From Gammaproteobacteria bacterium (lineage in GTDB: Bacteria; Pseudomonadota; Gammaproteobacteria; Thiomicrospirales; Thiomicrospiraceae): a stretch of 60,445 nucleotides of DNA. The stretch is taken from NCBI GenBank assembly GCA_014763665.1, contig JACXUY010000004.1, forward strand, positions 1 through 60,445, read 5' to 3'. A program made the translations under genes and the position numbers. Positions 1 through 60,445 of the stretch are shown here, in pieces. Under the pieces are notes generated by a model. The model ran no database searches, was not told the origin of the DNA, and saw only the letters and a list, made by a program, of their open reading frames with translations. Numbering within the stretch: the stretch's first letter is position 1; each line of letters opens with the position of its first letter.

Positions 1-91
1 ACCTGATCCCTTCTCGAACTCAGAAGTGAAACCCGTCAGCGCCAATGGTAGTGTGGGGCTTCCCCATGTGAGAGTAGGTCATCGCCAGGCA
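1..91 (+). rRNA. rrf: 5S rRNA, 3' part (5' end outside the window)
   Basis: The sequence matches bacterial 5S rRNA from the ACCTGA segment after loop A to the 3' end. It has the conserved GAACTCAGAAGTGAAAC block, the GATGGTAGTGTGGGG-like helix (here AATGGTAGTGTGGGG) and the final CCAGGC strand that would pair with the missing 5' end. About 28 nucleotides at the 5' end are cut off by the window edge. It is the last gene of an rRNA operon, and a rho-independent terminator follows at once. Confidence 0.95.
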
Positions 92-101
92 CTTAATACT
101 T

Positions 102-133
102 AACCCCGTTCAGAAATGATCGGGGTTTTTTAT
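102..133 (+). terminator. Rho-independent terminator of the rRNA operon
   Basis: A stem AACCCCG / CGGGGTT closes an inner TCA-GAAA-TGA helix with a GAAA loop, and a run of T residues follows. Its position just after 5S rRNA makes it the rRNA operon terminator. Confidence 0.85.
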
Positions 134-198
134 TGCCTGAAGTTTAAGTGTTCAGATCACTTGTGTGAAGCGAGAGCGGACAAAGGCTCAGGCATGAG

Positions 199-504
199 TT
201 GAGTTATGTGACGATTGCCCAAAAATACAATATCGGCGTTGCTACAGCTACCCAATGGGTAATAACAGATACCAGCACCGATAAGTCGCATTGCCCTGAT
301 AAACAGAGAACTAATTTAACAGAACTGCAAGGGTATCCTATGTGTTACAATCACCACATTCTACAAAATAACCTTGGGCATGTTTCACACATGACAAAAC
401 TGAGAGAATGGCAAAAAAACACTCCTGATTTGTTGATAATAAACTTAGATAATCAGTCGAATCTCGATATTACTAAGATCACACAACCTTCCGCTACGCC
501 ATAA
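199..504 (+). CDS. Doubtful 101-residue ORF with a helix-turn-helix-like start
   Basis: A TTG-started reading frame lies between the rRNA terminator and birA. The first 20 or so residues (IAQKYNIGVATATQWV) look like a helix-turn-helix of the kind found in transposases. The later stretch LREWQKNTPDL recalls a tryptophan-proline motif I associate with transposase-type proteins. No Shine-Dalgarno sequence precedes the TTG. Composition is asparagine- and threonine-rich, unlike the neighbours. It may be a decayed remnant of a mobile-element gene or chance; I assign no function. The rest of the 134-512 interval shows only an imperfect hairpin at 134-194. Confidence 0.2.
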   Translation: MSYVTIAQKYNIGVATATQWVITDTSTDKSHCPDKQRTNLTELQGYPMCYNHHILQNNLGHVSHMTKLREWQKNTPDLLIINLDNQSNLDITKITQPSATP

Positions 505-512
505 GGTGAAAC

Positions 513-1298
513 TTGCATAACCCTCTATTAGCGAAAGCCATTTGGCAGCATTTACCCGTTACAGATCGTATCAGCTTGGCATCAATTGATGTGATTGATT
601 GTCTTGAGTCTACTCAAAGTTGGTTGACTCAACAGCCTTCAACGCTTCAGCGTGAGTGGCGTTTGTGTTCTGCTATGCAACAACATTCAGGGTATGGACG
701 TCAAGGTCGAGTGTGGGAGTCTGCTTTGGGACAAGTTGCTTTCTCTTGGCGCGGCTGGGTGGCTGTTGAGCCTGAACATCTTGGTTTATTCAGTTTAAAT
801 GCCGCTTTAGCGGTGCAAAGTGCATTAATTGCTTTAGGTGTGGCGCAGGTTCAGTTAAAATGGCCGAATGATATTTATATCGCCGACAGAAAATTAGCGG
901 GTATGTTGACGACAGTTGTGCAACGCCGTGGTCATTTATGCGATGTGATATTAGGTATTGGACTAAATCGCTTATCAATAGCCTTGCCCAGTGAAGCAAT
1001 CGCACTTGAAGGTAAGATTGCCAGACTGCCGAGTGTGGCTGAGTTAATCGCTGCAATCAGCCATCAGTGGTTACGGCGATTGGACGCCTTGTCCTCCGCT
1101 CATGGTCGAGCTGAAATTAGGGAGTCTTGGTTGTCCTCAGCACTGTGGTTAGGGCAACCAATCAAGGTTTGGCAAGGCAATCAGTCTATTGAAGGTATTT
1201 GGTTAGGTATCACTGACCAGGGTGCGTTGCGTTTGGCAACCCATACCGGAGAACAAGTTTTTATGGCGGATGAAGTTAAATTGCGTCCGCTCGATTGA
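513..1298 (+). CDS. birA: Biotin--[acetyl-CoA-carboxylase] ligase without HTH domain
   Basis: This cytoplasmic enzyme makes biotinyl-5'-AMP and transfers biotin to the carrier protein of acetyl-CoA carboxylase. The protein of 261 residues carries the class I ligase core: the STQSW adenylate region near residue 33, GYGRQGRVW at 60-68 (the GRGRRGR-type biotin/ATP loop), KWPND at 116-120 with the catalytic lysine, and a small C-terminal SH3-like domain ending at KLRPLD. E. coli BirA is about 320 residues and has an N-terminal winged helix that represses bio genes. That part is missing here, so this is probably a ligase only. The TTG start is chosen because AAGGTGA lies just upstream. coaX follows 13 bases later. 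Confidence 0.92.
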   Translation: MHNPLLAKAIWQHLPVTDRISLASIDVIDCLESTQSWLTQQPSTLQREWRLCSAMQQHSGYGRQGRVWESALGQVAFSWRGWVAVEPEHLGLFSLNAALAVQSALIALGVAQVQLKWPNDIYIADRKLAGMLTTVVQRRGHLCDVILGIGLNRLSIALPSEAIALEGKIARLPSVAELIAAISHQWLRRLDALSSAHGRAEIRESWLSSALWLGQPIKVWQGNQSIEGIWLGITDQGALRLATHTGEQVFMADEVKLRPLD

Positions 1299-1311
1299 AT
1301 TAAGGGATGAC

Positions 1312-2076
1312 ATGAGTAAATTGTTGTTAGACGTGGGGAATACGCGCGTCAAGTGGGCGCGTGTGCGCTCAGGTTCTTATGAGTATTCTGGAGCAGTTGC
1401 TTTACAGGGGTTGTCGGTAGAGGCTTTTTTACAGCAGGTTTGGCCTGATGCAGAAAAACCTGCTCAGGTTGTCATCGCCTCTGTGACGGATAGCGAGTGG
1501 ATGCGTCTACTCAGATTTTGTATTGCTAATAGCTGGTCTTCCATGCTCTTAGAAGTGGTATCAGAAGCCAAAAAAATCGGACTGAAAAATGGTTATGCCC
1601 AACCACAACGTTTGGGTGTTGATCGTTGGTGTGCATTATTGGGAGCATGGCAACAAGAAACATCAGCCGTGTGTGTGATTGATGCAGGGACAGCCTTGAC
1701 CATGGATGTCGTAAATAATGGCGGCGAGCATTTGGGCGGCTTAATTGTGCCTGGTTTGAACCTGATGCGTGAATGTTTGTTAAATCGCACTGCCAAGGTT
1801 CACGTTCAGTTGAGTGAAGATGAGCAAGCGGATAGCCAACCTTCGATTGAGTTATTAGGTAAAAACACGGCCCAAGCGGTTGCAGGTGGCGCTTTGTGGA
1901 CCTTGGCTGCTGGCGTTGAACGCTTGCACAGTCAGGCTTACGATTTGGTGGGCGGGTCGATGCGCTGTATTATTACGGGTGGGGATGCACAACACTTATT
2001 GCCTTTGTTATCGGGCGATTGGCAGTGGACACCAGACTTAGTGTTGCGAGGCTTGCAAGTTTACGCTACGCCATAA
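1312..2076 (+). CDS. coaX: Type III pantothenate kinase
   Basis: It phosphorylates pantothenate in the first step of coenzyme A synthesis. The 254-residue protein shows the type III signatures: DVGNTRVKW at residues 7-15 (phosphate-binding), a GVDRW motif in the middle, DAGTALTMD, and GGLIVPGL. A longer frame exists upstream, but ATG 1312 gives the family's normal N-terminus (MSKLLLDVGNT) and has TAAGGGA about five bases ahead. The birA-coaX pair is a common bacterial arrangement and is read here as one transcript. Type III kinases are not feedback-inhibited by CoA, unlike CoaA. Confidence 0.93.
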   Translation: MSKLLLDVGNTRVKWARVRSGSYEYSGAVALQGLSVEAFLQQVWPDAEKPAQVVIASVTDSEWMRLLRFCIANSWSSMLLEVVSEAKKIGLKNGYAQPQRLGVDRWCALLGAWQQETSAVCVIDAGTALTMDVVNNGGEHLGGLIVPGLNLMRECLLNRTAKVHVQLSEDEQADSQPSIELLGKNTAQAVAGGALWTLAAGVERLHSQAYDLVGGSMRCIITGGDAQHLLPLLSGDWQWTPDLVLRGLQVYATP

Positions 2077-2137
2077 TGCTAGTCATCGTGAACGGGGGCT
2101 TTGCCATAGTTAACCATTTCCCTAGTGAGGAGAAGCT

Positions 2138-3493
2138 ATGCGTAATGAAGTAGAGTTAAAGCGCGTTTTGAGCGCGTGGGATTTATTCTTCATGGGTATA
2201 GGTGCCATTATTGGTACGGGAATTTTTGTCTTAACTGGTATCGCGGCGGCTAATCAAGCTGGACCAGCGGTAGTGATTTCCTTTATTGTGGCTGGATTGG
2301 CTGCTGGCTTTGCGGCTTTTGCTTATGCTGAATTAGCAGGCATGTTGGGTGGCAGTGGTAGTGCCTATGGTTATGCGAAAGCCGCTTTCGGAAATATGGT
2401 TGGCTGGCTCATTGGATGGATTTTAATTCTTGAATATGGCGTTGCTGTTGCGGCTGTATCCACTGGTTGGTCGGGCTACTTTAACAACGGCTTACAAGCC
2501 ATTGGTTTGGGGTTGCCCGCTGAGTTGATTCTACCGCCAGCGAGTGGTGGTTGGATTAATTTACCCGCTGCATTAATTATCCTGACCTTAATGGGATTAT
2601 TGCTCGTAGGAGCCAAAGAAGGTGCGCGGTTAAATACGGTCATGGTCTTTATTAAATTGCTCACCATTGCTGTTTTTTTAATCGTTGGCGTAGGGTTTGT
2701 CAATCCCGATAATTGGTCACCCTTCGCGCCTTTTGGTTGGTTCGGTCATGATGAAGATGGTAAACCGATTGGCATTTTAGCAGCGGCTTCCTTAGTCTTT
2801 TTTGCCTATGTTGGTTTTGATGCGGTTTCAACCGCTACGGAAGAAGCCAAAGACCCGCAGCGAGATGTGCCCAAAGGACTTTTGTGGGCATTGGTCGCCT
2901 GTAGCGTCATTTATATCGCCGTTTCGAGTGTGTTAACGGGTATGGTGCCTTTTACCGAATTGAATGTGTCGTCACCTGTGGCTCATGCGCTACAGTTGGT
3001 AGGATTGAGTTGGGCCTCTGCATTAGTGGCAACTGGTGCGATTGCTGGTTTAACAACGGTGATGTTGGTGCTTTACTACGGTTTGACACGCATTATTTAT
3101 GCAATGTCTCGTGATGGTCATTTGCCGTTAAGGTTATCGGTGGTGTCACGACGTTACCAAACGCCAAGCGTCGCGATTGTGATCTCGGGTGTATTGATGG
3201 CACTGATGGCTGGTTTTATGCCGTTATCTTCTTTAGCAGAGTTGGTCAATGTAGGTACGCTTTCTGCCTTTGTATTAGTTTGTCTGGCAGTAGTGGTGTT
3301 GCGTCGTTCACAACCAGATCGTCACCGTCCGTTCGTTATTCCAGGTGGTACCACCATTCCGTTATTAGGCATTATGTTTTGCGGTGGGTTAATGGCGTTC
3401 TTACCCGCAGACACTTGGTGGCGTTTTGGCATGTGGGTGTTGTTTGGTGCCTTTATTTTTGTCGTTTATGCCCGTAAGTTAAAGATGGAATAA
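2138..3493 (+). CDS. APC-family amino acid permease (YfnA/CAT-like)
   Basis: This is an inner-membrane amino acid transporter of the amino acid-polyamine-organocation superfamily. Its 451 residues are hydrophobic throughout, with about 12 membrane segments. The N-terminus has the family's broken helix 1 motif, GIGAIIGTGIF near residues 21-31. FFAYVGFDAVSTATEEAKDP near 220-240 is the conserved helix-6/loop signature of the cationic amino acid transporter/YfnA branch. GAGGAGAAG lies seven bases before the ATG. The substrate cannot be read from sequence. The kinase-like gene at 3521 follows within about 30 bases on the same strand, so the two may be co-transcribed. Confidence 0.88.
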   Translation: MRNEVELKRVLSAWDLFFMGIGAIIGTGIFVLTGIAAANQAGPAVVISFIVAGLAAGFAAFAYAELAGMLGGSGSAYGYAKAAFGNMVGWLIGWILILEYGVAVAAVSTGWSGYFNNGLQAIGLGLPAELILPPASGGWINLPAALIILTLMGLLLVGAKEGARLNTVMVFIKLLTIAVFLIVGVGFVNPDNWSPFAPFGWFGHDEDGKPIGILAAASLVFFAYVGFDAVSTATEEAKDPQRDVPKGLLWALVACSVIYIAVSSVLTGMVPFTELNVSSPVAHALQLVGLSWASALVATGAIAGLTTVMLVLYYGLTRIIYAMSRDGHLPLRLSVVSRRYQTPSVAIVISGVLMALMAGFMPLSSLAELVNVGTLSAFVLVCLAVVVLRRSQPDRHRPFVIPGGTTIPLLGIMFCGGLMAFLPADTWWRFGMWVLFGAFIFVVYARKLKME

Positions 3494-3520
3494 TGGTTTT
3501 TTCAGTGATTGATTCGATTG

Positions 3521-4354
3521 ATGTTGTTTGACCCAAGAGGGCTGTTATCGCGATTGCCCGTTCAGGTAACTGACTATCAAGCGGTTGTTTCTCCTTTTGA
3601 TGATGCCACGCATTGCGTCTATCGGCTTAATACAGCACAGGGCGCTTTTGCGCTTAAAGTCTTGCGAGAAAAACAGACACCTTTTTGGCGTGGCATGGAT
3701 GCGTTGTTTGATGTGAAACTGGCGCAACAGGTGACTCGTTCGATTGAACATTATGCCTGTGCGGCTGATGTTTTTAGCTTGCCAGTCCCAACGCTCATTG
3801 ATTATTCACAGGGATGCGCAGACTCTCCAGCCTATTTACTAACCACTTGGCTGGCAGGCGAGCCGATAGATTCGCTGCCTGTTTCTGTACAGCTAATCGA
3901 AGATATGGCTTATGCCGATGCACAAAGACATCAAAAAAAGCAGATGACTTGGGGGTGCGCGGTTGCGCCATCATATTCCATGAAAGATTGGCAAGCGCGC
4001 ATTGCGTCAATCTTGCCTAATGCAACGAGTAGCGCTTTGAATAGTGATGGTTTTGTACCCATGATTATGGATATGCGCTGGGATCAATGTTTGCAGCAGC
4101 AGGGACGCCTGAGCGCTTTGGTCGATATTGATGCCTTAGTTTATGCACCCAAAGCGCTAGAATTGGTTTTGATGGAGTATTGGTTAACCCCAATTCAGTT
4201 AGGTATTTGGCGTCAAGCCTATTTGGCTTGTGGTGGTGAGCTTCCCAAGTTGAGGGATGTTAGAATGACTTACCGTCAGTTGCTATGGCAATGGCAGATA
4301 TTGGGTCCGAGTTGTCAGGATGAGTGGATGCAGTGGCCAACTTTCTTTGATTAA
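3521..4354 (+). CDS. Phosphotransferase (APH/choline kinase fold) protein; possible thiamine kinase
   Basis: The protein has about 277 residues of the kinase-like fold. An N-lobe strand ends in ALKV (ATP-binding lysine). A hinge-like stretch, YLLTTWLAGEP, follows. MDMRWDQ replaces the usual HGDxxxxN catalytic loop, and VDIDALVYAPKALEL replaces the IDxxxxxxGDPxxDL metal site. The loops are degenerate but the acidic residues are kept. The gene converges on a TPP-riboswitch-controlled thiamine-uptake operon, so thiamine kinase is an attractive guess. Its strand-mate, however, is the amino-acid permease. No clear Shine-Dalgarno exists; TTG 3509 is an alternative start. The last 95 bases are also coding on the other strand (end of pnuT). 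Confidence 0.6.
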   Translation: MLFDPRGLLSRLPVQVTDYQAVVSPFDDATHCVYRLNTAQGAFALKVLREKQTPFWRGMDALFDVKLAQQVTRSIEHYACAADVFSLPVPTLIDYSQGCADSPAYLLTTWLAGEPIDSLPVSVQLIEDMAYADAQRHQKKQMTWGCAVAPSYSMKDWQARIASILPNATSSALNSDGFVPMIMDMRWDQCLQQQGRLSALVDIDALVYAPKALELVLMEYWLTPIQLGIWRQAYLACGGELPKLRDVRMTYRQLLWQWQILGPSCQDEWMQWPTFFD

Positions 4355-4916
4355 GGTAGAGATGACGCCAGTACCAATAGCCATAAACTGCGATGCCTGT
4401 GTAAACAAGATACAGCAGTGACATGGGTGTGTGGTTGGTTTGCCAAAACAGTAGGGCAGTAGCCAAGTCAATAACAATCCAATAAAGCCAGTTTTCGATA
4501 CGCTGCTTAACGACCATCCAAGTGACCATTAACGCAAAAACAGTGGTAACACTTTCTAACAAGGGTGATTGAGAAAGTCTTTCCGTTGTTAGTAGATAAG
4601 CAAAAATGAGCGTTAACGCGATTCCAAATCCGATAACTAAGAAATGCTCATCCAGGCTCATGCGTTCAATAGCCGTCTGGGTAGCGGTGTTAGCTTGTCG
4701 CCATTGATACCATCCTACTCCTGCAAGGGCAATGTAACTGAGGTGGAGTAAGGCTTGCATGGGTAATTGATCTTGCCAGAGTAGCCAAGCATAAATGGCC
4801 GCACCACAGCCAGAAGCCCACCAAGCCCAACTGTTGTGTCTGGCCATGAGTAACACATAGGCTAATCCTAGCAGTGATGCTAGGCCTTCTAAAGCGAAAG
4901 CGTAATCAGCAGTCAC
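4260..4916 (-). CDS. pnuT: PnuC-family thiamine transporter (PnuT)
   Basis: This inner-membrane facilitator of the PnuC fold is about 218 residues long with roughly seven membrane segments, from LEGLASLLGLAYVLLMAR at the N-terminus to LLYLVYTGIAVYGYWYWR near the C-terminus. Its place downstream of a TPP riboswitch, a TonB receptor and a YkoF-like thiamine-binding protein says thiamine rather than nicotinamide riboside. GTG 4916 is chosen as start. It overlaps the end of the preceding gene by 11 bases and begins just before the first membrane helix; the longer frame would only add residues antisense-like to the YkoF gene. The C-terminal tail after the last helix is poorly structured and is encoded opposite the end of the kinase gene. 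Confidence 0.82.
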   Translation of the reverse strand: MTADYAFALEGLASLLGLAYVLLMARHNSWAWWASGCGAAIYAWLLWQDQLPMQALLHLSYIALAGVGWYQWRQANTATQTAIERMSLDEHFLVIGFGIALTLIFAYLLTTERLSQSPLLESVTTVFALMVTWMVVKQRIENWLYWIVIDLATALLFWQTNHTPMSLLYLVYTGIAVYGYWYWRHLYLNQRKLATASTHPDNSDPISAIAIATDGKSF

Positions 4917-5169
4917 AGTTATTGGGTGTGCGATCAAGTCCGACAATTTTAAGGACAAAGACACTGTAGGGGAGTCGGTTAAAGGTGCGTTCCATTTCGG
5001 TTTCCAGCAGCGCCATAATGGTTTTGTATTCACCGAAGATTTGCGTACTGAGCGTGTTTTTGGCGACACTCACGCCTTCGATGCCCTCGATGCGGGCGAT
5101 AAAATCGCACACCAATTCCACATACTCATCGGCTAGGGGATAAAGGCTGATATCAACAGAAATATGCAT
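4906..5169 (-). CDS. YkoF-like thiamine/HMP-binding protein, single domain
   Basis: An 87-residue alpha/beta protein beginning MHISVDISLYPL resembles the single-repeat thiamine-binding YkoF/MTH1187-type family. Strand-forming SVDISLYPL, helix ADEYVELVCDFIARIEG, and STQIFGEYKTIMALLETEM follow the family pattern. In Bacillus YkoF two such domains bind thiamine or hydroxymethylpyrimidine. It has a good AGGAAG ribosome site seven bases upstream. It lies between the TonB receptor (13 bases) and pnuT (overlapping), so all three should be one riboswitch-controlled transcript. No signal peptide is seen, so it presumably acts in the cytoplasm as a binding or buffering protein. The physiological ligand is inferred from context. 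Confidence 0.8.
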   Translation of the reverse strand: MHISVDISLYPLADEYVELVCDFIARIEGIEGVSVAKNTLSTQIFGEYKTIMALLETEMERTFNRLPYSVFVLKIVGLDRTPNNCDC

Positions 5170-5182
5170 TTTGTCTTCCTTT

Positions 5183-7279
5183 TTAGAAATAGAAGCGAGT
5201 GGTTAAGCCAAACTGTTGGCGGTCGCCGAGGCGTAGATACGTCTGCGCGGTATAACTCGGATCATTACCAAAGTAGTAACCGCGTGTGGCATATTTTTCA
5301 TCCGTTATGTTACGCCCCCATAAGAAGACTTCCCAATCTTTCGCTTGATAGCCAAGGCGAGCATTCCATAGGGTATAAGCGTCAGATTTGATATTGTGTA
5401 CGTTATCAAAGTAAAAACGATCAACTGCATTAGTGTCAACACGTACGAAATAGCCTTGTGCGGTTCGGTATTGTGTCCCTAGCATAGCTTGATAGCTGGG
5501 GGCATGAGCCTGTTGACGACCGGAAATGGTAAAGTTGCTATTCAGCGGTGTTCCTGAAACGTCCGTCATTAACCATCCGGCACTACCAAACACTTGCCAA
5601 CGAGGCTGTGGCTGCCAATTAAATTCACCTTCTAGTCCATAGTTGCTTGCTTGACTGAAGTTTTCGGTATAAAAAACATAGTTAGTACCTGCTGCAGGAT
5701 CATAGCTATAACCATCAAATTGAGGATTTTGACGATCTGTGTAGAATACACTGAGTTTGGTCTTGAGTCTTTGCGCCTGATTGTCCGATTTCAATCCTAA
5801 CTCATAATTGATGGCGGTTTCTGATGCGTAACGCAAATATTTGGCATCAGAGCCAGCTGGCAATCCTGGGTTATAGCCAGCGGCTTTGTAACCACGTGCG
5901 ATACTGGCGTAGCCACTATGAATGGGTGTGAGTTGTTCTGTCAGCGTTAAGTTAGCACCCCAGAGTGTTTCAGAAGGCTTGAAAGCATCTATGCCGTTGG
6001 AGCTACTAAAATTGGCTTCATGTTGTTCAAGGCGTAGTCCAGCGGTAACCTTGGTTGTGGCTCTTAATGTATGATCTAATTGAACGAAGCTAGCCAGCTT
6101 GCTGAGTGTGTAATCGGTTTGCGTGAGTGTGTCGGCAATATAACCGTAAGCACTGTCGGTGAATTGATTGAGATTGGTATTTTTCTCATCCAATTTACTA
6201 CCATAGAAGCCAACCAACCAGTCAGTGCTGTTTTGCCACAGACGTGAGTTGGGGGTTGAGATCAATCGGATTTCTTGGCTGACATTAACGCGCTTTTTAT
6301 CGTTTTGGTAGAAACCGCTAAAGGTGGTGGGGTAATATCTGTTATACACCCAATCCTGATCATAACTATAGCGCATATCACTATTCGCAAGCGTCGTCGT
6401 GCTGACCAAGGTAAAGTTCGGATTGCCTTTGTGAGTGACTTTGACTGCGCCTGCATTGCTAAGTTGCGTATCTTTTCCAGGTTGATCAGAAAGGGTGGTG
6501 AAGCTGTTATTGAGCGAGAAAGCATCGTAACCGTTGTTGTAGTCGGCATGTAATAAGCTGACATCAACAGTGGTAAGGCTACTTGGAAAAAAGCGTAATT
6601 TGCCACGAATATTGAGCTCATCTCGACCATTGGTATCACTACGCCCTAAAAAAGCGTTGTTGCGAAAACCATCGCTAGTGTGTTTGAACATCGAAAAACG
6701 GTATTGTGGGCTATTCGCCTGCTTGTTGAAAGCACCGCTCGAAACCAAGCCAAGTTCGCGCAAACTATCGCCACCTGCACTGGCCTCAATCATTTGCTCA
6801 TTGTCAGCCGTTGGGTCATTGGTTTGGATGTTAATGAGTCCCGCTAAGGCGCTGGCGCCATAGCGCGTGCTTTGCGGGCCACGTAAGACTTCAACTTGTT
6901 TTACATCGAATAAATTGCCAACCATGCCGATGCCGCTAAAGTCGATACCATCAATAGCAAAGCCGACGCTGGCATTGGGTGCACCTGTGTATTCGTCGCG
7001 CTCACCCATGCCACGAATCTGAATATGGCGTGGGCGAGAGCTTTGGCCTGAATAGTTGACGTTTGGTGTTTGTAACAGAATATCGCCAAAATGGGTTGCG
7101 CCTTGATCTTGTAACTCAGTTTGGGTTTTGATAGTGGTGCTAGCGGCTAAGTTCTGATCGGTTGATTGACGCAAATCGGCAGAAACGGTAATGGGAGCAA
7201 GCGAAGTGGTTTGCGCCATAACAGGCAGTGCGCCAAGCGTTAATAAGCTAGCAATAGATAGACGATTAAAACGATTCAC
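5183..7279 (-). CDS. TonB-dependent outer-membrane receptor, probably for thiamine
   Basis: This is a 698-residue outer-membrane beta-barrel receptor. It has a signal peptide (MNRFNRLSIASLLTLGALPVMA), then APITVSA as a likely TonB box. A plug domain follows with the typical IQIRGMGERD and VEVLRGPQSTRYGASALAGLINI elements. The barrel ends in an aromatic C-terminal strand (GLTTRFYF). The start is GTG 7279 with GAGGAAC five bases upstream. A TPP riboswitch lies in the leader, and the two downstream genes are thiamine-related, so the likely cargo is thiamine or a precursor. Substrate specificity itself cannot be read from the barrel. Confidence 0.88.
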   Translation of the reverse strand: MNRFNRLSIASLLTLGALPVMAQTTSLAPITVSADLRQSTDQNLAASTTIKTQTELQDQGATHFGDILLQTPNVNYSGQSSRPRHIQIRGMGERDEYTGAPNASVGFAIDGIDFSGIGMVGNLFDVKQVEVLRGPQSTRYGASALAGLINIQTNDPTADNEQMIEASAGGDSLRELGLVSSGAFNKQANSPQYRFSMFKHTSDGFRNNAFLGRSDTNGRDELNIRGKLRFFPSSLTTVDVSLLHADYNNGYDAFSLNNSFTTLSDQPGKDTQLSNAGAVKVTHKGNPNFTLVSTTTLANSDMRYSYDQDWVYNRYYPTTFSGFYQNDKKRVNVSQEIRLISTPNSRLWQNSTDWLVGFYGSKLDEKNTNLNQFTDSAYGYIADTLTQTDYTLSKLASFVQLDHTLRATTKVTAGLRLEQHEANFSSSNGIDAFKPSETLWGANLTLTEQLTPIHSGYASIARGYKAAGYNPGLPAGSDAKYLRYASETAINYELGLKSDNQAQRLKTKLSVFYTDRQNPQFDGYSYDPAAGTNYVFYTENFSQASNYGLEGEFNWQPQPRWQVFGSAGWLMTDVSGTPLNSNFTISGRQQAHAPSYQAMLGTQYRTAQGYFVRVDTNAVDRFYFDNVHNIKSDAYTLWNARLGYQAKDWEVFLWGRNITDEKYATRGYYFGNDPSYTAQTYLRLGDRQQFGLTTRFYF

Positions 7280-7344
7280 AATGGTTCCTCACAAAGCGCT
7301 GGCGCAGTGAAAGGAAGACACGAGTGTTGAGATTAATAGAACAC

Positions 7345-7440
7345 CTTGGTACACCATTTCCTACGCCAGTGTTAACTGGATCAGGTTCAGAGGGTTGTTT
7401 GCACCGGCAAACTCTCAGGCTGTAGCGCCACCCCTAGGTC
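7345..7440 (-). promoter_or_regulatory. TPP riboswitch (thi-box) of the thiamine-uptake operon
   Basis: On the minus strand the leader contains the TPP aptamer landmarks in order: GGGGTG, GCCTGAGAG, the variable hairpin (TTTGCCGGTGCAAA), ACCCTCTGAACCTGATC, CAGTTAACACTGG, and GCGTAGGAA. No clear hairpin plus T-run follows before the GTG start about 65 bases on. Control by masking the ribosome site (GAGGAAC) is therefore more likely than termination. High TPP should switch off the receptor, YkoF-like and PnuT genes. Confidence 0.93.
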
Positions 7441-7453
7441 TGTATAGGTTAGT

Positions 7454-7482
7454 ATGATAACTTTTTATGTCTGATTTTTCAA
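7454..7482 (-). promoter_or_regulatory. Sigma-70-type promoter of the thiamine-uptake operon
   Basis: On the minus strand TTGAAA (7482-7477) and TATCAT (7459-7454) are separated by exactly 17 bases. The start point would fall a few bases before the riboswitch aptamer. Confidence 0.7.
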
Positions 7483-7513
7483 TAAAAATTAGAGGGTTAT
7501 GATCATTTCGTTT

Positions 7514-9079
7514 TCAGGGTTGTTGCTTAAAGGTGAGTTGTGGGTTGAGTTTGCCTTCGAATTGGTAAATGGCGTTAAATTGACGGTCATTCTGTTGTGT
7601 GACAACGCCCTGCTGTGCGGTCGGTTGCATGTCGATCAGTTGAAGTGGGTGTTGTGACCAATCGACAGCTAAACTCACTTGCATGGGATAGTAGCCATCA
7701 AGGTAGCGACGCATAAAAGGGCCGCGTTTCAATTGCCATTGTTGGTTGCCGATGGCTTCTAGGCCTCTCGTTTCGGCGCTAATACAGATTTGAGCACTAC
7801 CTTGAATATCGTTCAGTTGAACACGATTGCCTTGAACTACGGCTGTTCCGATGTGTTTTTGTGACACAATGCTGATGTTGCGCGTTTTATCGGCGGCATA
7901 AACAATTTCCAGTGTTTTAACGGCATCTAAGTTGTAGTGACATTGATTGAGGGATAACCATCCATCCGTTAAACTCGTGGTCAAAAATCTGATTTCGTTG
8001 GTCATGTGATAATCAAAGCGGGTGTCAATCTTATCTGCTTTTAGAAAGCGCAGATCGCCCGAGCTCACAGACTGTGCTGCTTGCGAATCAAATAAACCAG
8101 AGGCATCGAACCATTGGGCGCGTTCTAGCGGTGAAAAATCCGCCTCTTCACGTAAAAAGGCAAAGAGTTGCTTTTTGAAGGTTTCGGGCTGTTCTACCCA
8201 AGGGAAGTGGCTGCATTGTGCGAGTTGCTTATGGGGTAGGTTTGGCAAAATGTTACGATAATTGGTGATGTTTTCGGGAGAGAGTAGGTCTTGCTCACAG
8301 CCAATAACAAAAATGGGGAAGTGTAACGAGAGTTGTTTTAGCGCTTGTGGGCGAATGGGTTGTCGTTGATAGGCTTGCCATATGGCCAGATTAATCGGTA
8401 ACTCAAAGTCGGAGACATTAAACTGCTTAGCATAATTAACACCTTGTTGATAGTCGTAAAAATAGCTGGGCAAGGCTTGTGACAGTTGGCGTTGCGTGAG
8501 TTGGGCTGATGAAGGTGTGTTGAGCACTTGTTGCCAAGCGGATTCATCAAAGGGGTCTTTTGCTGGCGTGTTGGCAAGGCGTTTTTGTTCAATGCGTTCG
8601 ACGAGCGGTTTAAGGCTGTCGGTTTGTGGATCAACGGGATTGAGTAAAATGAGTTGTTCAACCTGCTTAGGGTATTTTTGCGCATAAAGTTGCGCCATGA
8701 GTGCGCCCCATGAGTGACCGATGATCGTCCACGATTCTGTTTTGCTCTGTTGACGCAGTGCTTCTAAATCGCTGATCCATTGCTGTAACAGGGTATCGCC
8801 ATGGTTAAATGCTTGTTTGTTTTCACCGATGCCGCGCATATCCATGAGGAGTACCCGATAATGCGGTGCTAACAACTGTTGGATCGGTTCTAGATTCCAG
8901 CTACTAAATCCCGGACCTCCGCCCAGTAACAGAATGGTTTGTTTACCTTTTCCCTGTTGATGATACGTGAGTTTTCCTTGCTCCGTTGGGAATGATTTGC
9001 TGGGACTGGTGTATGCTGAATGACCGATGTGCGACCATAACAGCAGACAGACAAACAAAATAATAAAAGGCTGCTTCAT
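7514..9079 (-). CDS. Exported alpha/beta hydrolase (S33-like) with an extra C-terminal domain
   Basis: The protein has 521 residues. A signal peptide (about residues 1-21) is followed by an alpha/beta-hydrolase domain to about residue 315. That domain shows GGGPGFSSWN (oxyanion loop of proline-iminopeptidase-like enzymes), the nucleophile elbow GHSWG, an acid in EQDLLSP and the histidine in CSHFPWVEQPE. From about residue 320 a further 200 residues form a beta-rich domain I do not recognise (includes LNQCHYNLDAVKTLEIVYA). Typical S33 peptidases end after the first domain. The enzyme should act in the periplasm or at the envelope. It lies between gdhA and the thiamine-uptake promoter; no link to either is evident. 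Substrate unknown. Confidence 0.8.
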   Translation of the reverse strand: MKQPFIILFVCLLLWSHIGHSAYTSPSKSFPTEQGKLTYHQQGKGKQTILLLGGGPGFSSWNLEPIQQLLAPHYRVLLMDMRGIGENKQAFNHGDTLLQQWISDLEALRQQSKTESWTIIGHSWGALMAQLYAQKYPKQVEQLILLNPVDPQTDSLKPLVERIEQKRLANTPAKDPFDESAWQQVLNTPSSAQLTQRQLSQALPSYFYDYQQGVNYAKQFNVSDFELPINLAIWQAYQRQPIRPQALKQLSLHFPIFVIGCEQDLLSPENITNYRNILPNLPHKQLAQCSHFPWVEQPETFKKQLFAFLREEADFSPLERAQWFDASGLFDSQAAQSVSSGDLRFLKADKIDTRFDYHMTNEIRFLTTSLTDGWLSLNQCHYNLDAVKTLEIVYAADKTRNISIVSQKHIGTAVVQGNRVQLNDIQGSAQICISAETRGLEAIGNQQWQLKRGPFMRRYLDGYYPMQVSLAVDWSQHPLQLIDMQPTAQQGVVTQQNDRQFNAIYQFEGKLNPQLTFKQQP

Positions 9080-9140
9080 GATTTTTTCCTGTTTTATGTT
9101 TTTTGTTTAGGACAGGAGTATAACAAAAAAGCTGAGTGTT

Positions 9141-10487
9141 TTAGCAACCTTCCAGTAGCATCGCTTCGACCACGCGTTTAAAAGCGGCAATATTGGCACC
9201 GGCAACGAGATTGTTGGGTTGGTGGTAAGCAATCGCTGTCGCTTTAATCTGTTGATAAATATGACGCATAATTTCATTGAGGCGCTGATCGATTTCAGCA
9301 TAAGTCCAACGGATCATACTGGCGTTTTGTGCCATTTCTAATTGGCTGATGGCCACGCCGCCGGCATTGGCTGCTTTAGCTGGCGCAAAAGCAATCGCTT
9401 GACGGAGGAAATATGCAATGGCTTCGGGGGTGCAGGGCATATTGGCCGCTTCGACCACCAGTCTCACCCCATTTTTTACCAGTGCTTGTGCATCAGCCAG
9501 CGTTAGTTCATTTTGTGTTGCACAGGGAAAAACAGCATCACAGGCTAAACGCCATACGGCGTGGCCGTCTGCGGGATATTGGCTACTAGAAATAAATTGG
9601 GCATGACTGTGTTCATGCAAATAATGCGTGAGTGGTTGTGCTTGGGCTTTGAGTTGTTTAACCAGTTTGAGATCAATGCCTTGAGCATCATGTAAGGTTC
9701 CTTGACTGTCACTACAGCTGATGACAAGCGCACCCACCTGTTGCAGTTTTTCGATGGTGTGTAAGGCGACATAGCCAGCACCGGAAACGCAACACACCTT
9801 GTCGGTCAAGGTTTCTGCGAAGAGATCCTCTAACAGATGTTGTGCGAAGTAAACGACACCATAGCCAGTGGCTTCGGGACGTAAAATCGAGCCGCCTAAC
9901 AACAGCGGCTTGCCGGTCAAGACCCCGCTATATTGATGGGTGAGGCGTTTATATTCAGCAAATAAATAGCCCAGCTCCCGATTGCCGACGCCAATATCGC
10001 CAGCAGGAACATCGATCATTGGGCCAATATAAGGATAGAGCGCACGCATAAAGGCTTGGCAGAAGCGCATGATTTCGGCATCGCTTTTGCCTTTGGGGTC
10101 GAAGTCTGAGCCGCCCTTGGCACCCCCTAGAGCCAGCCCCGTTAAGGCATTTTTGAAAATCTGTTCAAAGGCTAGAAATTTGAGAATACCCGCGTTGACG
10201 CTCGGATGAAATCTCAGGCCGCCTTTATAAGGACCTAGACTATTGTTGTATTGAATGCGATAGCCACGATTGACTTGCACTTGACCGTGGTCATCAATCC
10301 ATTCGACCTTAAATTCAATGACGCGGTCGGGCAAGAGTAGGCGCTCAAAAATAGCCGCTTGTTTCCATTCAGGATGGGTGTCGGCAATGCCTGCAACCGA
10401 GGTAAAAACCTCTTCTACGGCTTGTACAAAAGGGCGATCGGTGTCGCAAGCGCGTTGATGTAAAGCGTCAAACCAAGGCAAGGACAT
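9141..10487 (-). CDS. gdhA: NADP-type glutamate dehydrogenase
   Basis: It catalyses reductive amination of 2-oxoglutarate to glutamate in the cytoplasm. The 448 residues match the hexameric small GDH family: NRGYRIQYNNSLGPYKGGLRFHP (substrate region), GLALGGAKGGSDFDPKGKSD with catalytic lysine, and a Rossmann domain containing VSGAGYVALHTIEKL. The usual GSGNVA is replaced by GAGYVA. ATG 10487 is chosen over longer starts because GAGGTG lies five bases upstream and the N-terminus then begins MSLPWFDAL. It is divergent from the thiC leader. A weak hairpin and T-run follow the stop near 9110-9140. Confidence 0.93.
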   Translation of the reverse strand: MSLPWFDALHQRACDTDRPFVQAVEEVFTSVAGIADTHPEWKQAAIFERLLLPDRVIEFKVEWIDDHGQVQVNRGYRIQYNNSLGPYKGGLRFHPSVNAGILKFLAFEQIFKNALTGLALGGAKGGSDFDPKGKSDAEIMRFCQAFMRALYPYIGPMIDVPAGDIGVGNRELGYLFAEYKRLTHQYSGVLTGKPLLLGGSILRPEATGYGVVYFAQHLLEDLFAETLTDKVCCVSGAGYVALHTIEKLQQVGALVISCSDSQGTLHDAQGIDLKLVKQLKAQAQPLTHYLHEHSHAQFISSSQYPADGHAVWRLACDAVFPCATQNELTLADAQALVKNGVRLVVEAANMPCTPEAIAYFLRQAIAFAPAKAANAGGVAISQLEMAQNASMIRWTYAEIDQRLNEIMRHIYQQIKATAIAYHQPNNLVAGANIAAFKRVVEAMLLEGC

Positions 10488-10544
10488 AAGGCACCTCGTT
10501 GAGATTATTGAATCTTCATCCTGAATCATAACACACTCTGCTGA

Positions 10545-10574
10545 TTGCCAAATCATCTCCTCCTTTGTTATGAT
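10545..10574 (+). promoter_or_regulatory. Sigma-70-type promoter of the thiamine-synthesis operon
   Basis: TTGCCA (10545-10550) and TATGAT (10569-10574) are 18 bases apart. The predicted start lies at the first bases of the riboswitch. Confidence 0.6.
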
Positions 10575-10579
10575 GTGAT

Positions 10580-10671
10580 CAAACTTGCCGGGGTGCTGGT
10601 GAAGCTGAGATTGCCTTAGGGGCAGAACCCGTGAACTTGATCAGGGTAATACCTGCGTAAAGGAAGCAAGC
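10580..10671 (+). promoter_or_regulatory. TPP riboswitch upstream of thiC
   Basis: The aptamer landmarks are present in order: GGGGTGCTGG, AGCTGAGATTG, a short variable hairpin (GCCTTAGGGGC), AGAACCCGTGAACTTGATC, AGGGTAATACCTGCGTAAAGGAAG. It is the standard control element of bacterial thiC operons and lies about 210 bases before the thiC start, which leaves room for an expression platform. Confidence 0.96.
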
Positions 10672-10716
10672 CATTAAAAAGACTGCGGGTTCGCCTAGCT
10701 GCGTCGCTCGGGTGTT

Positions 10717-10755
10717 CAAAACAGGTCATGTATTTTATATACACTCCCTGTTTTT
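10717..10755 (+). terminator. Terminator-like hairpin in the thiC leader
   Basis: AAACAGG pairs with CCTGTTT around an inner TGTAT-TTT-ATACA helix, followed by TTTTT. It is placed just after the TPP aptamer, as expected for a riboswitch expression platform acting by premature termination. Confidence 0.65.
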
Positions 10756-10844
10756 GCGCTTCCTCGTGCCTTGCTATTTCAAACCCTCGTCACCTTTTAA
10801 TAGATACCCCTTTTCGGCCCCGCTTCAAATTGCAATCACCAGCA

Positions 10845-12789
<1,945 letters not shown>

Positions 12790-12790
<1 letters not shown>

Positions 12791-13836
12791 TGCGTATTGG
12801 GATTGCTGGTGCGGGGCTGGTCGGACGTCTATTGGCGTGGCGACTGGCTCGCGCAGGTCATGCGGTGTCGCTCTTCGATGCCGATAGCAAAACAGGTGAA
12901 CAAGCGGCGGGCACAACGGCAGCGGCGATGATCTCACCCTTTGCGGAATTGGCAGTGAGTGAACCAGAAGTGTTTCGCTTAGGCATGATTTCGTTGGCGA
13001 CTTACCCGCAGTGGATGGCAGACCTCGAACGCGATAGCGGTTGCTCGGTGATGTATCGTCATAACGGCAGTTTGGCGGTGGCGCACGCGCCCGATGTCAG
13101 TAGTTTGCGTCATTTTCAAGATTTGCTGTTGCATCGTTTGCCTGTCGAACACGCACAGGCAGTGCAAGTCTTATCGGGTGCTGAAATTGATGCTTATGAG
13201 CCTGCTTTAGCGGGGCGTTTTTGTCAGGGTGTCTTGTTGGCAGAGGAAGCGCAAGTGGATAATGCCGAGCTTTTTATGGCCTTGCAAGCCGCGTTAACGC
13301 GCTTGGGTGTGGTTTGGCATGAACAAACGCCTGTGTTGTCGTTACAAGAACAGCGTCTGCAAACAGCGGCGGGTTGGCAGACTTTTGATCTGGTGGTCGA
13401 TGCGCGTGGCGTGGGTGCTAAAGAGGCTATTTCTGTGCGCGGAGTCCGCGGTGAGGTGCTAACGGTTGATGCGCCTGAGGTGACTTTACAACGTCCCGTT
13501 CGGCTAATGCATCCACGTTATATGCTGTATGTCGTGCCGCGTGCGAATCATCGTTTTATTATCGGTGCAACCGAGTTAGAGTCGGAAGATAAAAGTTCGG
13601 TCACGGTTCGTTCGGCGTTAGAATTGCTCAGTGCTTTGTATAGTTTGCATTCGGGATTTAGCGAGGCGAATATCGTGAAATGGTCGGTGAATTTGCGTCC
13701 TGCCTTGCCCGATAATTTACCTTTTGTTGGCTGGAAAGCGGGTGTGTTGACGATTAATGGTTTGTATCGGCATGGCTATTTGCTGGCGCCTGCGTGTGTC
13801 TTGCAGGCGTTGAGTTTATGGGAGAATCCATCATGA
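12790..13836 (+). CDS. thiO: Glycine oxidase ThiO (FAD-dependent)
   Basis: It oxidises glycine to the imine used in thiazole formation, the aerobic alternative to ThiH. The 348-residue D-amino-acid-oxidase-fold protein starts with the dinucleotide-binding GIAGAGLVGRLLAWRLARAG. It has GTTAAAMISPFAE after it and ends with LRPALPDNLPFVG and the HGYLLAP segment typical of ThiO. Starting at the last base of the thiC stop and overlapping thiS by four bases, it is translationally coupled on both sides. No thiH is seen in the operon, which fits an aerobic lifestyle. Confidence 0.9.
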
Positions 13837-14060
13837 GTTGTCAACAATGCGCCACCATTGTGGTGTCTTTTAATGGCGAAAGCCTTGCCATTCATCAAGG
13901 CATGGTGTTGGCTGATTTTTTGCAAGGTCGTGGCTATGCGGCCGATCAGCGCATGGCCTGTGCCATCAACACTCAGTTTGTGCCTAAGGGGCAGTATGCA
14001 ACGACTGAACTCAACAACGGCGATAGGATTGATGTGGTTGCGCCAGTACAAGGTGGGTGA
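13833..14060 (+). CDS. thiS: Sulfur carrier protein ThiS
   Basis: A 75-residue ubiquitin-fold carrier whose C-terminal Gly-Gly (VVAPVQGG) is adenylated and thiocarboxylated to donate sulfur to ThiG. The start is ATG 13833 inside the end of thiO (ATGA overlap). The stop overlaps the thiG region by a few bases. The N-terminus has an added CQQC motif before the beta-grasp core (IVVSFNGESLAIHQG), somewhat longer than the roughly 66-residue E. coli protein. The adenylating partner ThiF is not in this window. Confidence 0.93.
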   Translation: MSCQQCATIVVSFNGESLAIHQGMVLADFLQGRGYAADQRMACAINTQFVPKGQYATTELNNGDRIDVVAPVQGG

Positions 14061-14062
14061 GT

Positions 14063-14845
14063 ATGAGTTATGTATTAGACGGGAAAACCTTTCATAGTCG
14101 CTTTTTTATTGGCTCTTCTTTGTATCCTTCGCCACAACATTTACAGGATTCGGTCAAAGCGAGCGGGGCAGAAGTGATTACCCTTGGCTTGCGTCGTTTG
14201 AATCCACAAGCGGGTGGCGGTAATGCCTATTGGTCGATGATTCAAGATATGGGATGTCAGTTATTACCCAATACCGCAGGCTGTTACACGGCGCAAGAAG
14301 CGATTACCACCGCACAGATGGCGCGGGAAATTTTCGGCACCGATTGGATTAAGCTGGAAACTTTGGGCGATGACTATAATTTGCAACCAAATCCTTTTGA
14401 GTTGCTTAAAGCGGCAGAAGTGTTGGTTAAAGAAGGATTTAAGGTGTTTGCCTACACCACCGATGATTTGGTGTTAGCGCTCAAACTTTACGACCTAGGT
14501 GTGACGGCGATTATGCCGTGGGCAGCCCCCATTGGTACGGCGTTAGGACCAATTAATCTTTATGCGCTAGAAGCGATTCGTGTGCGTTTGCCGGATGCTT
14601 TTTTGGTGGTCGATGCTGGCTTAGGCGTGCCGAGCCATGCCGCTAAGGTGATGGAGTTAGGTTACGATGCTTGTTTACTTAATTCGGCTGTTGCTCAAGC
14701 GGTTGACCCTGTGAAAATGGCAAAAGCTTTTGCCTCTGCCATCGAAGCAGGCCGTTGGTGTTATGAGGCTGGACCGGTTCCGTCGCGCCCCACAGCACAG
14801 CCATCAACACCGACGCTGGGCACGCCGTTTTGGCATCAGGGGTGA
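14063..14845 (+). CDS. thiG: Thiazole synthase
   Basis: It assembles the thiazole phosphate ring from deoxyxylulose phosphate, dehydroglycine and ThiS thiocarboxylate. The barrel protein is about 260 residues. It has the expected VITLGLRRLNPQ, WIKLETLGDDYNLQPNPFEL (Schiff-base lysine region), AIMPWAAPIGTALG and VVDAGLGVPSHAAKVMELG segments. ATG 14063 is preferred over GTG 14057 because GGTGGG then sits at normal spacing. It is the last gene before the HigBA-Fic cassette, 50 bases upstream of higB. Confidence 0.95.
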   Translation: MSYVLDGKTFHSRFFIGSSLYPSPQHLQDSVKASGAEVITLGLRRLNPQAGGGNAYWSMIQDMGCQLLPNTAGCYTAQEAITTAQMAREIFGTDWIKLETLGDDYNLQPNPFELLKAAEVLVKEGFKVFAYTTDDLVLALKLYDLGVTAIMPWAAPIGTALGPINLYALEAIRVRLPDAFLVVDAGLGVPSHAAKVMELGYDACLLNSAVAQAVDPVKMAKAFASAIEAGRWCYEAGPVPSRPTAQPSTPTLGTPFWHQG

Positions 14846-14860
14846 TTTTTTATGTTCTGT

Positions 14861-14889
14861 TTTACGGAATCTTAATTTTAGAATAATAT
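14861..14889 (+). promoter_or_regulatory. Likely promoter of the higBA-fic cassette
   Basis: TTTACG (14861-14866) and TAATAT (14884-14889) are 17 bases apart in an AT-rich gap after thiG. The start point would fall at or next to the higB ATG (14896), so a transcript from here would be almost leaderless. Confidence 0.45.
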
Positions 14890-14895
14890 TGATTT

Positions 14896-15174
14896 ATGAT
14901 TCATTCGTTTTTATGTGCAGATACTGAGGCCTTGTTTCTGAGCCGTTCGGTACCAAGGTTCAAAAATATTGAGCGAACAGCCAGAAGAAAGCTGTTGATG
15001 CTCCATGCTGCTATGACTTTAGCAGAGTTGCGAATTCCGCCTGCAAACCGACTTGAATCCTTAAAAGGCGACCGTTTGGGTCAGCACAGTATTCGTATTA
15101 ACGATCAATGGTGCCTATGTTTTATCTGGCGAGAAGATGGTGCGTTTGACGTTGAAATCGTTGATTATCACTGA
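14896..15174 (+). CDS. higB: HigB-type toxin (RelE superfamily mRNA interferase)
   Basis: This 92-residue RelE-fold protein is predicted to cleave translated mRNA on the ribosome until bound by HigA. Family features are MIHSF at the start, RRKLLMLHAA, IPPANRLESLKGDRLGQHSIRIN, the WCLCFIW strand and the terminal VEIVDYH. Length and ending match HigB. There is no visible Shine-Dalgarno. It precedes higA by 12 bases in the toxin-first order typical of higBA. Its position inside the thiamine operon is unusual. Confidence 0.9.
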   Translation: MIHSFLCADTEALFLSRSVPRFKNIERTARRKLLMLHAAMTLAELRIPPANRLESLKGDRLGQHSIRINDQWCLCFIWREDGAFDVEIVDYH

Positions 15175-15186
15175 TAGAGGTGTTGC

Positions 15187-15507
15187 ATGGAAAAGTTAGC
15201 AGAAATTCATCCCGGTGAAATTTTATTGGAAGAGTTTATGAAGCCAATGGACATTACTACACGACGCTTAGCGGCAGATCTTGATGTGTCGCCGAGTCGA
15301 ATCCATGACATTGTGCATGGGTTTCGCCCGATCACGGCCGATACCGCGATGCGACTAGCTGTGTTTTTTGACATGAGTGCACGATTTTGGCTAAACCTGC
15401 AAGCCGAATATGACGCACGCATGGCGGAAAAAGAGCTGCTGCCTAAAATGCAGGGCAGAATTAGACGATATGCACCCTTGAACCAGTCCCAAGGGGCTTG
15501 TGTTTAA
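15187..15507 (+). CDS. higA: HigA-type antitoxin (XRE family)
   Basis: A 106-residue helix-turn-helix protein expected to neutralise HigB and repress the cassette. It begins EIHPGEILLEEFMKPMDIT, a hallmark of HigA. The helix-turn-helix spans about residues 27-60 (LAADLDVSPSRIHDIVHG), then RPITADTAMRLAVFFDMSARFWLNLQ. Its last eight bases overlap the GTG start proposed for the Fic gene. Confidence 0.93.
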   Translation: MEKLAEIHPGEILLEEFMKPMDITTRRLAADLDVSPSRIHDIVHGFRPITADTAMRLAVFFDMSARFWLNLQAEYDARMAEKELLPKMQGRIRRYAPLNQSQGACV

Positions 15508-16234
15508 TTTTGACAACACCGTTATGATTGAGATTCAACCCATGCAAACAGGGCAACTTATTCCCAATCAGCCGTTAGCTTTGCAACTGGCCAAGCGAGA
15601 CTTATCGTTATTGGTTTATGATGCTGTTAATCTGGAAGGGGTGGCGATGACCTTGCCAGAAGTGCAGACAATTTTGGATGGCATTACTGTTGGTGGCCAT
15701 AAAATCAGCGATCAAACGATGGCTGTTAACCAAGCTAAGGCTTGGGAGTTATTGTTTGAGATGGTCAAAATGGGGCGTTTTAGGTTTGATAAGGCGACGG
15801 CACTCGCAATTCATCAAGTAGCAGCTCAGGATGAAGCTTTGGATTGGGGCAAGTTTCGCTCTGGTTTTGTCACAATCTCGGGCTCGGACTACGAGCCGCC
15901 AGCCCCTGAAATGCTTGATGAACATTGGACAGCGTTAGAAGCATCCTTGTATAAAATTGACGATAGTTACGACCGGGCTATTACGGCATTCCTGCAGATG
16001 GCGAGGGTGCAATTTTTTTGGGATGTGAATAAGCGCACAGGGCGCTTTATGATGAATGGTATTTTGCTGACGCAGGGCTATCCGATCATCAATGTGCCCG
16101 CTAAGCGGCAACAAGAGTTTAACCAGTTAATGCTTGATTTTTACTCAGATAACGATATGACCGCTATGAATGCTTTCTTGCGTAGTTGTCTGGATCAACG
16201 ACTGTTGCGAAATTTTTTGACTGTGGCTGGATGA
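15500..16234 (+). CDS. Fic-fold protein with altered catalytic motif
   Basis: Fic enzymes usually transfer AMP to hydroxyl groups through HxFx(D/E)GN(G/K)RxxR. This 244-residue protein carries QFFWDVNKRTGR at residues 171-182. The fold-defining D, N, K/R and R are kept, but the catalytic His is Gln and the loop Gly is Val. An N-terminal helix, DAVNLEG near residue 40, resembles the self-inhibitory (S/T)xxxE(G/N) motif. The GTG 15500 start has AAGGGG just upstream; ATG 15524 and 15542 are alternatives. The stop overlaps thiDE by ATGA. It may be inactive, may use another chemistry, or may be a binding protein. Confidence 0.82.
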   Translation: MFNFDNTVMIEIQPMQTGQLIPNQPLALQLAKRDLSLLVYDAVNLEGVAMTLPEVQTILDGITVGGHKISDQTMAVNQAKAWELLFEMVKMGRFRFDKATALAIHQVAAQDEALDWGKFRSGFVTISGSDYEPPAPEMLDEHWTALEASLYKIDDSYDRAITAFLQMARVQFFWDVNKRTGRFMMNGILLTQGYPIINVPAKRQQEFNQLMLDFYSDNDMTAMNAFLRSCLDQRLLRNFLTVAG

Positions 16235-17727
16235 ACTCTTCAAAAACAAACGACTCACTCCTCACCATCGCCGGTCACGACCCCTCCAGCGGAGCGGGAG
16301 TGTCTGCCGATATGGCAGCCGCTAATGCTTTAGGTGTGCCTTGTTGTAGCGCCATTACCGCACTGACGATTCAAAACTCGCAAGGGGTGGCGGCGGTTCA
16401 TCCTGTGTTGCCGAACATTTTACAGGCGCAAGTCGAAACGATTTTGGCAGATATGCCAATCGCCGCCATTAAAATTGGCATGATCGGCAGTCGGGCAATG
16501 GTGTCGCGTTTGGTGCAAATTTTGACCGATGTCGATGTGCCGATTGTATTAGATACCGTGTTTAAGGCGAGTATTGGTGAGGATTTGTTAGCGTCGGGTG
16601 CACGACAAGTGTTCACCACACGCTTATTGCCGATGGCAACGCTCATCACGCCCAATATCCCCGAAGCAGAGCAGCTCACAGGGTTGAGCATTCACAGTCG
16701 CGAGCAACAACTGGCTGCTGCACAAGCCTTGTTGGCGATGGGAGCGCAAGCGGTGCTGCTGAAAGGCGGACATTTTGACGATGCGCTCGCAGCCGATGTG
16801 CTACTTGAGCGGGGTAAGACGCCGTTATGGTTGATGGCACCTCAGTTGGCGTCGGTGCATAGTCATGGTTCTGGCTGTGTCTTGGCGAGCAGTATTGCCG
16901 CTGGCTTGGTGCAAGGCTTGTCTTTAGTGTCGGCAGTGGTGCAAGCGAAAGCGCGCGTGCATGGCGGTATTGCCCATAGTCAGGTGTTGGGTCAAGGGGT
17001 GGGAGCCGTGGTGACCTTGGGTTGGCAGCCGCATTCTGATCATTTTCCCTGGTTGCATGTGGGTGATGCACCCGTTGCCCTAGCTAACCCATTCCCTGCC
17101 ATGCATCAGTCGATGGGACTTTATCCGATTGTTGCTAGTGCCGATGCGCTCTTGCCCTTATTACAGGCGGGTTGTCGCACGCTGCAATTACGGGTGAAGT
17201 CAGACGATGCAGATTCGATTAAACAACAGATTGAGCGAGCGGTCGCCATTTGCCAAGATTATGAAGACAGTCAACTGTTTATTAACGATCATTGGCGTTT
17301 GGCGATGCAAGCTGGCGCTTTTGGTGTGCATTTGGGGCAAGAGGATTGGCAGGCGTTATCGAGCGCCGATCAAGCCTTGCTGCGTAACAGTGGTTTGCGT
17401 TTAGGGCTGAGTACGCATAATTTAGCGGAGATGGCACTGGCTCACGCGGCACGTCCGAGTTATATGGTGATAGGCCCGCTATTTGGCACCACCAGTAAGC
17501 AGATTGATCACCCAGCGGTTGGTTTGGAAAAATTAGCGGATTGGTTGCCTTGGCTGTTACCGGCTTATCCCGTGGTGACCATTGGCGGTATTGAATTGGC
17601 CGATGTGGCTAAGGTGAAAGCCTGTGGCGTGGACGGCATTGCCGTCATTGGTGCCGTCAAAGCAGCCACGTCCGAACAAGTGATCGCAAAAGCAGAGGCT
17701 TTGTTAGCCGCTTGGCATTTGAGCTAA
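16231..17727 (+). CDS. thiDE: Fused HMP(-P) kinase and thiamine-phosphate synthase (ThiD-ThiE)
   Basis: The protein has about 498 residues and two enzymes. ThiD (about 8-265) phosphorylates hydroxymethylpyrimidine twice; it has TIAGHDPSSGAGVSADM at the start, an SHGSGC anion-hole motif near 215 and a ribokinase fold. ThiE (about 290-498) joins the pyrimidine and thiazole phosphates; it shows LFINDHWRLAMQAGAFGVHLG, GPLFGTTSKQ and VVTIGGI. ATG 16231 is in the ATGA overlap with the Fic gene. It completes the thiC-thiO-thiS-thiG pathway although three unrelated genes intervene. It converges with the cysteine-cluster gene, overlapping by four bases. Confidence 0.94.
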   Translation: MNSSKTNDSLLTIAGHDPSSGAGVSADMAAANALGVPCCSAITALTIQNSQGVAAVHPVLPNILQAQVETILADMPIAAIKIGMIGSRAMVSRLVQILTDVDVPIVLDTVFKASIGEDLLASGARQVFTTRLLPMATLITPNIPEAEQLTGLSIHSREQQLAAAQALLAMGAQAVLLKGGHFDDALAADVLLERGKTPLWLMAPQLASVHSHGSGCVLASSIAAGLVQGLSLVSAVVQAKARVHGGIAHSQVLGQGVGAVVTLGWQPHSDHFPWLHVGDAPVALANPFPAMHQSMGLYPIVASADALLPLLQAGCRTLQLRVKSDDADSIKQQIERAVAICQDYEDSQLFINDHWRLAMQAGAFGVHLGQEDWQALSSADQALLRNSGLRLGLSTHNLAEMALAHAARPSYMVIGPLFGTTSKQIDHPAVGLEKLADWLPWLLPAYPVVTIGGIELADVAKVKACGVDGIAVIGAVKAATSEQVIAKAEALLAAWHLS

Positions 17728-17981
17728 TTGGGCAGAGTCAGTCGTTCTAGCTCGTGCAAATAGGCAAGCGCTTCCTCTCGATTCTTTCCGCACATACTCA
17801 CGCTGGGTTGTAAACTGCCGCAAACGGCGGGACGTTCGGGTTGGCCGAAGAGTTCACACAAATAGTCGGCGGTTAAATGGGCGCAAGCGACACCCGCGGC
17901 TTTGCCTTGCGGCATTTTGGGCATTGGTGTTGAAATTGACGGCGCGATGCAACAGGCGGCACAACCACTACGACACTGCAT
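17724..17981 (-). CDS. YkgJ-family cysteine cluster protein
   Basis: A small protein of 85 residues with eight cysteines, arranged as CRSGCAACC at the N-terminus followed by single cysteines near 33, 42, 54 and 64. This is the pattern of the YkgJ/CxxCxxCC zinc- or iron-sulfur-binding family, whose function is not established. Its ATG overlaps the end of waaA by 14 bases, so it is probably co-transcribed with it. It is a short member of the family. Confidence 0.8.
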   Translation of the reverse strand: MQCRSGCAACCIAPSISTPMPKMPQGKAAGVACAHLTADYLCELFGQPERPAVCGSLQPSVSMCGKNREEALAYLHELERLTLPN

Positions 17982-19206
17982 GGGGTTGCTCCAAAGCAGT
18001 GAGCGCCTTGGCTAATATATGCCGTTGATGCTGAGCAAGCCAAACTTGCCCCGCCAGTGCACCAGTCTCTCTAAGCTCATTATGGGCTAGGTAATGCTGA
18101 ATTTTCGCTATTAATTCGTCAAATTGATTGACTTGAATTAAAGCCCCCAGCGGTGCTAGCTGGCTTACTTCTTCTGCAAAGTCGCGCATGTCCGGCCCTG
18201 ATAATACCAGCTTTGCCAATCGAATCGCTTCGAGTGGATTTTGTCCGCCTTTAGGCGCGAAGCTACCGCCCATCACCACCAGTTCGGCATGAGCCATCCA
18301 AGCAGTCAATTCGCCAAAAGTATCGGCGAGTAAGATGCCCTGCGTGTGTTGGTGGTTCTGGCTGCGTTGGCTAAAAGCAATACCCGCTTGTGTAAATTGT
18401 TTAACAATATCCGTAGCACGCTTGGGATGACGTGGCACCATAACGAGTGTTGGCAGCTCGGCAGTTGCTTGCCAGCGTTTAGCCAGCTCAAGCTCTTCAG
18501 GATCATGGCTAGAAGCCAAGAGCACATAAGGACGATTTAACAGATGTGGCAGGTTATCTGGTGTTTGATCACACCATTTCAAGTTGCCAATAACCTGAAT
18601 CTGTTCTCCGTTAACGCCCAGTTGACGAAAATCTCGCTCATCTTGGTCGTTACGGCAGAGAATGTGACTGACTTGCTGACTCAATAGCTCGACCAATAGC
18701 TGGCGCCACCAGTGGGGTGCGCAAAGGGTTTTGTGCGTGATGCGCGCGTTAATCAGGCGGATGGTTCGACCTTGTTGATGCGCTAATTGAATAAGGTTTG
18801 GCCAGAACTCAGTCTCGACCAAGGTCAGATTCGGACAGTCTAGCGACGCTAAAAAGCGTTGCATCGTCCAGCGCCAATCCAATGGCAGTAACCTCAGTTG
18901 AATGTGATGAAGCTGTCCAAAGCGACGCTGTGCCTGTTCCAGACCTGTCGGCGTAAAGGTGGTGACGAGTAAGGATTGTCCTTGTTGTGCCAGTGCCTGT
19001 AGCACAGGCGCAATGGCATTGACTTCACCAACAGATGCACAGTGAAACCAATGATCAGCTTTAATCGCTGTGCTTTGTCCTAAGCGGGCGCGCAAAAGAG
19101 TCAAGCTTTTATGTTGCCACGCTTCTTTAATCAGCCATGCGAACACTAATGGGCTGAGTAACCATAATAAAAGTTGGTAACGCTTTATCAAGCTAAAGAA
19201 AAACAT
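17968..19206 (-). CDS. waaA: 3-deoxy-D-manno-octulosonic acid (Kdo) transferase
   Basis: It adds Kdo to lipid IV-A in LPS core assembly, anchored at the inner membrane by an N-terminal helix ([19 protein letters not shown]). The 412-residue GT-B glycosyltransferase has the family segments [29 protein letters not shown], and a C-terminal donor site [22 protein letters not shown] 19206 is chosen because it begins just before the membrane anchor. The next gene downstream is the cysteine-cluster protein. It diverges from ilvD across a 240-base gap. Confidence 0.93.
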
Positions 19207-19293
19207 GAAAAAGTCGTTTTCGTGATGTTTGCGAGCCTGGTCATCGTTAAAGTCTGCATAAAAGGAGATCGAATATCCCGAGGAATTATAAGT

Positions 19294-19320
19294 GAATGTC
19301 TGAAAAATACAAAAGGGGTG
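19294..19320 (+). repeat. Terminal fragment of the dispersed MITE-like repeat
   Basis: In the waaA-ilvD gap the string GTCTGAAAAATACAAAAGG is identical to one end of the roughly 195-bp elements at 30850 and 43250. The two bases GA upstream and GGGTG downstream are also recognisable. The rest of an element is absent. It is read as a solo end left by deletion. The remaining part of the 19207-19446 gap holds a TATAAT box at 19408-19413 that may drive ilvD. Confidence 0.6.
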
Positions 19321-19446
19321 ATGAGCCATCTCTTTTGCATAGCTTGTTTAACGCTGCTAAATCAGCTCATCCGTGTTGGATCATCCCTAAAGTGCGACAA
19401 AATATTCTATAATACGCTTCAAGTTTTAATTATTAAGGATTTTGTT

Positions 19447-21312
19447 ATGCCTCAATATCGTTCGCGTACATCCACTCATGGTCGTAATATGGCAGGCGCG
19501 CGCGCGCTGTGGCGTGCAACTGGTATGGGCGAACAAGATTTTGGTAAGCCGATTATTGCCATCGCTAACTCATTCACGCAATTTGTGCCGGGTCATGTGC
19601 ACTTAAAAGACTTAGGTCAGTTAGTTGCGCGTGAAATTGAAGCCGCAGGCGGTGTGGCGAAAGAATTTAATACCATTGCGGTGGATGATGGTATCGCTAT
19701 GGGCCATGATGGTATGTTGTATTCGCTACCCAGTCGTGAAATCATTGCCGACAGTGTTGAATACATGGTCAACGCTCATTGTGCCGATGCGCTGATTTGT
19801 ATTTCTAACTGCGACAAAATCACTCCTGGCATGTTAATGGCTTCGCTACGTTTGAATATTCCCACCATTTTTGTTTCTGGCGGTCCGATGGAAGCGGGTA
19901 AAGTAGTATTGGGCGGTAAAAAAATCAGTCTTGATTTGGTCGATGCCATGGTAGCCGCTGCCAACAGCAAAAAAACCGATGAAGAAGTCGACGACATTGA
20001 GCGTTCGGCTTGCCCAACCTGCGGTTCTTGTTCGGGCATGTTCACCGCCAACTCAATGAACTGCTTAACAGAAGCGCTGGGCTTGTCATTGCCAGGTAAT
20101 GGTTCTACTTTGGCGACACATAGTGATCGTAAAGGGTTGTTCTTAGAAGCGGGTCGCCGCATTGTCGAGCTGGCACGTCGTTACTATGAACAGAATGATG
20201 AGACGGTATTGCCACGCAGCATTGCCACTTTCGATGCCTTCGAAAATGCTATTGCTTTGGATGTAGCGATGGGCGGTTCGACTAACACGGTATTACACCT
20301 GTTAGCGGCTGCGCATGAAGCGAAAGTTGAATTCACCATGGCCGATATCGACCGTATGAGCCGCAAGGTCCCTTGCTTGTCGAAGGTAGCGCCTAATCAC
20401 CCCGACTATCACATGGAAGATGTGCATCGTGCTGGTGGCATTATGCGTATTCTTGCCGAGTTAAATCGCGGTGGTTTATTACATACGCATTGTCACACGG
20501 TTCATGCTCCAACCATGGGCGATGCTGTGGCGCGTTGGGATATTCGCGCTGATGCTTCCGAGGAAGTCAAAACCTTCTACAAAGCGGCGCCCGGCGGTAT
20601 TCGTACCACCGAAGCTTTTAGTCAGTCAGCGCGTTGGCAAACCCTAGACGATGATCATGAGCAAGGCTGTATCCGTTCAATAGAGCATGCATATACGCAA
20701 GACGGCGGTTTGGCTGTGTTGTTTGGTAATATTGCTCAGCATGGTTGTATTGTTAAAACGGCGGGTGTCGATGAGAGTATTTTCAAATTTCAAGGTAAAG
20801 CACGTATTTACGAAAGCCAAGATGCGGCTGTAAAAGGTATTTTGGCCGATGAGGTACAAGCTGGTGAAGTGGTAGTCATTCGCTACGAAGGACCTAAAGG
20901 CGGTCCGGGTATGCAAGAAATGCTATATCCCACTTCTTACCTGAAATCAAAAGGCTTAGGCAAGGTTTGTGCGTTACTGACTGATGGTCGTTTTTCTGGC
21001 GGAACCTCCGGATTGTCGATTGGTCACGTTTCACCTGAAGCAGCTGAAGGCGGTAACATTGGCTTAGTCCAAGATGGCGACATCATTTCCATTGATATCC
21101 CCAATCGTAGCATCAACGCTGAGCTGACTGAGGCTGAATTACTCGCACGCCGTGAAGCGATGGAAGCAAAAGGTGTTCATGCATGGCAGCCTGCCGCATC
21201 GCGTGAGCGCGCTGTATCGCCGGCATTACGCGCTTATGCTGCGATGACGACCAGCGCAGCCTTTGGTGCGGTGAGGGATGTGTCTCAAATAGAAAGTCGT
21301 AAAAAAGGTTAA
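19447..21312 (+). CDS. ilvD: Dihydroxy-acid dehydratase
   Basis: This iron-sulfur enzyme makes the 2-oxo acids for valine/leucine and isoleucine. Its 621 residues are close to E. coli IlvD (616). Cluster ligands lie in SNCDKITPG and [24 protein letters not shown] and [21 protein letters not shown] are also typical. ATG 19447 has TTAAGGAT upstream and yields the standard [19 protein letters not shown] start. A TATAAT at 19408 lies at a plausible distance. The TerB-like gene starts 6 bases after the stop. Confidence 0.97.
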
Positions 21313-21317
21313 AAAGC

Positions 21318-21776
21318 ATGAAATTACATCAGTTTGCCGTGTCTGGATTCGCTTACAAGCTGACACAAGCTCAACGTGAGTCGTTGTTGAAGCTGTTAGT
21401 GAATATGGCCGCTATTGATCACGATATTTCAGTTGAAGAAGAGGGGTTTTTAATTGAATGGGCGACTGAGTGGCAATTGCCGTTAGAGTTAACACCCGAA
21501 GAGGTCGAAGATGATGCTGTGCTGTTGTCAACATTCGATAGCTTTGCAGCCAAGATCATCGCGTTGCAAGAAATGGTCAAATTGAGTTATCAGGATGGAC
21601 ATTTCGGTGATGAAGAGCGAGAAAAAGTGAAGTTGTTATCGATTAAACTGGGTATTCATAATGCTAACGTCATTAATGGAATTAACCGATGGGTACGTCG
21701 TTGGTATGATTGGCATTTTGAAGGCGAACAGATGCTGGAAGTAGATACCTGGATGAATTTGGCGAGAGGCGATTAG
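21318..21776 (+). CDS. TerB-like (tellurite-resistance-fold) protein
   Basis: This is a 152-residue, mostly helical acidic protein. Its pattern LLKLLVNMAAIDHDISVEEEGFLIEWA ... MVKLSYQDGHFGDEEREKV (two helix pairs each followed by a D-x-D/G-x-h-x-x-x-E loop) is that of the TerB/DjlA N-terminal fold. The fold is widespread and rarely has a known role. It follows ilvD by six bases and shares its transcript, which ends at the strong hairpin at 21801-21833. Confidence 0.65.
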   Translation: MKLHQFAVSGFAYKLTQAQRESLLKLLVNMAAIDHDISVEEEGFLIEWATEWQLPLELTPEEVEDDAVLLSTFDSFAAKIIALQEMVKLSYQDGHFGDEEREKVKLLSIKLGIHNANVINGINRWVRRWYDWHFEGEQMLEVDTWMNLARGD

Positions 21777-21800
21777 TTTCTTTTTCGACTGTTTTCCCTA

Positions 21801-21833
21801 ACAATAATGCCACCGTCAAGGTGGCATTATTGT
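21801..21833. terminator. Perfect 14-bp hairpin between convergent genes
   Basis: ACAATAATGCCACC pairs perfectly with GGTGGCATTATTGT around a GTCAA loop. It lies between the TerB-like gene (+) and the YjfB-like gene (-). A bidirectional terminator is the natural reading, though there is no long T-run. Confidence 0.6.
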
Positions 21834-21845
21834 CACATGATTAAG

Positions 21846-22055
21846 TTAAGCCCTGACGTCGATATTTTGACCCAAGTTAGGCGGGTTGCTTGCCGCAGGT
21901 GTAGCCGTTTGTGTGGCGGCATTCACGAGCGCTAAAGCACCTTCTGTGTTCATATCAAGTGCTTTTTTAAATAAGCTAACCTGAATTTCTTGCATGCTGG
22001 CTGCCTGTTTCTGCTCTAACATGGCATTGATAGCACCATTAGCTGAAATTTCCAT
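21846..22055 (-). CDS. YjfB-family putative motility protein
   Basis: A 69-residue protein beginning MEISANGAINAMLEQKQAASMQEIQVSLFKKALD, which is the usual form of the YjfB putative motility family (a short amphipathic helix pair with an A/P-rich tail). The tail ends NPPNLGQNIDVRA, as in relatives. GGAGAGG stands about six bases before the ATG. The role is not established; the family is often found in flagellated bacteria. It is a stand-alone gene here. Confidence 0.75.
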   Translation of the reverse strand: MEISANGAINAMLEQKQAASMQEIQVSLFKKALDMNTEGALALVNAATQTATPAASNPPNLGQNIDVRA

Positions 22056-22132
22056 TATTCCTCTCCTTAACTATTGTCTATTACCTCCATTAGTTTATCG
22101 ACCTGTTGATGTTTTTCTGAAGCCATTTTCAC

Positions 22133-22163
22133 CAAAAAAAACCGCTGCTCAGTGAACAGCGGT
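22133..22163 (-). terminator. Rho-independent terminator after the glycine-zipper lipoprotein gene
   Basis: On the minus strand ACCGCTG / CAGCGGT pair around TTCACTGAG-type loop bases and are followed by an eight-T run. It ends the transcript of the gene at 22217-22672. Confidence 0.85.
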
Positions 22164-22216
22164 GCGACATCGCAGAAGACAAATAGCCTTCTAAGGGGAG
22201 GGAAAAGTCGAAAGGG

Positions 22217-22672
22217 TTAAGCGCGAACTTGCCAAGTGCCGTCTGCTTGTTTGCAGGCAGAACCTTTGTCATAGACCGTTTTAGCACCTTCTTGAGTAAC
22301 CAATTCAAAATCGCGGCACTGTTGATTACTGATTTTATAGCTGCGCAGTGGTGTGACTGTTAAATCAGGCGTGTTTTGTGGCGTGCTCATAAATTGATAG
22401 GGTTGTTTGTCGGGTGCTTTATCCAATGTATAAGCGACTTGTTGACGACTTTGTGTACTCATGTTTTTGCCCACATAGCTACCAATAAATCCGCCTGCTG
22501 CTGCACCCCCAGCAATCGTATACCAAGCCGTATTGCCAAATATCAGTGGTGCAGCAATCGTACCGACAGCAGAACCTGTAACAATACCAATATCTTGTCT
22601 GCTCATATTGCAACCACTTAGGCTAGCGAGTGATATCAGTGCGCTAGCGCTGATCAAGGTCAATTTACGCAT
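22217..22672 (-). CDS. Glycine-zipper lipoprotein (17-kDa surface-antigen-like)
   Basis: A 151-residue lipoprotein. The signal peptide ends in a lipobox (LASLSGC, Cys21). A glycine-zipper membrane segment follows (GSAVGTIAAPLIFGNT ... GGAAAGGFIGSYVG, about 33-68). A C-terminal domain (about 70-151) contains YKISNQQCRDFELVTQEG and ACKQADGTW, as in the RT0821/Lpp0805 surface proteins. The gene has its own terminator. It is probably an outer-membrane stress or assembly-related lipoprotein; the exact role is unknown. Confidence 0.8.
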   Translation of the reverse strand: MRKLTLISASALISLASLSGCNMSRQDIGIVTGSAVGTIAAPLIFGNTAWYTIAGGAAAGGFIGSYVGKNMSTQSRQQVAYTLDKAPDKQPYQFMSTPQNTPDLTVTPLRSYKISNQQCRDFELVTQEGAKTVYDKGSACKQADGTWQVRA

Positions 22673-22742
22673 GGCAATGCTCCTTTAATTCGGTTTAACG
22701 AATATAGAAAAGCAGATAATATGCCAAAAATGCATTGTGCAA

Positions 22743-22768
22743 TAAAAAAGGGACTCTGTTAGAGTCCC
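22743..22768 (-). terminator. Rho-independent terminator of the valS transcript
   Basis: On the minus strand GGGACTCT-AACA-GAGTCCC is followed by TTTTTT. It lies 25 bases after the stop of the SH3-domain gene. Confidence 0.9.
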
Positions 22769-22792
22769 ATAATCGCTGCTTCAAGCTTTCGC

Positions 22793-23551
22793 TTAAATTT
22801 CATTCCAGCCTCTGCGTCTTGGTGCGCGGGCAAAACGACCAATTAGCCAACCCATAAAGAGAATACCAGCTCCAACCATCACCCAAGCGCGTTGATTTTT
22901 TCCTTCAACATCGCTGGCTTCTTGTTCTAGGATGTCGTTGCGTTGACGTAAGGCTTCAATTTCCGTTTTCAGTCGACGGTTGTCTTCATTAACGATCAGG
23001 GTTTGTGTTGATAGCGTTTTGACGTAATCGAGCTCTTGTTTGAGTTCATAATTTTCTTTACGTAAGCTAGCCACTTCCGTTTCTGCATTTTCAGCGCGGT
23101 TTTTAAGCGCATCCATTTCCGTTTTGAGCGCTTCATGAGCTCGCATAGTTTCGAGTGATTGACGCTGAACGCCTTCTAATTGTTGGCTGGCAACAGGGGT
23201 AGTTTGCAGATAGCGTTTGGGCAGATAGCCTTTAGTATTACCACTGGTCACTAACGCCCAACCATCATTAGTGACACCGATGAGGGTAGTTTCAAAACCA
23301 GGCTTAACGATTTTCACCACTTTACAACGATCACCTGGGCATGAGCGCAAAGGTACTTCCAAGCGATCGCTTACCCACTGTTTGGTGGCGGGAACCGCTT
23401 TCACATCCCAAGCTGGTTTTTTAGCGGTAACGGCGGCTTCTTTGTTGGTTGCTTCCGTTGCTGCATTGGCAGGCGCTGGATCAACTGCCCAAGCAGTCCA
23501 TTGAAAGCTGAGCAATAGGGTTGCTAGTGCGAATCGATTAAAATGCCGCAT
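22793..23551 (-). CDS. SH3-domain and coiled-coil membrane protein (YgiM-like)
   Basis: The 252-residue protein has this order: signal peptide (about 1-22), an alanine-rich linker, an SH3b domain (about 62-115; [20 protein letters not shown] ... [18 protein letters not shown]), a long coiled coil (about 125-220), one membrane helix ([19 protein letters not shown]) and a basic tail (RAPRRRGW). This matches the TIGR04211/YgiM family, whose function is not established. The SH3 domain should face the periplasm. The start overlaps the valS stop by 14 bases, so it is co-expressed. Confidence 0.87.
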
Positions 23552-26336
23552 ATTGTTTCTCCAAGTTGCTTTTCGCGTTTTGCAATTCAGCCAGGCGCGC
23601 CTTTTCTTTTTCTACTAAGGCTGCTGGCGCTTTGTCGACAAAACCAGAGTGATTCAGTTTGCCGGTGAGTTTTTCAATTTCGACATCCAGTTTGCCCATC
23701 TCTTTTTGCAAGCGTGCTTTTTCCGCTTCAAAATCAATGAGGCCTGCCATGGGTAAGAAGAGTTTCAGATTGCCGCCCACGACAGCAACGGCTGCTTGTG
23801 TCGGATCTTCGTTCGCCAGTTCAATGCCTTCTACTTTAGCGAGGAAACGTAAATAGGGGGCAAATTCACTCAGGCGTTGTTGGTCTTGTGCGTTGGCATC
23901 AACGGCAATCAGGTTAATGGGTTTGCTGGGAGCAAGGCTTAAATCGGCACGTAGGCGACGCACCGCTAAAATCGCTTCTTGTAACCAAGCAATATTAGCT
24001 AACGCAATTGGGCAAATGCCCTCAGCGCGCGGCTGCGGATAAGCCTGCGTACTGATGGTGTCGCCAGACTTGCCCGCTAAAGGTGCGACTTTTTGCCAAA
24101 TTTCTTCGGTAATAAAGGGCACGATTGGATGCAAAAGACGCAGTGTCGCTTCTAATACCCTGACCAGTGTTTTACGGGCAGCACGTTTTTGTGCATCGCT
24201 GCTGTCTGGGTTGTTCAGTACGGGTTTGGTCAGTTCCAAATACCAGTCACAGTAGTCCGACCAGAAGAAATCATAGACTGCTTGCGAGAGTAAGTCTAAA
24301 CGATACTGTTCAAAATGGCGAATGACTTCACTTTCAGTTTGTTGTAATCGAGAGATCACCCATTTGTCGGCTTGGCTATAATCGCAGGGCAAAGTAGCAT
24401 CTAAGCCGGTATCTTGCCCTTCGGTATTCATCAGCACATAACGGGTGGCGTTCCACAGCTTGTTACAGAAGTTGCGGTAGCCTTCGCAACGCTTTTGATC
24501 GAAGCGAATATCACGTCCGTTGCTGGCAAGGGAAGCGAAGGTAAAGCGCAGGGCATCGGTGCCGTAAGCAGGAATACCCCTTTCAAATTCTTTGCGCGTT
24601 TTAACTTCAATTTTTTTCGCCATTTCTGGTTGCATCAGACCCGTGGTGCGTTTAACCACTAAGTCTTCAAGTGTAATGCCATCGATTAGGTCAATCGGGT
24701 CGAGGACGTTGCCTTTCGATTTGGACATTTTTTGTCCTTCGGCATCGCGCACCAGTCCGTGTACATAAACGGTTTTGAAAGGCACATCTTTAGCAAAGTA
24801 CAAGCCAAACATGACCATGCGTGCGACCCAGAAGAAGATGATATCAAAACCCGTTACCAGCGTGCTGGTGGGGTAGAAGTCTTTCAGTTCAGCGGTTTGG
24901 TTTGGCCAACCCAGTGTGCTGAATGGCCATAGGGCAGATGAAAACCAGGTGTCGAGTACATCCGTGTCTTGGCGCAAGGCCAAGTGAGCGGGCAAGTTGT
25001 ATTTGCTGCGTGCTTCGTCTTCGGTACGGGCGACATAAACACTGCCGTTATCGTCGTACCAAGCAGGAATGCGGTGTCCCCACCAAATTTGACGTGAAAT
25101 ACACCAGTCTTGAATGTTGTTTAGCCATTGGTTGTAAGTATTTGACCAGTTGTCGGGTACAAACTTAACACGACCATCAGCAACGCAAGCGAGCGCAGGG
25201 TCGGTAATGGCTTGCTTGCCACCCATACGACCATCGGCTTGGGTGTCGCGCGTCAAATCAACAAACCATTGGTCGGTGAGCATGGGTTCGATGACCGACT
25301 GGGTGCGATCGCCACGGGGAACCATTAACGTATGAGGTTTGATTTCCACCAATAATCCTAAGGCATCTAAATCGGCAACGACGCGTTTGCGTGCTTCAAA
25401 ACGATCTAAGCCTCGGTATGCTTCGGGTGCATTGTCATTAATATGCGCTGTCGGCGTGAGGATAGTAATCATCGGCAACGCATGACGCTGACCAATGGCG
25501 TAGTCGTTAAAGTCGTGCGCTGGCGTGATTTTAACGCAACCCGTGCCGAAAGCAGGGTCAACGTAGCTGTCGGCAATAATGGGTATTTCACGACCGACTA
25601 AGGGCAGGGTAATGGTTTTGCCAATAAAGCTGGCGTAGCGCTCATCATCGGGGCTGACCGCAACCGCTGTATCACCGAGCATGGTTTCGGGACGGGTTGT
25701 CGCTACTACCAGTGAACCTGAACCATCGGTGAGTGGATAACGGAAATGCCACATGCTGCCTTGTTCTTCTTCGCTGATGACTTCCAGATCGGAAATGGCG
25801 GTTTGCAATACGGGATCCCAGTTGACCAAGCGTTTGCCACGATAGATCAGACCATCATCGAACAGACGCACGAACACTTCTTTCACCGCATCGTTCAGCC
25901 CATCATCCATAGTGAAGCGTTCACGTGACCAATCACAGCTGGCACCTAAACGACGCATTTGACGCATAATGGTGCCGCCCGATTCCGCTTTCCATTCCCA
26001 GACTTTGGTTAAGAACTCATCACGCCCTAAATCGTGACGGCTGACCCCTTGCGCGGCCAAGCGACGCTCCACCACCATTTGCGTGGCAATACCAGCATGA
26101 TCAGTACCCGGTTGCCAGAGTGTGCGTTTGCCCGACATACGATGGTAGCGAATGAGTGCGTCCATGATGGTGTCTTGAAAGGCGTGCCCCATGTGCAGGC
26201 TACCCGTGACGTTAGGTGGTGGCAACATGACACAATAGCTGTCCTTGCCTTGTGCAGCGGGTTTAAAATGTCCGTTATTTTCCCAAATGGCGTACCATTT
26301 GCCTTCGATGCTAGAGGGGTCGTATGTTTTATCCAT
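23538..26336 (-). CDS. valS: Valyl-tRNA synthetase
   Basis: It charges tRNA-Val. About 932 residues of class I synthetase: the HIGH-type motif LHMGH in [15 protein letters not shown] near residue 45, a long editing domain ([15 protein letters not shown]), [12 protein letters not shown] near residue 540, the anticodon-binding domain, and a C-terminal coiled coil ([21 protein letters not shown]). ATG 26336 gives [15 protein letters not shown], the usual start; a TTG nine codons upstream is less likely. No strong Shine-Dalgarno is seen. Confidence 0.97.
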
Positions 26337-26449
26337 GAAAGCGGTGTCGTATTCAGTAATCAAATGCTGATAATTATAACACGAAGCTTTCTGTGTTATG
26401 GGGTGCTCTACGCGATAAGCCGGCTGATATTAAGCGCTTAATGAATGTA

Positions 26450-26860
26450 TTAAGCAATGGGTTTCAGTTCCGGCGTTAAGCCTTGCTGCTGATAATGCCG
26501 CCAACGGCTACGACTGGCGTCGCGGCTTTCGGGGTTGATGATTTCGACAATGCGCTGATAACCCGTAACGGTCAATAGTTCATCGGTTAGGTTGAGCAAA
26601 ATATCCCCTTGTGACGGAAACGATGTTGTGACCAGTTGAATCGGAGCTGGGCAAGCAAAGTTGACGCTATGGGCGACAAAGCTGGTCGGCGATGTGTGCG
26701 TCCAGAGGAGGTCATCAAGGGTTTCGGCTTGTGCATCCGAATCACAATAAATGAGCGCTTGGCGGTGACGCTTAATGACCATTTCACCAAAACGGCAGAT
26801 GAACTGCTGGCGCGTTGCTTGCGTCGCATCGGCCAGCAGGTAAAACCAGACTTCGCTCAT
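26450..26860 (-). CDS. holC: DNA polymerase III chi subunit
   Basis: It links single-strand-binding protein to the clamp loader. The 136 residues follow the HolC pattern: EVWFYLL at the start, a helix containing RFGEMVIKRHRQALIYC, ETLDDLLWT, FVAHS, and DILLNLTDEL. The ATG overlaps the pepA stop by four bases. The pepA-holC-valS order is the common gammaproteobacterial one and is kept here. Confidence 0.9.
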   Translation of the reverse strand: MSEVWFYLLADATQATRQQFICRFGEMVIKRHRQALIYCDSDAQAETLDDLLWTHTSPTSFVAHSVNFACPAPIQLVTTSFPSQGDILLNLTDELLTVTGYQRIVEIINPESRDASRSRWRHYQQQGLTPELKPIA

Positions 26861-28350
26861 GCCTCTGCTTGAGCTTGATTAATCAGGTATTGCACCAGTA
26901 GGGGAACGGGGCGCCCGCTAGCGCCCTTTTTCGCGCCCGATACCCAAGCCGTGCCAGCGATATCTAAATGCGCCCAAGGGGTGTCATTTTCAATAAAGCG
27001 TTTCAAGAAACAGGCGGCGGTGATGGTACCTGCTTCACGACCACCGATGTTGCCCATGTCAGCAAAATTCGATTTCAGTTGTTCGTCGTATTCATCAAAC
27101 AAGGGTAAGCGCCATGCGCGATCATAGGTCTGTTCACTCGCTGCCAGCAGGTCATTAGCCAGCGCATCGTCATTACCCATTAAGCCACTGGTGTGGTTGC
27201 CTAACGCAATAATACACGCGCCCGTTAAGGTGGCCATATCAATAACCTGTTTGGGTTTGAATTCGCGTTGAGTCCAGGTTAAAGCATCACAAAGAATGAG
27301 ACGGCCTTCGGCATCGGTGTTGAGGATTTCAATGGTTTGACCGCTCATGCTGGTCACCACATCGCCCGGACGAGCGGCATTGCCTGCGGGCATATTTTCT
27401 ACCGAAGGAATGACACCAACGACGTTGATGGGTAACTTTAATTCGGCTACTGCTTGCATAACACCGACCACGGTAGCAGCACCACACATGTCGAATTTCA
27501 TTTCATCCATGCCTGCGCCTGGTTTCAAGCTGATACCACCGGTATCGAAGGTCACCCCTTTGCCAACAAGAGCAATGGGTGCGCCTTTACCGCCTTTGTA
27601 TTCAAGGGCGATGATGCGTGGCGCTGTCGTTGAGCCTTGTGCTACAGCCAGCAAACTACCCATGCCCAGTTTTTCCATGTCGGCACGTTTGAGAATAGTG
27701 CATTTGAGTCCGTGTGTTTTGGCCATGGCTTTAGCATGCTCCGCCAAGGCTTCGGGATTGAGCAGATTAGGTGGTAAATTGCCCAAGGTACGTGTCGTTG
27801 CCATGCCTAAAGCAGTTAATTGGCCTTGTGCAATAGCGGTTTGTGCTTCAACTTCAGATAAACCAACAGCGGGGAAAGTTAACCGAGACAAAACGGGTGC
27901 TGGGTCCTTAGCGGCTTTGCCACGGCTTTCGTCGTTGTAGCGATACTGACTGTTCTGAAAAATAAGGCTAGCGTGTGTTAAGGCTTGTTGAGCGTCAATG
28001 CCAACATATTCAGCTTGTGGCAGGGTGCAATGAACGTCGGTGTGCTTACTAGAGTTGACCGCTTCTGCTGCTGCTTCGAGTACTTCACGGTAGTGGCGAA
28101 GGGTGAGGGGTGTGTCACCCACACCGACCAAGAGTAAATTAGGCTCTTTGGCATTAACGCGCATTACAAACTGCGTGTTACCCTTTTTACCACTGATAAT
28201 ACCGTCGCTAATGGCTTGACTCAGCTGGCCTTTGCGCAACTTATCTTGTTGCATAAATTCGGCATTCTGCTCACCAGCACTGGTGACGCCGATAATCAAT
28301 AATTGTTGTGCGCTGGCTTTTTGGCTTAATTCGATGCTCAGTTTATTCAT
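26857..28350 (-). CDS. pepA: Leucyl aminopeptidase (M17)
   Basis: This is a cytoplasmic, two-metal leucyl aminopeptidase; E. coli PepA also binds DNA. It has 497 residues with an N-terminal macro-like domain and a C-terminal catalytic domain. The latter shows GKGVTFDTGGISLKPGAGMDEMKFDMCGAA (metal ligands) and the signature NTDAEGRL. The start MNKLSIELSQKASA is normal. It is the first gene of pepA-holC; its promoter region is shared with the repeat element at 28379. Confidence 0.96.
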   Translation of the reverse strand: MNKLSIELSQKASAQQLLIIGVTSAGEQNAEFMQQDKLRKGQLSQAISDGIISGKKGNTQFVMRVNAKEPNLLLVGVGDTPLTLRHYREVLEAAAEAVNSSKHTDVHCTLPQAEYVGIDAQQALTHASLIFQNSQYRYNDESRGKAAKDPAPVLSRLTFPAVGLSEVEAQTAIAQGQLTALGMATTRTLGNLPPNLLNPEALAEHAKAMAKTHGLKCTILKRADMEKLGMGSLLAVAQGSTTAPRIIALEYKGGKGAPIALVGKGVTFDTGGISLKPGAGMDEMKFDMCGAATVVGVMQAVAELKLPINVVGVIPSVENMPAGNAARPGDVVTSMSGQTIEILNTDAEGRLILCDALTWTQREFKPKQVIDMATLTGACIIALGNHTSGLMGNDDALANDLLAASEQTYDRAWRLPLFDEYDEQLKSNFADMGNIGGREAGTITAACFLKRFIENDTPWAHLDIAGTAWVSGAKKGASGRPVPLLVQYLINQAQAEA

Positions 28351-28378
28351 TTCATTAGTGTCCTTGACTGTTTTTTTC

Positions 28379-28546
28379 TTAGGAAAGTCTGAATAATGCG
28401 CTCTGCTTTTTATTCAGACTGCCTATTTTGGTTCTTTGCGTGGTGGGAAGGGCATAAATTAATCGGTTTTAGGCTGTTATGGCCTAGCCCTTCCCCCACA
28501 CTTTAGTGCACCGCAAGGTGACACCCTCATCCCTTTTGTATTTTGC
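28379..28546 (+). mobile_element. MITE-like repeat, copy C (right end eroded)
   Basis: A TTAG followed by GAAAGTCTGAATAATG marks the left end, matching the element at 43250. The inner GTGCACCGCAAGGTGACAC hairpin and TCCCTTTTGTATTTT follow, but the final inverted-repeat end is lost and unrelated sequence continues. The first hairpin is shorter than in the other copies. It fills most of the pepA-lptF divergent gap, so promoters of both genes may lie in or around it. No coding frame is present. Confidence 0.8.
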
Positions 28547-28626
28547 ACATATTAACTTACAATACTCAATTTGTGTCTAATGCACAAGCACTGGCACTAA
28601 TCATTAATGAGCAAAGTTATCCACCC

Positions 28627-29703
28627 ATGCGTTTACTAACCGCTTATATCAGTCGAGAAATGACCCTATCCTTCGTGGCGGTGTTGGGAGTATTGCTATT
28701 GGTCATCATGGGCGGAGAAGTTGCTCGTTTGCTGACTGAAGCTTTGGAAGGCCGATTGAGTCCCGACTTGGTATTGCAATTGGTGTTGTTGAAAATCCCG
28801 ATGGCGATGGAAATTTTATTGCCGTTATCAGTGCTCTTGGCGGTAATGCTCACTTTTGGTCGTTTGTATCATGATCGAGAAATGGACGTTTTGGCTGCCA
28901 GTGGCGTAGCGCCAGGCTACTTTGTTCGTTTGGTCATGCTGCTGGCGTTAATGGCCGCCTTAATGGCAGGCTTCTTTTCCTTGTTCGGCGCTTCTTGGTC
29001 GATGCAACAGGAACGGAATATTTTGGCAGAAGGTCAGTTGCGAACACATATAAAATCACTGGTTGGTGGGCGTTTTACGCCCTTGCCCTCGTCGCAAGGG
29101 GTGTTTTATGCGGAAACCGTGAGTGCTAAAGGCGAATTAACGGATATTTTCATTCAATTGCGCACCCCAGAAAAGCTCGATCAATTGTTGTTGGCGCCAC
29201 GTGGTTATTTTGAGCAACAACAGGGGCGAACACAGCTCATTTTGCTTAATGGTCGGGTGATGAGTGGTTTGCTGGGCCAAGAAGAGTTGATGAGTCAAGG
29301 TTTTGAACGAATGACGGTTTGGTTGCCAGATTGGCAAGTAACCTTGTCGGCGTTAGATATTGAAGCCATGGACACGCTAACGCTATGGCAGAAGCGCGAT
29401 GAACCCCGTGCCATGGCGCATTTGCAGTGGCGTTTTTTTGTTATGGCAAGTGTATTAGTGCTGGCGTTTGTCGGTTGGCGTTTAGCGAGAGTGGGGCCGC
29501 GTAAAGGGCGTTATTCACGCATAGCTTTGGGGCTGGGTTTTTATTTGCTCTTTATGCAGGTAGCCATTGCCATGCGTTCACAAATTCAGAGCAGTGGTTT
29601 GCCGATGTTTCCAGGAATGTTGGTCATGTTGGTTTTTCCCATACTGGTTGTGCTGCCGATTGCCCATTGGTGGTGGTTGCTCAAGCGCCGCTTAATTAGG
29701 TAA
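28627..29703 (+). CDS. lptF: LPS export permease LptF
   Basis: It is an inner-membrane subunit of the LptB2FGC ATP-driven exporter that extracts LPS. The 358-residue protein has six membrane helices in two groups of three (about 10-125 and 265-355) flanking a periplasmic beta-jellyroll. MRLLTAYISREMTLSFVAV is the standard N-terminus, and ILLPLSVLLAVMLTFGRLYHDREM is the coupling-helix region. ATG 28627 is chosen over an upstream frame that enters the repeat element. lptG follows eight bases later. Confidence 0.93.
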   Translation: MRLLTAYISREMTLSFVAVLGVLLLVIMGGEVARLLTEALEGRLSPDLVLQLVLLKIPMAMEILLPLSVLLAVMLTFGRLYHDREMDVLAASGVAPGYFVRLVMLLALMAALMAGFFSLFGASWSMQQERNILAEGQLRTHIKSLVGGRFTPLPSSQGVFYAETVSAKGELTDIFIQLRTPEKLDQLLLAPRGYFEQQQGRTQLILLNGRVMSGLLGQEELMSQGFERMTVWLPDWQVTLSALDIEAMDTLTLWQKRDEPRAMAHLQWRFFVMASVLVLAFVGWRLARVGPRKGRYSRIALGLGFYLLFMQVAIAMRSQIQSSGLPMFPGMLVMLVFPILVVLPIAHWWWLLKRRLIR

Positions 29704-29711
29704 ATAGGCTT

Positions 29712-30818
29712 ATGTGGTTCGGTAAAATAGAACGTTATTTAGCGCAGTCCGTTGTTTGGCCTGTGTTAGCTGCTATGTTATTGCTCACCGCTTTGCTGGG
29801 TTTTTCAGAGTTATTGTCCCAACTGGGGCGTTTGTCAGAAAATTATCCACTCACCAAAGCCTTGTTGTTTGCGTTACTAAAAATGCCTGCATATGCCTAT
29901 GAAGTTTTTCCCATGGCGTTGCTGATTGGTGTGTTGGCGGGCATGGGGCAGTTGGCTGCACAAAGTGAGCTAACCATTATTCGTGCTAGTGGTTGGTCGC
30001 CTTCTCGTATTTTGTTCGCCTTGGCTAAGGGATTGTTGCTGATTTGGTTAATGATGCTTTTGGTGGGTGAAAGTTTAGCGCCTTGGGCAGAGAAAACAGC
30101 GTTGCAATTGCGTTTGGTGAATGGGGCGCAACATTTATCCTTAGCGGGTGCAACGGGCTTTTGGACGAAAGATCAGCGGCGTTACATTACAGCACAAACT
30201 GTGGTGAAGCAAGACCAACTGGCAGGTGTCATTATTTACGAGCTGGATACTGCTCAAGATCATTATCATGTGATTCAAGCGCAACAGGCTGATTTTGACG
30301 CCACAAGTCGTCAATGGATTTTGCGCGAAGTACGTCAGCAACAGGTCGCAACAGAAGCGATTGGTGGCGATTTTCCGTTTACAGGGTTAAGCTGGCAACA
30401 AACGCAACAGGCAAGCCTAGCAGTGACTTTGCCTTTTGAACCCATGGCATTGTCTCTAATGGCACAGGATAAGAAAAATTGGTCTTGGATTGAGCTGCGT
30501 TCACAAATCGACAGTATGAAGGCAAGCGGATTACAGACACAGACGCTAGAGCTGGCTTTGTGGCGTAAGCTTGCTCATCCTATTTCATTGCTGGCCATGC
30601 TGGCGTTGGCGCTTACCTTATTGCTTAGCGCGGGTCGTAGCGCCAGTATGGGTGGGCGCGTGTTATTGGGCATTGTCATTGGATTGGTATTCTTTTTACT
30701 GAATCGTGTCGTTGGTGACATGGTGGCTTTGGCACATTTGCCGGCGCTGATCAGTGCCTTCTTGTTGCCAACGACAATTTTATTGGTCAGTTTGATGCTG
30801 CTGTCGAGGATGCGTTAG
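29712..30818 (+). CDS. lptG: LPS export permease LptG
   Basis: Partner of LptF in the LPS exporter. It has 368 residues with the same 3+3 helix plan. The N-terminus is YLAQSVVWPVLAAMLLLTALLGF, the coupling segment is ALLIGVLAGMGQLAAQSELTIIRASGWS, and the terminal helices include GRVLLGIVIGLVFFLLNRVVGDM. It ends the lptFG operon; a MITE-like element begins 31 bases after the stop. Confidence 0.94.
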   Translation: MWFGKIERYLAQSVVWPVLAAMLLLTALLGFSELLSQLGRLSENYPLTKALLFALLKMPAYAYEVFPMALLIGVLAGMGQLAAQSELTIIRASGWSPSRILFALAKGLLLIWLMMLLVGESLAPWAEKTALQLRLVNGAQHLSLAGATGFWTKDQRRYITAQTVVKQDQLAGVIIYELDTAQDHYHVIQAQQADFDATSRQWILREVRQQQVATEAIGGDFPFTGLSWQQTQQASLAVTLPFEPMALSLMAQDKKNWSWIELRSQIDSMKASGLQTQTLELALWRKLAHPISLLAMLALALTLLLSAGRSASMGGRVLLGIVIGLVFFLLNRVVGDMVALAHLPALISAFLLPTTILLVSLMLLSRMR

Positions 30819-30849
30819 GATTTTTTTATGAGACCTTCGCATAAACTAG

Positions 30850-31044
30850 GGAATCTCTGAAAAATACAAAAGGGATGGAGGTGTCACCTTGCGGTGCACT
30901 AAAGTGTGGGGGAAGGACTGCATTATAGTGACAGCTAACCACGTGATTTAATGTCCTTCCACCAAGCAAAAAATGAGAATGGGAAGTCTGAATGAGAAGC
31001 GACGCTTTAGCGCTGCGAAGCAGAAGCCATTATTCAGACCTTCC
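30850..31044 (-). mobile_element. MITE-like repeat, copy B (complete, CTAG duplication)
   Basis: This 195-bp non-coding element is flanked by CTAG at 30846-30849 and 31045-31048. The ends are GGAATCTCTGAAAAATAC and the complement of GGAAGGTCTGAATAATGG, resembling IS5-family termini. It is inverted relative to copies A and C. Inside are three inverted repeats, including GGTGTCACCTTGCGGTGCAC. It lies between lptG and lipA. Confidence 0.85.
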
Positions 31045-31048
31045 CTAG

Positions 31049-31267
31049 CTTTTTGAGTTTCATAACGATTTTCATTGAAAATCGAAAAAAACTCCATTAT
31101 TTTTTCACTCAAAAATCGCTAATAATGCATGGGTGCCTCCAAAAATCGGCCTTGTTGCTTTTTTCGATCATGATAATGCTCTATTTAGTAAACGGCATCC
31201 ATGATGGCAAAAGTTAGGATCGAATCAAATGTGCTACGGTCGGACGCTTACCAATTAGCGATCGAAT
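31049..31267. other. Intergenic remainder between MITE copy B and lipA
   Basis: About 220 AT-rich bases. A short palindrome GATTTTC-ATT-GAAAATC sits near 31070. No gene, clear terminator or known RNA is seen. Confidence 0.4.
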
Positions 31268-32236
31268 TCACACCAACTTTCCTTGAGCCTGCAAATCGGC
31301 ATGATAACTCGACCTAACCATCGGACCTGAAGCGACTTGCACAAAGCCAAGCGCTTTCGCTTGTTTGGCAAAAGCATCGAAGGCTTCGGGGGTGACATAA
31401 CGCTCGACGGGGAGGTGATGGGGAGTTGGCTGTAAATATTGACCCAGTGTGAGCCATTCGACTTGATGAGCACGTAAATCCTGTAATACTTGTAGCAGTT
31501 CTTCGTCGGTTTCACCAACACCCAGCATTAAGCCCGATTTAGTGGGTACAGCCGGTAGGTGTTGTTTGATGCTCTGTAGTAGTCGTAACGAATGAGCATA
31601 GTCGGCGCCGGGGCGAACGCGGCGGTAAATCTTGGGTACAGTTTCTAAATTGTGGTTGAATACGTCGGGCGGGTCTTGTACCAAAATTTCGACTGCTGTT
31701 TCTAAACAGCCACGAAAATCGGGTGTTAAAATTTCAATGGTTAGGCTAGGGCAGGTGGTACGTAAGGCGCGAATCACGGCGGCAAAATGCCCAGCACCGC
31801 CATCGGGTAAGTCGTCACGGTCAACCGAAGTAATGACCACGTATTTTAGTCCCATGCGGGCAACGGTTTCGGCCAGTTTGCGCGGTTCATCGGCATCTGG
31901 TGCATTGGGGCGACCATGAGTGACATCGCAAAACGGACATTTTCGCGTACAAATATCCCCTAAAATCATAAAAGTGGCTGTGCCATGACCAAAGCATTCG
32001 GGCAGATTAGGGCAGCTGGCTTCTTCGCACACGCTATGCAGTTTTTGTTCGCGCATAATGCCTTTTAGTTCGCTAATGCGATGAATGTCTTGTGCTTTGG
32101 GCAGTTGAGCTTTGATCCAACGCGGCTTTTGGCTTCGCGGTGCGTTGGGGTCGTGATCTAGCCGTAAGGATTTGACCTTTTTTTCTGCCAGTGCGTAAGG
32201 ATTGGTGGTCACTACGGGGATGTCGGACAGTGCCAT
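31268..32236 (-). CDS. lipA: Lipoyl synthase
   Basis: A radical SAM enzyme that inserts two sulfurs into octanoyl groups on lipoyl domains. The 322 residues include both clusters: the auxiliary one in [12 protein letters not shown] and the radical SAM one in [16 protein letters not shown] near the C-terminus supplies the conserved serine ligand. GGAAAC lies just upstream of ATG 32236, which overlaps the end of lipB by 25 bases. Confidence 0.97.
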
Positions 32237-32871
32237 GATGTTTCCTGAGCCTCAAGTCTAAGTGATGAATAATGAAAAGTCTGTTCGACAATACGGATAA
32301 GCTGTTGGCAAAGCCAGTACCAGTCGGGTATGGGTGCGTGTGCCGACCATTGTGTCATGTTCATGCCCGTTAAGCCACAAGGTGTGATGCGATGAAACGG
32401 GGTTAAATCCATATCGATGTTCATCGACATGCCATGATAACTGCAACCACGTTTAATTTTAAGCCCTAACGAGGCGATTTTATCGCCATGAACATAGAGT
32501 CCCGGTTTGCCTGTTAATCGGCTGGCGCTAATACCACCGCAAGCTAACAATTCCATGCCGATCGTTTCTAATTGCTCGACAAAGGCTTTAACACCTAACG
32601 CATGGCGATTGAGTTGGAATAGTGGGTAAAACACCAGTTGTCCTGGCCCGTGATAAGTCACTTGACCACCTCGGTCGGTGGCAACCAAAGGAATGTCTCC
32701 TAATTGACCTAGGTGAGCAGCATCACCTGCTTGTCCTTGGGTAAATACGGGGGGATGCTGACACAACCAAAGCTCATCGGGCGTTTGCTCGTCACGCTTT
32801 TGTGTGAAGTCTTGCATGCGTTGCCAAACATTTTGATAGTCTTGGCAACCCAGTGTTCGTACGATTAGCAA
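32212..32871 (-). CDS. lipB: Octanoyltransferase LipB
   Basis: It moves octanoate from acyl carrier protein to lipoyl domains. The 219-residue protein has [31 protein letters not shown] with the catalytic lysine, [12 protein letters not shown], and ITPCGLTG with the catalytic cysteine. The start is TTG 32871, five bases after the ybeD stop. An ATG close by is out of frame and no in-frame ATG gives a full N-terminus. A rare start coupled to ybeD seems likely. Confidence 0.94.
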
Positions 32872-32875
32872 TGCA

Positions 32876-33172
32876 TTAAAGCGCCATCAGCACGTCGGGA
32901 TGTCCGGTCAGTGCGTAATAAACCTTGTCGATTTGATCTTTGCTGTGGGCCGTAAAGGTCACAGTCACGGCGGTAAAGTTGCCTGCTTTAGATGGTCGGG
33001 TTTTCACGGCGCCTTCGCCTAAGTCGGGTACAAAAGGACGCATTAAACTAACGACTAAGGCATCAAAATCACTGCCTGAACGTCCCATCGCTTTAACCGC
33101 AAATGAGCAAGGAAACTCCAGCAAGGTTTCTTTTTGGTCTTCGGGTAGCGAGTGGATTTTTGTTTCTTCCAT
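32876..33172 (-). CDS. ybeD: YbeD/DUF493 family protein
   Basis: A 98-residue alpha/beta protein of the YbeD family. FPCSFAVKAMGRSG and SKAGNFTAVTVTFTAHSKDQIDKVYYALTGHPDV are the diagnostic strands and helix. It sits between dacA and lipB, exactly its place in Enterobacteria. Its role is not known; the ferredoxin-like (ACT-like) fold suggests a regulatory or ligand-binding job. Confidence 0.88.
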   Translation of the reverse strand: MEETKIHSLPEDQKETLLEFPCSFAVKAMGRSGSDFDALVVSLMRPFVPDLGEGAVKTRPSKAGNFTAVTVTFTAHSKDQIDKVYYALTGHPDVLMAL

Positions 33173-33186
33173 AATCGTTTTCCTTG

Positions 33187-34362
33187 TTATTTGCTTATAC
33201 GCATAATGGCGAGTTTCGCTTGGTCAATAACGCGTTTAAAAAAACCACCCTCGCTCACATCATTCATGGCGACTAATGGCAAGTTAGCCAGTTCTTTGTC
33301 GGCTAGCGTCACTTTTAAGGTGCCAATGGTTTGACCTTTTTGAATGGGCGCGACTAAATCGGGTTGAAACTCAATCACCGGTTTGAGCTTGTCGTATTGA
33401 CCACGAGGAATGGTTAAATATAGCGCTTGCTGTGTGCCTATGGCTACTTCATCGGCATCGCCTTGCCAAACGCGCACTTGTTGTAAGGCTTGATTTGCTT
33501 GGTAAAGTGGGTGAGTTTCGTAAAATCGGAAGCCGTAGTTGAGCAGTTTTTGCGTTTCCTGAATGCGCGCTTTTTCGCTATCTGCTCCTAAAATAACCGT
33601 TACTAAGCGCATATTACCACGCTTGGCCGAAGCGACCAAACAGTAGCCAGCTGAATTGGTGTGTCCCGTTTTCATGCCATCGACGCTTTCATCTTGCCAG
33701 AGCAGGCGGTTACGGTTTTGCTGCTTAATGCCGTTCCAAGTGTATTCTTTTTTGGCGTAAATTTTGTAAATGTCGGGATATTCTTTAATTTCGGCGATGG
33801 CAATTTTAGCCATATCTTCGGCAGTGGTGTAATGGTCTGGATGTGGCAAGCCAGTCGGGTTAACGAAGTTGGTATTTTTAGCCCCTAGGCGTTTAGCGTG
33901 TTCGTTCATCAATTGTGAAAAAACCTCACTACTACCCGCGACTTTTTCTGCAAGGGCGACGGTAGCGTCATTGCCCGATTGAATAATCATGCCATGAATC
34001 AAGACTTCGACAGGAATTTTTGCACCGACATTAACAAACGAGCGAGAGCCTTCTTGCTTCCAAGCTGTTTGACTGATGGTTACCATATCGTTCATTGCCA
34101 AGCGCTTATTGGCCAACTCTCGTGCAACAATATAGCTACTCATGATTTTCGTTAGTGAAGCAGGCTCAACGCGCATGGAAGCGTTAGACTCGGCCAATAC
34201 GCGACCACTATCGTAATCGACCATAATCCATGATTTGGCTGCTAATTGAGGTGGGTCGGGTACAACAACACTATCTGCGATGCTAGATGCTGAGTAGCAA
34301 GCAATGACGCCAACGAATAATCCAATAAAATGCGTTTTAACGGTTGAGAAGGGGCTTTGCAT
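33187..34362 (-). CDS. dacA: D-alanyl-D-alanine carboxypeptidase (PBP5/6 type)
   Basis: It trims pentapeptides in peptidoglycan. The 391-residue protein has a signal peptide (to about residue 29), the SLTK catalytic motif at 69-72, SGN at 129-131 and KTGHTNSAGYC. A C-terminal beta domain (PBP5_C) follows, with a terminal amphipathic anchor (EGGFFKRVIDQAKLAIMRISK). It is downstream of rodA by 72 bases in the same direction. It could equally be called dacC. Confidence 0.95.
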   Translation of the reverse strand: MQSPFSTVKTHFIGLFVGVIACYSASSIADSVVVPDPPQLAAKSWIMVDYDSGRVLAESNASMRVEPASLTKIMSSYIVARELANKRLAMNDMVTISQTAWKQEGSRSFVNVGAKIPVEVLIHGMIIQSGNDATVALAEKVAGSSEVFSQLMNEHAKRLGAKNTNFVNPTGLPHPDHYTTAEDMAKIAIAEIKEYPDIYKIYAKKEYTWNGIKQQNRNRLLWQDESVDGMKTGHTNSAGYCLVASAKRGNMRLVTVILGADSEKARIQETQKLLNYGFRFYETHPLYQANQALQQVRVWQGDADEVAIGTQQALYLTIPRGQYDKLKPVIEFQPDLVAPIQKGQTIGTLKVTLADKELANLPLVAMNDVSEGGFFKRVIDQAKLAIMRISK

Positions 34363-34434
34363 GAGGTTTTGATCCTTTTACCGTAAAAATAGGCTGGTTA
34401 TTTTAACAGATGCGACTCTGTGACTAAAGGCTAA

Positions 34435-35559
34435 TTATGACTGGTAGTGTCGTTTAGCCTGACGTTTATGTTCAGCATGAATCGACATCAGGATACCAAA
34501 ACCGAGCATCAGCGTGACAAGTGAAGTGCCGCCGTAACTAATAATGGGCAAAGGGACACCAACCACAGGCAGCAGTCCAGACACCATACCAATATTAATG
34601 AACACATAAATGAAAAAGCTCATGGTGATGGCGCCCGCCATCAGTTGACCGAAGCTATCGCGTGCATACCAAGCGATATACAAGCCACGCAGAATGACAA
34701 AGGCATAAAGTGTCAGCAGCAGGCTAACGCCAAGCAGTCCCCATTCTTCGGCCAATACCGAGAATACAAAATCTGTATGGCTTTCGGGTAGAAAATCGAG
34801 TTGGGTTTGGCTGCCATTACGCCAGCCTTTACCTTCTAGTCCGCCAGAACCAATGGCAATTTTAGATTGAATAATGTGATAGCCAGCACCTAAGGGGTCG
34901 CTTTCTGGATCAAGGAACATGAGTAGCCGTTTCTGTTGATAGTCGTGTAAAAAATGCCAAGCAACGGGAGCCGACACGGCGATCAATGCAATGATCGTCG
35001 TAATCAGTTTCCATGAAAGTCCGGCGAAAAAGATGACTGCGCCACCTGAAACGACCACCAAAATAGCCGTGCCTAAGTCGGGCTGTTTAACGATGAGTGC
35101 AACTGGAATCAGTAAAATTAGCAAGGCAATTGCGAGCTGTGACCAATTGGGGGGCAGGGATTGTTTGGCCAATAACCAAGCAATGGTTGCGGGCATGGCC
35201 AATTTCATAATTTCCGAGGGCTGAAAGCGAAACACGCCAAAATCCAGCCAGCGTTGTGCGCCTTTACTGATTTCGCCAAAAAACATCACCCCCAGCAGTA
35301 AGGCCAACCCCAGTAAGTAAAGCGGAACCGAAAATTGCCGATACCAACCTAACGGAACCTGTGCCGCAATGATCATAATGCCCATTGCCAGTATTAATTT
35401 CGTTAAATGAGCTTCAACAAAAGCCATATCGCCATCGGAAGCACTGTAAACAACAATACTACCAAAACAGGCTAATGCCAGAATGCCAAACAGCAACCAA
35501 GGGTCGATGTAGAATCGCCATTTTGTCAATGCTTGTTGCGAGGGATCAATTAAGGTCAT
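34435..35559 (-). CDS. rodA: Peptidoglycan glycosyltransferase RodA
   Basis: A SEDS-family glycan polymerase of the elongasome with 374 residues and about ten membrane helices. Signatures are PDLGTAILVVVSGGAVIFFAGL, the DYQQKRLLMFLDPESDPLGAGYHIIQSKIAIGSGG loop and LPESHTDFVFSVLAEEWG, all conserved in SEDS proteins. The ATG overlaps the mrdA stop by one base. The usual neighbour rlpA is absent between rodA and dacA. Confidence 0.97.
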   Translation of the reverse strand: MTLIDPSQQALTKWRFYIDPWLLFGILALACFGSIVVYSASDGDMAFVEAHLTKLILAMGIMIIAAQVPLGWYRQFSVPLYLLGLALLLGVMFFGEISKGAQRWLDFGVFRFQPSEIMKLAMPATIAWLLAKQSLPPNWSQLAIALLILLIPVALIVKQPDLGTAILVVVSGGAVIFFAGLSWKLITTIIALIAVSAPVAWHFLHDYQQKRLLMFLDPESDPLGAGYHIIQSKIAIGSGGLEGKGWRNGSQTQLDFLPESHTDFVFSVLAEEWGLLGVSLLLTLYAFVILRGLYIAWYARDSFGQLMAGAITMSFFIYVFINIGMVSGLLPVVGVPLPIISYGGTSLVTLMLGFGILMSIHAEHKRQAKRHYQS

Positions 35560-37391
35560 TAGGGATTACTCGTTTGCGTTTGCCGCTTTAACCAAAAATC
35601 GACCATTAAGCCAGCTAACGGACTGGCCGTTCCACCACCTGAACCCCCATTTTCAACCATCACAGCTATGGCAATACTTGGGTCTTTGGCGGGGGCAAAA
35701 CCGACAAAAAGGGCATGGTCACGTTGTTCTTCGGGTAATAAATCAGCGTTGTATTTGGCATCCTTAGCAAAGGCAATAACCTGTGCAGTTCCGGTTTTAC
35801 CTGCCATGATGGTGTTGGCTAAAGCGCCGCCTCTTTTACCCGTACCGTTCGGGGCGTGCATGACATGAATCATGGCATCAATCACCGTTTGCCAATGGTC
35901 AGGATTTTTTAAGGTAATGGGTTCCAAGACACTTTCGGCTTGCTGAGCTAAATGGGGTTTGAATGCTTTGCCATGCATAGCCAATGTCGCTGTGGCATGA
36001 GCCAATTGCAATGGGGTGCTCAACATATATCCTTGACCGATGCCAGCAATAATGGTTTCACCAGGATACCAAGGTTTATTGTGTACACGGCGCTTCCATG
36101 CAGGATTAGGTCTCAACCCAGCCGATTCTGAGTTTAAATCTATGCCCGTCTTTTCACCAAAACCAAACTGTTGTAATCCGAAATCCATGCGGTTAATGGT
36201 GAGGTCGAGCGCCAACTCATAAAAAAAGACATCCGACGATTGGGTAATCGCAAGGTCTAAATCCACCATACCATGACCTTCTTTTTTCCAGTCGCGATAA
36301 ATCATGCCTTTGTACTCAAACGAAGGACCAGCATATTTACGTGTTTTAGCCGTAATGACGTTAGCTTCTAAGCCCACAATACCCATGAAGGGTTTAATGG
36401 TTGAGCCTGGTGGGTAGCGACTTTGCGTGGCGCGGTTGAGTAGCGGTTTAGTGGGGTCTTTAATCAGTTGTTGATAGTCCTGAACAGACATGCCGGTAAC
36501 GAATTGGTTGGGGTCAAAAGTCGGTGTCGAGGCCATGGCGAGAATGCCACCATTGCGAGGATCAATAGCAACGATGGCACCCTTGCGGTTGCCCAGTAAG
36601 TCTTCAGCAAAGTTTTGTAAGGGTAAGTCAAGGGTGAGGAGTAAGTCTTTGCCAGAGGTGGGCGGAATGCGTTCTAACTCGCGAATAGCACGACCTTTGG
36701 CATCGACTTCTAAGTATCTGAGCCCTGTTTGACCGTGAAGCTCTGCCTCGTAACTTTGCTCAATGCCACTGCGTCCGACAAAGTCGGTGTTACGATAGTT
36801 TTCTGGATCGAGCGTTTTTAAGTCTTCGATGGTGGTGCGTCCGACGTAGCCAACCACATGCGAAGCCCGCTTCCCTTGTGGATAAGTGCGTTGTGCTACA
36901 GCATTAATGGAAAATCCGGGATGTTTCCATTCATCAACAGCAAAGGTCGCAGCCTCCGTTTCTGTAATGCGGGTAATAATAAAAGGTTGATGTCGATTCA
37001 TGCGTGCCCATTGCTGGCTCAAGTTGCGAATGGCGGTTTCGTCAAGGCTGCTAAAGTAGGGACTTAGCTGTTCGAGCTTGGCTTTAACTGCTTCGAGTGT
37101 GCGCGGGCGGGGCAGGGCATCACGATGCAATTCGAGTACATGCACTATTTGATTGTCGGCCAATACAATGCCATTGCGGTCGAGGATACGCCCCCTAATG
37201 GGCGCAATCGGTTCGACGCGAATGCGATTACCATCAGCCAGTTCTTGATACTTTTCATGGTGGGTGATTTGTAACCAAATCATACGCAGCATCAAAATAG
37301 TCATCATGATGACCATAACAAGCAAGGCAACCAACAGGCGATGGCGAACCAGTTTTTTACTATCGGTATGTCGAGCGGTGAAGTGCATCAT
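35559..37391 (-). CDS. mrdA: Penicillin-binding protein 2
   Basis: The transpeptidase partner of RodA in cell elongation. Its 610 residues comprise one N-terminal membrane helix (about 18-42), a pedestal domain with PIRGRILDRNG, and a transpeptidase domain. The latter has the STIK motif in SRYPPGSTIKP, SSD in ITQSSDVFFYE and KTG in AGKTGTAQV. It lies between mreD and rodA with short gaps. Confidence 0.97.
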   Translation of the reverse strand: MMHFTARHTDSKKLVRHRLLVALLVMVIMMTILMLRMIWLQITHHEKYQELADGNRIRVEPIAPIRGRILDRNGIVLADNQIVHVLELHRDALPRPRTLEAVKAKLEQLSPYFSSLDETAIRNLSQQWARMNRHQPFIITRITETEAATFAVDEWKHPGFSINAVAQRTYPQGKRASHVVGYVGRTTIEDLKTLDPENYRNTDFVGRSGIEQSYEAELHGQTGLRYLEVDAKGRAIRELERIPPTSGKDLLLTLDLPLQNFAEDLLGNRKGAIVAIDPRNGGILAMASTPTFDPNQFVTGMSVQDYQQLIKDPTKPLLNRATQSRYPPGSTIKPFMGIVGLEANVITAKTRKYAGPSFEYKGMIYRDWKKEGHGMVDLDLAITQSSDVFFYELALDLTINRMDFGLQQFGFGEKTGIDLNSESAGLRPNPAWKRRVHNKPWYPGETIIAGIGQGYMLSTPLQLAHATATLAMHGKAFKPHLAQQAESVLEPITLKNPDHWQTVIDAMIHVMHAPNGTGKRGGALANTIMAGKTGTAQVIAFAKDAKYNADLLPEEQRDHALFVGFAPAKDPSIAIAVMVENGGSGGGTASPLAGLMVDFWLKRQTQTSNP

Positions 37392-37409
37392 ATTGCCCTT
37401 GAGTGTTGC

Positions 37410-37919
37410 TTAACGTACGCGCATGTGGCGACGTAAACTACGCAAACTGATGAACAATAAGGGCCACAACAACATGGCGACTAGGCTGGCCAGCCAAAAA
37501 GAAAGTTGTTGTTCGCTGCCAATTCGCCCTAAGTGTAATAGCCAGCTGAGAGCTTGATGTGCCAGCATCCATAGCCCAACAATCAGTGACATTTGGAACA
37601 AGGTGCCATTGCGTAACTGCAATCGAATAAACAGCATGGGGTAAAGTAGTGCCAAATAAATCAGTGCATGAGAGCCGAGACTGCTGTGATAGAGGACATC
37701 GTGCGCAATACCCAATATCACGGCTGTAATAATGAAGTTGCGTTGTGCGATGGCCATGACCCAATAGAGCAACACTAAGGGTGTTAAGTCTGGAATAGCT
37801 GCGCTCCAAGGGGCAGGCCAGTTAAAACTGTCTATTATGATGCCCAACAGCAAGGTGAGCCAAATCACCCAGTGGCGTTGATGATAAATTTGTGCGCCTT
37901 CTCCGCCAGAAAAAATCAT
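37410..37919 (-). CDS. mreD: Rod-shape-determining protein MreD
   Basis: An integral inner-membrane elongasome protein of 169 residues with about five helices and the typical FNWPAPWSAAIPDLTPLVLLYW segment near the N-terminus. Its start overlaps the mreC stop by four bases. A weakly conserved family recognised mainly by context and topology. Confidence 0.9.
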   Translation of the reverse strand: MIFSGGEGAQIYHQRHWVIWLTLLLGIIIDSFNWPAPWSAAIPDLTPLVLLYWVMAIAQRNFIITAVILGIAHDVLYHSSLGSHALIYLALLYPMLFIRLQLRNGTLFQMSLIVGLWMLAHQALSWLLHLGRIGSEQQLSFWLASLVAMLLWPLLFISLRSLRRHMRVR

Positions 37920-38779
37920 GGTTGTTCCTCTGAATTTTCAGTGGGTTTCTTAGCGTCCAAAACAATTAAGACTTCACGACTACTATTGAGCTTGGCTAAA
38001 GGTTGCGCAGTGATTTTCCAAAAAATGGCACCTGCTTGAGATTCAACATCGACCACCTCAGCAACGGGTAAACCACGGGGATAGCGACCGTCGATGCCTG
38101 AGGTTTCTAATAGGTCGCCTTCACGAATATTAGCGGTAGTGGGTAAAAATTTAAGCGTTAATTCGTCACTATCACCCTTGCCTTGTAAAATGCCTCGTGC
38201 CCCAGTACGCTGTACCATCACCGGAATTTGCGTGTCGATGTCGGTTATGAGAAGCAGATCACTTTCTTGGTAAGCAGTACTGATAATCTGCCCCATCATA
38301 CCCTGTGCATCCATAACGGGTAGTCCAACGGTTACGCCATCAGCCATGCCTTTATTCAGCTTTACCAAGCGTTTATAAGGACTGGGATTGTGGTCGACGA
38401 CCGAGCTGATTATCAGTTTGCCTTGATTGATGTGTGAAGAAACACCCAGTAGCATGCGTAAACGTTCGTTTTCTTTAACGATTTGCGCCGCTTGCTGTTT
38501 TTCATAGTTGAGCAATAACAGCTGGTTGCGTAATCGTTCTACTTCATTGCGCAGGCTAGCTTTATCGGTGATGACCTGATTGCCTTGTGAAGCCCAGTTT
38601 TCAGGCAATCGCGCAAGTTGCTCAATCGGTTGCATAAGCGTCGAGAGCACCATACGCACCTGCGTCATCAGTTGCGTTTGTTCGTCAACGATGAGCAGGG
38701 TTAGGGATAGTGCGCAGGCAATGAGAAATTGCCATTGATCGCGAGCGCTCACATTTTTGAGCGCTGAAACCAACATCAT
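37916..38779 (-). CDS. mreC: Rod-shape-determining protein MreC
   Basis: A periplasmic elongasome scaffold with one N-terminal membrane helix. The 287 residues contain a coiled coil (about 70-110; LRNEVERLRNQLLLLNYEKQQ), and a beta domain with SSVVDHNPSPYKRLVKLNKG, GVTVGLPVMDAQGMMGQI and ETSGIDGRYPRGLPVAEV, all hallmarks of MreC. It follows mreB by 15 bases. Confidence 0.95.
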   Translation of the reverse strand: MMLVSALKNVSARDQWQFLIACALSLTLLIVDEQTQLMTQVRMVLSTLMQPIEQLARLPENWASQGNQVITDKASLRNEVERLRNQLLLLNYEKQQAAQIVKENERLRMLLGVSSHINQGKLIISSVVDHNPSPYKRLVKLNKGMADGVTVGLPVMDAQGMMGQIISTAYQESDLLLITDIDTQIPVMVQRTGARGILQGKGDSDELTLKFLPTTANIREGDLLETSGIDGRYPRGLPVAEVVDVESQAGAIFWKITAQPLAKLNSSREVLIVLDAKKPTENSEEQP

Positions 38780-38794
38780 AGTGGTAAGTTACCC

Positions 38795-39856
<1,062 letters not shown>

Positions 39857-40053
39857 CTATGGCGTCGTGCGCCTGATCCTGTAGTCTAATTTTGCACTCT
39901 TTTACATTGTGTGCGATAAACCAAGCTATTTTACCGAAAAAATGACGAGCTGTGTTTTAAGAGTGAAGGCTTTAAACCGAAATAGACAACCCAGCATTGG
40001 CGATAACCGTTAAAATAGACCATTATTGTTATTACTGCTCGGAACCTTTCCCC

Positions 40054-41973
40054 ATGCCTTTACTGATGTTGCAAGAAGCACACCTCGCCTTTGGCGATAA
40101 TCCTTTATTGAATGCTGAAAACCTAAGCTTAGAAAATGGCGATCGACTAGGGGTGATTGGTCGCAATGGTGCGGGTAAGTCGAGCATGCTTAAAGTGCTG
40201 GCGGGCACTCAGCCTTTAGACAGTGGTTTGCGTGTGGTACAAAAAGACGTGAACATGGTTTATGTGCCACAAGAGAGCGTGTTTAGTGAAGGCGAGACCA
40301 TTCGCAGTGTGTTAACGCAAGGCGTAGCCGCGGTAGCTGCTCTGGTAGATCGCTATTATGCGGTATCGGCGGCGATGGCTGAGGATTACGAAAATGAAGC
40401 CTTAATGGAAGAGATGCAACACTTGCAGCATCAAATCGACTTGCGCGATGGTTGGCGTGTCGATGCTGCCGTCGATGAGGCGATTATGGGTTTTGGATTA
40501 GCAGGCGATATTTTGGTTGATGATTTGTCGGGCGGTTGGAAAAAGCGTCTGGCTATTGCACAAGCACTGATTGCTAAACCCGATGTGCTGCTACTCGATG
40601 AGCCAACCAACCACTTAGATGTGGCGGGTATCGAGGTGCTGGAGCAGACGTTAAAGAATTTTTCGGGTGCGGTTATTTTGATCAGTCATGATCGACGCTT
40701 TTTGGATAACACGGTTAATGGTTTGTTAGAGTTGGATCGCGGCGTATTGCGTCGTTATCCCGGCAGTTTTAGCGTCTATCAAGAACGTAAAGCAGCGGAA
40801 TTGGCCTCTGAGGAGGTGACTAACGCCTTGTTCGATAAACACTTAGCACAAGAAGAAGTGTGGATTCGTCAGGGTATCAAAGCGCGTCGCACTCGTAACG
40901 AAGGACGGGTGCGTCAGTTGGAACAGTTGCGTCGCGAGCGAGCTGAACGCCGCAAACGTCAGGGTATGGCCAAAATAGCGGTTGATACGGGTAAAAAATC
41001 GGGCGCGCTTGTGGCTGAATTAGAGAACGTGAATTTGGCTTACGATGGTTGGACGATTTTCAAAGATGTTTCTACATTAATTCAACGCGGCGATAAAGTC
41101 GGTTTGATTGGACCAAATGGGGTAGGTAAAACCACCTTTATTAAATTAGTGCTGGGAGAAATTCAGCCCGATAGGGGCACGGTTAAAACGGGAACGCAGC
41201 TACAAGTCGCTTATTTAGACCAGCAACGCGCGGTGCTGAATGATGAGGATATGCTCATTGATGCCGTGCGTGAGGGGAGTGACTTTATCGAAATCAATGG
41301 TCAGAAAAAACATATTTTGGGCTATCTCGAAGACTTCCTTTTTCCGCCGCATCGTGCGCGTGTCAAGGTGGGAAGTCTTTCTGGTGGTGAACGTGCCCGA
41401 CTGCTCTTGGCAAAACTCTTTACCAAACCGGCCAATATGCTCATTCTCGATGAGCCAACCAACGACTTAGACCTAGAAACCTTGGAGCTGTTGGAAGAGC
41501 TGATCCAGAATTACAAGGGTACGGTATTGCTGGTCAGCCATGACCGTAGTTTTGTTGATAACGTGGTGACGCAAAGTTTGGCCTTTGTTGGTGATGGTCG
41601 CATTGTTGAAGTCGCAGGAGGTTATGAAGACTGGGCGATGATTAAACACCAGTACGTGCCAGAGCCTCAAGCCGCTGCAGAAAGCCTCAAGCCGGTGAAA
41701 GCAGTAGATAGTGCTCCACTAGGGGTATCTCAACAATCAGTAAAAAAACCCAAATTATCATACAAAGAACAGAAGCAATTGGATACACTACCTGAGACCA
41801 TTGCCACATTAGAAGCAGAGCAAGCGAGTTTGGGTGAGCAGTTATCTGACCCAACCCTTTTCGCAGACAGCAGTAAAGTGCAGGCGATTCAGTTGCGTCT
41901 GCAGCAATTAGAACAGGAAATTGAGGCAGCTATGACAACTTGGGCAGAGCTGGAAGCCAAACAAGCTCTATAA
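40054..41973 (+). CDS. uup: ABC-F ATPase Uup
   Basis: A soluble tandem ABC ATPase of the ABC-F class that acts on ribosomes or branched DNA intermediates. The 639 residues have two ATPase domains (Walker A GRNGAGKSS and GPNGVGKTT; signatures LSGGWKK and LSGGERAR; Walker B LLLDEPTNHLD and LILDEPTNDLD), an interdomain linker and a C-terminal coiled coil (about 565-635) that is specific to Uup. ATG 40054 follows GGAACC. An in-frame ATG 57 bases upstream is less suitable. Confidence 0.93.
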   Translation: MPLLMLQEAHLAFGDNPLLNAENLSLENGDRLGVIGRNGAGKSSMLKVLAGTQPLDSGLRVVQKDVNMVYVPQESVFSEGETIRSVLTQGVAAVAALVDRYYAVSAAMAEDYENEALMEEMQHLQHQIDLRDGWRVDAAVDEAIMGFGLAGDILVDDLSGGWKKRLAIAQALIAKPDVLLLDEPTNHLDVAGIEVLEQTLKNFSGAVILISHDRRFLDNTVNGLLELDRGVLRRYPGSFSVYQERKAAELASEEVTNALFDKHLAQEEVWIRQGIKARRTRNEGRVRQLEQLRRERAERRKRQGMAKIAVDTGKKSGALVAELENVNLAYDGWTIFKDVSTLIQRGDKVGLIGPNGVGKTTFIKLVLGEIQPDRGTVKTGTQLQVAYLDQQRAVLNDEDMLIDAVREGSDFIEINGQKKHILGYLEDFLFPPHRARVKVGSLSGGERARLLLAKLFTKPANMLILDEPTNDLDLETLELLEELIQNYKGTVLLVSHDRSFVDNVVTQSLAFVGDGRIVEVAGGYEDWAMIKHQYVPEPQAAAESLKPVKAVDSAPLGVSQQSVKKPKLSYKEQKQLDTLPETIATLEAEQASLGEQLSDPTLFADSSKVQAIQLRLQQLEQEIEAAMTTWAELEAKQAL

Positions 41974-42046
41974 GTTTGACTGGATTGTTAATGCAGTGGT
42001 CTTTTCGCTAGGGTTATTATGCTTGCGCTAACTACAGGAAAAATCA

Positions 42047-43183
42047 ATGAAAACACAGTCTCACAATGAATGGCAAAATTTTTGCGCTTTTTGGCTGCAG
42101 CAGGGTTATGTTGTGGTTGAAGAGTGGCATGATGCGAAATGGGCTAATGCAACCTTGGCGCAGAGTGGGCAGCACGTATGGTTACGCATGCGCAAATCAG
42201 ATGAAAAGGTTACGGCAGCACAGCTCGACAAATTCATGTACAGCCTAGAAAGCCAGCAAGATCAGCAATTGATTGGTTGCATGGCTTCTAGTAAGGGTTT
42301 TACCAAGGCAGCGATCACGCAAGTGACGCGCGAAGCACCTGAACGATTGGTGTTATTGACTGAGCATAAGCAAAAAGTGGTGTCCGCTTACCCTTTCACG
42401 CAATTTAGTGAATCTCAGGCAATTGCTGCTTCTGCACCAGCTTATGTCGGTGTCTTTACTGCCAAAGGTGGTGTGGGTAAGACCACCATAGCAGCCCATT
42501 TAGCGGGCGCTTTTGCTTTGATGGGGCAGTCGGTAGTACTACTTGACCTAGATCCAGACCAAAATTTACGTAAACTCTTCGCACAAGAAAACCAACCGGA
42601 ATTGGCTGAGCTTCATGTTCCTGCGGTGAACAAACACGAAGCAGGTGCGATGATTCGCGTGTTAACACCCGAGCAGTGGCGTGAGAGTCAATATCCCGAT
42701 GTGCGCATTGTCATCGCCGATTGTTCACCAGTATTGTCCGAAAACCCAATTAAGCTAGTGAAGCGAATGGATGTGTGTTTGATGCCAACCAGTTTGAACC
42801 CGCTGGGTATTTCAAAACATGGTGATGTCATTCAGCGTACCTTTGCGCATATTCGCAGTATTAACCAAAAAGCGCGCCTGTTAGCGGTAATTAATCAGTT
42901 TGATGCCAGTAAAGCCTTTCAAGAGCGCAATGATGTCTTGCTGGCGTATTTGCAATCGGCATTAACAGACTATCTAAAGCAAGATGAACTGGCAACCCTC
43001 ATTCATCCCGATGAAGCCAAAATTCGTTACAGTCATGCCTTGCTTTATTGGGGATTTCATATCATTGAGGGCAGTGCGCCTCAATTGGCTTTCAAGCTGA
43101 CAGGTGGTCGCAGTTATCCGCGTAGTGATTTTTTGCAGTTGGCCGATGTTGTAGAACATACTTTGGCTTCTAGCAAAACCTAG
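42047..43183 (+). CDS. ParA/MinD-like ATPase with N-terminal restriction-endonuclease-like domain
   Basis: A two-domain protein of 378 residues. Residues 133-375 are a ParA-type ATPase with deviant Walker A KGGVGKTT (140-147), VVLLDLDPDQNL and IVIADCSP. Residues 1-118 resemble the Mrr-cat nuclease fold: GYVVVEEWHDAKW, a strand VWLRMRKS where QxK would stand, then IGCMASSKGFTKAAITQV and ERLVLLTEHK. The Q is replaced, so cleavage activity is doubtful. It is not next to parB or a chromosome origin. GGAAAAATCA precedes the ATG. It may position or sense DNA or protein cargo. Confidence 0.75.
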   Translation: MKTQSHNEWQNFCAFWLQQGYVVVEEWHDAKWANATLAQSGQHVWLRMRKSDEKVTAAQLDKFMYSLESQQDQQLIGCMASSKGFTKAAITQVTREAPERLVLLTEHKQKVVSAYPFTQFSESQAIAASAPAYVGVFTAKGGVGKTTIAAHLAGAFALMGQSVVLLDLDPDQNLRKLFAQENQPELAELHVPAVNKHEAGAMIRVLTPEQWRESQYPDVRIVIADCSPVLSENPIKLVKRMDVCLMPTSLNPLGISKHGDVIQRTFAHIRSINQKARLLAVINQFDASKAFQERNDVLLAYLQSALTDYLKQDELATLIHPDEAKIRYSHALLYWGFHIIEGSAPQLAFKLTGGRSYPRSDFLQLADVVEHTLASSKT

Positions 43184-43249
43184 TTGCTCTGTGAGGAACT
43201 TTTTGCAGCTGCCATAAGTGTATTTGATTACGAACAGGCTGACGCTTAG

Positions 43250-43443
43250 GGAAGGTCTGAATAATGGCTTCTGCTTCGCTGCGCTAAAGCGTCGCTTCTT
43301 ATTCAGACTTCCCATTTTCATTTTTGGGTTGGTGGAAGGACATTAAATCACGTGGTTACCTGTTTCTAAAATGCAGTCCTTCCCCCAACTTTAGTGCACC
43401 GCAAGGTGACACCCCCATCCCTTTTGTATTTTTCAGACCTTCC
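43250..43443 (+). mobile_element. MITE-like repeat, copy A (complete, TTAG duplication)
   Basis: A 194-bp non-coding element flanked by TTAG at 43246-43249 and 43444-43447. The inverted ends are GGAAGGTCTGAATAA and GGAAGGTCTGAAAAA, like those of IS5-family elements. Three hairpins can form: 43250-43312, 43334-43383, and GTGCACC-GCAA-GGTGACAC at 43394-43412. It is in the same orientation as copy C and opposite to copy B. Confidence 0.88.
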
Positions 43444-43487
43444 TTAGGTTACAATGATGACTTAATGAATCGTTTGGAGAGTGGTTT

Positions 43488-43973
43488 ATGTTTTCATCTA
43501 TAAAAAGTTTCTTGCAAGTGGCCCTGTTAACAGTGTCGGCTTTATTTTCAGCAGCGGCCTTATCCGCACCCGCAAAGGTGGTTTATCACGTCGATTTTAA
43601 TGATGTGACGCGTTATTCGGCAACCTTAACCTCTATTGCTAATATCATTACCGCTTATGAAGCAGAATTGCGTGATTATGAAGTGACTTTGGTGTTTGTT
43701 GGGCATGGTATTCGTTTTGTCACCGATGATGTACTTAAAGGTACACCTTATGCGACCAATGCCGATTTGGATAAGCGCCGTGCCGAATTAAAAGGACGTC
43801 TGGAAACCTTGGTTAAAGTGCGTGGTGTGAAAGCCTTGTTGTGTGATAAAACCCGTGACGAAATTGCGTTGGACAAAAGCAAAGTATATTCCATGGTGGG
43901 ATTGACTCCTTCAGGGGTTGCTACCATTGCCGACCTGCAAATGCAGGGCGCGGCTTACTTAAAAATTCAGTAA
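43488..43973 (+). CDS. Exported DsrE-family protein
   Basis: The 161-residue protein has a signal peptide (to about residue 27, SAAALSAPA) and a DsrE/DsrF-like fold: KVVYHVDFNDVTRYSATLTSI, VTLVFVGHGIRFVTDD and a loop with the single mature cysteine, VKALLCDKTRDE. Cytoplasmic relatives relay sulfur on cysteine; secreted single-Cys versions are common in sulfur-oxidising bacteria. GGAGAG stands before the ATG, and TACAAT at 43450 next to the repeat element may serve as its -10 box. Confidence 0.8.
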   Translation: MFSSIKSFLQVALLTVSALFSAAALSAPAKVVYHVDFNDVTRYSATLTSIANIITAYEAELRDYEVTLVFVGHGIRFVTDDVLKGTPYATNADLDKRRAELKGRLETLVKVRGVKALLCDKTRDEIALDKSKVYSMVGLTPSGVATIADLQMQGAAYLKIQ

Positions 43974-43997
43974 ACACCTTACGCGAGTTTATCATCG

Positions 43998-44156
43998 GTG
44001 TTTCAAGCAGCAGACTTGGGTCGTTGGTTAAGTAAAACCGATTTTGAAGCCGAGTTGCCGAGTTTGCGGGCCAATTTGTTGCAAGGTCTGGGAGTATTTT
44101 CAGCGTTTAAGTGTATTGAAAAAGTAATGAATAAATCAAAGAGCCCTTATGCATAA
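43998..44156 (+). pseudogene. Probable 5' remnant of a polyphosphate:AMP phosphotransferase gene
   Basis: A GTG-started frame reads VFQAADLGRWLSKTDFEAEL and PSLRANLLQ, close to the N-terminus I know for PPK2-class phosphotransferases (xFExAELGxxxSKxxFxxxxPxLRxxLLxxQ). After residue 31 the similarity stops and a short unrelated tail overlaps the cbbR start. No ATPase part (Walker motifs) exists in the window. It appears to be a deletion remnant. Confidence 0.5.
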
Positions 44157-45138
44157 ACCCATTCTTGGTCGTATCACCCGTGCTGCCACTCTTCGTCAGC
44201 TACAAGTTTTCGAGGCTTTGGCTCGCTTGAACAGCTTCACGCGTGTTGCTGAAGAAATGCATTTAACACAACCGACGATTTCCATGCAGGTTAAAAAGCT
44301 GGTGGAAGCGGTTGGCTTGCCGCTCACGGAGCAAGTAGGTAAAGAAGTTTATTTAACGGACGCCGGTCATGAACTGGCAGCCGTTTGTCGAGAAGTGCTA
44401 ACGGCATTTGAACACTTAGAAGAGCGCATTAATGACTTGAAAGGCTTAGAAGGTGGTCGAGTGCGTATTGCTGTTATTTCGACAGCGCAGTACTTTTTAC
44501 CGCAAGTGATTCAATCCTTTTTAGAACAATATCCCAACATTGCCATTGTGTTAGAAGTGGTTAACCGCGAGCATCTATTAGAACGTTTAGCGAATAACCA
44601 GGATGATATTTATATTCTGGGTCAACCTTCCGACTCCATTCCAGTGATGTCGGAACGTTTGGCCATTAACCCATTGGTTTTTATTGCGAAACGTGATTTT
44701 GATTTGCCCGATGGACGGCTATTATCGATTGACGACTTGGCTGGAGTGCCTTTTCTGATGCGTGAATCGGGTTCTGGGATTCGAGCACAGATAGAGCAAG
44801 TGTTTCGTCATATGGGTTATGAACCGAATGTGCGTATGGTGTTAGGGTCCAACGAGGCCATTCGTATGGGCGTGCTCTCAGGATTGGGTATTTCGGTTGT
44901 TTCGATGCACACGGTTAGGGAAGAGTTGAAACGTCGTGAATTACGTATTCTGCCCATTCATGGTTTCCCAGTCGAACGCTATTGGTATTTGGTTTGGCCT
45001 AAAGGCAAGGCTCTATCTTTGTCGGCGGCTCGATTTGTTGAAACCTTGCGTTTTCAGGCGATGGCGCTCGATGCGACCATAAGGCCGTTATTGGCGCGTG
45101 TACGTCGTGAACAACAGCAGGTCGCGAAAGAAGATTGA
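44149..45138 (+). CDS. cbbR: LysR-type regulator, CbbR-like
   Basis: A 329-residue LysR regulator. The helix-turn-helix lies at about 15-75 (TLRQLQVFEALARLNSFTRV, HLTQPTISMQVKKL), followed by GLPLTEQVGKEVYLTDAG, which is the CbbR version of the linker, and an effector domain to about 300. CbbR proteins switch RuBisCO (cbb) operons on during autotrophy. No cbb structural gene is in the window, so regulation is in trans or the target differs. It converges on sufE with two bases between stops. Confidence 0.82.
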   Translation: MHKPILGRITRAATLRQLQVFEALARLNSFTRVAEEMHLTQPTISMQVKKLVEAVGLPLTEQVGKEVYLTDAGHELAAVCREVLTAFEHLEERINDLKGLEGGRVRIAVISTAQYFLPQVIQSFLEQYPNIAIVLEVVNREHLLERLANNQDDIYILGQPSDSIPVMSERLAINPLVFIAKRDFDLPDGRLLSIDDLAGVPFLMRESGSGIRAQIEQVFRHMGYEPNVRMVLGSNEAIRMGVLSGLGISVVSMHTVREELKRRELRILPIHGFPVERYWYLVWPKGKALSLSAARFVETLRFQAMALDATIRPLLARVRREQQQVAKED

Positions 45139-45140
45139 CG

Positions 45141-45572
45141 CTAATTTAAATGGCTGTGCAGATGTTTAATCATATTGTACAAGCCATTGGCTCGACTGGG
45201 TGAGAGGTGTTGCATTAAGCCAATCTTGCCTAGGAAGTCTAAAGGTGTGGTTAATATTTCTTCTTTAGTGCGCCCATTGTAAACCCATAGAAGTAAGGCA
45301 ATCATGCCAGCGACAATGGAAGCTTCGCTTTTAGCACGAAGATAATAGCGACCCGCTTCGCAATCAATTTTTAGCCAAACTTGAGATTGACAGCCATGAA
45401 TTTGATTGTCTTCAGTTTGCCAAGCAGCATCGAATTCAGGTAGTTTCTTGCCAAGATCTATTAGGTATTGATAACGTTCTTTCCAATCGTTAAAAAAGGC
45501 AAAACGCTCAACCAATTGATCAATCGTAGTTTGAATATCGTTTTTGGGCGGGGTATTTACAGGATTATCCAT
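45141..45572 (-). CDS. sufE: SufE-family sulfur acceptor
   Basis: It accepts persulfide sulfur from a cysteine desulfurase (SufS/CsdA) for iron-sulfur assembly. The 143 residues hold the family core FNDWKERYQYLIDLGKKLP, the active-site loop HGCQSQVW with Cys61, and ASIVAGMIALLLWVYNGRT. No suf operon genes accompany it; solitary csdE/sufE genes are common. It diverges from the Tat-exported MBL gene. Confidence 0.94.
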   Translation of the reverse strand: MDNPVNTPPKNDIQTTIDQLVERFAFFNDWKERYQYLIDLGKKLPEFDAAWQTEDNQIHGCQSQVWLKIDCEAGRYYLRAKSEASIVAGMIALLLWVYNGRTKEEILTTPLDFLGKIGLMQHLSPSRANGLYNMIKHLHSHLN

Positions 45573-45597
45573 CGGCGACCTCTAAAAACCTTAATGG

Positions 45598-45672
45598 GAA
45601 GGGGGCTGGAGGAAGGGGTGCTGGGAAAATACAGTGACCATTTTATTTAGCTCTTCCACCAGAGATAAAAAA
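45598..45672. repeat. Possible worn copy of the dispersed repeat
   Basis: In the sufE-MBL gap GGAAGGGG-TGC, ACAGTGACCA, TTTATTTAG and CTTCCACCAGAGATAAAAAATAG occur in the same order as GGAAGGACTGC, AGTGACAG, TTTAATG and CCTTCCACCAAGCAAAAAATGAG in copy B. The termini are missing. It may be chance. A separate hairpin, CCTAAAAA / TTTTTAGG, follows at about 45685-45713. Confidence 0.3.
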
Positions 45673-45815
45673 TAGATCGGGGAACCTAAAAATGCGATGA
45701 AATCGGCTTTTTAGGAGTGTCCCATTGTCTAAATTACTCAGCTAAGCTACATTATACGCTGAATGTGAAATGCGTGCCACGCATGAAATGACAGAACAAA
45801 AAAGAGGAAAGTAAA

Positions 45816-46832
45816 ATGGGTAACACAGATTCAGTGTTAGGTTTGCAGCGACGTCAACTCATTAAAGGTGCATTGGCTGTGTCGGCAGGTATGGCAGGTT
45901 TTTCGGTACTGAAACCAGTCTATGCAGCCGACGACATGGTGGTTAAAGGCCCACGCGTTCCAGATGTCAAACCGAGCAAGGTATCTGCTCGTTGTCATGT
46001 TATCATCGCCAAAGACCCAGAGCCAACACCTGAGAATCAGGGTATGTTTTCCAACATGGGTTTTATCATCACGCAAAAGGGTGTCGTTGTTTTTGATTCG
46101 GGCGGCTCGGTACAAATTGGTGAAATGCTGATTCGTCAAATTAAGAAAATGACAGATAAACCTGTTGTTAAAGTTTTTAACTCTCACATGCATGGCGACC
46201 ATTGGTTAGGCAATCATGCCTTTGTGCAAGAGTGGCCCAATGTAGAAATTTATGCTCACGAAAACATGCATAAAGCAATCAAAGAGGGTGTGGGCGAGTT
46301 TTGGGTTAACATGCAAGCGCGTGCCACGAATAACGCAACAGCGGGTACCGTGATCACAGCGCCTAATCAAGTGTTAAAAGGTGGCGAAGTGTTCGATATG
46401 GGTGATACCTTATTGCGCGTTCATTATTATGGAAAATGCCATACCGATTCGGATATTTGTTTAGAAGTGACGGCCGATAAAACGGTTTATGCTGGCGATA
46501 TAGTGATGACCGGACGTGTTGCCAATATGGATGATGGTACCTATACCGGCTCAATTGAAGGTATTAAAAAACTGAAGGCCGATACGCAAGCGACTAACTA
46601 TGTACAAGGTCATTTTAAGTTTGGTCCTAAGCAAGCAGATATATATTTAGAGTTTTTAGAAACGCTATATGGTTCTGTTGTTGAATTTCAGAAGCAAGGC
46701 GTTGGACCTAGTGAGATGAAGGACAAAGTATTACCAAAGTTGAAGAAATATCGTGATTGGAAGGGCTTTGATGGTGTTATTGGTCGTTACATCGCCTTAG
46801 CTTATACCGAAGCAGAAGCAAATAACTTTTGA
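45816..46832 (+). CDS. Tat-exported metallo-beta-lactamase-fold hydrolase (SoxH-like)
   Basis: A 338-residue periplasmic protein with a twin-arginine signal (LQRRQLIKGALAVSAG, RR at 12-13; cleavage after VYAA). The MBL fold has HMHGDH at 124-129 for two metals, YYGKCHTDSDI for the next ligand, AGDIVM and GHFKFGP. It resembles the SoxH-like/quinoprotein-relay hydrolases often found near sulfur-oxidation or PQQ genes. The actual substrate is unknown. GAGGAAAG lies before the ATG. A strong terminator follows. Confidence 0.85.
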   Translation: MGNTDSVLGLQRRQLIKGALAVSAGMAGFSVLKPVYAADDMVVKGPRVPDVKPSKVSARCHVIIAKDPEPTPENQGMFSNMGFIITQKGVVVFDSGGSVQIGEMLIRQIKKMTDKPVVKVFNSHMHGDHWLGNHAFVQEWPNVEIYAHENMHKAIKEGVGEFWVNMQARATNNATAGTVITAPNQVLKGGEVFDMGDTLLRVHYYGKCHTDSDICLEVTADKTVYAGDIVMTGRVANMDDGTYTGSIEGIKKLKADTQATNYVQGHFKFGPKQADIYLEFLETLYGSVVEFQKQGVGPSEMKDKVLPKLKKYRDWKGFDGVIGRYIALAYTEAEANNF

Positions 46833-46856
46833 CCTGTTTTGATTGAGGTATCACTG

Positions 46857-46887
46857 AAAACCACTCCATTGTGAGTGGTTTTTTTTA
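46857..46887 (+). terminator. Rho-independent terminator after the MBL-fold gene
   Basis: AAACCACTC / GAGTGGTTT closes a CATTGT loop, and eight T residues follow. Confidence 0.92.
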
Positions 46888-46911
46888 TGAGTCGGTATCG
46901 TGTTTGAAAAT

Positions 46912-46939
46912 GAAAAGCCCGCGAATTTCGCGGGCTTTT
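46912..46939 (-). terminator. Rho-independent terminator of the lipoprotein gene
   Basis: GAAAAGCCCGCGAA and TTCGCGGGCTTTTC form a perfect palindrome with a T-rich 3' side on both strands. It lies 45 bases after the stop of the minus-strand lipoprotein and may also back up the preceding plus-strand terminator. Confidence 0.8.
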
Positions 46940-46983
46940 CAACAAGCTAACTCGTAAAATGATTAGCTTATATAGTCAATAAT

Positions 46984-47382
46984 TTATTTCCAAAGAATTT
47001 TGTAGTCACTGCTGATCGCCATTTGAGACAACTGAGCGTCAGCTAATTCATTTGCTTCTTTGACTTTTTTCATGGCTGTTTTTTCGTCGCCTTTTTTCAA
47101 TGCTTGCTCGCCTTCAAACAGAGCAACATCGACTAAGGTTAATTTGCGGCCGCTTTTTTTAAAAGCTTTGCCTGCTTCTGTTTTAGGGTCATACTTGGTT
47201 TTAACACCTTTAGAGGTCCAAGCGTAACCAGCTTTCATCGCTTTGGCATTTTTTTCCATCGCAACCTTCGCTGCTTCGTAGAATGCTGCGTAACCTGTAC
47301 CTTGCGCGGTGTCACCAGTGGTTGCACAACCAGTCAGTAGTGCAAGAGATAGAAGTGTTGTTAATGTGAGCGTTTTTGTCAT
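46984..47382 (-). CDS. Small helical lipoprotein, possibly SoxXA-binding-protein-like
   Basis: A 132-residue lipoprotein: signal peptide ending LALLTGCATTG (Cys19), then a highly charged, lysine-rich helical domain (FYEAAKVAMEKNAKAMKAGYAW ... LFEGEQALKKGDEKTAMKKVKEANELADAQLSQM). The pattern of a tryptophan after the first helix and an ALKKGDxxxAMKKVxxA second helix recalls the small SoxXA-binding (SoxK/SAXB) proteins. That is a weak, memory-based resemblance. It is a monocistronic gene with its own terminator, divergent from guaB. Confidence 0.6.
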   Translation of the reverse strand: MTKTLTLTTLLSLALLTGCATTGDTAQGTGYAAFYEAAKVAMEKNAKAMKAGYAWTSKGVKTKYDPKTEAGKAFKKSGRKLTLVDVALFEGEQALKKGDEKTAMKKVKEANELADAQLSQMAISSDYKILWK

Positions 47383-47567
47383 TATCTTTTCTCCGGTGAG
47401 GGGTTAGTCTTACCAGGCAATTTGCCCAGAAGCGTGTTGAATTATATAATGGTCAACATGTATGCATGCAATACCTAAATACAAATAACAAGTATTATTT
47501 TACGGTAGATTGACCCAGCAGGCAGAAAAAGTTTTTTATCACGTCATAATCAAAATTAATTAGGTGA

Positions 47568-49034
<1,467 letters not shown>

Positions 49035-49046
49035 AACCGCTAAAGT

Positions 49047-49144
49047 CGCGCTAACTTTGTTGAAAGCCTTTTCGATTTGTGCACTTACTTCAGTAAGCTC
49101 GCGCATCTGCGTCGGCTTTCGCCTCGTTATCATCGACTTTAATC
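49047..49144. repeat. Imperfect long inverted repeat between guaB and guaA
   Basis: AAAGTCGCGCTAACTTTGTTGAAAGCC at the left resembles the complement of the right arm, which runs from GGCTTTCGCC to ATCGACTTT. A smaller CTTAC-TTCA-GTAAG hairpin is at the centre. It is non-coding. It could be a dispersed palindromic repeat or an RNA structure affecting guaA expression. Confidence 0.45.
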
Positions 49145-49198
49145 GGCTTTATTTACACTGCCTAACGCAGTATCGTTTTAGTCATTTAAGGAACAAAA

Positions 49199-50785
49199 AT
49201 GTCCCATTCCAATATTCATGACGACAAAATTTTGGTTTTAGATTTTGGTTCGCAATATACCCAACTCATTGCGCGTCGTGTTCGTGAAATTGGGGTGTTT
49301 ACCGAGATTGTCCCATGTGATGTGGATGATGCCTTTATTCGTGCTTATGGTGCTAAGGGGATTATTTTGTCGGGGGGGCCTGAATCGGCCTACGCAGAAG
49401 ATACCCTAAAAGCGCCGCAAGCGGTGTTTGAGTTGAGTGTGCCTGTATTAGGTATATGCTATGGTATGCAAACCATGGCGCAACAGTTGGGCGGACAAGT
49501 CGAGCCTGCAGAAGCGCATGAATATGGTCATGCTAAAGTCCGTGCGCGAGGTCATACCAGCCTGCTTAAGGATATTGAAGATGAGGTGACGCCCGAAGGC
49601 TATGGTTTGCTGGATGTGTGGATGAGTCATGGTGATCAAGTGGTGACCATGCCTGAAGGTTTTAAGCTGATGGCCAGTACCGATACCTGTCCTATTGCTG
49701 GTATGGCCGATGAAACTCGTCGTTTTTATGCAGTGCAGTTTCATCCTGAGGTGACGCATTCCAAACAAGGTGGTCGCATTTTAGAGCGCTTTGTCGCTGA
49801 TATTTGTGGCTGTGCCAAATTATGGGATACCAAACACATTATCGAAGACCAGATTACGCGTGTACGCGAGTTGGTCGGTTCTGATGCCGTGATGTTGGGG
49901 CTGTCGGGTGGTGTTGATTCTTCGGTCGTCGCGGCCTTGTTGCATAAAGCCATTGGCGATCAGTTGACTTGTATCTTCGTCGATCATGGGCTGTTGCGTT
50001 ATCAAGAAGGTGATGCGGTGATGGCGATGTTTGCACAAAACATGGGTATTAAAGTCATTCGTGTCGATGCGACGGAACAGTTCATAAATGCCTTGGCGGG
50101 TGAATCGGATCCCGAAGCCAAGCGTAAAATCATTGGTCGTGAATTTATTAATGTATTCGAAGCGCAGGCGCGTGCAATGGCCGCTTCGGGTGTTAAATGG
50201 TTAGCGCAAGGCACTATTTATCCCGACGTCATTGAGTCGGCCAGTACGAAAAATGGTAAGGCTAAAGTCATTAAGTCGCATCACAATGTGGGCGGCTTGC
50301 CCGACGATCTCGCCTTTAAGTTAGTAGAGCCCTTGCGCGAATTGTTCAAAGATGAGGTGCGTAAGCTCGGTGTTGAATTAGGCTTGCCCTACAACATGGT
50401 TTACCGTCATCCTTTCCCAGGACCTGGTTTGGGTGTACGCATTTTGGGTGAAATTAAGCAGGAATATGCCGATATTTTGCGTTTAGCCGATCATATCTTC
50501 ATCGAAGAGCTACATAACAGCGGTTGGTACGATAAGGTATCACAAGCTTTTGCTGTTTTCTTGCCCGTGAAGTCGGTGGGTGTGGTGGGCGACTTCCGTC
50601 GTTATGATTATGTGGTGTCTTTACGTGCGGTGGAAACCATCGACTTTATGACCGCTCGTTGGGCACACTTGCCTTATGAGTTGTTAGAAAAAGTTTCGGG
50701 ACGCATCATCAACGAGATTCCGCGCATTTCGCGCGTCGTTTATGATGTCTCTAGTAAGCCACCTGCGACAATTGAATGGGAGTAG
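49199..50785 (+). CDS. guaA: GMP synthase (glutamine-hydrolysing)
   Basis: It aminates XMP to GMP. The 528 residues form a class I glutaminase domain (GICYGMQ nucleophile, QFHPEVTHS), a PP-loop ATP pyrophosphatase domain ([14 protein letters not shown] near 230) and a dimerisation domain ending PPATIEWE, the universal C-terminus. It is downstream of guaB in the normal order. Confidence 0.98.
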
Positions 50786-51290
50786 AGCTATTAAGCCTTC
50801 GCATTTTGTAGGTTTATCAGCTCCCTCTGATTTGGATCGGGCGGAGATTGATGCCTTTTGGATGCAGCTGGCCTTACAGTTAGCTCAGCAGGCAGAAGCT
50901 TTGGGTGAAGTACCAGTGGGGGCTGTGGTGGTAATCGACGGTGTTTGTGTGTCGGCTGCGTTTAATCAGACCATTAGCCAGTCTGACCCAACCGCCCATG
51001 CTGAGATGCTGGCCTTGCGTGAAGCGGCAAAAAAAGTACAAAATCATCGGCTGGTGAACGCCACCCTTTATGTCACGCTAGAGCCATGCACCATGTGTGC
51101 AGGAGCTATGATTCATGCACGGGTGCAGCGGGTCGTCTACGCTACCCCTGAACCGAGAACGGGGGCGGCAGGGTCGGTGTTTAATATCCTGCAAAGCGAG
51201 CAGTTGAATCATCGTTGCGAGGTGCATTCAGGGCTGATGGCTGATCATGCCAGCGAACAGTTACGACGGTTTTTTAAGGCGAGACGCTGA
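50742..51290 (+). CDS. tadA: tRNA-specific adenosine deaminase
   Basis: It makes inosine-34 in tRNA-Arg. The zinc deaminase core is complete: [11 protein letters not shown] (His/Glu) and [16 protein letters not shown] (two Cys), preceded by [10 protein letters not shown]. The start is uncertain. ATG 50742 overlaps guaA by 44 bases and adds an unusual N-terminal stretch. TTG 50832 (before [11 protein letters not shown]) matches the E. coli length better. An ATT codon at 50790 lies eight bases after GGGAG. The frame and product are secure. Confidence 0.9.
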
Positions 51291-51335
51291 TTCATAATGA
51301 AAAACATCAGAGAAAAATGCTAATGAGTAGAACAG

Positions 51336-51914
51336 ATGCAAAAATCGATTGATCCCAGTGATAACCTTATGTCAATTAAGATTTTGCCGGGTGAGTTTTA
51401 TGTGACTCAGCAAAATGAGAAAATTGAGACGGTATTGGGTTCGTGTATTTCGGCTTGTGTGCGTGATCCGGTCGCAGGCGTTGGCGGAATGAATCATTTC
51501 ATGTTGCCCGTCGAAAAGCAATCCAGTGCTGTGCGCGCTGAGTTGGCCGATGCCAATCGCTATGGCAACTATGCCATGGAAAACATGGTCAACGCCCTGC
51601 TAAAATTGGGTGCACAGCGTAAACGCCTAGAGTTTAAGGTGTTTGGTGGTGGTCGTATCATGAGTCAAATGACCAATGTGGGTTGGTACAATATCGGTTT
51701 CACTTTCGACTATTTATACACTGAGGGTTTCCGCATCGTGTCACAAGACATTGGTGACATTTACCCGCGCAAAGTTGTTTTTTACCCAACGACGGGGCGC
51801 GTTAGAGTGCGTAAACTGAATGCAATGCATACACAGACTCTCGTCGATCAAGAAATTCAGTATCGTCATAATGTCGATAGTAAGCCTGTTGAAGGTGATG
51901 TTGAACTCTTTTAA
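51336..51914 (+). CDS. cheD: Chemoreceptor glutamine deamidase CheD
   Basis: It deamidates glutamines of chemoreceptors and in some species binds CheC. The 192 residues contain the catalytic cysteine in VLGSCISAC (Cys37), the histidine in MNHFMLP (His54) and FKVFGGG. The C-terminus extends beyond the domain and ends EGDVELF. No receptor, cheA or cheR gene is nearby; only the CheZ-like gene follows, 61 bases on, behind a TATAAT-like box at 51929-51934. Confidence 0.92.
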   Translation: MQKSIDPSDNLMSIKILPGEFYVTQQNEKIETVLGSCISACVRDPVAGVGGMNHFMLPVEKQSSAVRAELADANRYGNYAMENMVNALLKLGAQRKRLEFKVFGGGRIMSQMTNVGWYNIGFTFDYLYTEGFRIVSQDIGDIYPRKVVFYPTTGRVRVRKLNAMHTQTLVDQEIQYRHNVDSKPVEGDVELF

Positions 51915-51975
51915 GTGGTTAAATCACGTATAATGGGCTTTAAGAAAAGGTCATAGTAAAAGGAAGCATAGATTC

Positions 51976-52548
51976 ATGTCAGTGCCAGAAGTAAAGCATA
52001 AATTAGAGTGGAAAGAGCTAACTCAAACGATTATGACTCTTAACATGTCTATTGCCCAAATTGATTTGTCGATGACCGAAGGTAGTTATTCAATTGATAC
52101 CCTAATTGATAGCTTTAATTTTATGCGTGAAGGCTTAGATCAACTTAGCCATTCAGTGCTCAATGATGAAGTGCAAGATCTTGCCGAGTTGAAAGCACGG
52201 TTACTACAAGAAAGTCAGATATTGTCTGAGAAGGTGACTGCTAGTATTGTTGCTTTCCAGTTTTATGACAAGTTGAGTCAGCGCTTACAACATGTTTCTA
52301 AAAGCCTTTCAAGTCTTTCCGACATTATCTCCCATGAAGATCGTACCGTAGATGAAGCGACTTGGAACAACTTTCGTGAAAAAATGGCCAAATATGCGGC
52401 TATGCGCGAAGAATATGAGCTTTACGAATTGATTTTCAATAAGGGACTCAGCGGTGAACAGGCCATAGAGGTCATGAAGAATCGTATGAGAGAGCGTATG
52501 GAAGCGCGTAAAAATCAACCGATAGATGACGATATCGAATTGTTCTAA
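51976..52548 (+). CDS. CheZ-like putative CheY phosphatase
   Basis: The 190-residue, all-helical protein has SIVAFQFYDKLSQRLQHVSK, whose D-x-x-x-Q (98-102) sits where CheZ has DLTGQ, the acidic residue and glutamine that dephosphorylate CheY. Long flanking helices fit the CheZ four-helix bundle, but the protein is shorter than typical CheZ. The extreme C-terminus, DDDIELF, resembles the acidic CheY-docking tail of CheZ and also the tail of the neighbouring CheD. Function is predicted, not proven. AGGAAG precedes the ATG. Confidence 0.65.
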   Translation: MSVPEVKHKLEWKELTQTIMTLNMSIAQIDLSMTEGSYSIDTLIDSFNFMREGLDQLSHSVLNDEVQDLAELKARLLQESQILSEKVTASIVAFQFYDKLSQRLQHVSKSLSSLSDIISHEDRTVDEATWNNFREKMAKYAAMREEYELYELIFNKGLSGEQAIEVMKNRMRERMEARKNQPIDDDIELF

Positions 52549-52564
52549 GTGTTGCTGATTGATT

Positions 52565-52595
52565 GCCATAGGTGTTTAAGTCGCACACCTATGGC
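52565..52595. terminator. Hairpin between convergent cheZ-like and P-II genes
   Basis: GCCATAGGTGT pairs perfectly with ACACCTATGGC around a nine-base loop. It lies between two stop codons and so is a likely bidirectional terminator, although T-runs are weak. Confidence 0.6.
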
Positions 52596-52611
52596 TTGAT
52601 CAATTAGGAAA

Positions 52612-52974
<363 letters not shown>

Positions 52975-52985
52975 TTAGAGTGATT

Positions 52986-53912
52986 TTAAGCGCTAGCGTA
53001 ATCAATGGCATCATCATTAGAGTCATTGACATCCTTGGCAGGTGCGTTATCCTGCTTATCCTTGTTAACGATGCTGGCAATTGCTTGCCCCATCAAAACA
53101 GGGTTATCATCATGAAGATTCAAGCCATAGGTTTTACCGGCTGGTAACAACATCACCACCGTCGAGCCCATGTTGAAACGACCAATTTCTTCGCCTTTAG
53201 CAAAGTGTAATGATTGATCCGTGTAGTCCCAGTATTTTAGGCTGGTTCCATAATCGGGTGTAATTTTTCCTTGCCACACAGTTTCCATGCTACCAACAAA
53301 AATCGCACCGACCATGACCAGTACCATTGGGCCAATCGCAGTTTCAAATGACAGAACCAAACGTTCGTTGCGTGCGAAGAGATCGGGAACCATGCGCACC
53401 GTAGCAGGATTTACGGCAAATAAATCACCAGGAACGTAGGTCATACTCAATAATTGGCCATCCATGGGCATGTGAATGCGATGGTAGTCTTTTGGGCTTA
53501 GATAAACCACAGCAAAGTCACCATCATAAAAAGACTTAGCTAAACTAATATCACCACCCAATAAGGCTTCAACGCTGTAATCATAGCCTTTGGCTTGAAT
53601 GATTTGATTGTGCTTTAGACTGCCCGATTGACTGATTTTACCGTCGGCAGGAGAAACGATGCTGTTCAAGTTAGTGTCGATTGGACGGGCGTCTGCGGCT
53701 AGGCTGCGCGTGAAAAAGTCATTCACGCTGCGGTAATCTTCGATAGCAGTGCGTTCTGCTTCTGCTAGGTTAACGCCATAAAAAGCCACAAACTGCTTGA
53801 TGATAAATTGACTAAACCAAGGTGTTTCACGATTCATCAGCCAGTGCATGAGTGTCGATAAAAAGTGTTTTGGCACAAGGTATTGCCAAAAAGTTTTGAG
53901 GAAATCGATCAT
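52986..53912 (-). CDS. psd: Phosphatidylserine decarboxylase
   Basis: A membrane-associated pyruvoyl enzyme that makes phosphatidylethanolamine. About 308 residues: YRSVNDFFTRSL, VSPADGKI, YHRIHMPMDG and the self-cleavage site FNMGSTVVML (usually LGST; Met for Leu here). The C-terminus has an acidic extension (about 290-308) beyond the usual end. ATG 53912 gives MIDFLKTFWQYLVP; an upstream ATG adds ten residues. Confidence 0.95.
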   Translation of the reverse strand: MIDFLKTFWQYLVPKHFLSTLMHWLMNRETPWFSQFIIKQFVAFYGVNLAEAERTAIEDYRSVNDFFTRSLAADARPIDTNLNSIVSPADGKISQSGSLKHNQIIQAKGYDYSVEALLGGDISLAKSFYDGDFAVVYLSPKDYHRIHMPMDGQLLSMTYVPGDLFAVNPATVRMVPDLFARNERLVLSFETAIGPMVLVMVGAIFVGSMETVWQGKITPDYGTSLKYWDYTDQSLHFAKGEEIGRFNMGSTVVMLLPAGKTYGLNLHDDNPVLMGQAIASIVNKDKQDNAPAKDVNDSNDDAIDYASA

Positions 53913-54036
53913 GAAAGCGGCTCTTATTAGTGAAAATAACAATAGGGATATATTATCACGCTTGAAGCTGCCCGTGGCGCTTCACTATTTTGTATAATGG
54001 CGTTTATTTTTTGCATTGTGTTACAGGGTGTGGATG

Positions 54037-55272
54037 ATGTCGTCAAATAAGTCGTCGATTAACAAGGTGGTTTTGGCCTATTCTGGTGGTTTAGATACAT
54101 CAATTATTTTGCGTTGGTTGCAAGAAGAGTACAACTGTGAAGTCGTGACTTTTACTGCTGATATTGGTCAGGGTGAAGAGGTTGAGCCAGCGCGCGCTAA
54201 AGCCATCAAAATGGGTATTAAGCCTGAGAATATTTTTATCGATGATTTGCGCGAAGAGTTTGTGCGCGATTTTGTCTTTCCGATGTTCCGCGCCAACACC
54301 CTTTATGAGGGTGAATACTTACTAGGTACGTCGATTGCCCGTCCGTTGATTGCTAAGCGTCTCATTGATATTGCCCGTCAAACGGGTGCAGATGCCATTG
54401 CTCATGGCGCGACAGGTAAGGGCAATGACCAAGTGCGTTTTGAATTAGGTGCTTATGCGCTGATGCCAGAGGTGAAAGTGATCGCGCCTTGGCGTGAGTG
54501 GGACTTGAACTCACGTGAGAAATTGATGGCCTATGCTGCCAAGCACGATATTCCGATCGATTTTAATAAGGGTAAGAAGTCACCCTATTCAATGGATGCC
54601 AACTTGTTGCATATCTCTTATGAAGGCGGCGTACTAGAAGACCCAGCAGCAGAGCATGAAGAGGACATGTGGCGTTGGTCGGTTTCTCCTGAAAAAGCAC
54701 CCGATACTGCGACGGTGATTGATATTGCCTTTGAGAAGGGCGATCCGGTTGCCTTGAATGGCGAGCGTTTGTCGCCTGCGACCATGCTGGCAACACTCAA
54801 TAAGTTGGGCGGCGCTAACGGCATTGGTCGTTTGGATTTGGTTGAAAATCGTTATGTCGGTATGAAGTCACGTGGCTGTTATGAAACTCCAGGTGGTACG
54901 ATTTTATTGCGCGCGCATCGTGCTATTGAATCGATTACCCTTGATAAAGGCTCAGCTCATTTGAAAGATGAGCTAATGCCGCGATATGCTGAGCTGATTT
55001 ACAACGGTTATTGGTGGAGTCCAGAGCGTTTAATGTTGCAAGCTGCAATTGATGCCAGTCAAGTTCATGTTAATGGCAGCGTGCGTTTGAAACTCTACAA
55101 GGGTAATGTCATTGTCATGGGTCGTTCTTCAGGCGAAAGCCTGTTCGATGCCGCTATTGCCACTTTTGATGATGATGCCGGTGCTTACAATCAGAAAGAT
55201 GCGGAAGGTTTTATTCGTTTGAATGCCTTGCGCTTACGTTTGGCTGCCCGCAAGCATGGCCCGATTCGTTAA
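54037..55272 (+). CDS. argG: Argininosuccinate synthase
   Basis: It joins citrulline and aspartate in arginine synthesis. The 411 residues have the PP-loop [16 protein letters not shown] near 12-27, [24 protein letters not shown] and [20 protein letters not shown] 54037 is six bases after AGGGTG; ATG 54034 directly before it is also possible. A TATAAT at 53993-53998 is the likely -10 box. pgpA overlaps its 3' end. Confidence 0.97.
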
Positions 55273-55729
55273 TGCCTTAGGCTACTGGTTAGCCGTTGGC
55301 TTTGGGAGTGGGTTGCTGAAACCTGCTCCTGGTACTTGGGGCTCCCTTGCGGGAGCTCTTGTCTTTTGGGGCTTGTTGTCGCTATCCCAAGGGATAACCT
55401 GGGCGCTGCTCTTCGTTGGTACTGTCTTGGGTGCATGGGTGTGTCGTATGGGTGGCGAGCGTTTGGGTGAGGTGGATCATGGCAGCATTGTTTGGGATGA
55501 AATCATCGCCATGGGTTGGTTGCTAGCGGTTATTACTCAGTGGTATGAGCTGACACTGGTTAATGTGGCTATTGCTTTGGTGTTGTTTAGGGTATTCGAT
55601 ATTCTCAAGCCGTTTCCCATAAATCGGGTTGATGCTTGGCATACGCCGTGGGGCGTGATGCTGGATGACCTATTAGCTTTTGCTTATGCGGTCATTTGTT
55701 TTTTTAGCTTGATGTACCTCATAAGCTAA
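55256..55729 (+). CDS. pgpA: Phosphatidylglycerophosphatase A
   Basis: A small inner-membrane phosphatase that makes phosphatidylglycerol. About 157 residues with [31 protein letters not shown] and [16 protein letters not shown], the three conserved blocks. ATG 55256 overlaps the argG stop by 17 bases; a longer upstream frame (55223) adds eleven residues. The usual partner thiL is absent here. Confidence 0.9.
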
Positions 55730-55774
55730 ATTACAATCTATCTATTAAAATAAGTAATCAGAGAGAAATTTCTC

Positions 55775-56062
55775 ATGTTCATTTCATGTGATGAAACAAA
55801 AAAGCTCATTAACGAGCGCAATGCTCAGTTCGTTGATGTGCGTACACCAGAAGAATTTATATCGAGTCAGTTACCTGGTGCGAAAAATATTCCACTGCAT
55901 GTTATTGAAGATCAGTGTGATGCCGCTCTCGATAAATCGCGCCCTGTGGTGGTGTTTTGCCGTTCGGGTCAGCGTAGCCAGATGGCGCTACAAATTCTGA
56001 AGTCTAAAGGATTTTCAGAAGTTTATAATATGGGTTCTTATATGGCTTGGAACCAGTGCTAA
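55775..56062 (+). CDS. Single-domain rhodanese
   Basis: A 95-residue sulfurtransferase-fold protein. FVDVRTPEEFISSQLPGAKN (substrate-binding region), catalytic loop VVFCRSGQRS with Cys62, and the ending MGSYMAWNQC. It lacks a signal peptide, so it is cytoplasmic. Active-site loop length fits sulfur rather than phosphate substrates. AGAGAGA precedes the ATG. It may share a transcript with argG-pgpA. Confidence 0.88.
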   Translation: MFISCDETKKLINERNAQFVDVRTPEEFISSQLPGAKNIPLHVIEDQCDAALDKSRPVVVFCRSGQRSQMALQILKSKGFSEVYNMGSYMAWNQC

Positions 56063-56199
56063 ACTGGCTGCAGTCTTAATCTTCATCGTTGCCGCGCATA
56101 CTCGAACTGCGTCATCTAGTGATCTACACTCCTTGTTCTGCGTTGCTTGCGCCTTGAATATGAAGACTTCGCTGCGTTTAGAGAACCAAACTGGCTGCA
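56061..56199. repeat. Palindromic segment between 12-bp direct repeats
   Basis: AAACTGGCTGCA occurs at 56061-56072 and again at 56188-56199. Between them are imperfect inverted arms, from AGTCTTAATCTTCAT at the left to ATGAAGACT at the right, with a GTCATCTAGTGATCTACAC centre. It is non-coding and follows the rhodanese stop directly. It resembles small palindromic intergenic repeats of gammaproteobacteria. Confidence 0.5.
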
Positions 56200-56217
56200 A
56201 AGCTGAACCTCTAAATC

Positions 56218-56250
56218 AACCCCAGTATCATGCTGGGGTTGTTTGTTTTC
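56218..56250 (+). terminator. Rho-independent terminator after the rhodanese gene
   Basis: AACCCCAGTA / TGCTGGGGTT closes a short loop and is followed by GTTTGTTTT. It overlaps the end of the convergent lplT gene and may serve both. Confidence 0.8.
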
Positions 56251-57424
56251 GCGCTAGGTTGAGTGTTAAGGCAATAAGGATGGCGGCTAATAATAAGCTC
56301 AGCAAGACAATCAATGAGATAACGTCAACACTACCAATAATCAATCCATAGAGACTGACAGCAACAAACATAGCCACATTTTCCCATAAGTTTTGTACAG
56401 CTAAGGCACGCCCCGTTCCCATGTGCGCTTGCCCATGATGTTGTAAAGCGGCATTGAGTGGTACAATAAACCAACCGCCTGCGGCACCAATCGCAATTAA
56501 CAGCAGCACTGCTAATAACAGATTGTTGGTGTAGGCGAGCGCGAATAAGAGGGGGCTGAGTAGCAGTCCGCCAATTAATGCATGCATTAATTGGTTGTGC
56601 TGTAAGCGCCAAGCAGCAAAGCCAGCGCCGATCATAATGCCAATCGATACCATGCCCATTAGGGTGGCGGGTAGTTGATTGTCTTCGACCAGCAGTGCCA
56701 CCGGAACCCAAGCAAAGAGCATCAGGCGAAGTGTGCTGCCCGTTGCCCAAAAGGCACTGGTGCCAATGAGTGTGGCACGCGCTTGTGGATGTCGCCACAG
56801 AGCGCTAACTTCTTGCACAAAACTAAACACTAGCTGCCTTAAAGATTCGCCCTGATAAGGACGCTCGGCAGCCAGTTTGGGAATGCCTAGGTTGAGCAAA
56901 GCTGCTAGCATATAAACGCCCATTAACAGCCAAAGACTGGCTACGACAGACCAATCTGCTAAAAAACCTCCGATAACCACCCCTAATAAGATGGCCACCA
57001 GCGTACTGCCTTCCATCCAAGCATTAGCTTTAACTAAGCGTTCAGAGCTAACTAACTGCGACAGAATACCGTATTTTGCAGGTGAATAAATAGCTGCGCC
57101 AATCCCCACTAGCGCATAACCCCATAGCGGATAAAGGTCGAAGATCAGGCTTGCAGCACCGAGCAGTTTTAAGCCATTGCCCAGCATCATGACCCGACCT
57201 TTAGCGTGACTATCGGCAAAGACGCCGACAAAAGGTGCCAGCAAGACAAAGGGCAGTACAAAAAGCGCTTGTAGCCAAGGGATATGTTGACTTTGATCCA
57301 TGCTTTTAAGCAATGCGATAGCCGTAATTAAGAGGGCATTGTCGGCAAACGCAGAGCAAAACTGAGCGCTGTAGACCGCTAGCAGGGGACCTTGTGTGAG
57401 TATCATAGCTTGGGCTTTCCCCAT
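56228..57424 (-). CDS. lplT: Lysophospholipid transporter LplT
   Basis: A major-facilitator inner-membrane flippase that brings lyso-phosphatidylethanolamine inwards for reacylation. It has 398 residues and about 12 helices. AQFCSAFADNALLITAIALL, LAPFVGVFADSHAKGRVMM, NGLKLLGAASL and IYSPAKYGILSQL follow E. coli LplT closely. The partner acyltransferase aas is not adjacent. ATG 57424 or an in-frame ATG 18 bases on (57406) could be the start. It diverges from trmA with only 34 bases between. Confidence 0.9.
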   Translation of the reverse strand: MGKAQAMILTQGPLLAVYSAQFCSAFADNALLITAIALLKSMDQSQHIPWLQALFVLPFVLLAPFVGVFADSHAKGRVMMLGNGLKLLGAASLIFDLYPLWGYALVGIGAAIYSPAKYGILSQLVSSERLVKANAWMEGSTLVAILLGVVIGGFLADWSVVASLWLLMGVYMLAALLNLGIPKLAAERPYQGESLRQLVFSFVQEVSALWRHPQARATLIGTSAFWATGSTLRLMLFAWVPVALLVEDNQLPATLMGMVSIGIMIGAGFAAWRLQHNQLMHALIGGLLLSPLLFALAYTNNLLLAVLLLIAIGAAGGWFIVPLNAALQHHGQAHMGTGRALAVQNLWENVAMFVAVSLYGLIIGSVDVISLIVLLSLLLAAILIALTLNLARKQTTPA

Positions 57425-57458
57425 TTTCTTGGTAAAAACGATTGAAAGACGTATTATT

Positions 57459-58580
57459 ATGCACTTTATTGTTGCTGGAGTGGCGAAATTGACTTGCCAA
57501 GTCTTTCCCGAAATCTATCATGCGCAACTGAGTGAAAAAGTTGAGCGGGTAAAAAACTTGTTGAATTTGCCGCAGTCAATGCCGTTAACCGTGGCGGAGT
57601 CGGCAACCAGCCACTATCGTATGCGTGCCGAATTTCGCGTCTGGCACAAGGGTGATGAGTGGTTTTATGCTATGTTTGATGCGCAGAATAAGCGCCCAGT
57701 GTTTATTGAGCACTGCCCCATGGTGCATCAATCCATTGCGACCTTAATGCAGCCGTTACGGACTCAATTATTGGCTCATGCTTTGCTGTCGCATAAGTTA
57801 TATGCCATTGATTTTATGGCTAGCTCCGATGGTGAAGTGTTGGTAACACTGATTTATAAAACGCCACTAACAGATGAATGGCAACAACTGGCAGCGTCCT
57901 TGTCTTTGCCGGAAAAGGTAATGCTCATGGGGCGTTCTCGTGGTAAGAAGCGGGTGTTGTTGCGTGATTATGTTGAAGAGCCTTTGCAACTTGCTTCTGG
58001 CGCGGGTATTCGTTTGCGTCATGTTGAAAATGCCTTTAGCCAGCCCAATGCTGGCATCAATCGGCAAATGCTGGATTGGGTGCATGATTTTTGGCGAAGC
58101 CAACCGCGAGCTCCGGCGTTATTAGAATTGTATGGTGGGGCAGGTAATTTTACCTGGGTATTGGCCCAGCACGCTGATGCTGTGGTGATGACTGAATTAT
58201 CAACGCAAGCAGTCGAAGCGGCGCAGCAGGCGTTTGTGCAAGCAGGACTCAGTCATGTTTCGATTGCTGCCATGGACAGCGCAGCTGTATCGGCTGCTTT
58301 ATCAGAAACCTCTGCCACGGGTACGCAATTCAGTTGGCAGGGGCGAGTGTATGACTTTGCGGGTATTTTAGTTGATCCACCACGTGCCGGTTTAGATGAG
58401 CTGACCAGAAGATTAACCCAGCGCTTTGATATCATCGTTTACATTTCGTGCAACCCAGAAACCCTAGCAAGAGATTTGCATGCTTGGCAAGATACCCATG
58501 AGTTGACTCGTGCAGCAGTATTTGACCAGTTTCCTTATACACACCATATTGAAGTGGGCGTTGTGTTGCAGCGAAAATGA
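57459..58580 (+). CDS. trmA: tRNA (uracil-54-C5)-methyltransferase
   Basis: It forms ribothymidine-54 in tRNA. The 373 residues have RMRAEFRVWHKGDEWFYAMF at the N-terminus, the SAM site LELYGGAGNFTWVLA, VDPPRAGLD, and the nucleophile in YISCNPETLARDL, then HHIEVGVVLQRK. No N-terminal TRAM or iron-sulfur part, as in TrmA rather than RlmD. ATG 57459 is chosen since it starts after the divergent lplT ATG. Confidence 0.95.
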   Translation: MHFIVAGVAKLTCQVFPEIYHAQLSEKVERVKNLLNLPQSMPLTVAESATSHYRMRAEFRVWHKGDEWFYAMFDAQNKRPVFIEHCPMVHQSIATLMQPLRTQLLAHALLSHKLYAIDFMASSDGEVLVTLIYKTPLTDEWQQLAASLSLPEKVMLMGRSRGKKRVLLRDYVEEPLQLASGAGIRLRHVENAFSQPNAGINRQMLDWVHDFWRSQPRAPALLELYGGAGNFTWVLAQHADAVVMTELSTQAVEAAQQAFVQAGLSHVSIAAMDSAAVSAALSETSATGTQFSWQGRVYDFAGILVDPPRAGLDELTRRLTQRFDIIVYISCNPETLARDLHAWQDTHELTRAAVFDQFPYTHHIEVGVVLQRK

Positions 58581-58654
58581 GTGTTGTTTTTTAAGCTTTC
58601 GGTTAAAATAAATTTCGAGAATTTTAATGTGTCATTGACTAGAGGATTGTCTAG

Positions 58655-58849
58655 ATGTGTAATGTCGGATTGTTTGATCGTATCTTCCGTGGCGTATTGG
58701 GCTTTGCTTTAATCGTTGCAGCGCTTTCTGGTTTTGAATGGGGCTGGTTAGGCTTGATTCCACTGGCTACAGCGTTTATGGGTTTTTGTCCTGCTTATAC
58801 GTTAGTTGGTATGAATACAGGTTGTAAAGTGAGCGAATCGCAAGCTTAA
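58655..58849 (+). CDS. DUF2892 (YgaP-type) membrane protein
   Basis: A 64-residue protein with two membrane helices. MCNVGLFDRIFRGVLGFALI, then FEWGWLGLIPLATAFMGFCPAYTLVGMNTGC is the standard DUF2892 form, often fused to or near rhodaneses. A free-standing version here, with a rhodanese at 55775. Function not established. A terminator follows within 15 bases. Confidence 0.88.
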   Translation: MCNVGLFDRIFRGVLGFALIVAALSGFEWGWLGLIPLATAFMGFCPAYTLVGMNTGCKVSESQA

Positions 58850-58863
58850 GTGCTTATGCATTT

Positions 58864-58896
58864 AAAAAGCGGTCTTTCAGGCCGCTTTTTGTTTTT
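58864..58896 (+). terminator. Rho-independent terminator after the DUF2892 gene
   Basis: AAAAAGCGG and CCGCTTTTT pair with TCTTTCAGG as loop, followed by GTTTTT. Confidence 0.88.
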
Positions 58897-58926
58897 ATGG
58901 TCTTTGACATTGCCGAGGTGAGTCGC

Positions 58927-60445
58927 TTGTTACAAAAAATCCTGAAGGGTGCCGCGACCGTAGGTAGCATGACGTTAATTTCGCGCGTGCTGGGTTTTGT
59001 GCGCGATATGATCATTGCGCGCGTATTCGGTGCTTCTGCCGAAGCGGATGCGTTTTTTGTTGCTTTCAAAATCCCCAATTTTTTCCGACGACTTACGGCT
59101 GAAGGCGCTTTTTCTCAGGCATTTGTGCCGGTGCTGTCTGATGTGCGTCATCAGTCGGGTGAAGCCGAAGCGCATCGATTGTTAGATGCGGTTTGGACGC
59201 GATTAGCACTTTTCTTAGTACTACTGACCCTATTGGGTATGCTGTTTGCCGAGCCTTTAATGTGGTTATTTGCTCCTGGTTTTGCCGATGATGCGCGTTT
59301 ACCGATGGCTGTGGATATGTTGCGCATCACTTTTCCTTATTTATTATTTATTTCGCTCACTGCAATGTTAGCAGCGGTATTAAATACCTATGAGCGTTAT
59401 TGGGAGCCTGCATTTAATCCAGTTTGGTTAAATGTAGCGATGATTGCGGCGGCGCTATTGTTGGCGCCACTCTTAGATATTCCCGCCATGAGTTTGGCGT
59501 GGGGGGTAGTCATCGCTGGCATGATTCAATTGGTTTGGGTGTGGTGGGCGCTGACACCAGTGGGTTGGCGACCGAGATGGTCGTTAGCGAAACATGACGG
59601 TGTTGGGCGGGTATTGCGCAATATGGCACCCGCTTTATTAGGGGTGAGTGTGGCGCAGATTAATCTGCTGGTTTCGACGATTCTTGCCTCTTTTTTGATT
59701 GCGGGTAGTGTTTCATGGCTTTACTATGCTGATCGGCTGTTAGAGTTCCCAGTGGGTATTTTGGGTGTGGCTTTGGCAACCGTGGTGCTACCTGGGCTTT
59801 CTAAAGCACGTTCGGCACAAGACTGGTCTGCCTACAACCGAACCTTAGATGTTGCCTTGCGTCTGATTTGGGTGATTGGCTTACCGGCGACGGTGGCGCT
59901 GGCGTTGTTAGCGGAACCCTTGATGTTTACCTTGTTTGCTTACGGTGCTTTTACCGCGGATGATGCGCGTTTTGCTGGTCAGGCATTAACGGCTTATGGT
60001 GTCGGTTTGCTGGGGTTTCTAGCGGTGAAAGTCTTAGCGCCCGCATTTTATGCGCGTGAGGAAATGCGCTGGCCTGTGAAGATTTCTATTGTAGCGTTGC
60101 TGGTAAATTTGATGCTGGCATTGTCACTGATTCAGCCTTTGGCGCATATTGGGCTGGCGCTGGCGGTGAGTATATCAGCTTTAGTGAATGCGGGCTTGCT
60201 GTGGTGGGTGTTGCGTCGCCAAGATTATTATCGCCCTGAAGCGGGCTGGTTACGACTTGTGCTGCAAAGCCTCATAGCGGTAGTATTGATGGCGCTTCTA
60301 TTAATGGGGTTGTCTAAATATTGGTTACCTAACTGGGCGTTAGTAACAGGGTGGGAGCGTGCAGGGGTATTATGTTCATTGGTCGTTGTCGGTGTTTTAA
60401 GCTATGCTTTCTCTTTGCTACTCTTCGGTATGCGTAAACGTCATT
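58927..60445 (+). CDS. murJ: Lipid II flippase MurJ (3' end beyond the window)
   Basis: It flips lipid II across the inner membrane for peptidoglycan synthesis. The frame stays open to the window edge for about 506 residues, nearly the full family length (E. coli 511). Markers are SMTLISRVLGFVRDMIIARVFG, ADAFFVAFKIPNFFRRLTAEGAFSQAFVPVL, SVSWLYYADRLLEFPVGILG and LAPAFYAREEMRWPVK. TTG 58927 aligns best with E. coli and has GAGGTG six bases upstream; in-frame ATG 58897 and GTG 58918 are alternatives. It ends at RKRH in the window. Confidence 0.95.
   Translation, partial: MLQKILKGAATVGSMTLISRVLGFVRDMIIARVFGASAEADAFFVAFKIPNFFRRLTAEGAFSQAFVPVLSDVRHQSGEAEAHRLLDAVWTRLALFLVLLTLLGMLFAEPLMWLFAPGFADDARLPMAVDMLRITFPYLLFISLTAMLAAVLNTYERYWEPAFNPVWLNVAMIAAALLLAPLLDIPAMSLAWGVVIAGMIQLVWVWWALTPVGWRPRWSLAKHDGVGRVLRNMAPALLGVSVAQINLLVSTILASFLIAGSVSWLYYADRLLEFPVGILGVALATVVLPGLSKARSAQDWSAYNRTLDVALRLIWVIGLPATVALALLAEPLMFTLFAYGAFTADDARFAGQALTAYGVGLLGFLAVKVLAPAFYAREEMRWPVKISIVALLVNLMLALSLIQPLAHIGLALAVSISALVNAGLLWWVLRRQDYYRPEAGWLRLVLQSLIAVVLMALLLMGLSKYWLPNWALVTGWERAGVLCSLVVVGVLSYAFSLLLFGMRKRH

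Follow-up and report, generated by a model that had tools for sequence, protein, structure and literature searches.

Short non-coding elements scattered between the genes of this gammaproteobacterium are identified as MITEs that carry either of two sets of IS5-type ends around a common body, at whose centre a motif resembling the IHF consensus WATCAANNNNTTR is conserved. We give a probability of about 80% to the reading that two IS5-type transposases mobilise these elements in trans and that IHF bends the middle of each element, which would bring its ends close to one another. Copies of the family measure 145–250 bp, mostly about 150–195 bp, and occur by the dozen in the host genome, with more in related genomes. 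All are shorter than about 500 bp, carry no transposase gene and are bounded by terminal inverted repeats of the form GGAAGGTCTGAAWAA (A-type) or GGGCACCTCTAAAAACC (B-type).

Element copies in the window

The window, by which we mean the whole 60,445-base stretch analysed, corresponds to contig 153 of a 2.17-Mb draft genome in 238 contigs (genome G000), and its features are collected in Table 1. The original prediction described here a family of about 195-bp MITE-like elements with IS5-type ends, and for its two better copies, which are 93% identical to each other, the coordinates, the TTAG and CTAG duplications, the inverted orientation of the second and the inverted ends were all exact. A third copy had been thought to have lost its right end; in fact this end is present in a substituted form, TTTTGCACATATTAA replacing TTTTTCAGAGNTTCC, and its CTTA pair persists. 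The family itself is thus real, but the length of 195 bp applies to one subclass only, as many copies are about 150 bp long. Its assignment to MITEs held as well, since the copies lack a transposase gene and show terminal inverted repeats, target duplications and empty sites. The prediction overlooked two members in the window, namely the full-length B-type copy and the right-end remnant of Table 1, and likewise the existence of a second end set, the IHF-type site and the covariation of the left hairpin.

Only one listed ORF of at least 100 aa (42974–43321) overlaps the first A-type copy, and it lies mostly outside the element. The B-type copy directly abuts the minus-strand ORF 45141–45572 at its start codon, so that the leader of this ORF may be altered. 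Window ORFs resemble CbbR-type LysR regulators and SoxH-like proteins, which tentatively suggests a chemoautotrophic sulfur oxidiser as the host.

Table 1. Copies, sites and remnants of the MITE family located in the window.
Feature	Position	Strand	Remarks
A-type MITE	43250..43443	+	194 bp; TTAG at 43246-43249 and 43444-43447; empty TTAG site in related genome G001 (locus L329)
Left-end hairpin	43250..43312	+	left inverted repeat GGAAGGTCTGAATAA and internal inverted copy TTATTCAGACTTCC; covaries in relatives
IHF-consensus-like site AATCACGTGGTTA	43346..43358	+	1 mismatch; centre of copy 43250-43443
A-type MITE	30850..31044	-	195 bp; CTAG on either side
IHF-like site AATCACGTGGTTA	30936..30948	-	1 mismatch; in copy 30850-31044
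Older A-type MITE	28382..28555	+	174 bp; mutated right end; CTTA on either side
Degenerate IHF-like site AATTAATCGGTTT	28457..28469	+	2 mismatches; in copy 28382-28555
B-type MITE	45574..45722	-	left end GGACACTCCTAAAAA, right end GGTTTTTAGAGGTCGCC; AATG/GATG flanks; nhmmer E 1.1e-25, sequence, partial BLAST match
A-type right-end remnant	19293..19320	-	nhmmer E 0.0057
Single TTAT, empty site	29710..29713	+	B-type copy there in G001; between ORFs 28543-29703 and 29712-30818

Abundance, placement and mobility

Further copies in the genome, which the original prediction expected a BLAST search to reveal, were abundant. The copy at 43250–43443 gave at least 46 matches in its own genome (best E 9e-98), at least 15 in G001 and at least 3 in G002; no match was found in 59 genomes from other genera of the family. 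Searched with a B-type copy, the four genomes of the genus yielded at least 41, 40, 15 and 2 matches, counts that take in the shared body; the A and B sets of the own genome overlap. The census scored about 40 candidates per genome, and its counts are therefore lower bounds. Collections of plasmids and phages contained no match to the MITE, and a scan of contigs with an inner motif of the element likewise returned none. A relative, Thiotrichales bacterium 35-46-9, matches a neighbouring locus of 2.6 kb at 93% identity.

The copies lie between genes: the centres of 3 out of 51 fell inside ORFs of at least 150 aa, whereas positions drawn at random from these loci did so in 86% of cases, and all orientations of the neighbouring genes were encountered. 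At one locus (L076; G000 contig 72:700–2500), several broken and complete copies of both types lie within about 1 kb, possibly an insertion hotspot.

Mobility is recorded by filled and empty sites. The exact site of copy 43250–43443 exists in G001, where the joined flanks contain one TTAG and align over the junction without a gap, which is the single-YTAR empty site that had been anticipated. A reciprocal filled/empty pair was found in one intergenic region, which holds a B copy in G000 that is absent from G001 (99% identity across the junction) and an A copy in G001 that is absent from G000. The flank adjoining copy 30850–31044 is unaligned in the sister genome, hence no empty site can be read there.

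Two end types and candidate transposases

The two types differ in their target rule as well as their ends. A-type copies are flanked by YTAR duplications, as the original prediction had it, and in 11 copies the two members of the pair are identical; YTAR is the target motif of IS5 (PMC10359306). B-type copies are flanked by 4-bp duplications without a fixed sequence (TGAT, AATA, TTCA, CTTA, ATTA, TGAA, GAAA, TGTT, AGTA and ACTA), and in 11 of 24 copies the 4-bp repeat is perfect when read at a single fixed register. These duplications are not YTAR, which means that B obeys a different target rule; by this feature the A-type belongs with the IS5 subgroup and the B-type does not.

The A-type ends are shared with autonomous transposons of other bacteria. 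A scan of GTDB genomes located YTAR followed by GGAAGGTCTGAAWAA in at least 113 stretches, for which we estimate a chance expectation of about 15. In several cases the ends form a pair whose YTAR flanks are identical, around approximately 1.16–1.20 kb that include an ORF (310–347 aa) for an IS5 transposase, and the two such transposases that were scanned both match PF01609, PF05598 and NF033581. The prediction of IS5-type ends is borne out by these transposons, members of the IS5 subgroup with a DDE transposase (NF033581), with which the present family has only the end sequences in common, as it lacks the transposase gene. Many non-coding elements of 90–280 bp with GGAAGGTCTGAAWAA ends and YTAR pairs were also seen in other bacteria (L153, L167, L179–L182, L186 and others), and are apparently independent MITE families.

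B-type ends are found on IS5-family elements with GGGCACCTCKAAAAACC ends, carried by pQBR55 and in part by an Acidithiobacillus caldus plasmid; ends like GGGCACCTCGAAAAACC occur on related transposons of both plasmids. Each of these elements has a complete transposase gene (about 1.0 kb), and what the B-type MITEs have in common with them is limited to roughly the terminal 17 bp. The transposase of the plasmid elements is approximately 50% identical, over 95 residues, to fragments in the genome that holds the window. Five such IS5 transposase gene fragments exist there, all limited to the N-terminal region and mostly located at contig ends. The B-type left end GGGCACCTCTAAAAACCTCC adjoins two of the five, and one of the copies has an internal deletion but retains both ends.

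The original prediction attributed mobilisation to a full IS5-like element elsewhere in the genome. This was not upheld: the DDE domain PF01609 was found neither in this genome nor in its genus, and the IS5 remains are the N-terminal fragments with B-type ends. A transposase gene between the same ends does exist in other bacteria, but in the draft assemblies of this genus, which are broken at repeats, no intact transposase was found for the A (GGAAGGTCTGAA) or the B ends. Among 63 genomes of the family, PF01609 transposons were found, none of those retrieved having these ends; the best IS5 relatives among them end with GGAAACACAGAACAAG or similar. MITE copies or IS5 fragments occupy many contig ends of G000 (C205, C195, C14, C187, C93, C212, C34 and C173), so that breaks of the assembly at these repeats are probable, and it may lack intact transposons. 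With the transposases absent from the assembly, the family could by now be stranded for the most part.

The central IHF-type site

A 13-bp motif at the centre of the elements matches WATCAANNNNTTR exactly in 20 of 45 cores and with at most one mismatch in 36 of 45, compared with 0.15 and 2.7 in dinucleotide-preserving shuffles, though these counts are not independent because the copies are related by descent. An ancestor could also have carried the motif by accident, which we estimate at about 0.5–1%. In the determinant columns, 91% of cells conform to the IHF consensus; the W column is A or T in 100% and the R column A or G in 98%. Of the four N columns, three are free to vary and the fourth is mostly G. 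The two young copies of the window depart from the consensus by one mismatch each.

In most A-short, A-long and B copies of full length, the site is located at 0.53–0.54 of the length; it lies at 0.35–0.61 where a copy has tandem units or just one of its two inserts. An IHF site extends 5′ of its consensus, so the predicted bend falls near the midpoint of the element. Both IHF subunit genes were detected in the host above curated cut-offs. In addition, the site of copy L029, AATCAAGCAGTTA, is identical to a 13-mer that has been located upstream of glpFK, where IHF is reported to bind it (PMC2753651).

Body plan, mosaic copies and the left hairpin

Both A and B copies follow one plan, which runs from the left end through an internal inverted copy of that end (forming a hairpin), a T-rich linker, GGTGGAAGGG, AATCAAnnGGTTA, CCCTTCCCCCA and, where present, the hairpin unit ACTTTAGTGCACCGCAAGGTGAC, which certain copies repeat in tandem, to the right end. 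A 23-bp hairpin unit, CACTTTAGTGCACCGCAAGGTGA, is present in about 3–4 tandem copies at L078 (G000 contig 201:313–417), L015 (contig 186:19230–19330) and L080 (contig 230:560–640), and the number of these units differs between the orthologues L019 and L065.

Some copies are mosaic. In L081 (G000 contig 131, approximately 28860–29000), a single core lies between a B right end and an A right end, and in L026, L082 and L299 B ends occur together with hairpin loops or linkers that resemble those of A copies. A tentative reading, which we hold to be somewhat short of an even chance, is that an IHF-centred MITE body has switched its transposase: the same core and left hairpin carry two end sets with different target rules, and the body would survive beyond a given transposon because it can take on new ends, the probable route being recombination of copies within the inverted arms that they have in common. 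The chimera L081 and the three intermediates fit such an end switch.

The left hairpin covaries. For 27 B copies, compensatory changes were found in 7 of 13 pairs (13 cells), which none of 500 shuffles equalled and all slid controls fell below; three pairs of the A copies also contain compensatory changes. The right end does not track the changes of the left hairpin in copies read by eye (e.g., L316, L063 and the window copy). This indicates either a DNA or RNA hairpin under selection or a palindrome repair that keeps the arms alike. The copy at 43250–43443 folds strongly (z −4.8). The core was also considered as an RNA structure and rejected, as RNAalifold gave 5 pairs, none of them compensatory. 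Rfam had no match inside the four elements tested.

Discussion

The proposed mechanism is as follows. A copies would be moved into YTAR by an IS5-subgroup transposase recognising GGAAGGTCTGAAWAA, and B copies by the IS5-family element whose fragments sit in the host's own genome. Host IHF may bind the putative central site and fold the element into a U-turn, which would bring both ends together for the transposase; IHF bound there may also influence neighbouring promoters. The possibility that the elements are plain IS5-derived MITEs, whose conserved centre is hitch-hiking ancestral sequence with no role for IHF, we regard as rather unlikely. All copies share ancestors, so shared sequence alone would be expected, and the arms GGTGGAAGGG and CCCTTCCCCCA beside the site are equally conserved. 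Yet the conservation follows the IHF consensus down to the degenerate W and R and the three free N positions, and the site is kept at the same central position in both subfamilies; the identity of L029 with the glpFK site argues against hitch-hiking in the same manner.

A little less probable again is a structured RNA or transcript-stability element, that is, RNA hairpins in the transcripts of neighbouring genes like the Correia/NEMIS repeats cleaved by RNase III. The compensatory pairs of the B left hairpin and the strong fold of the window copy agree with this reading, and intergenic placement suits it too, but the core stem carries no compensatory change, the four elements tested lack an Rfam match and the presence of copies in all gene orientations counts against a role in transcripts. 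Quasi-palindrome repair, or another process at the DNA level, would moreover give identical covariation. Mobilisation by RAYT (TnpA-REP) as REP/BIME-type repeats, which are similarly numerous, hairpin-forming and intergenic, is highly improbable, being contradicted by the 4-bp target duplications, terminal inverted repeats and exact empty sites, as well as by IS5 transposons with the same ends; we know of no REP elements with such target duplications. We thus favour two IS5-type transposases acting in trans on elements whose centre would be bent by IHF.

Among the closest parallels is the Correia element of Neisseria (CREE/NEMIS, 105–155 bp), likewise a short non-coding MITE with terminal inverted repeats. 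Its target duplication is TA, and its ends, duplication and sequence differ from those of the present family, in which neither the Neisserial ends nor TA was found; we therefore consider that the family works like Correia elements but is not a member. To our knowledge, Correia elements do not bear two sets of ends. Their 155-bp form, which is mostly intergenic, contains an internal IHF site and binds IHF in vitro (PMC2229807). QMITE1 of Coxiella burnetii is also a MITE with a conserved WATCAANNNNTTR site, but is about 400 bp long with 21-bp inverted repeats, unlike the family here, and the passages cited here name no IS5 parent for it (PMC5896051). Within the IS5 family, E. coli IS5 has an IHF site and a bend in its 3′ part (PMC2753651), and IS427-group elements contain partial IHF matches within the left end.

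One body with two IS5-type end sets bears on the open question of how MITEs originate and how they endure when no parent is present. Two testable ideas arise, namely that MITEs survive by changing their transposase, and that ends only 150 bp apart are brought together with the help of a central IHF bend. The family also places dozens of portable IHF-type sites between the genes of one genus, which may be a source of regulatory change.
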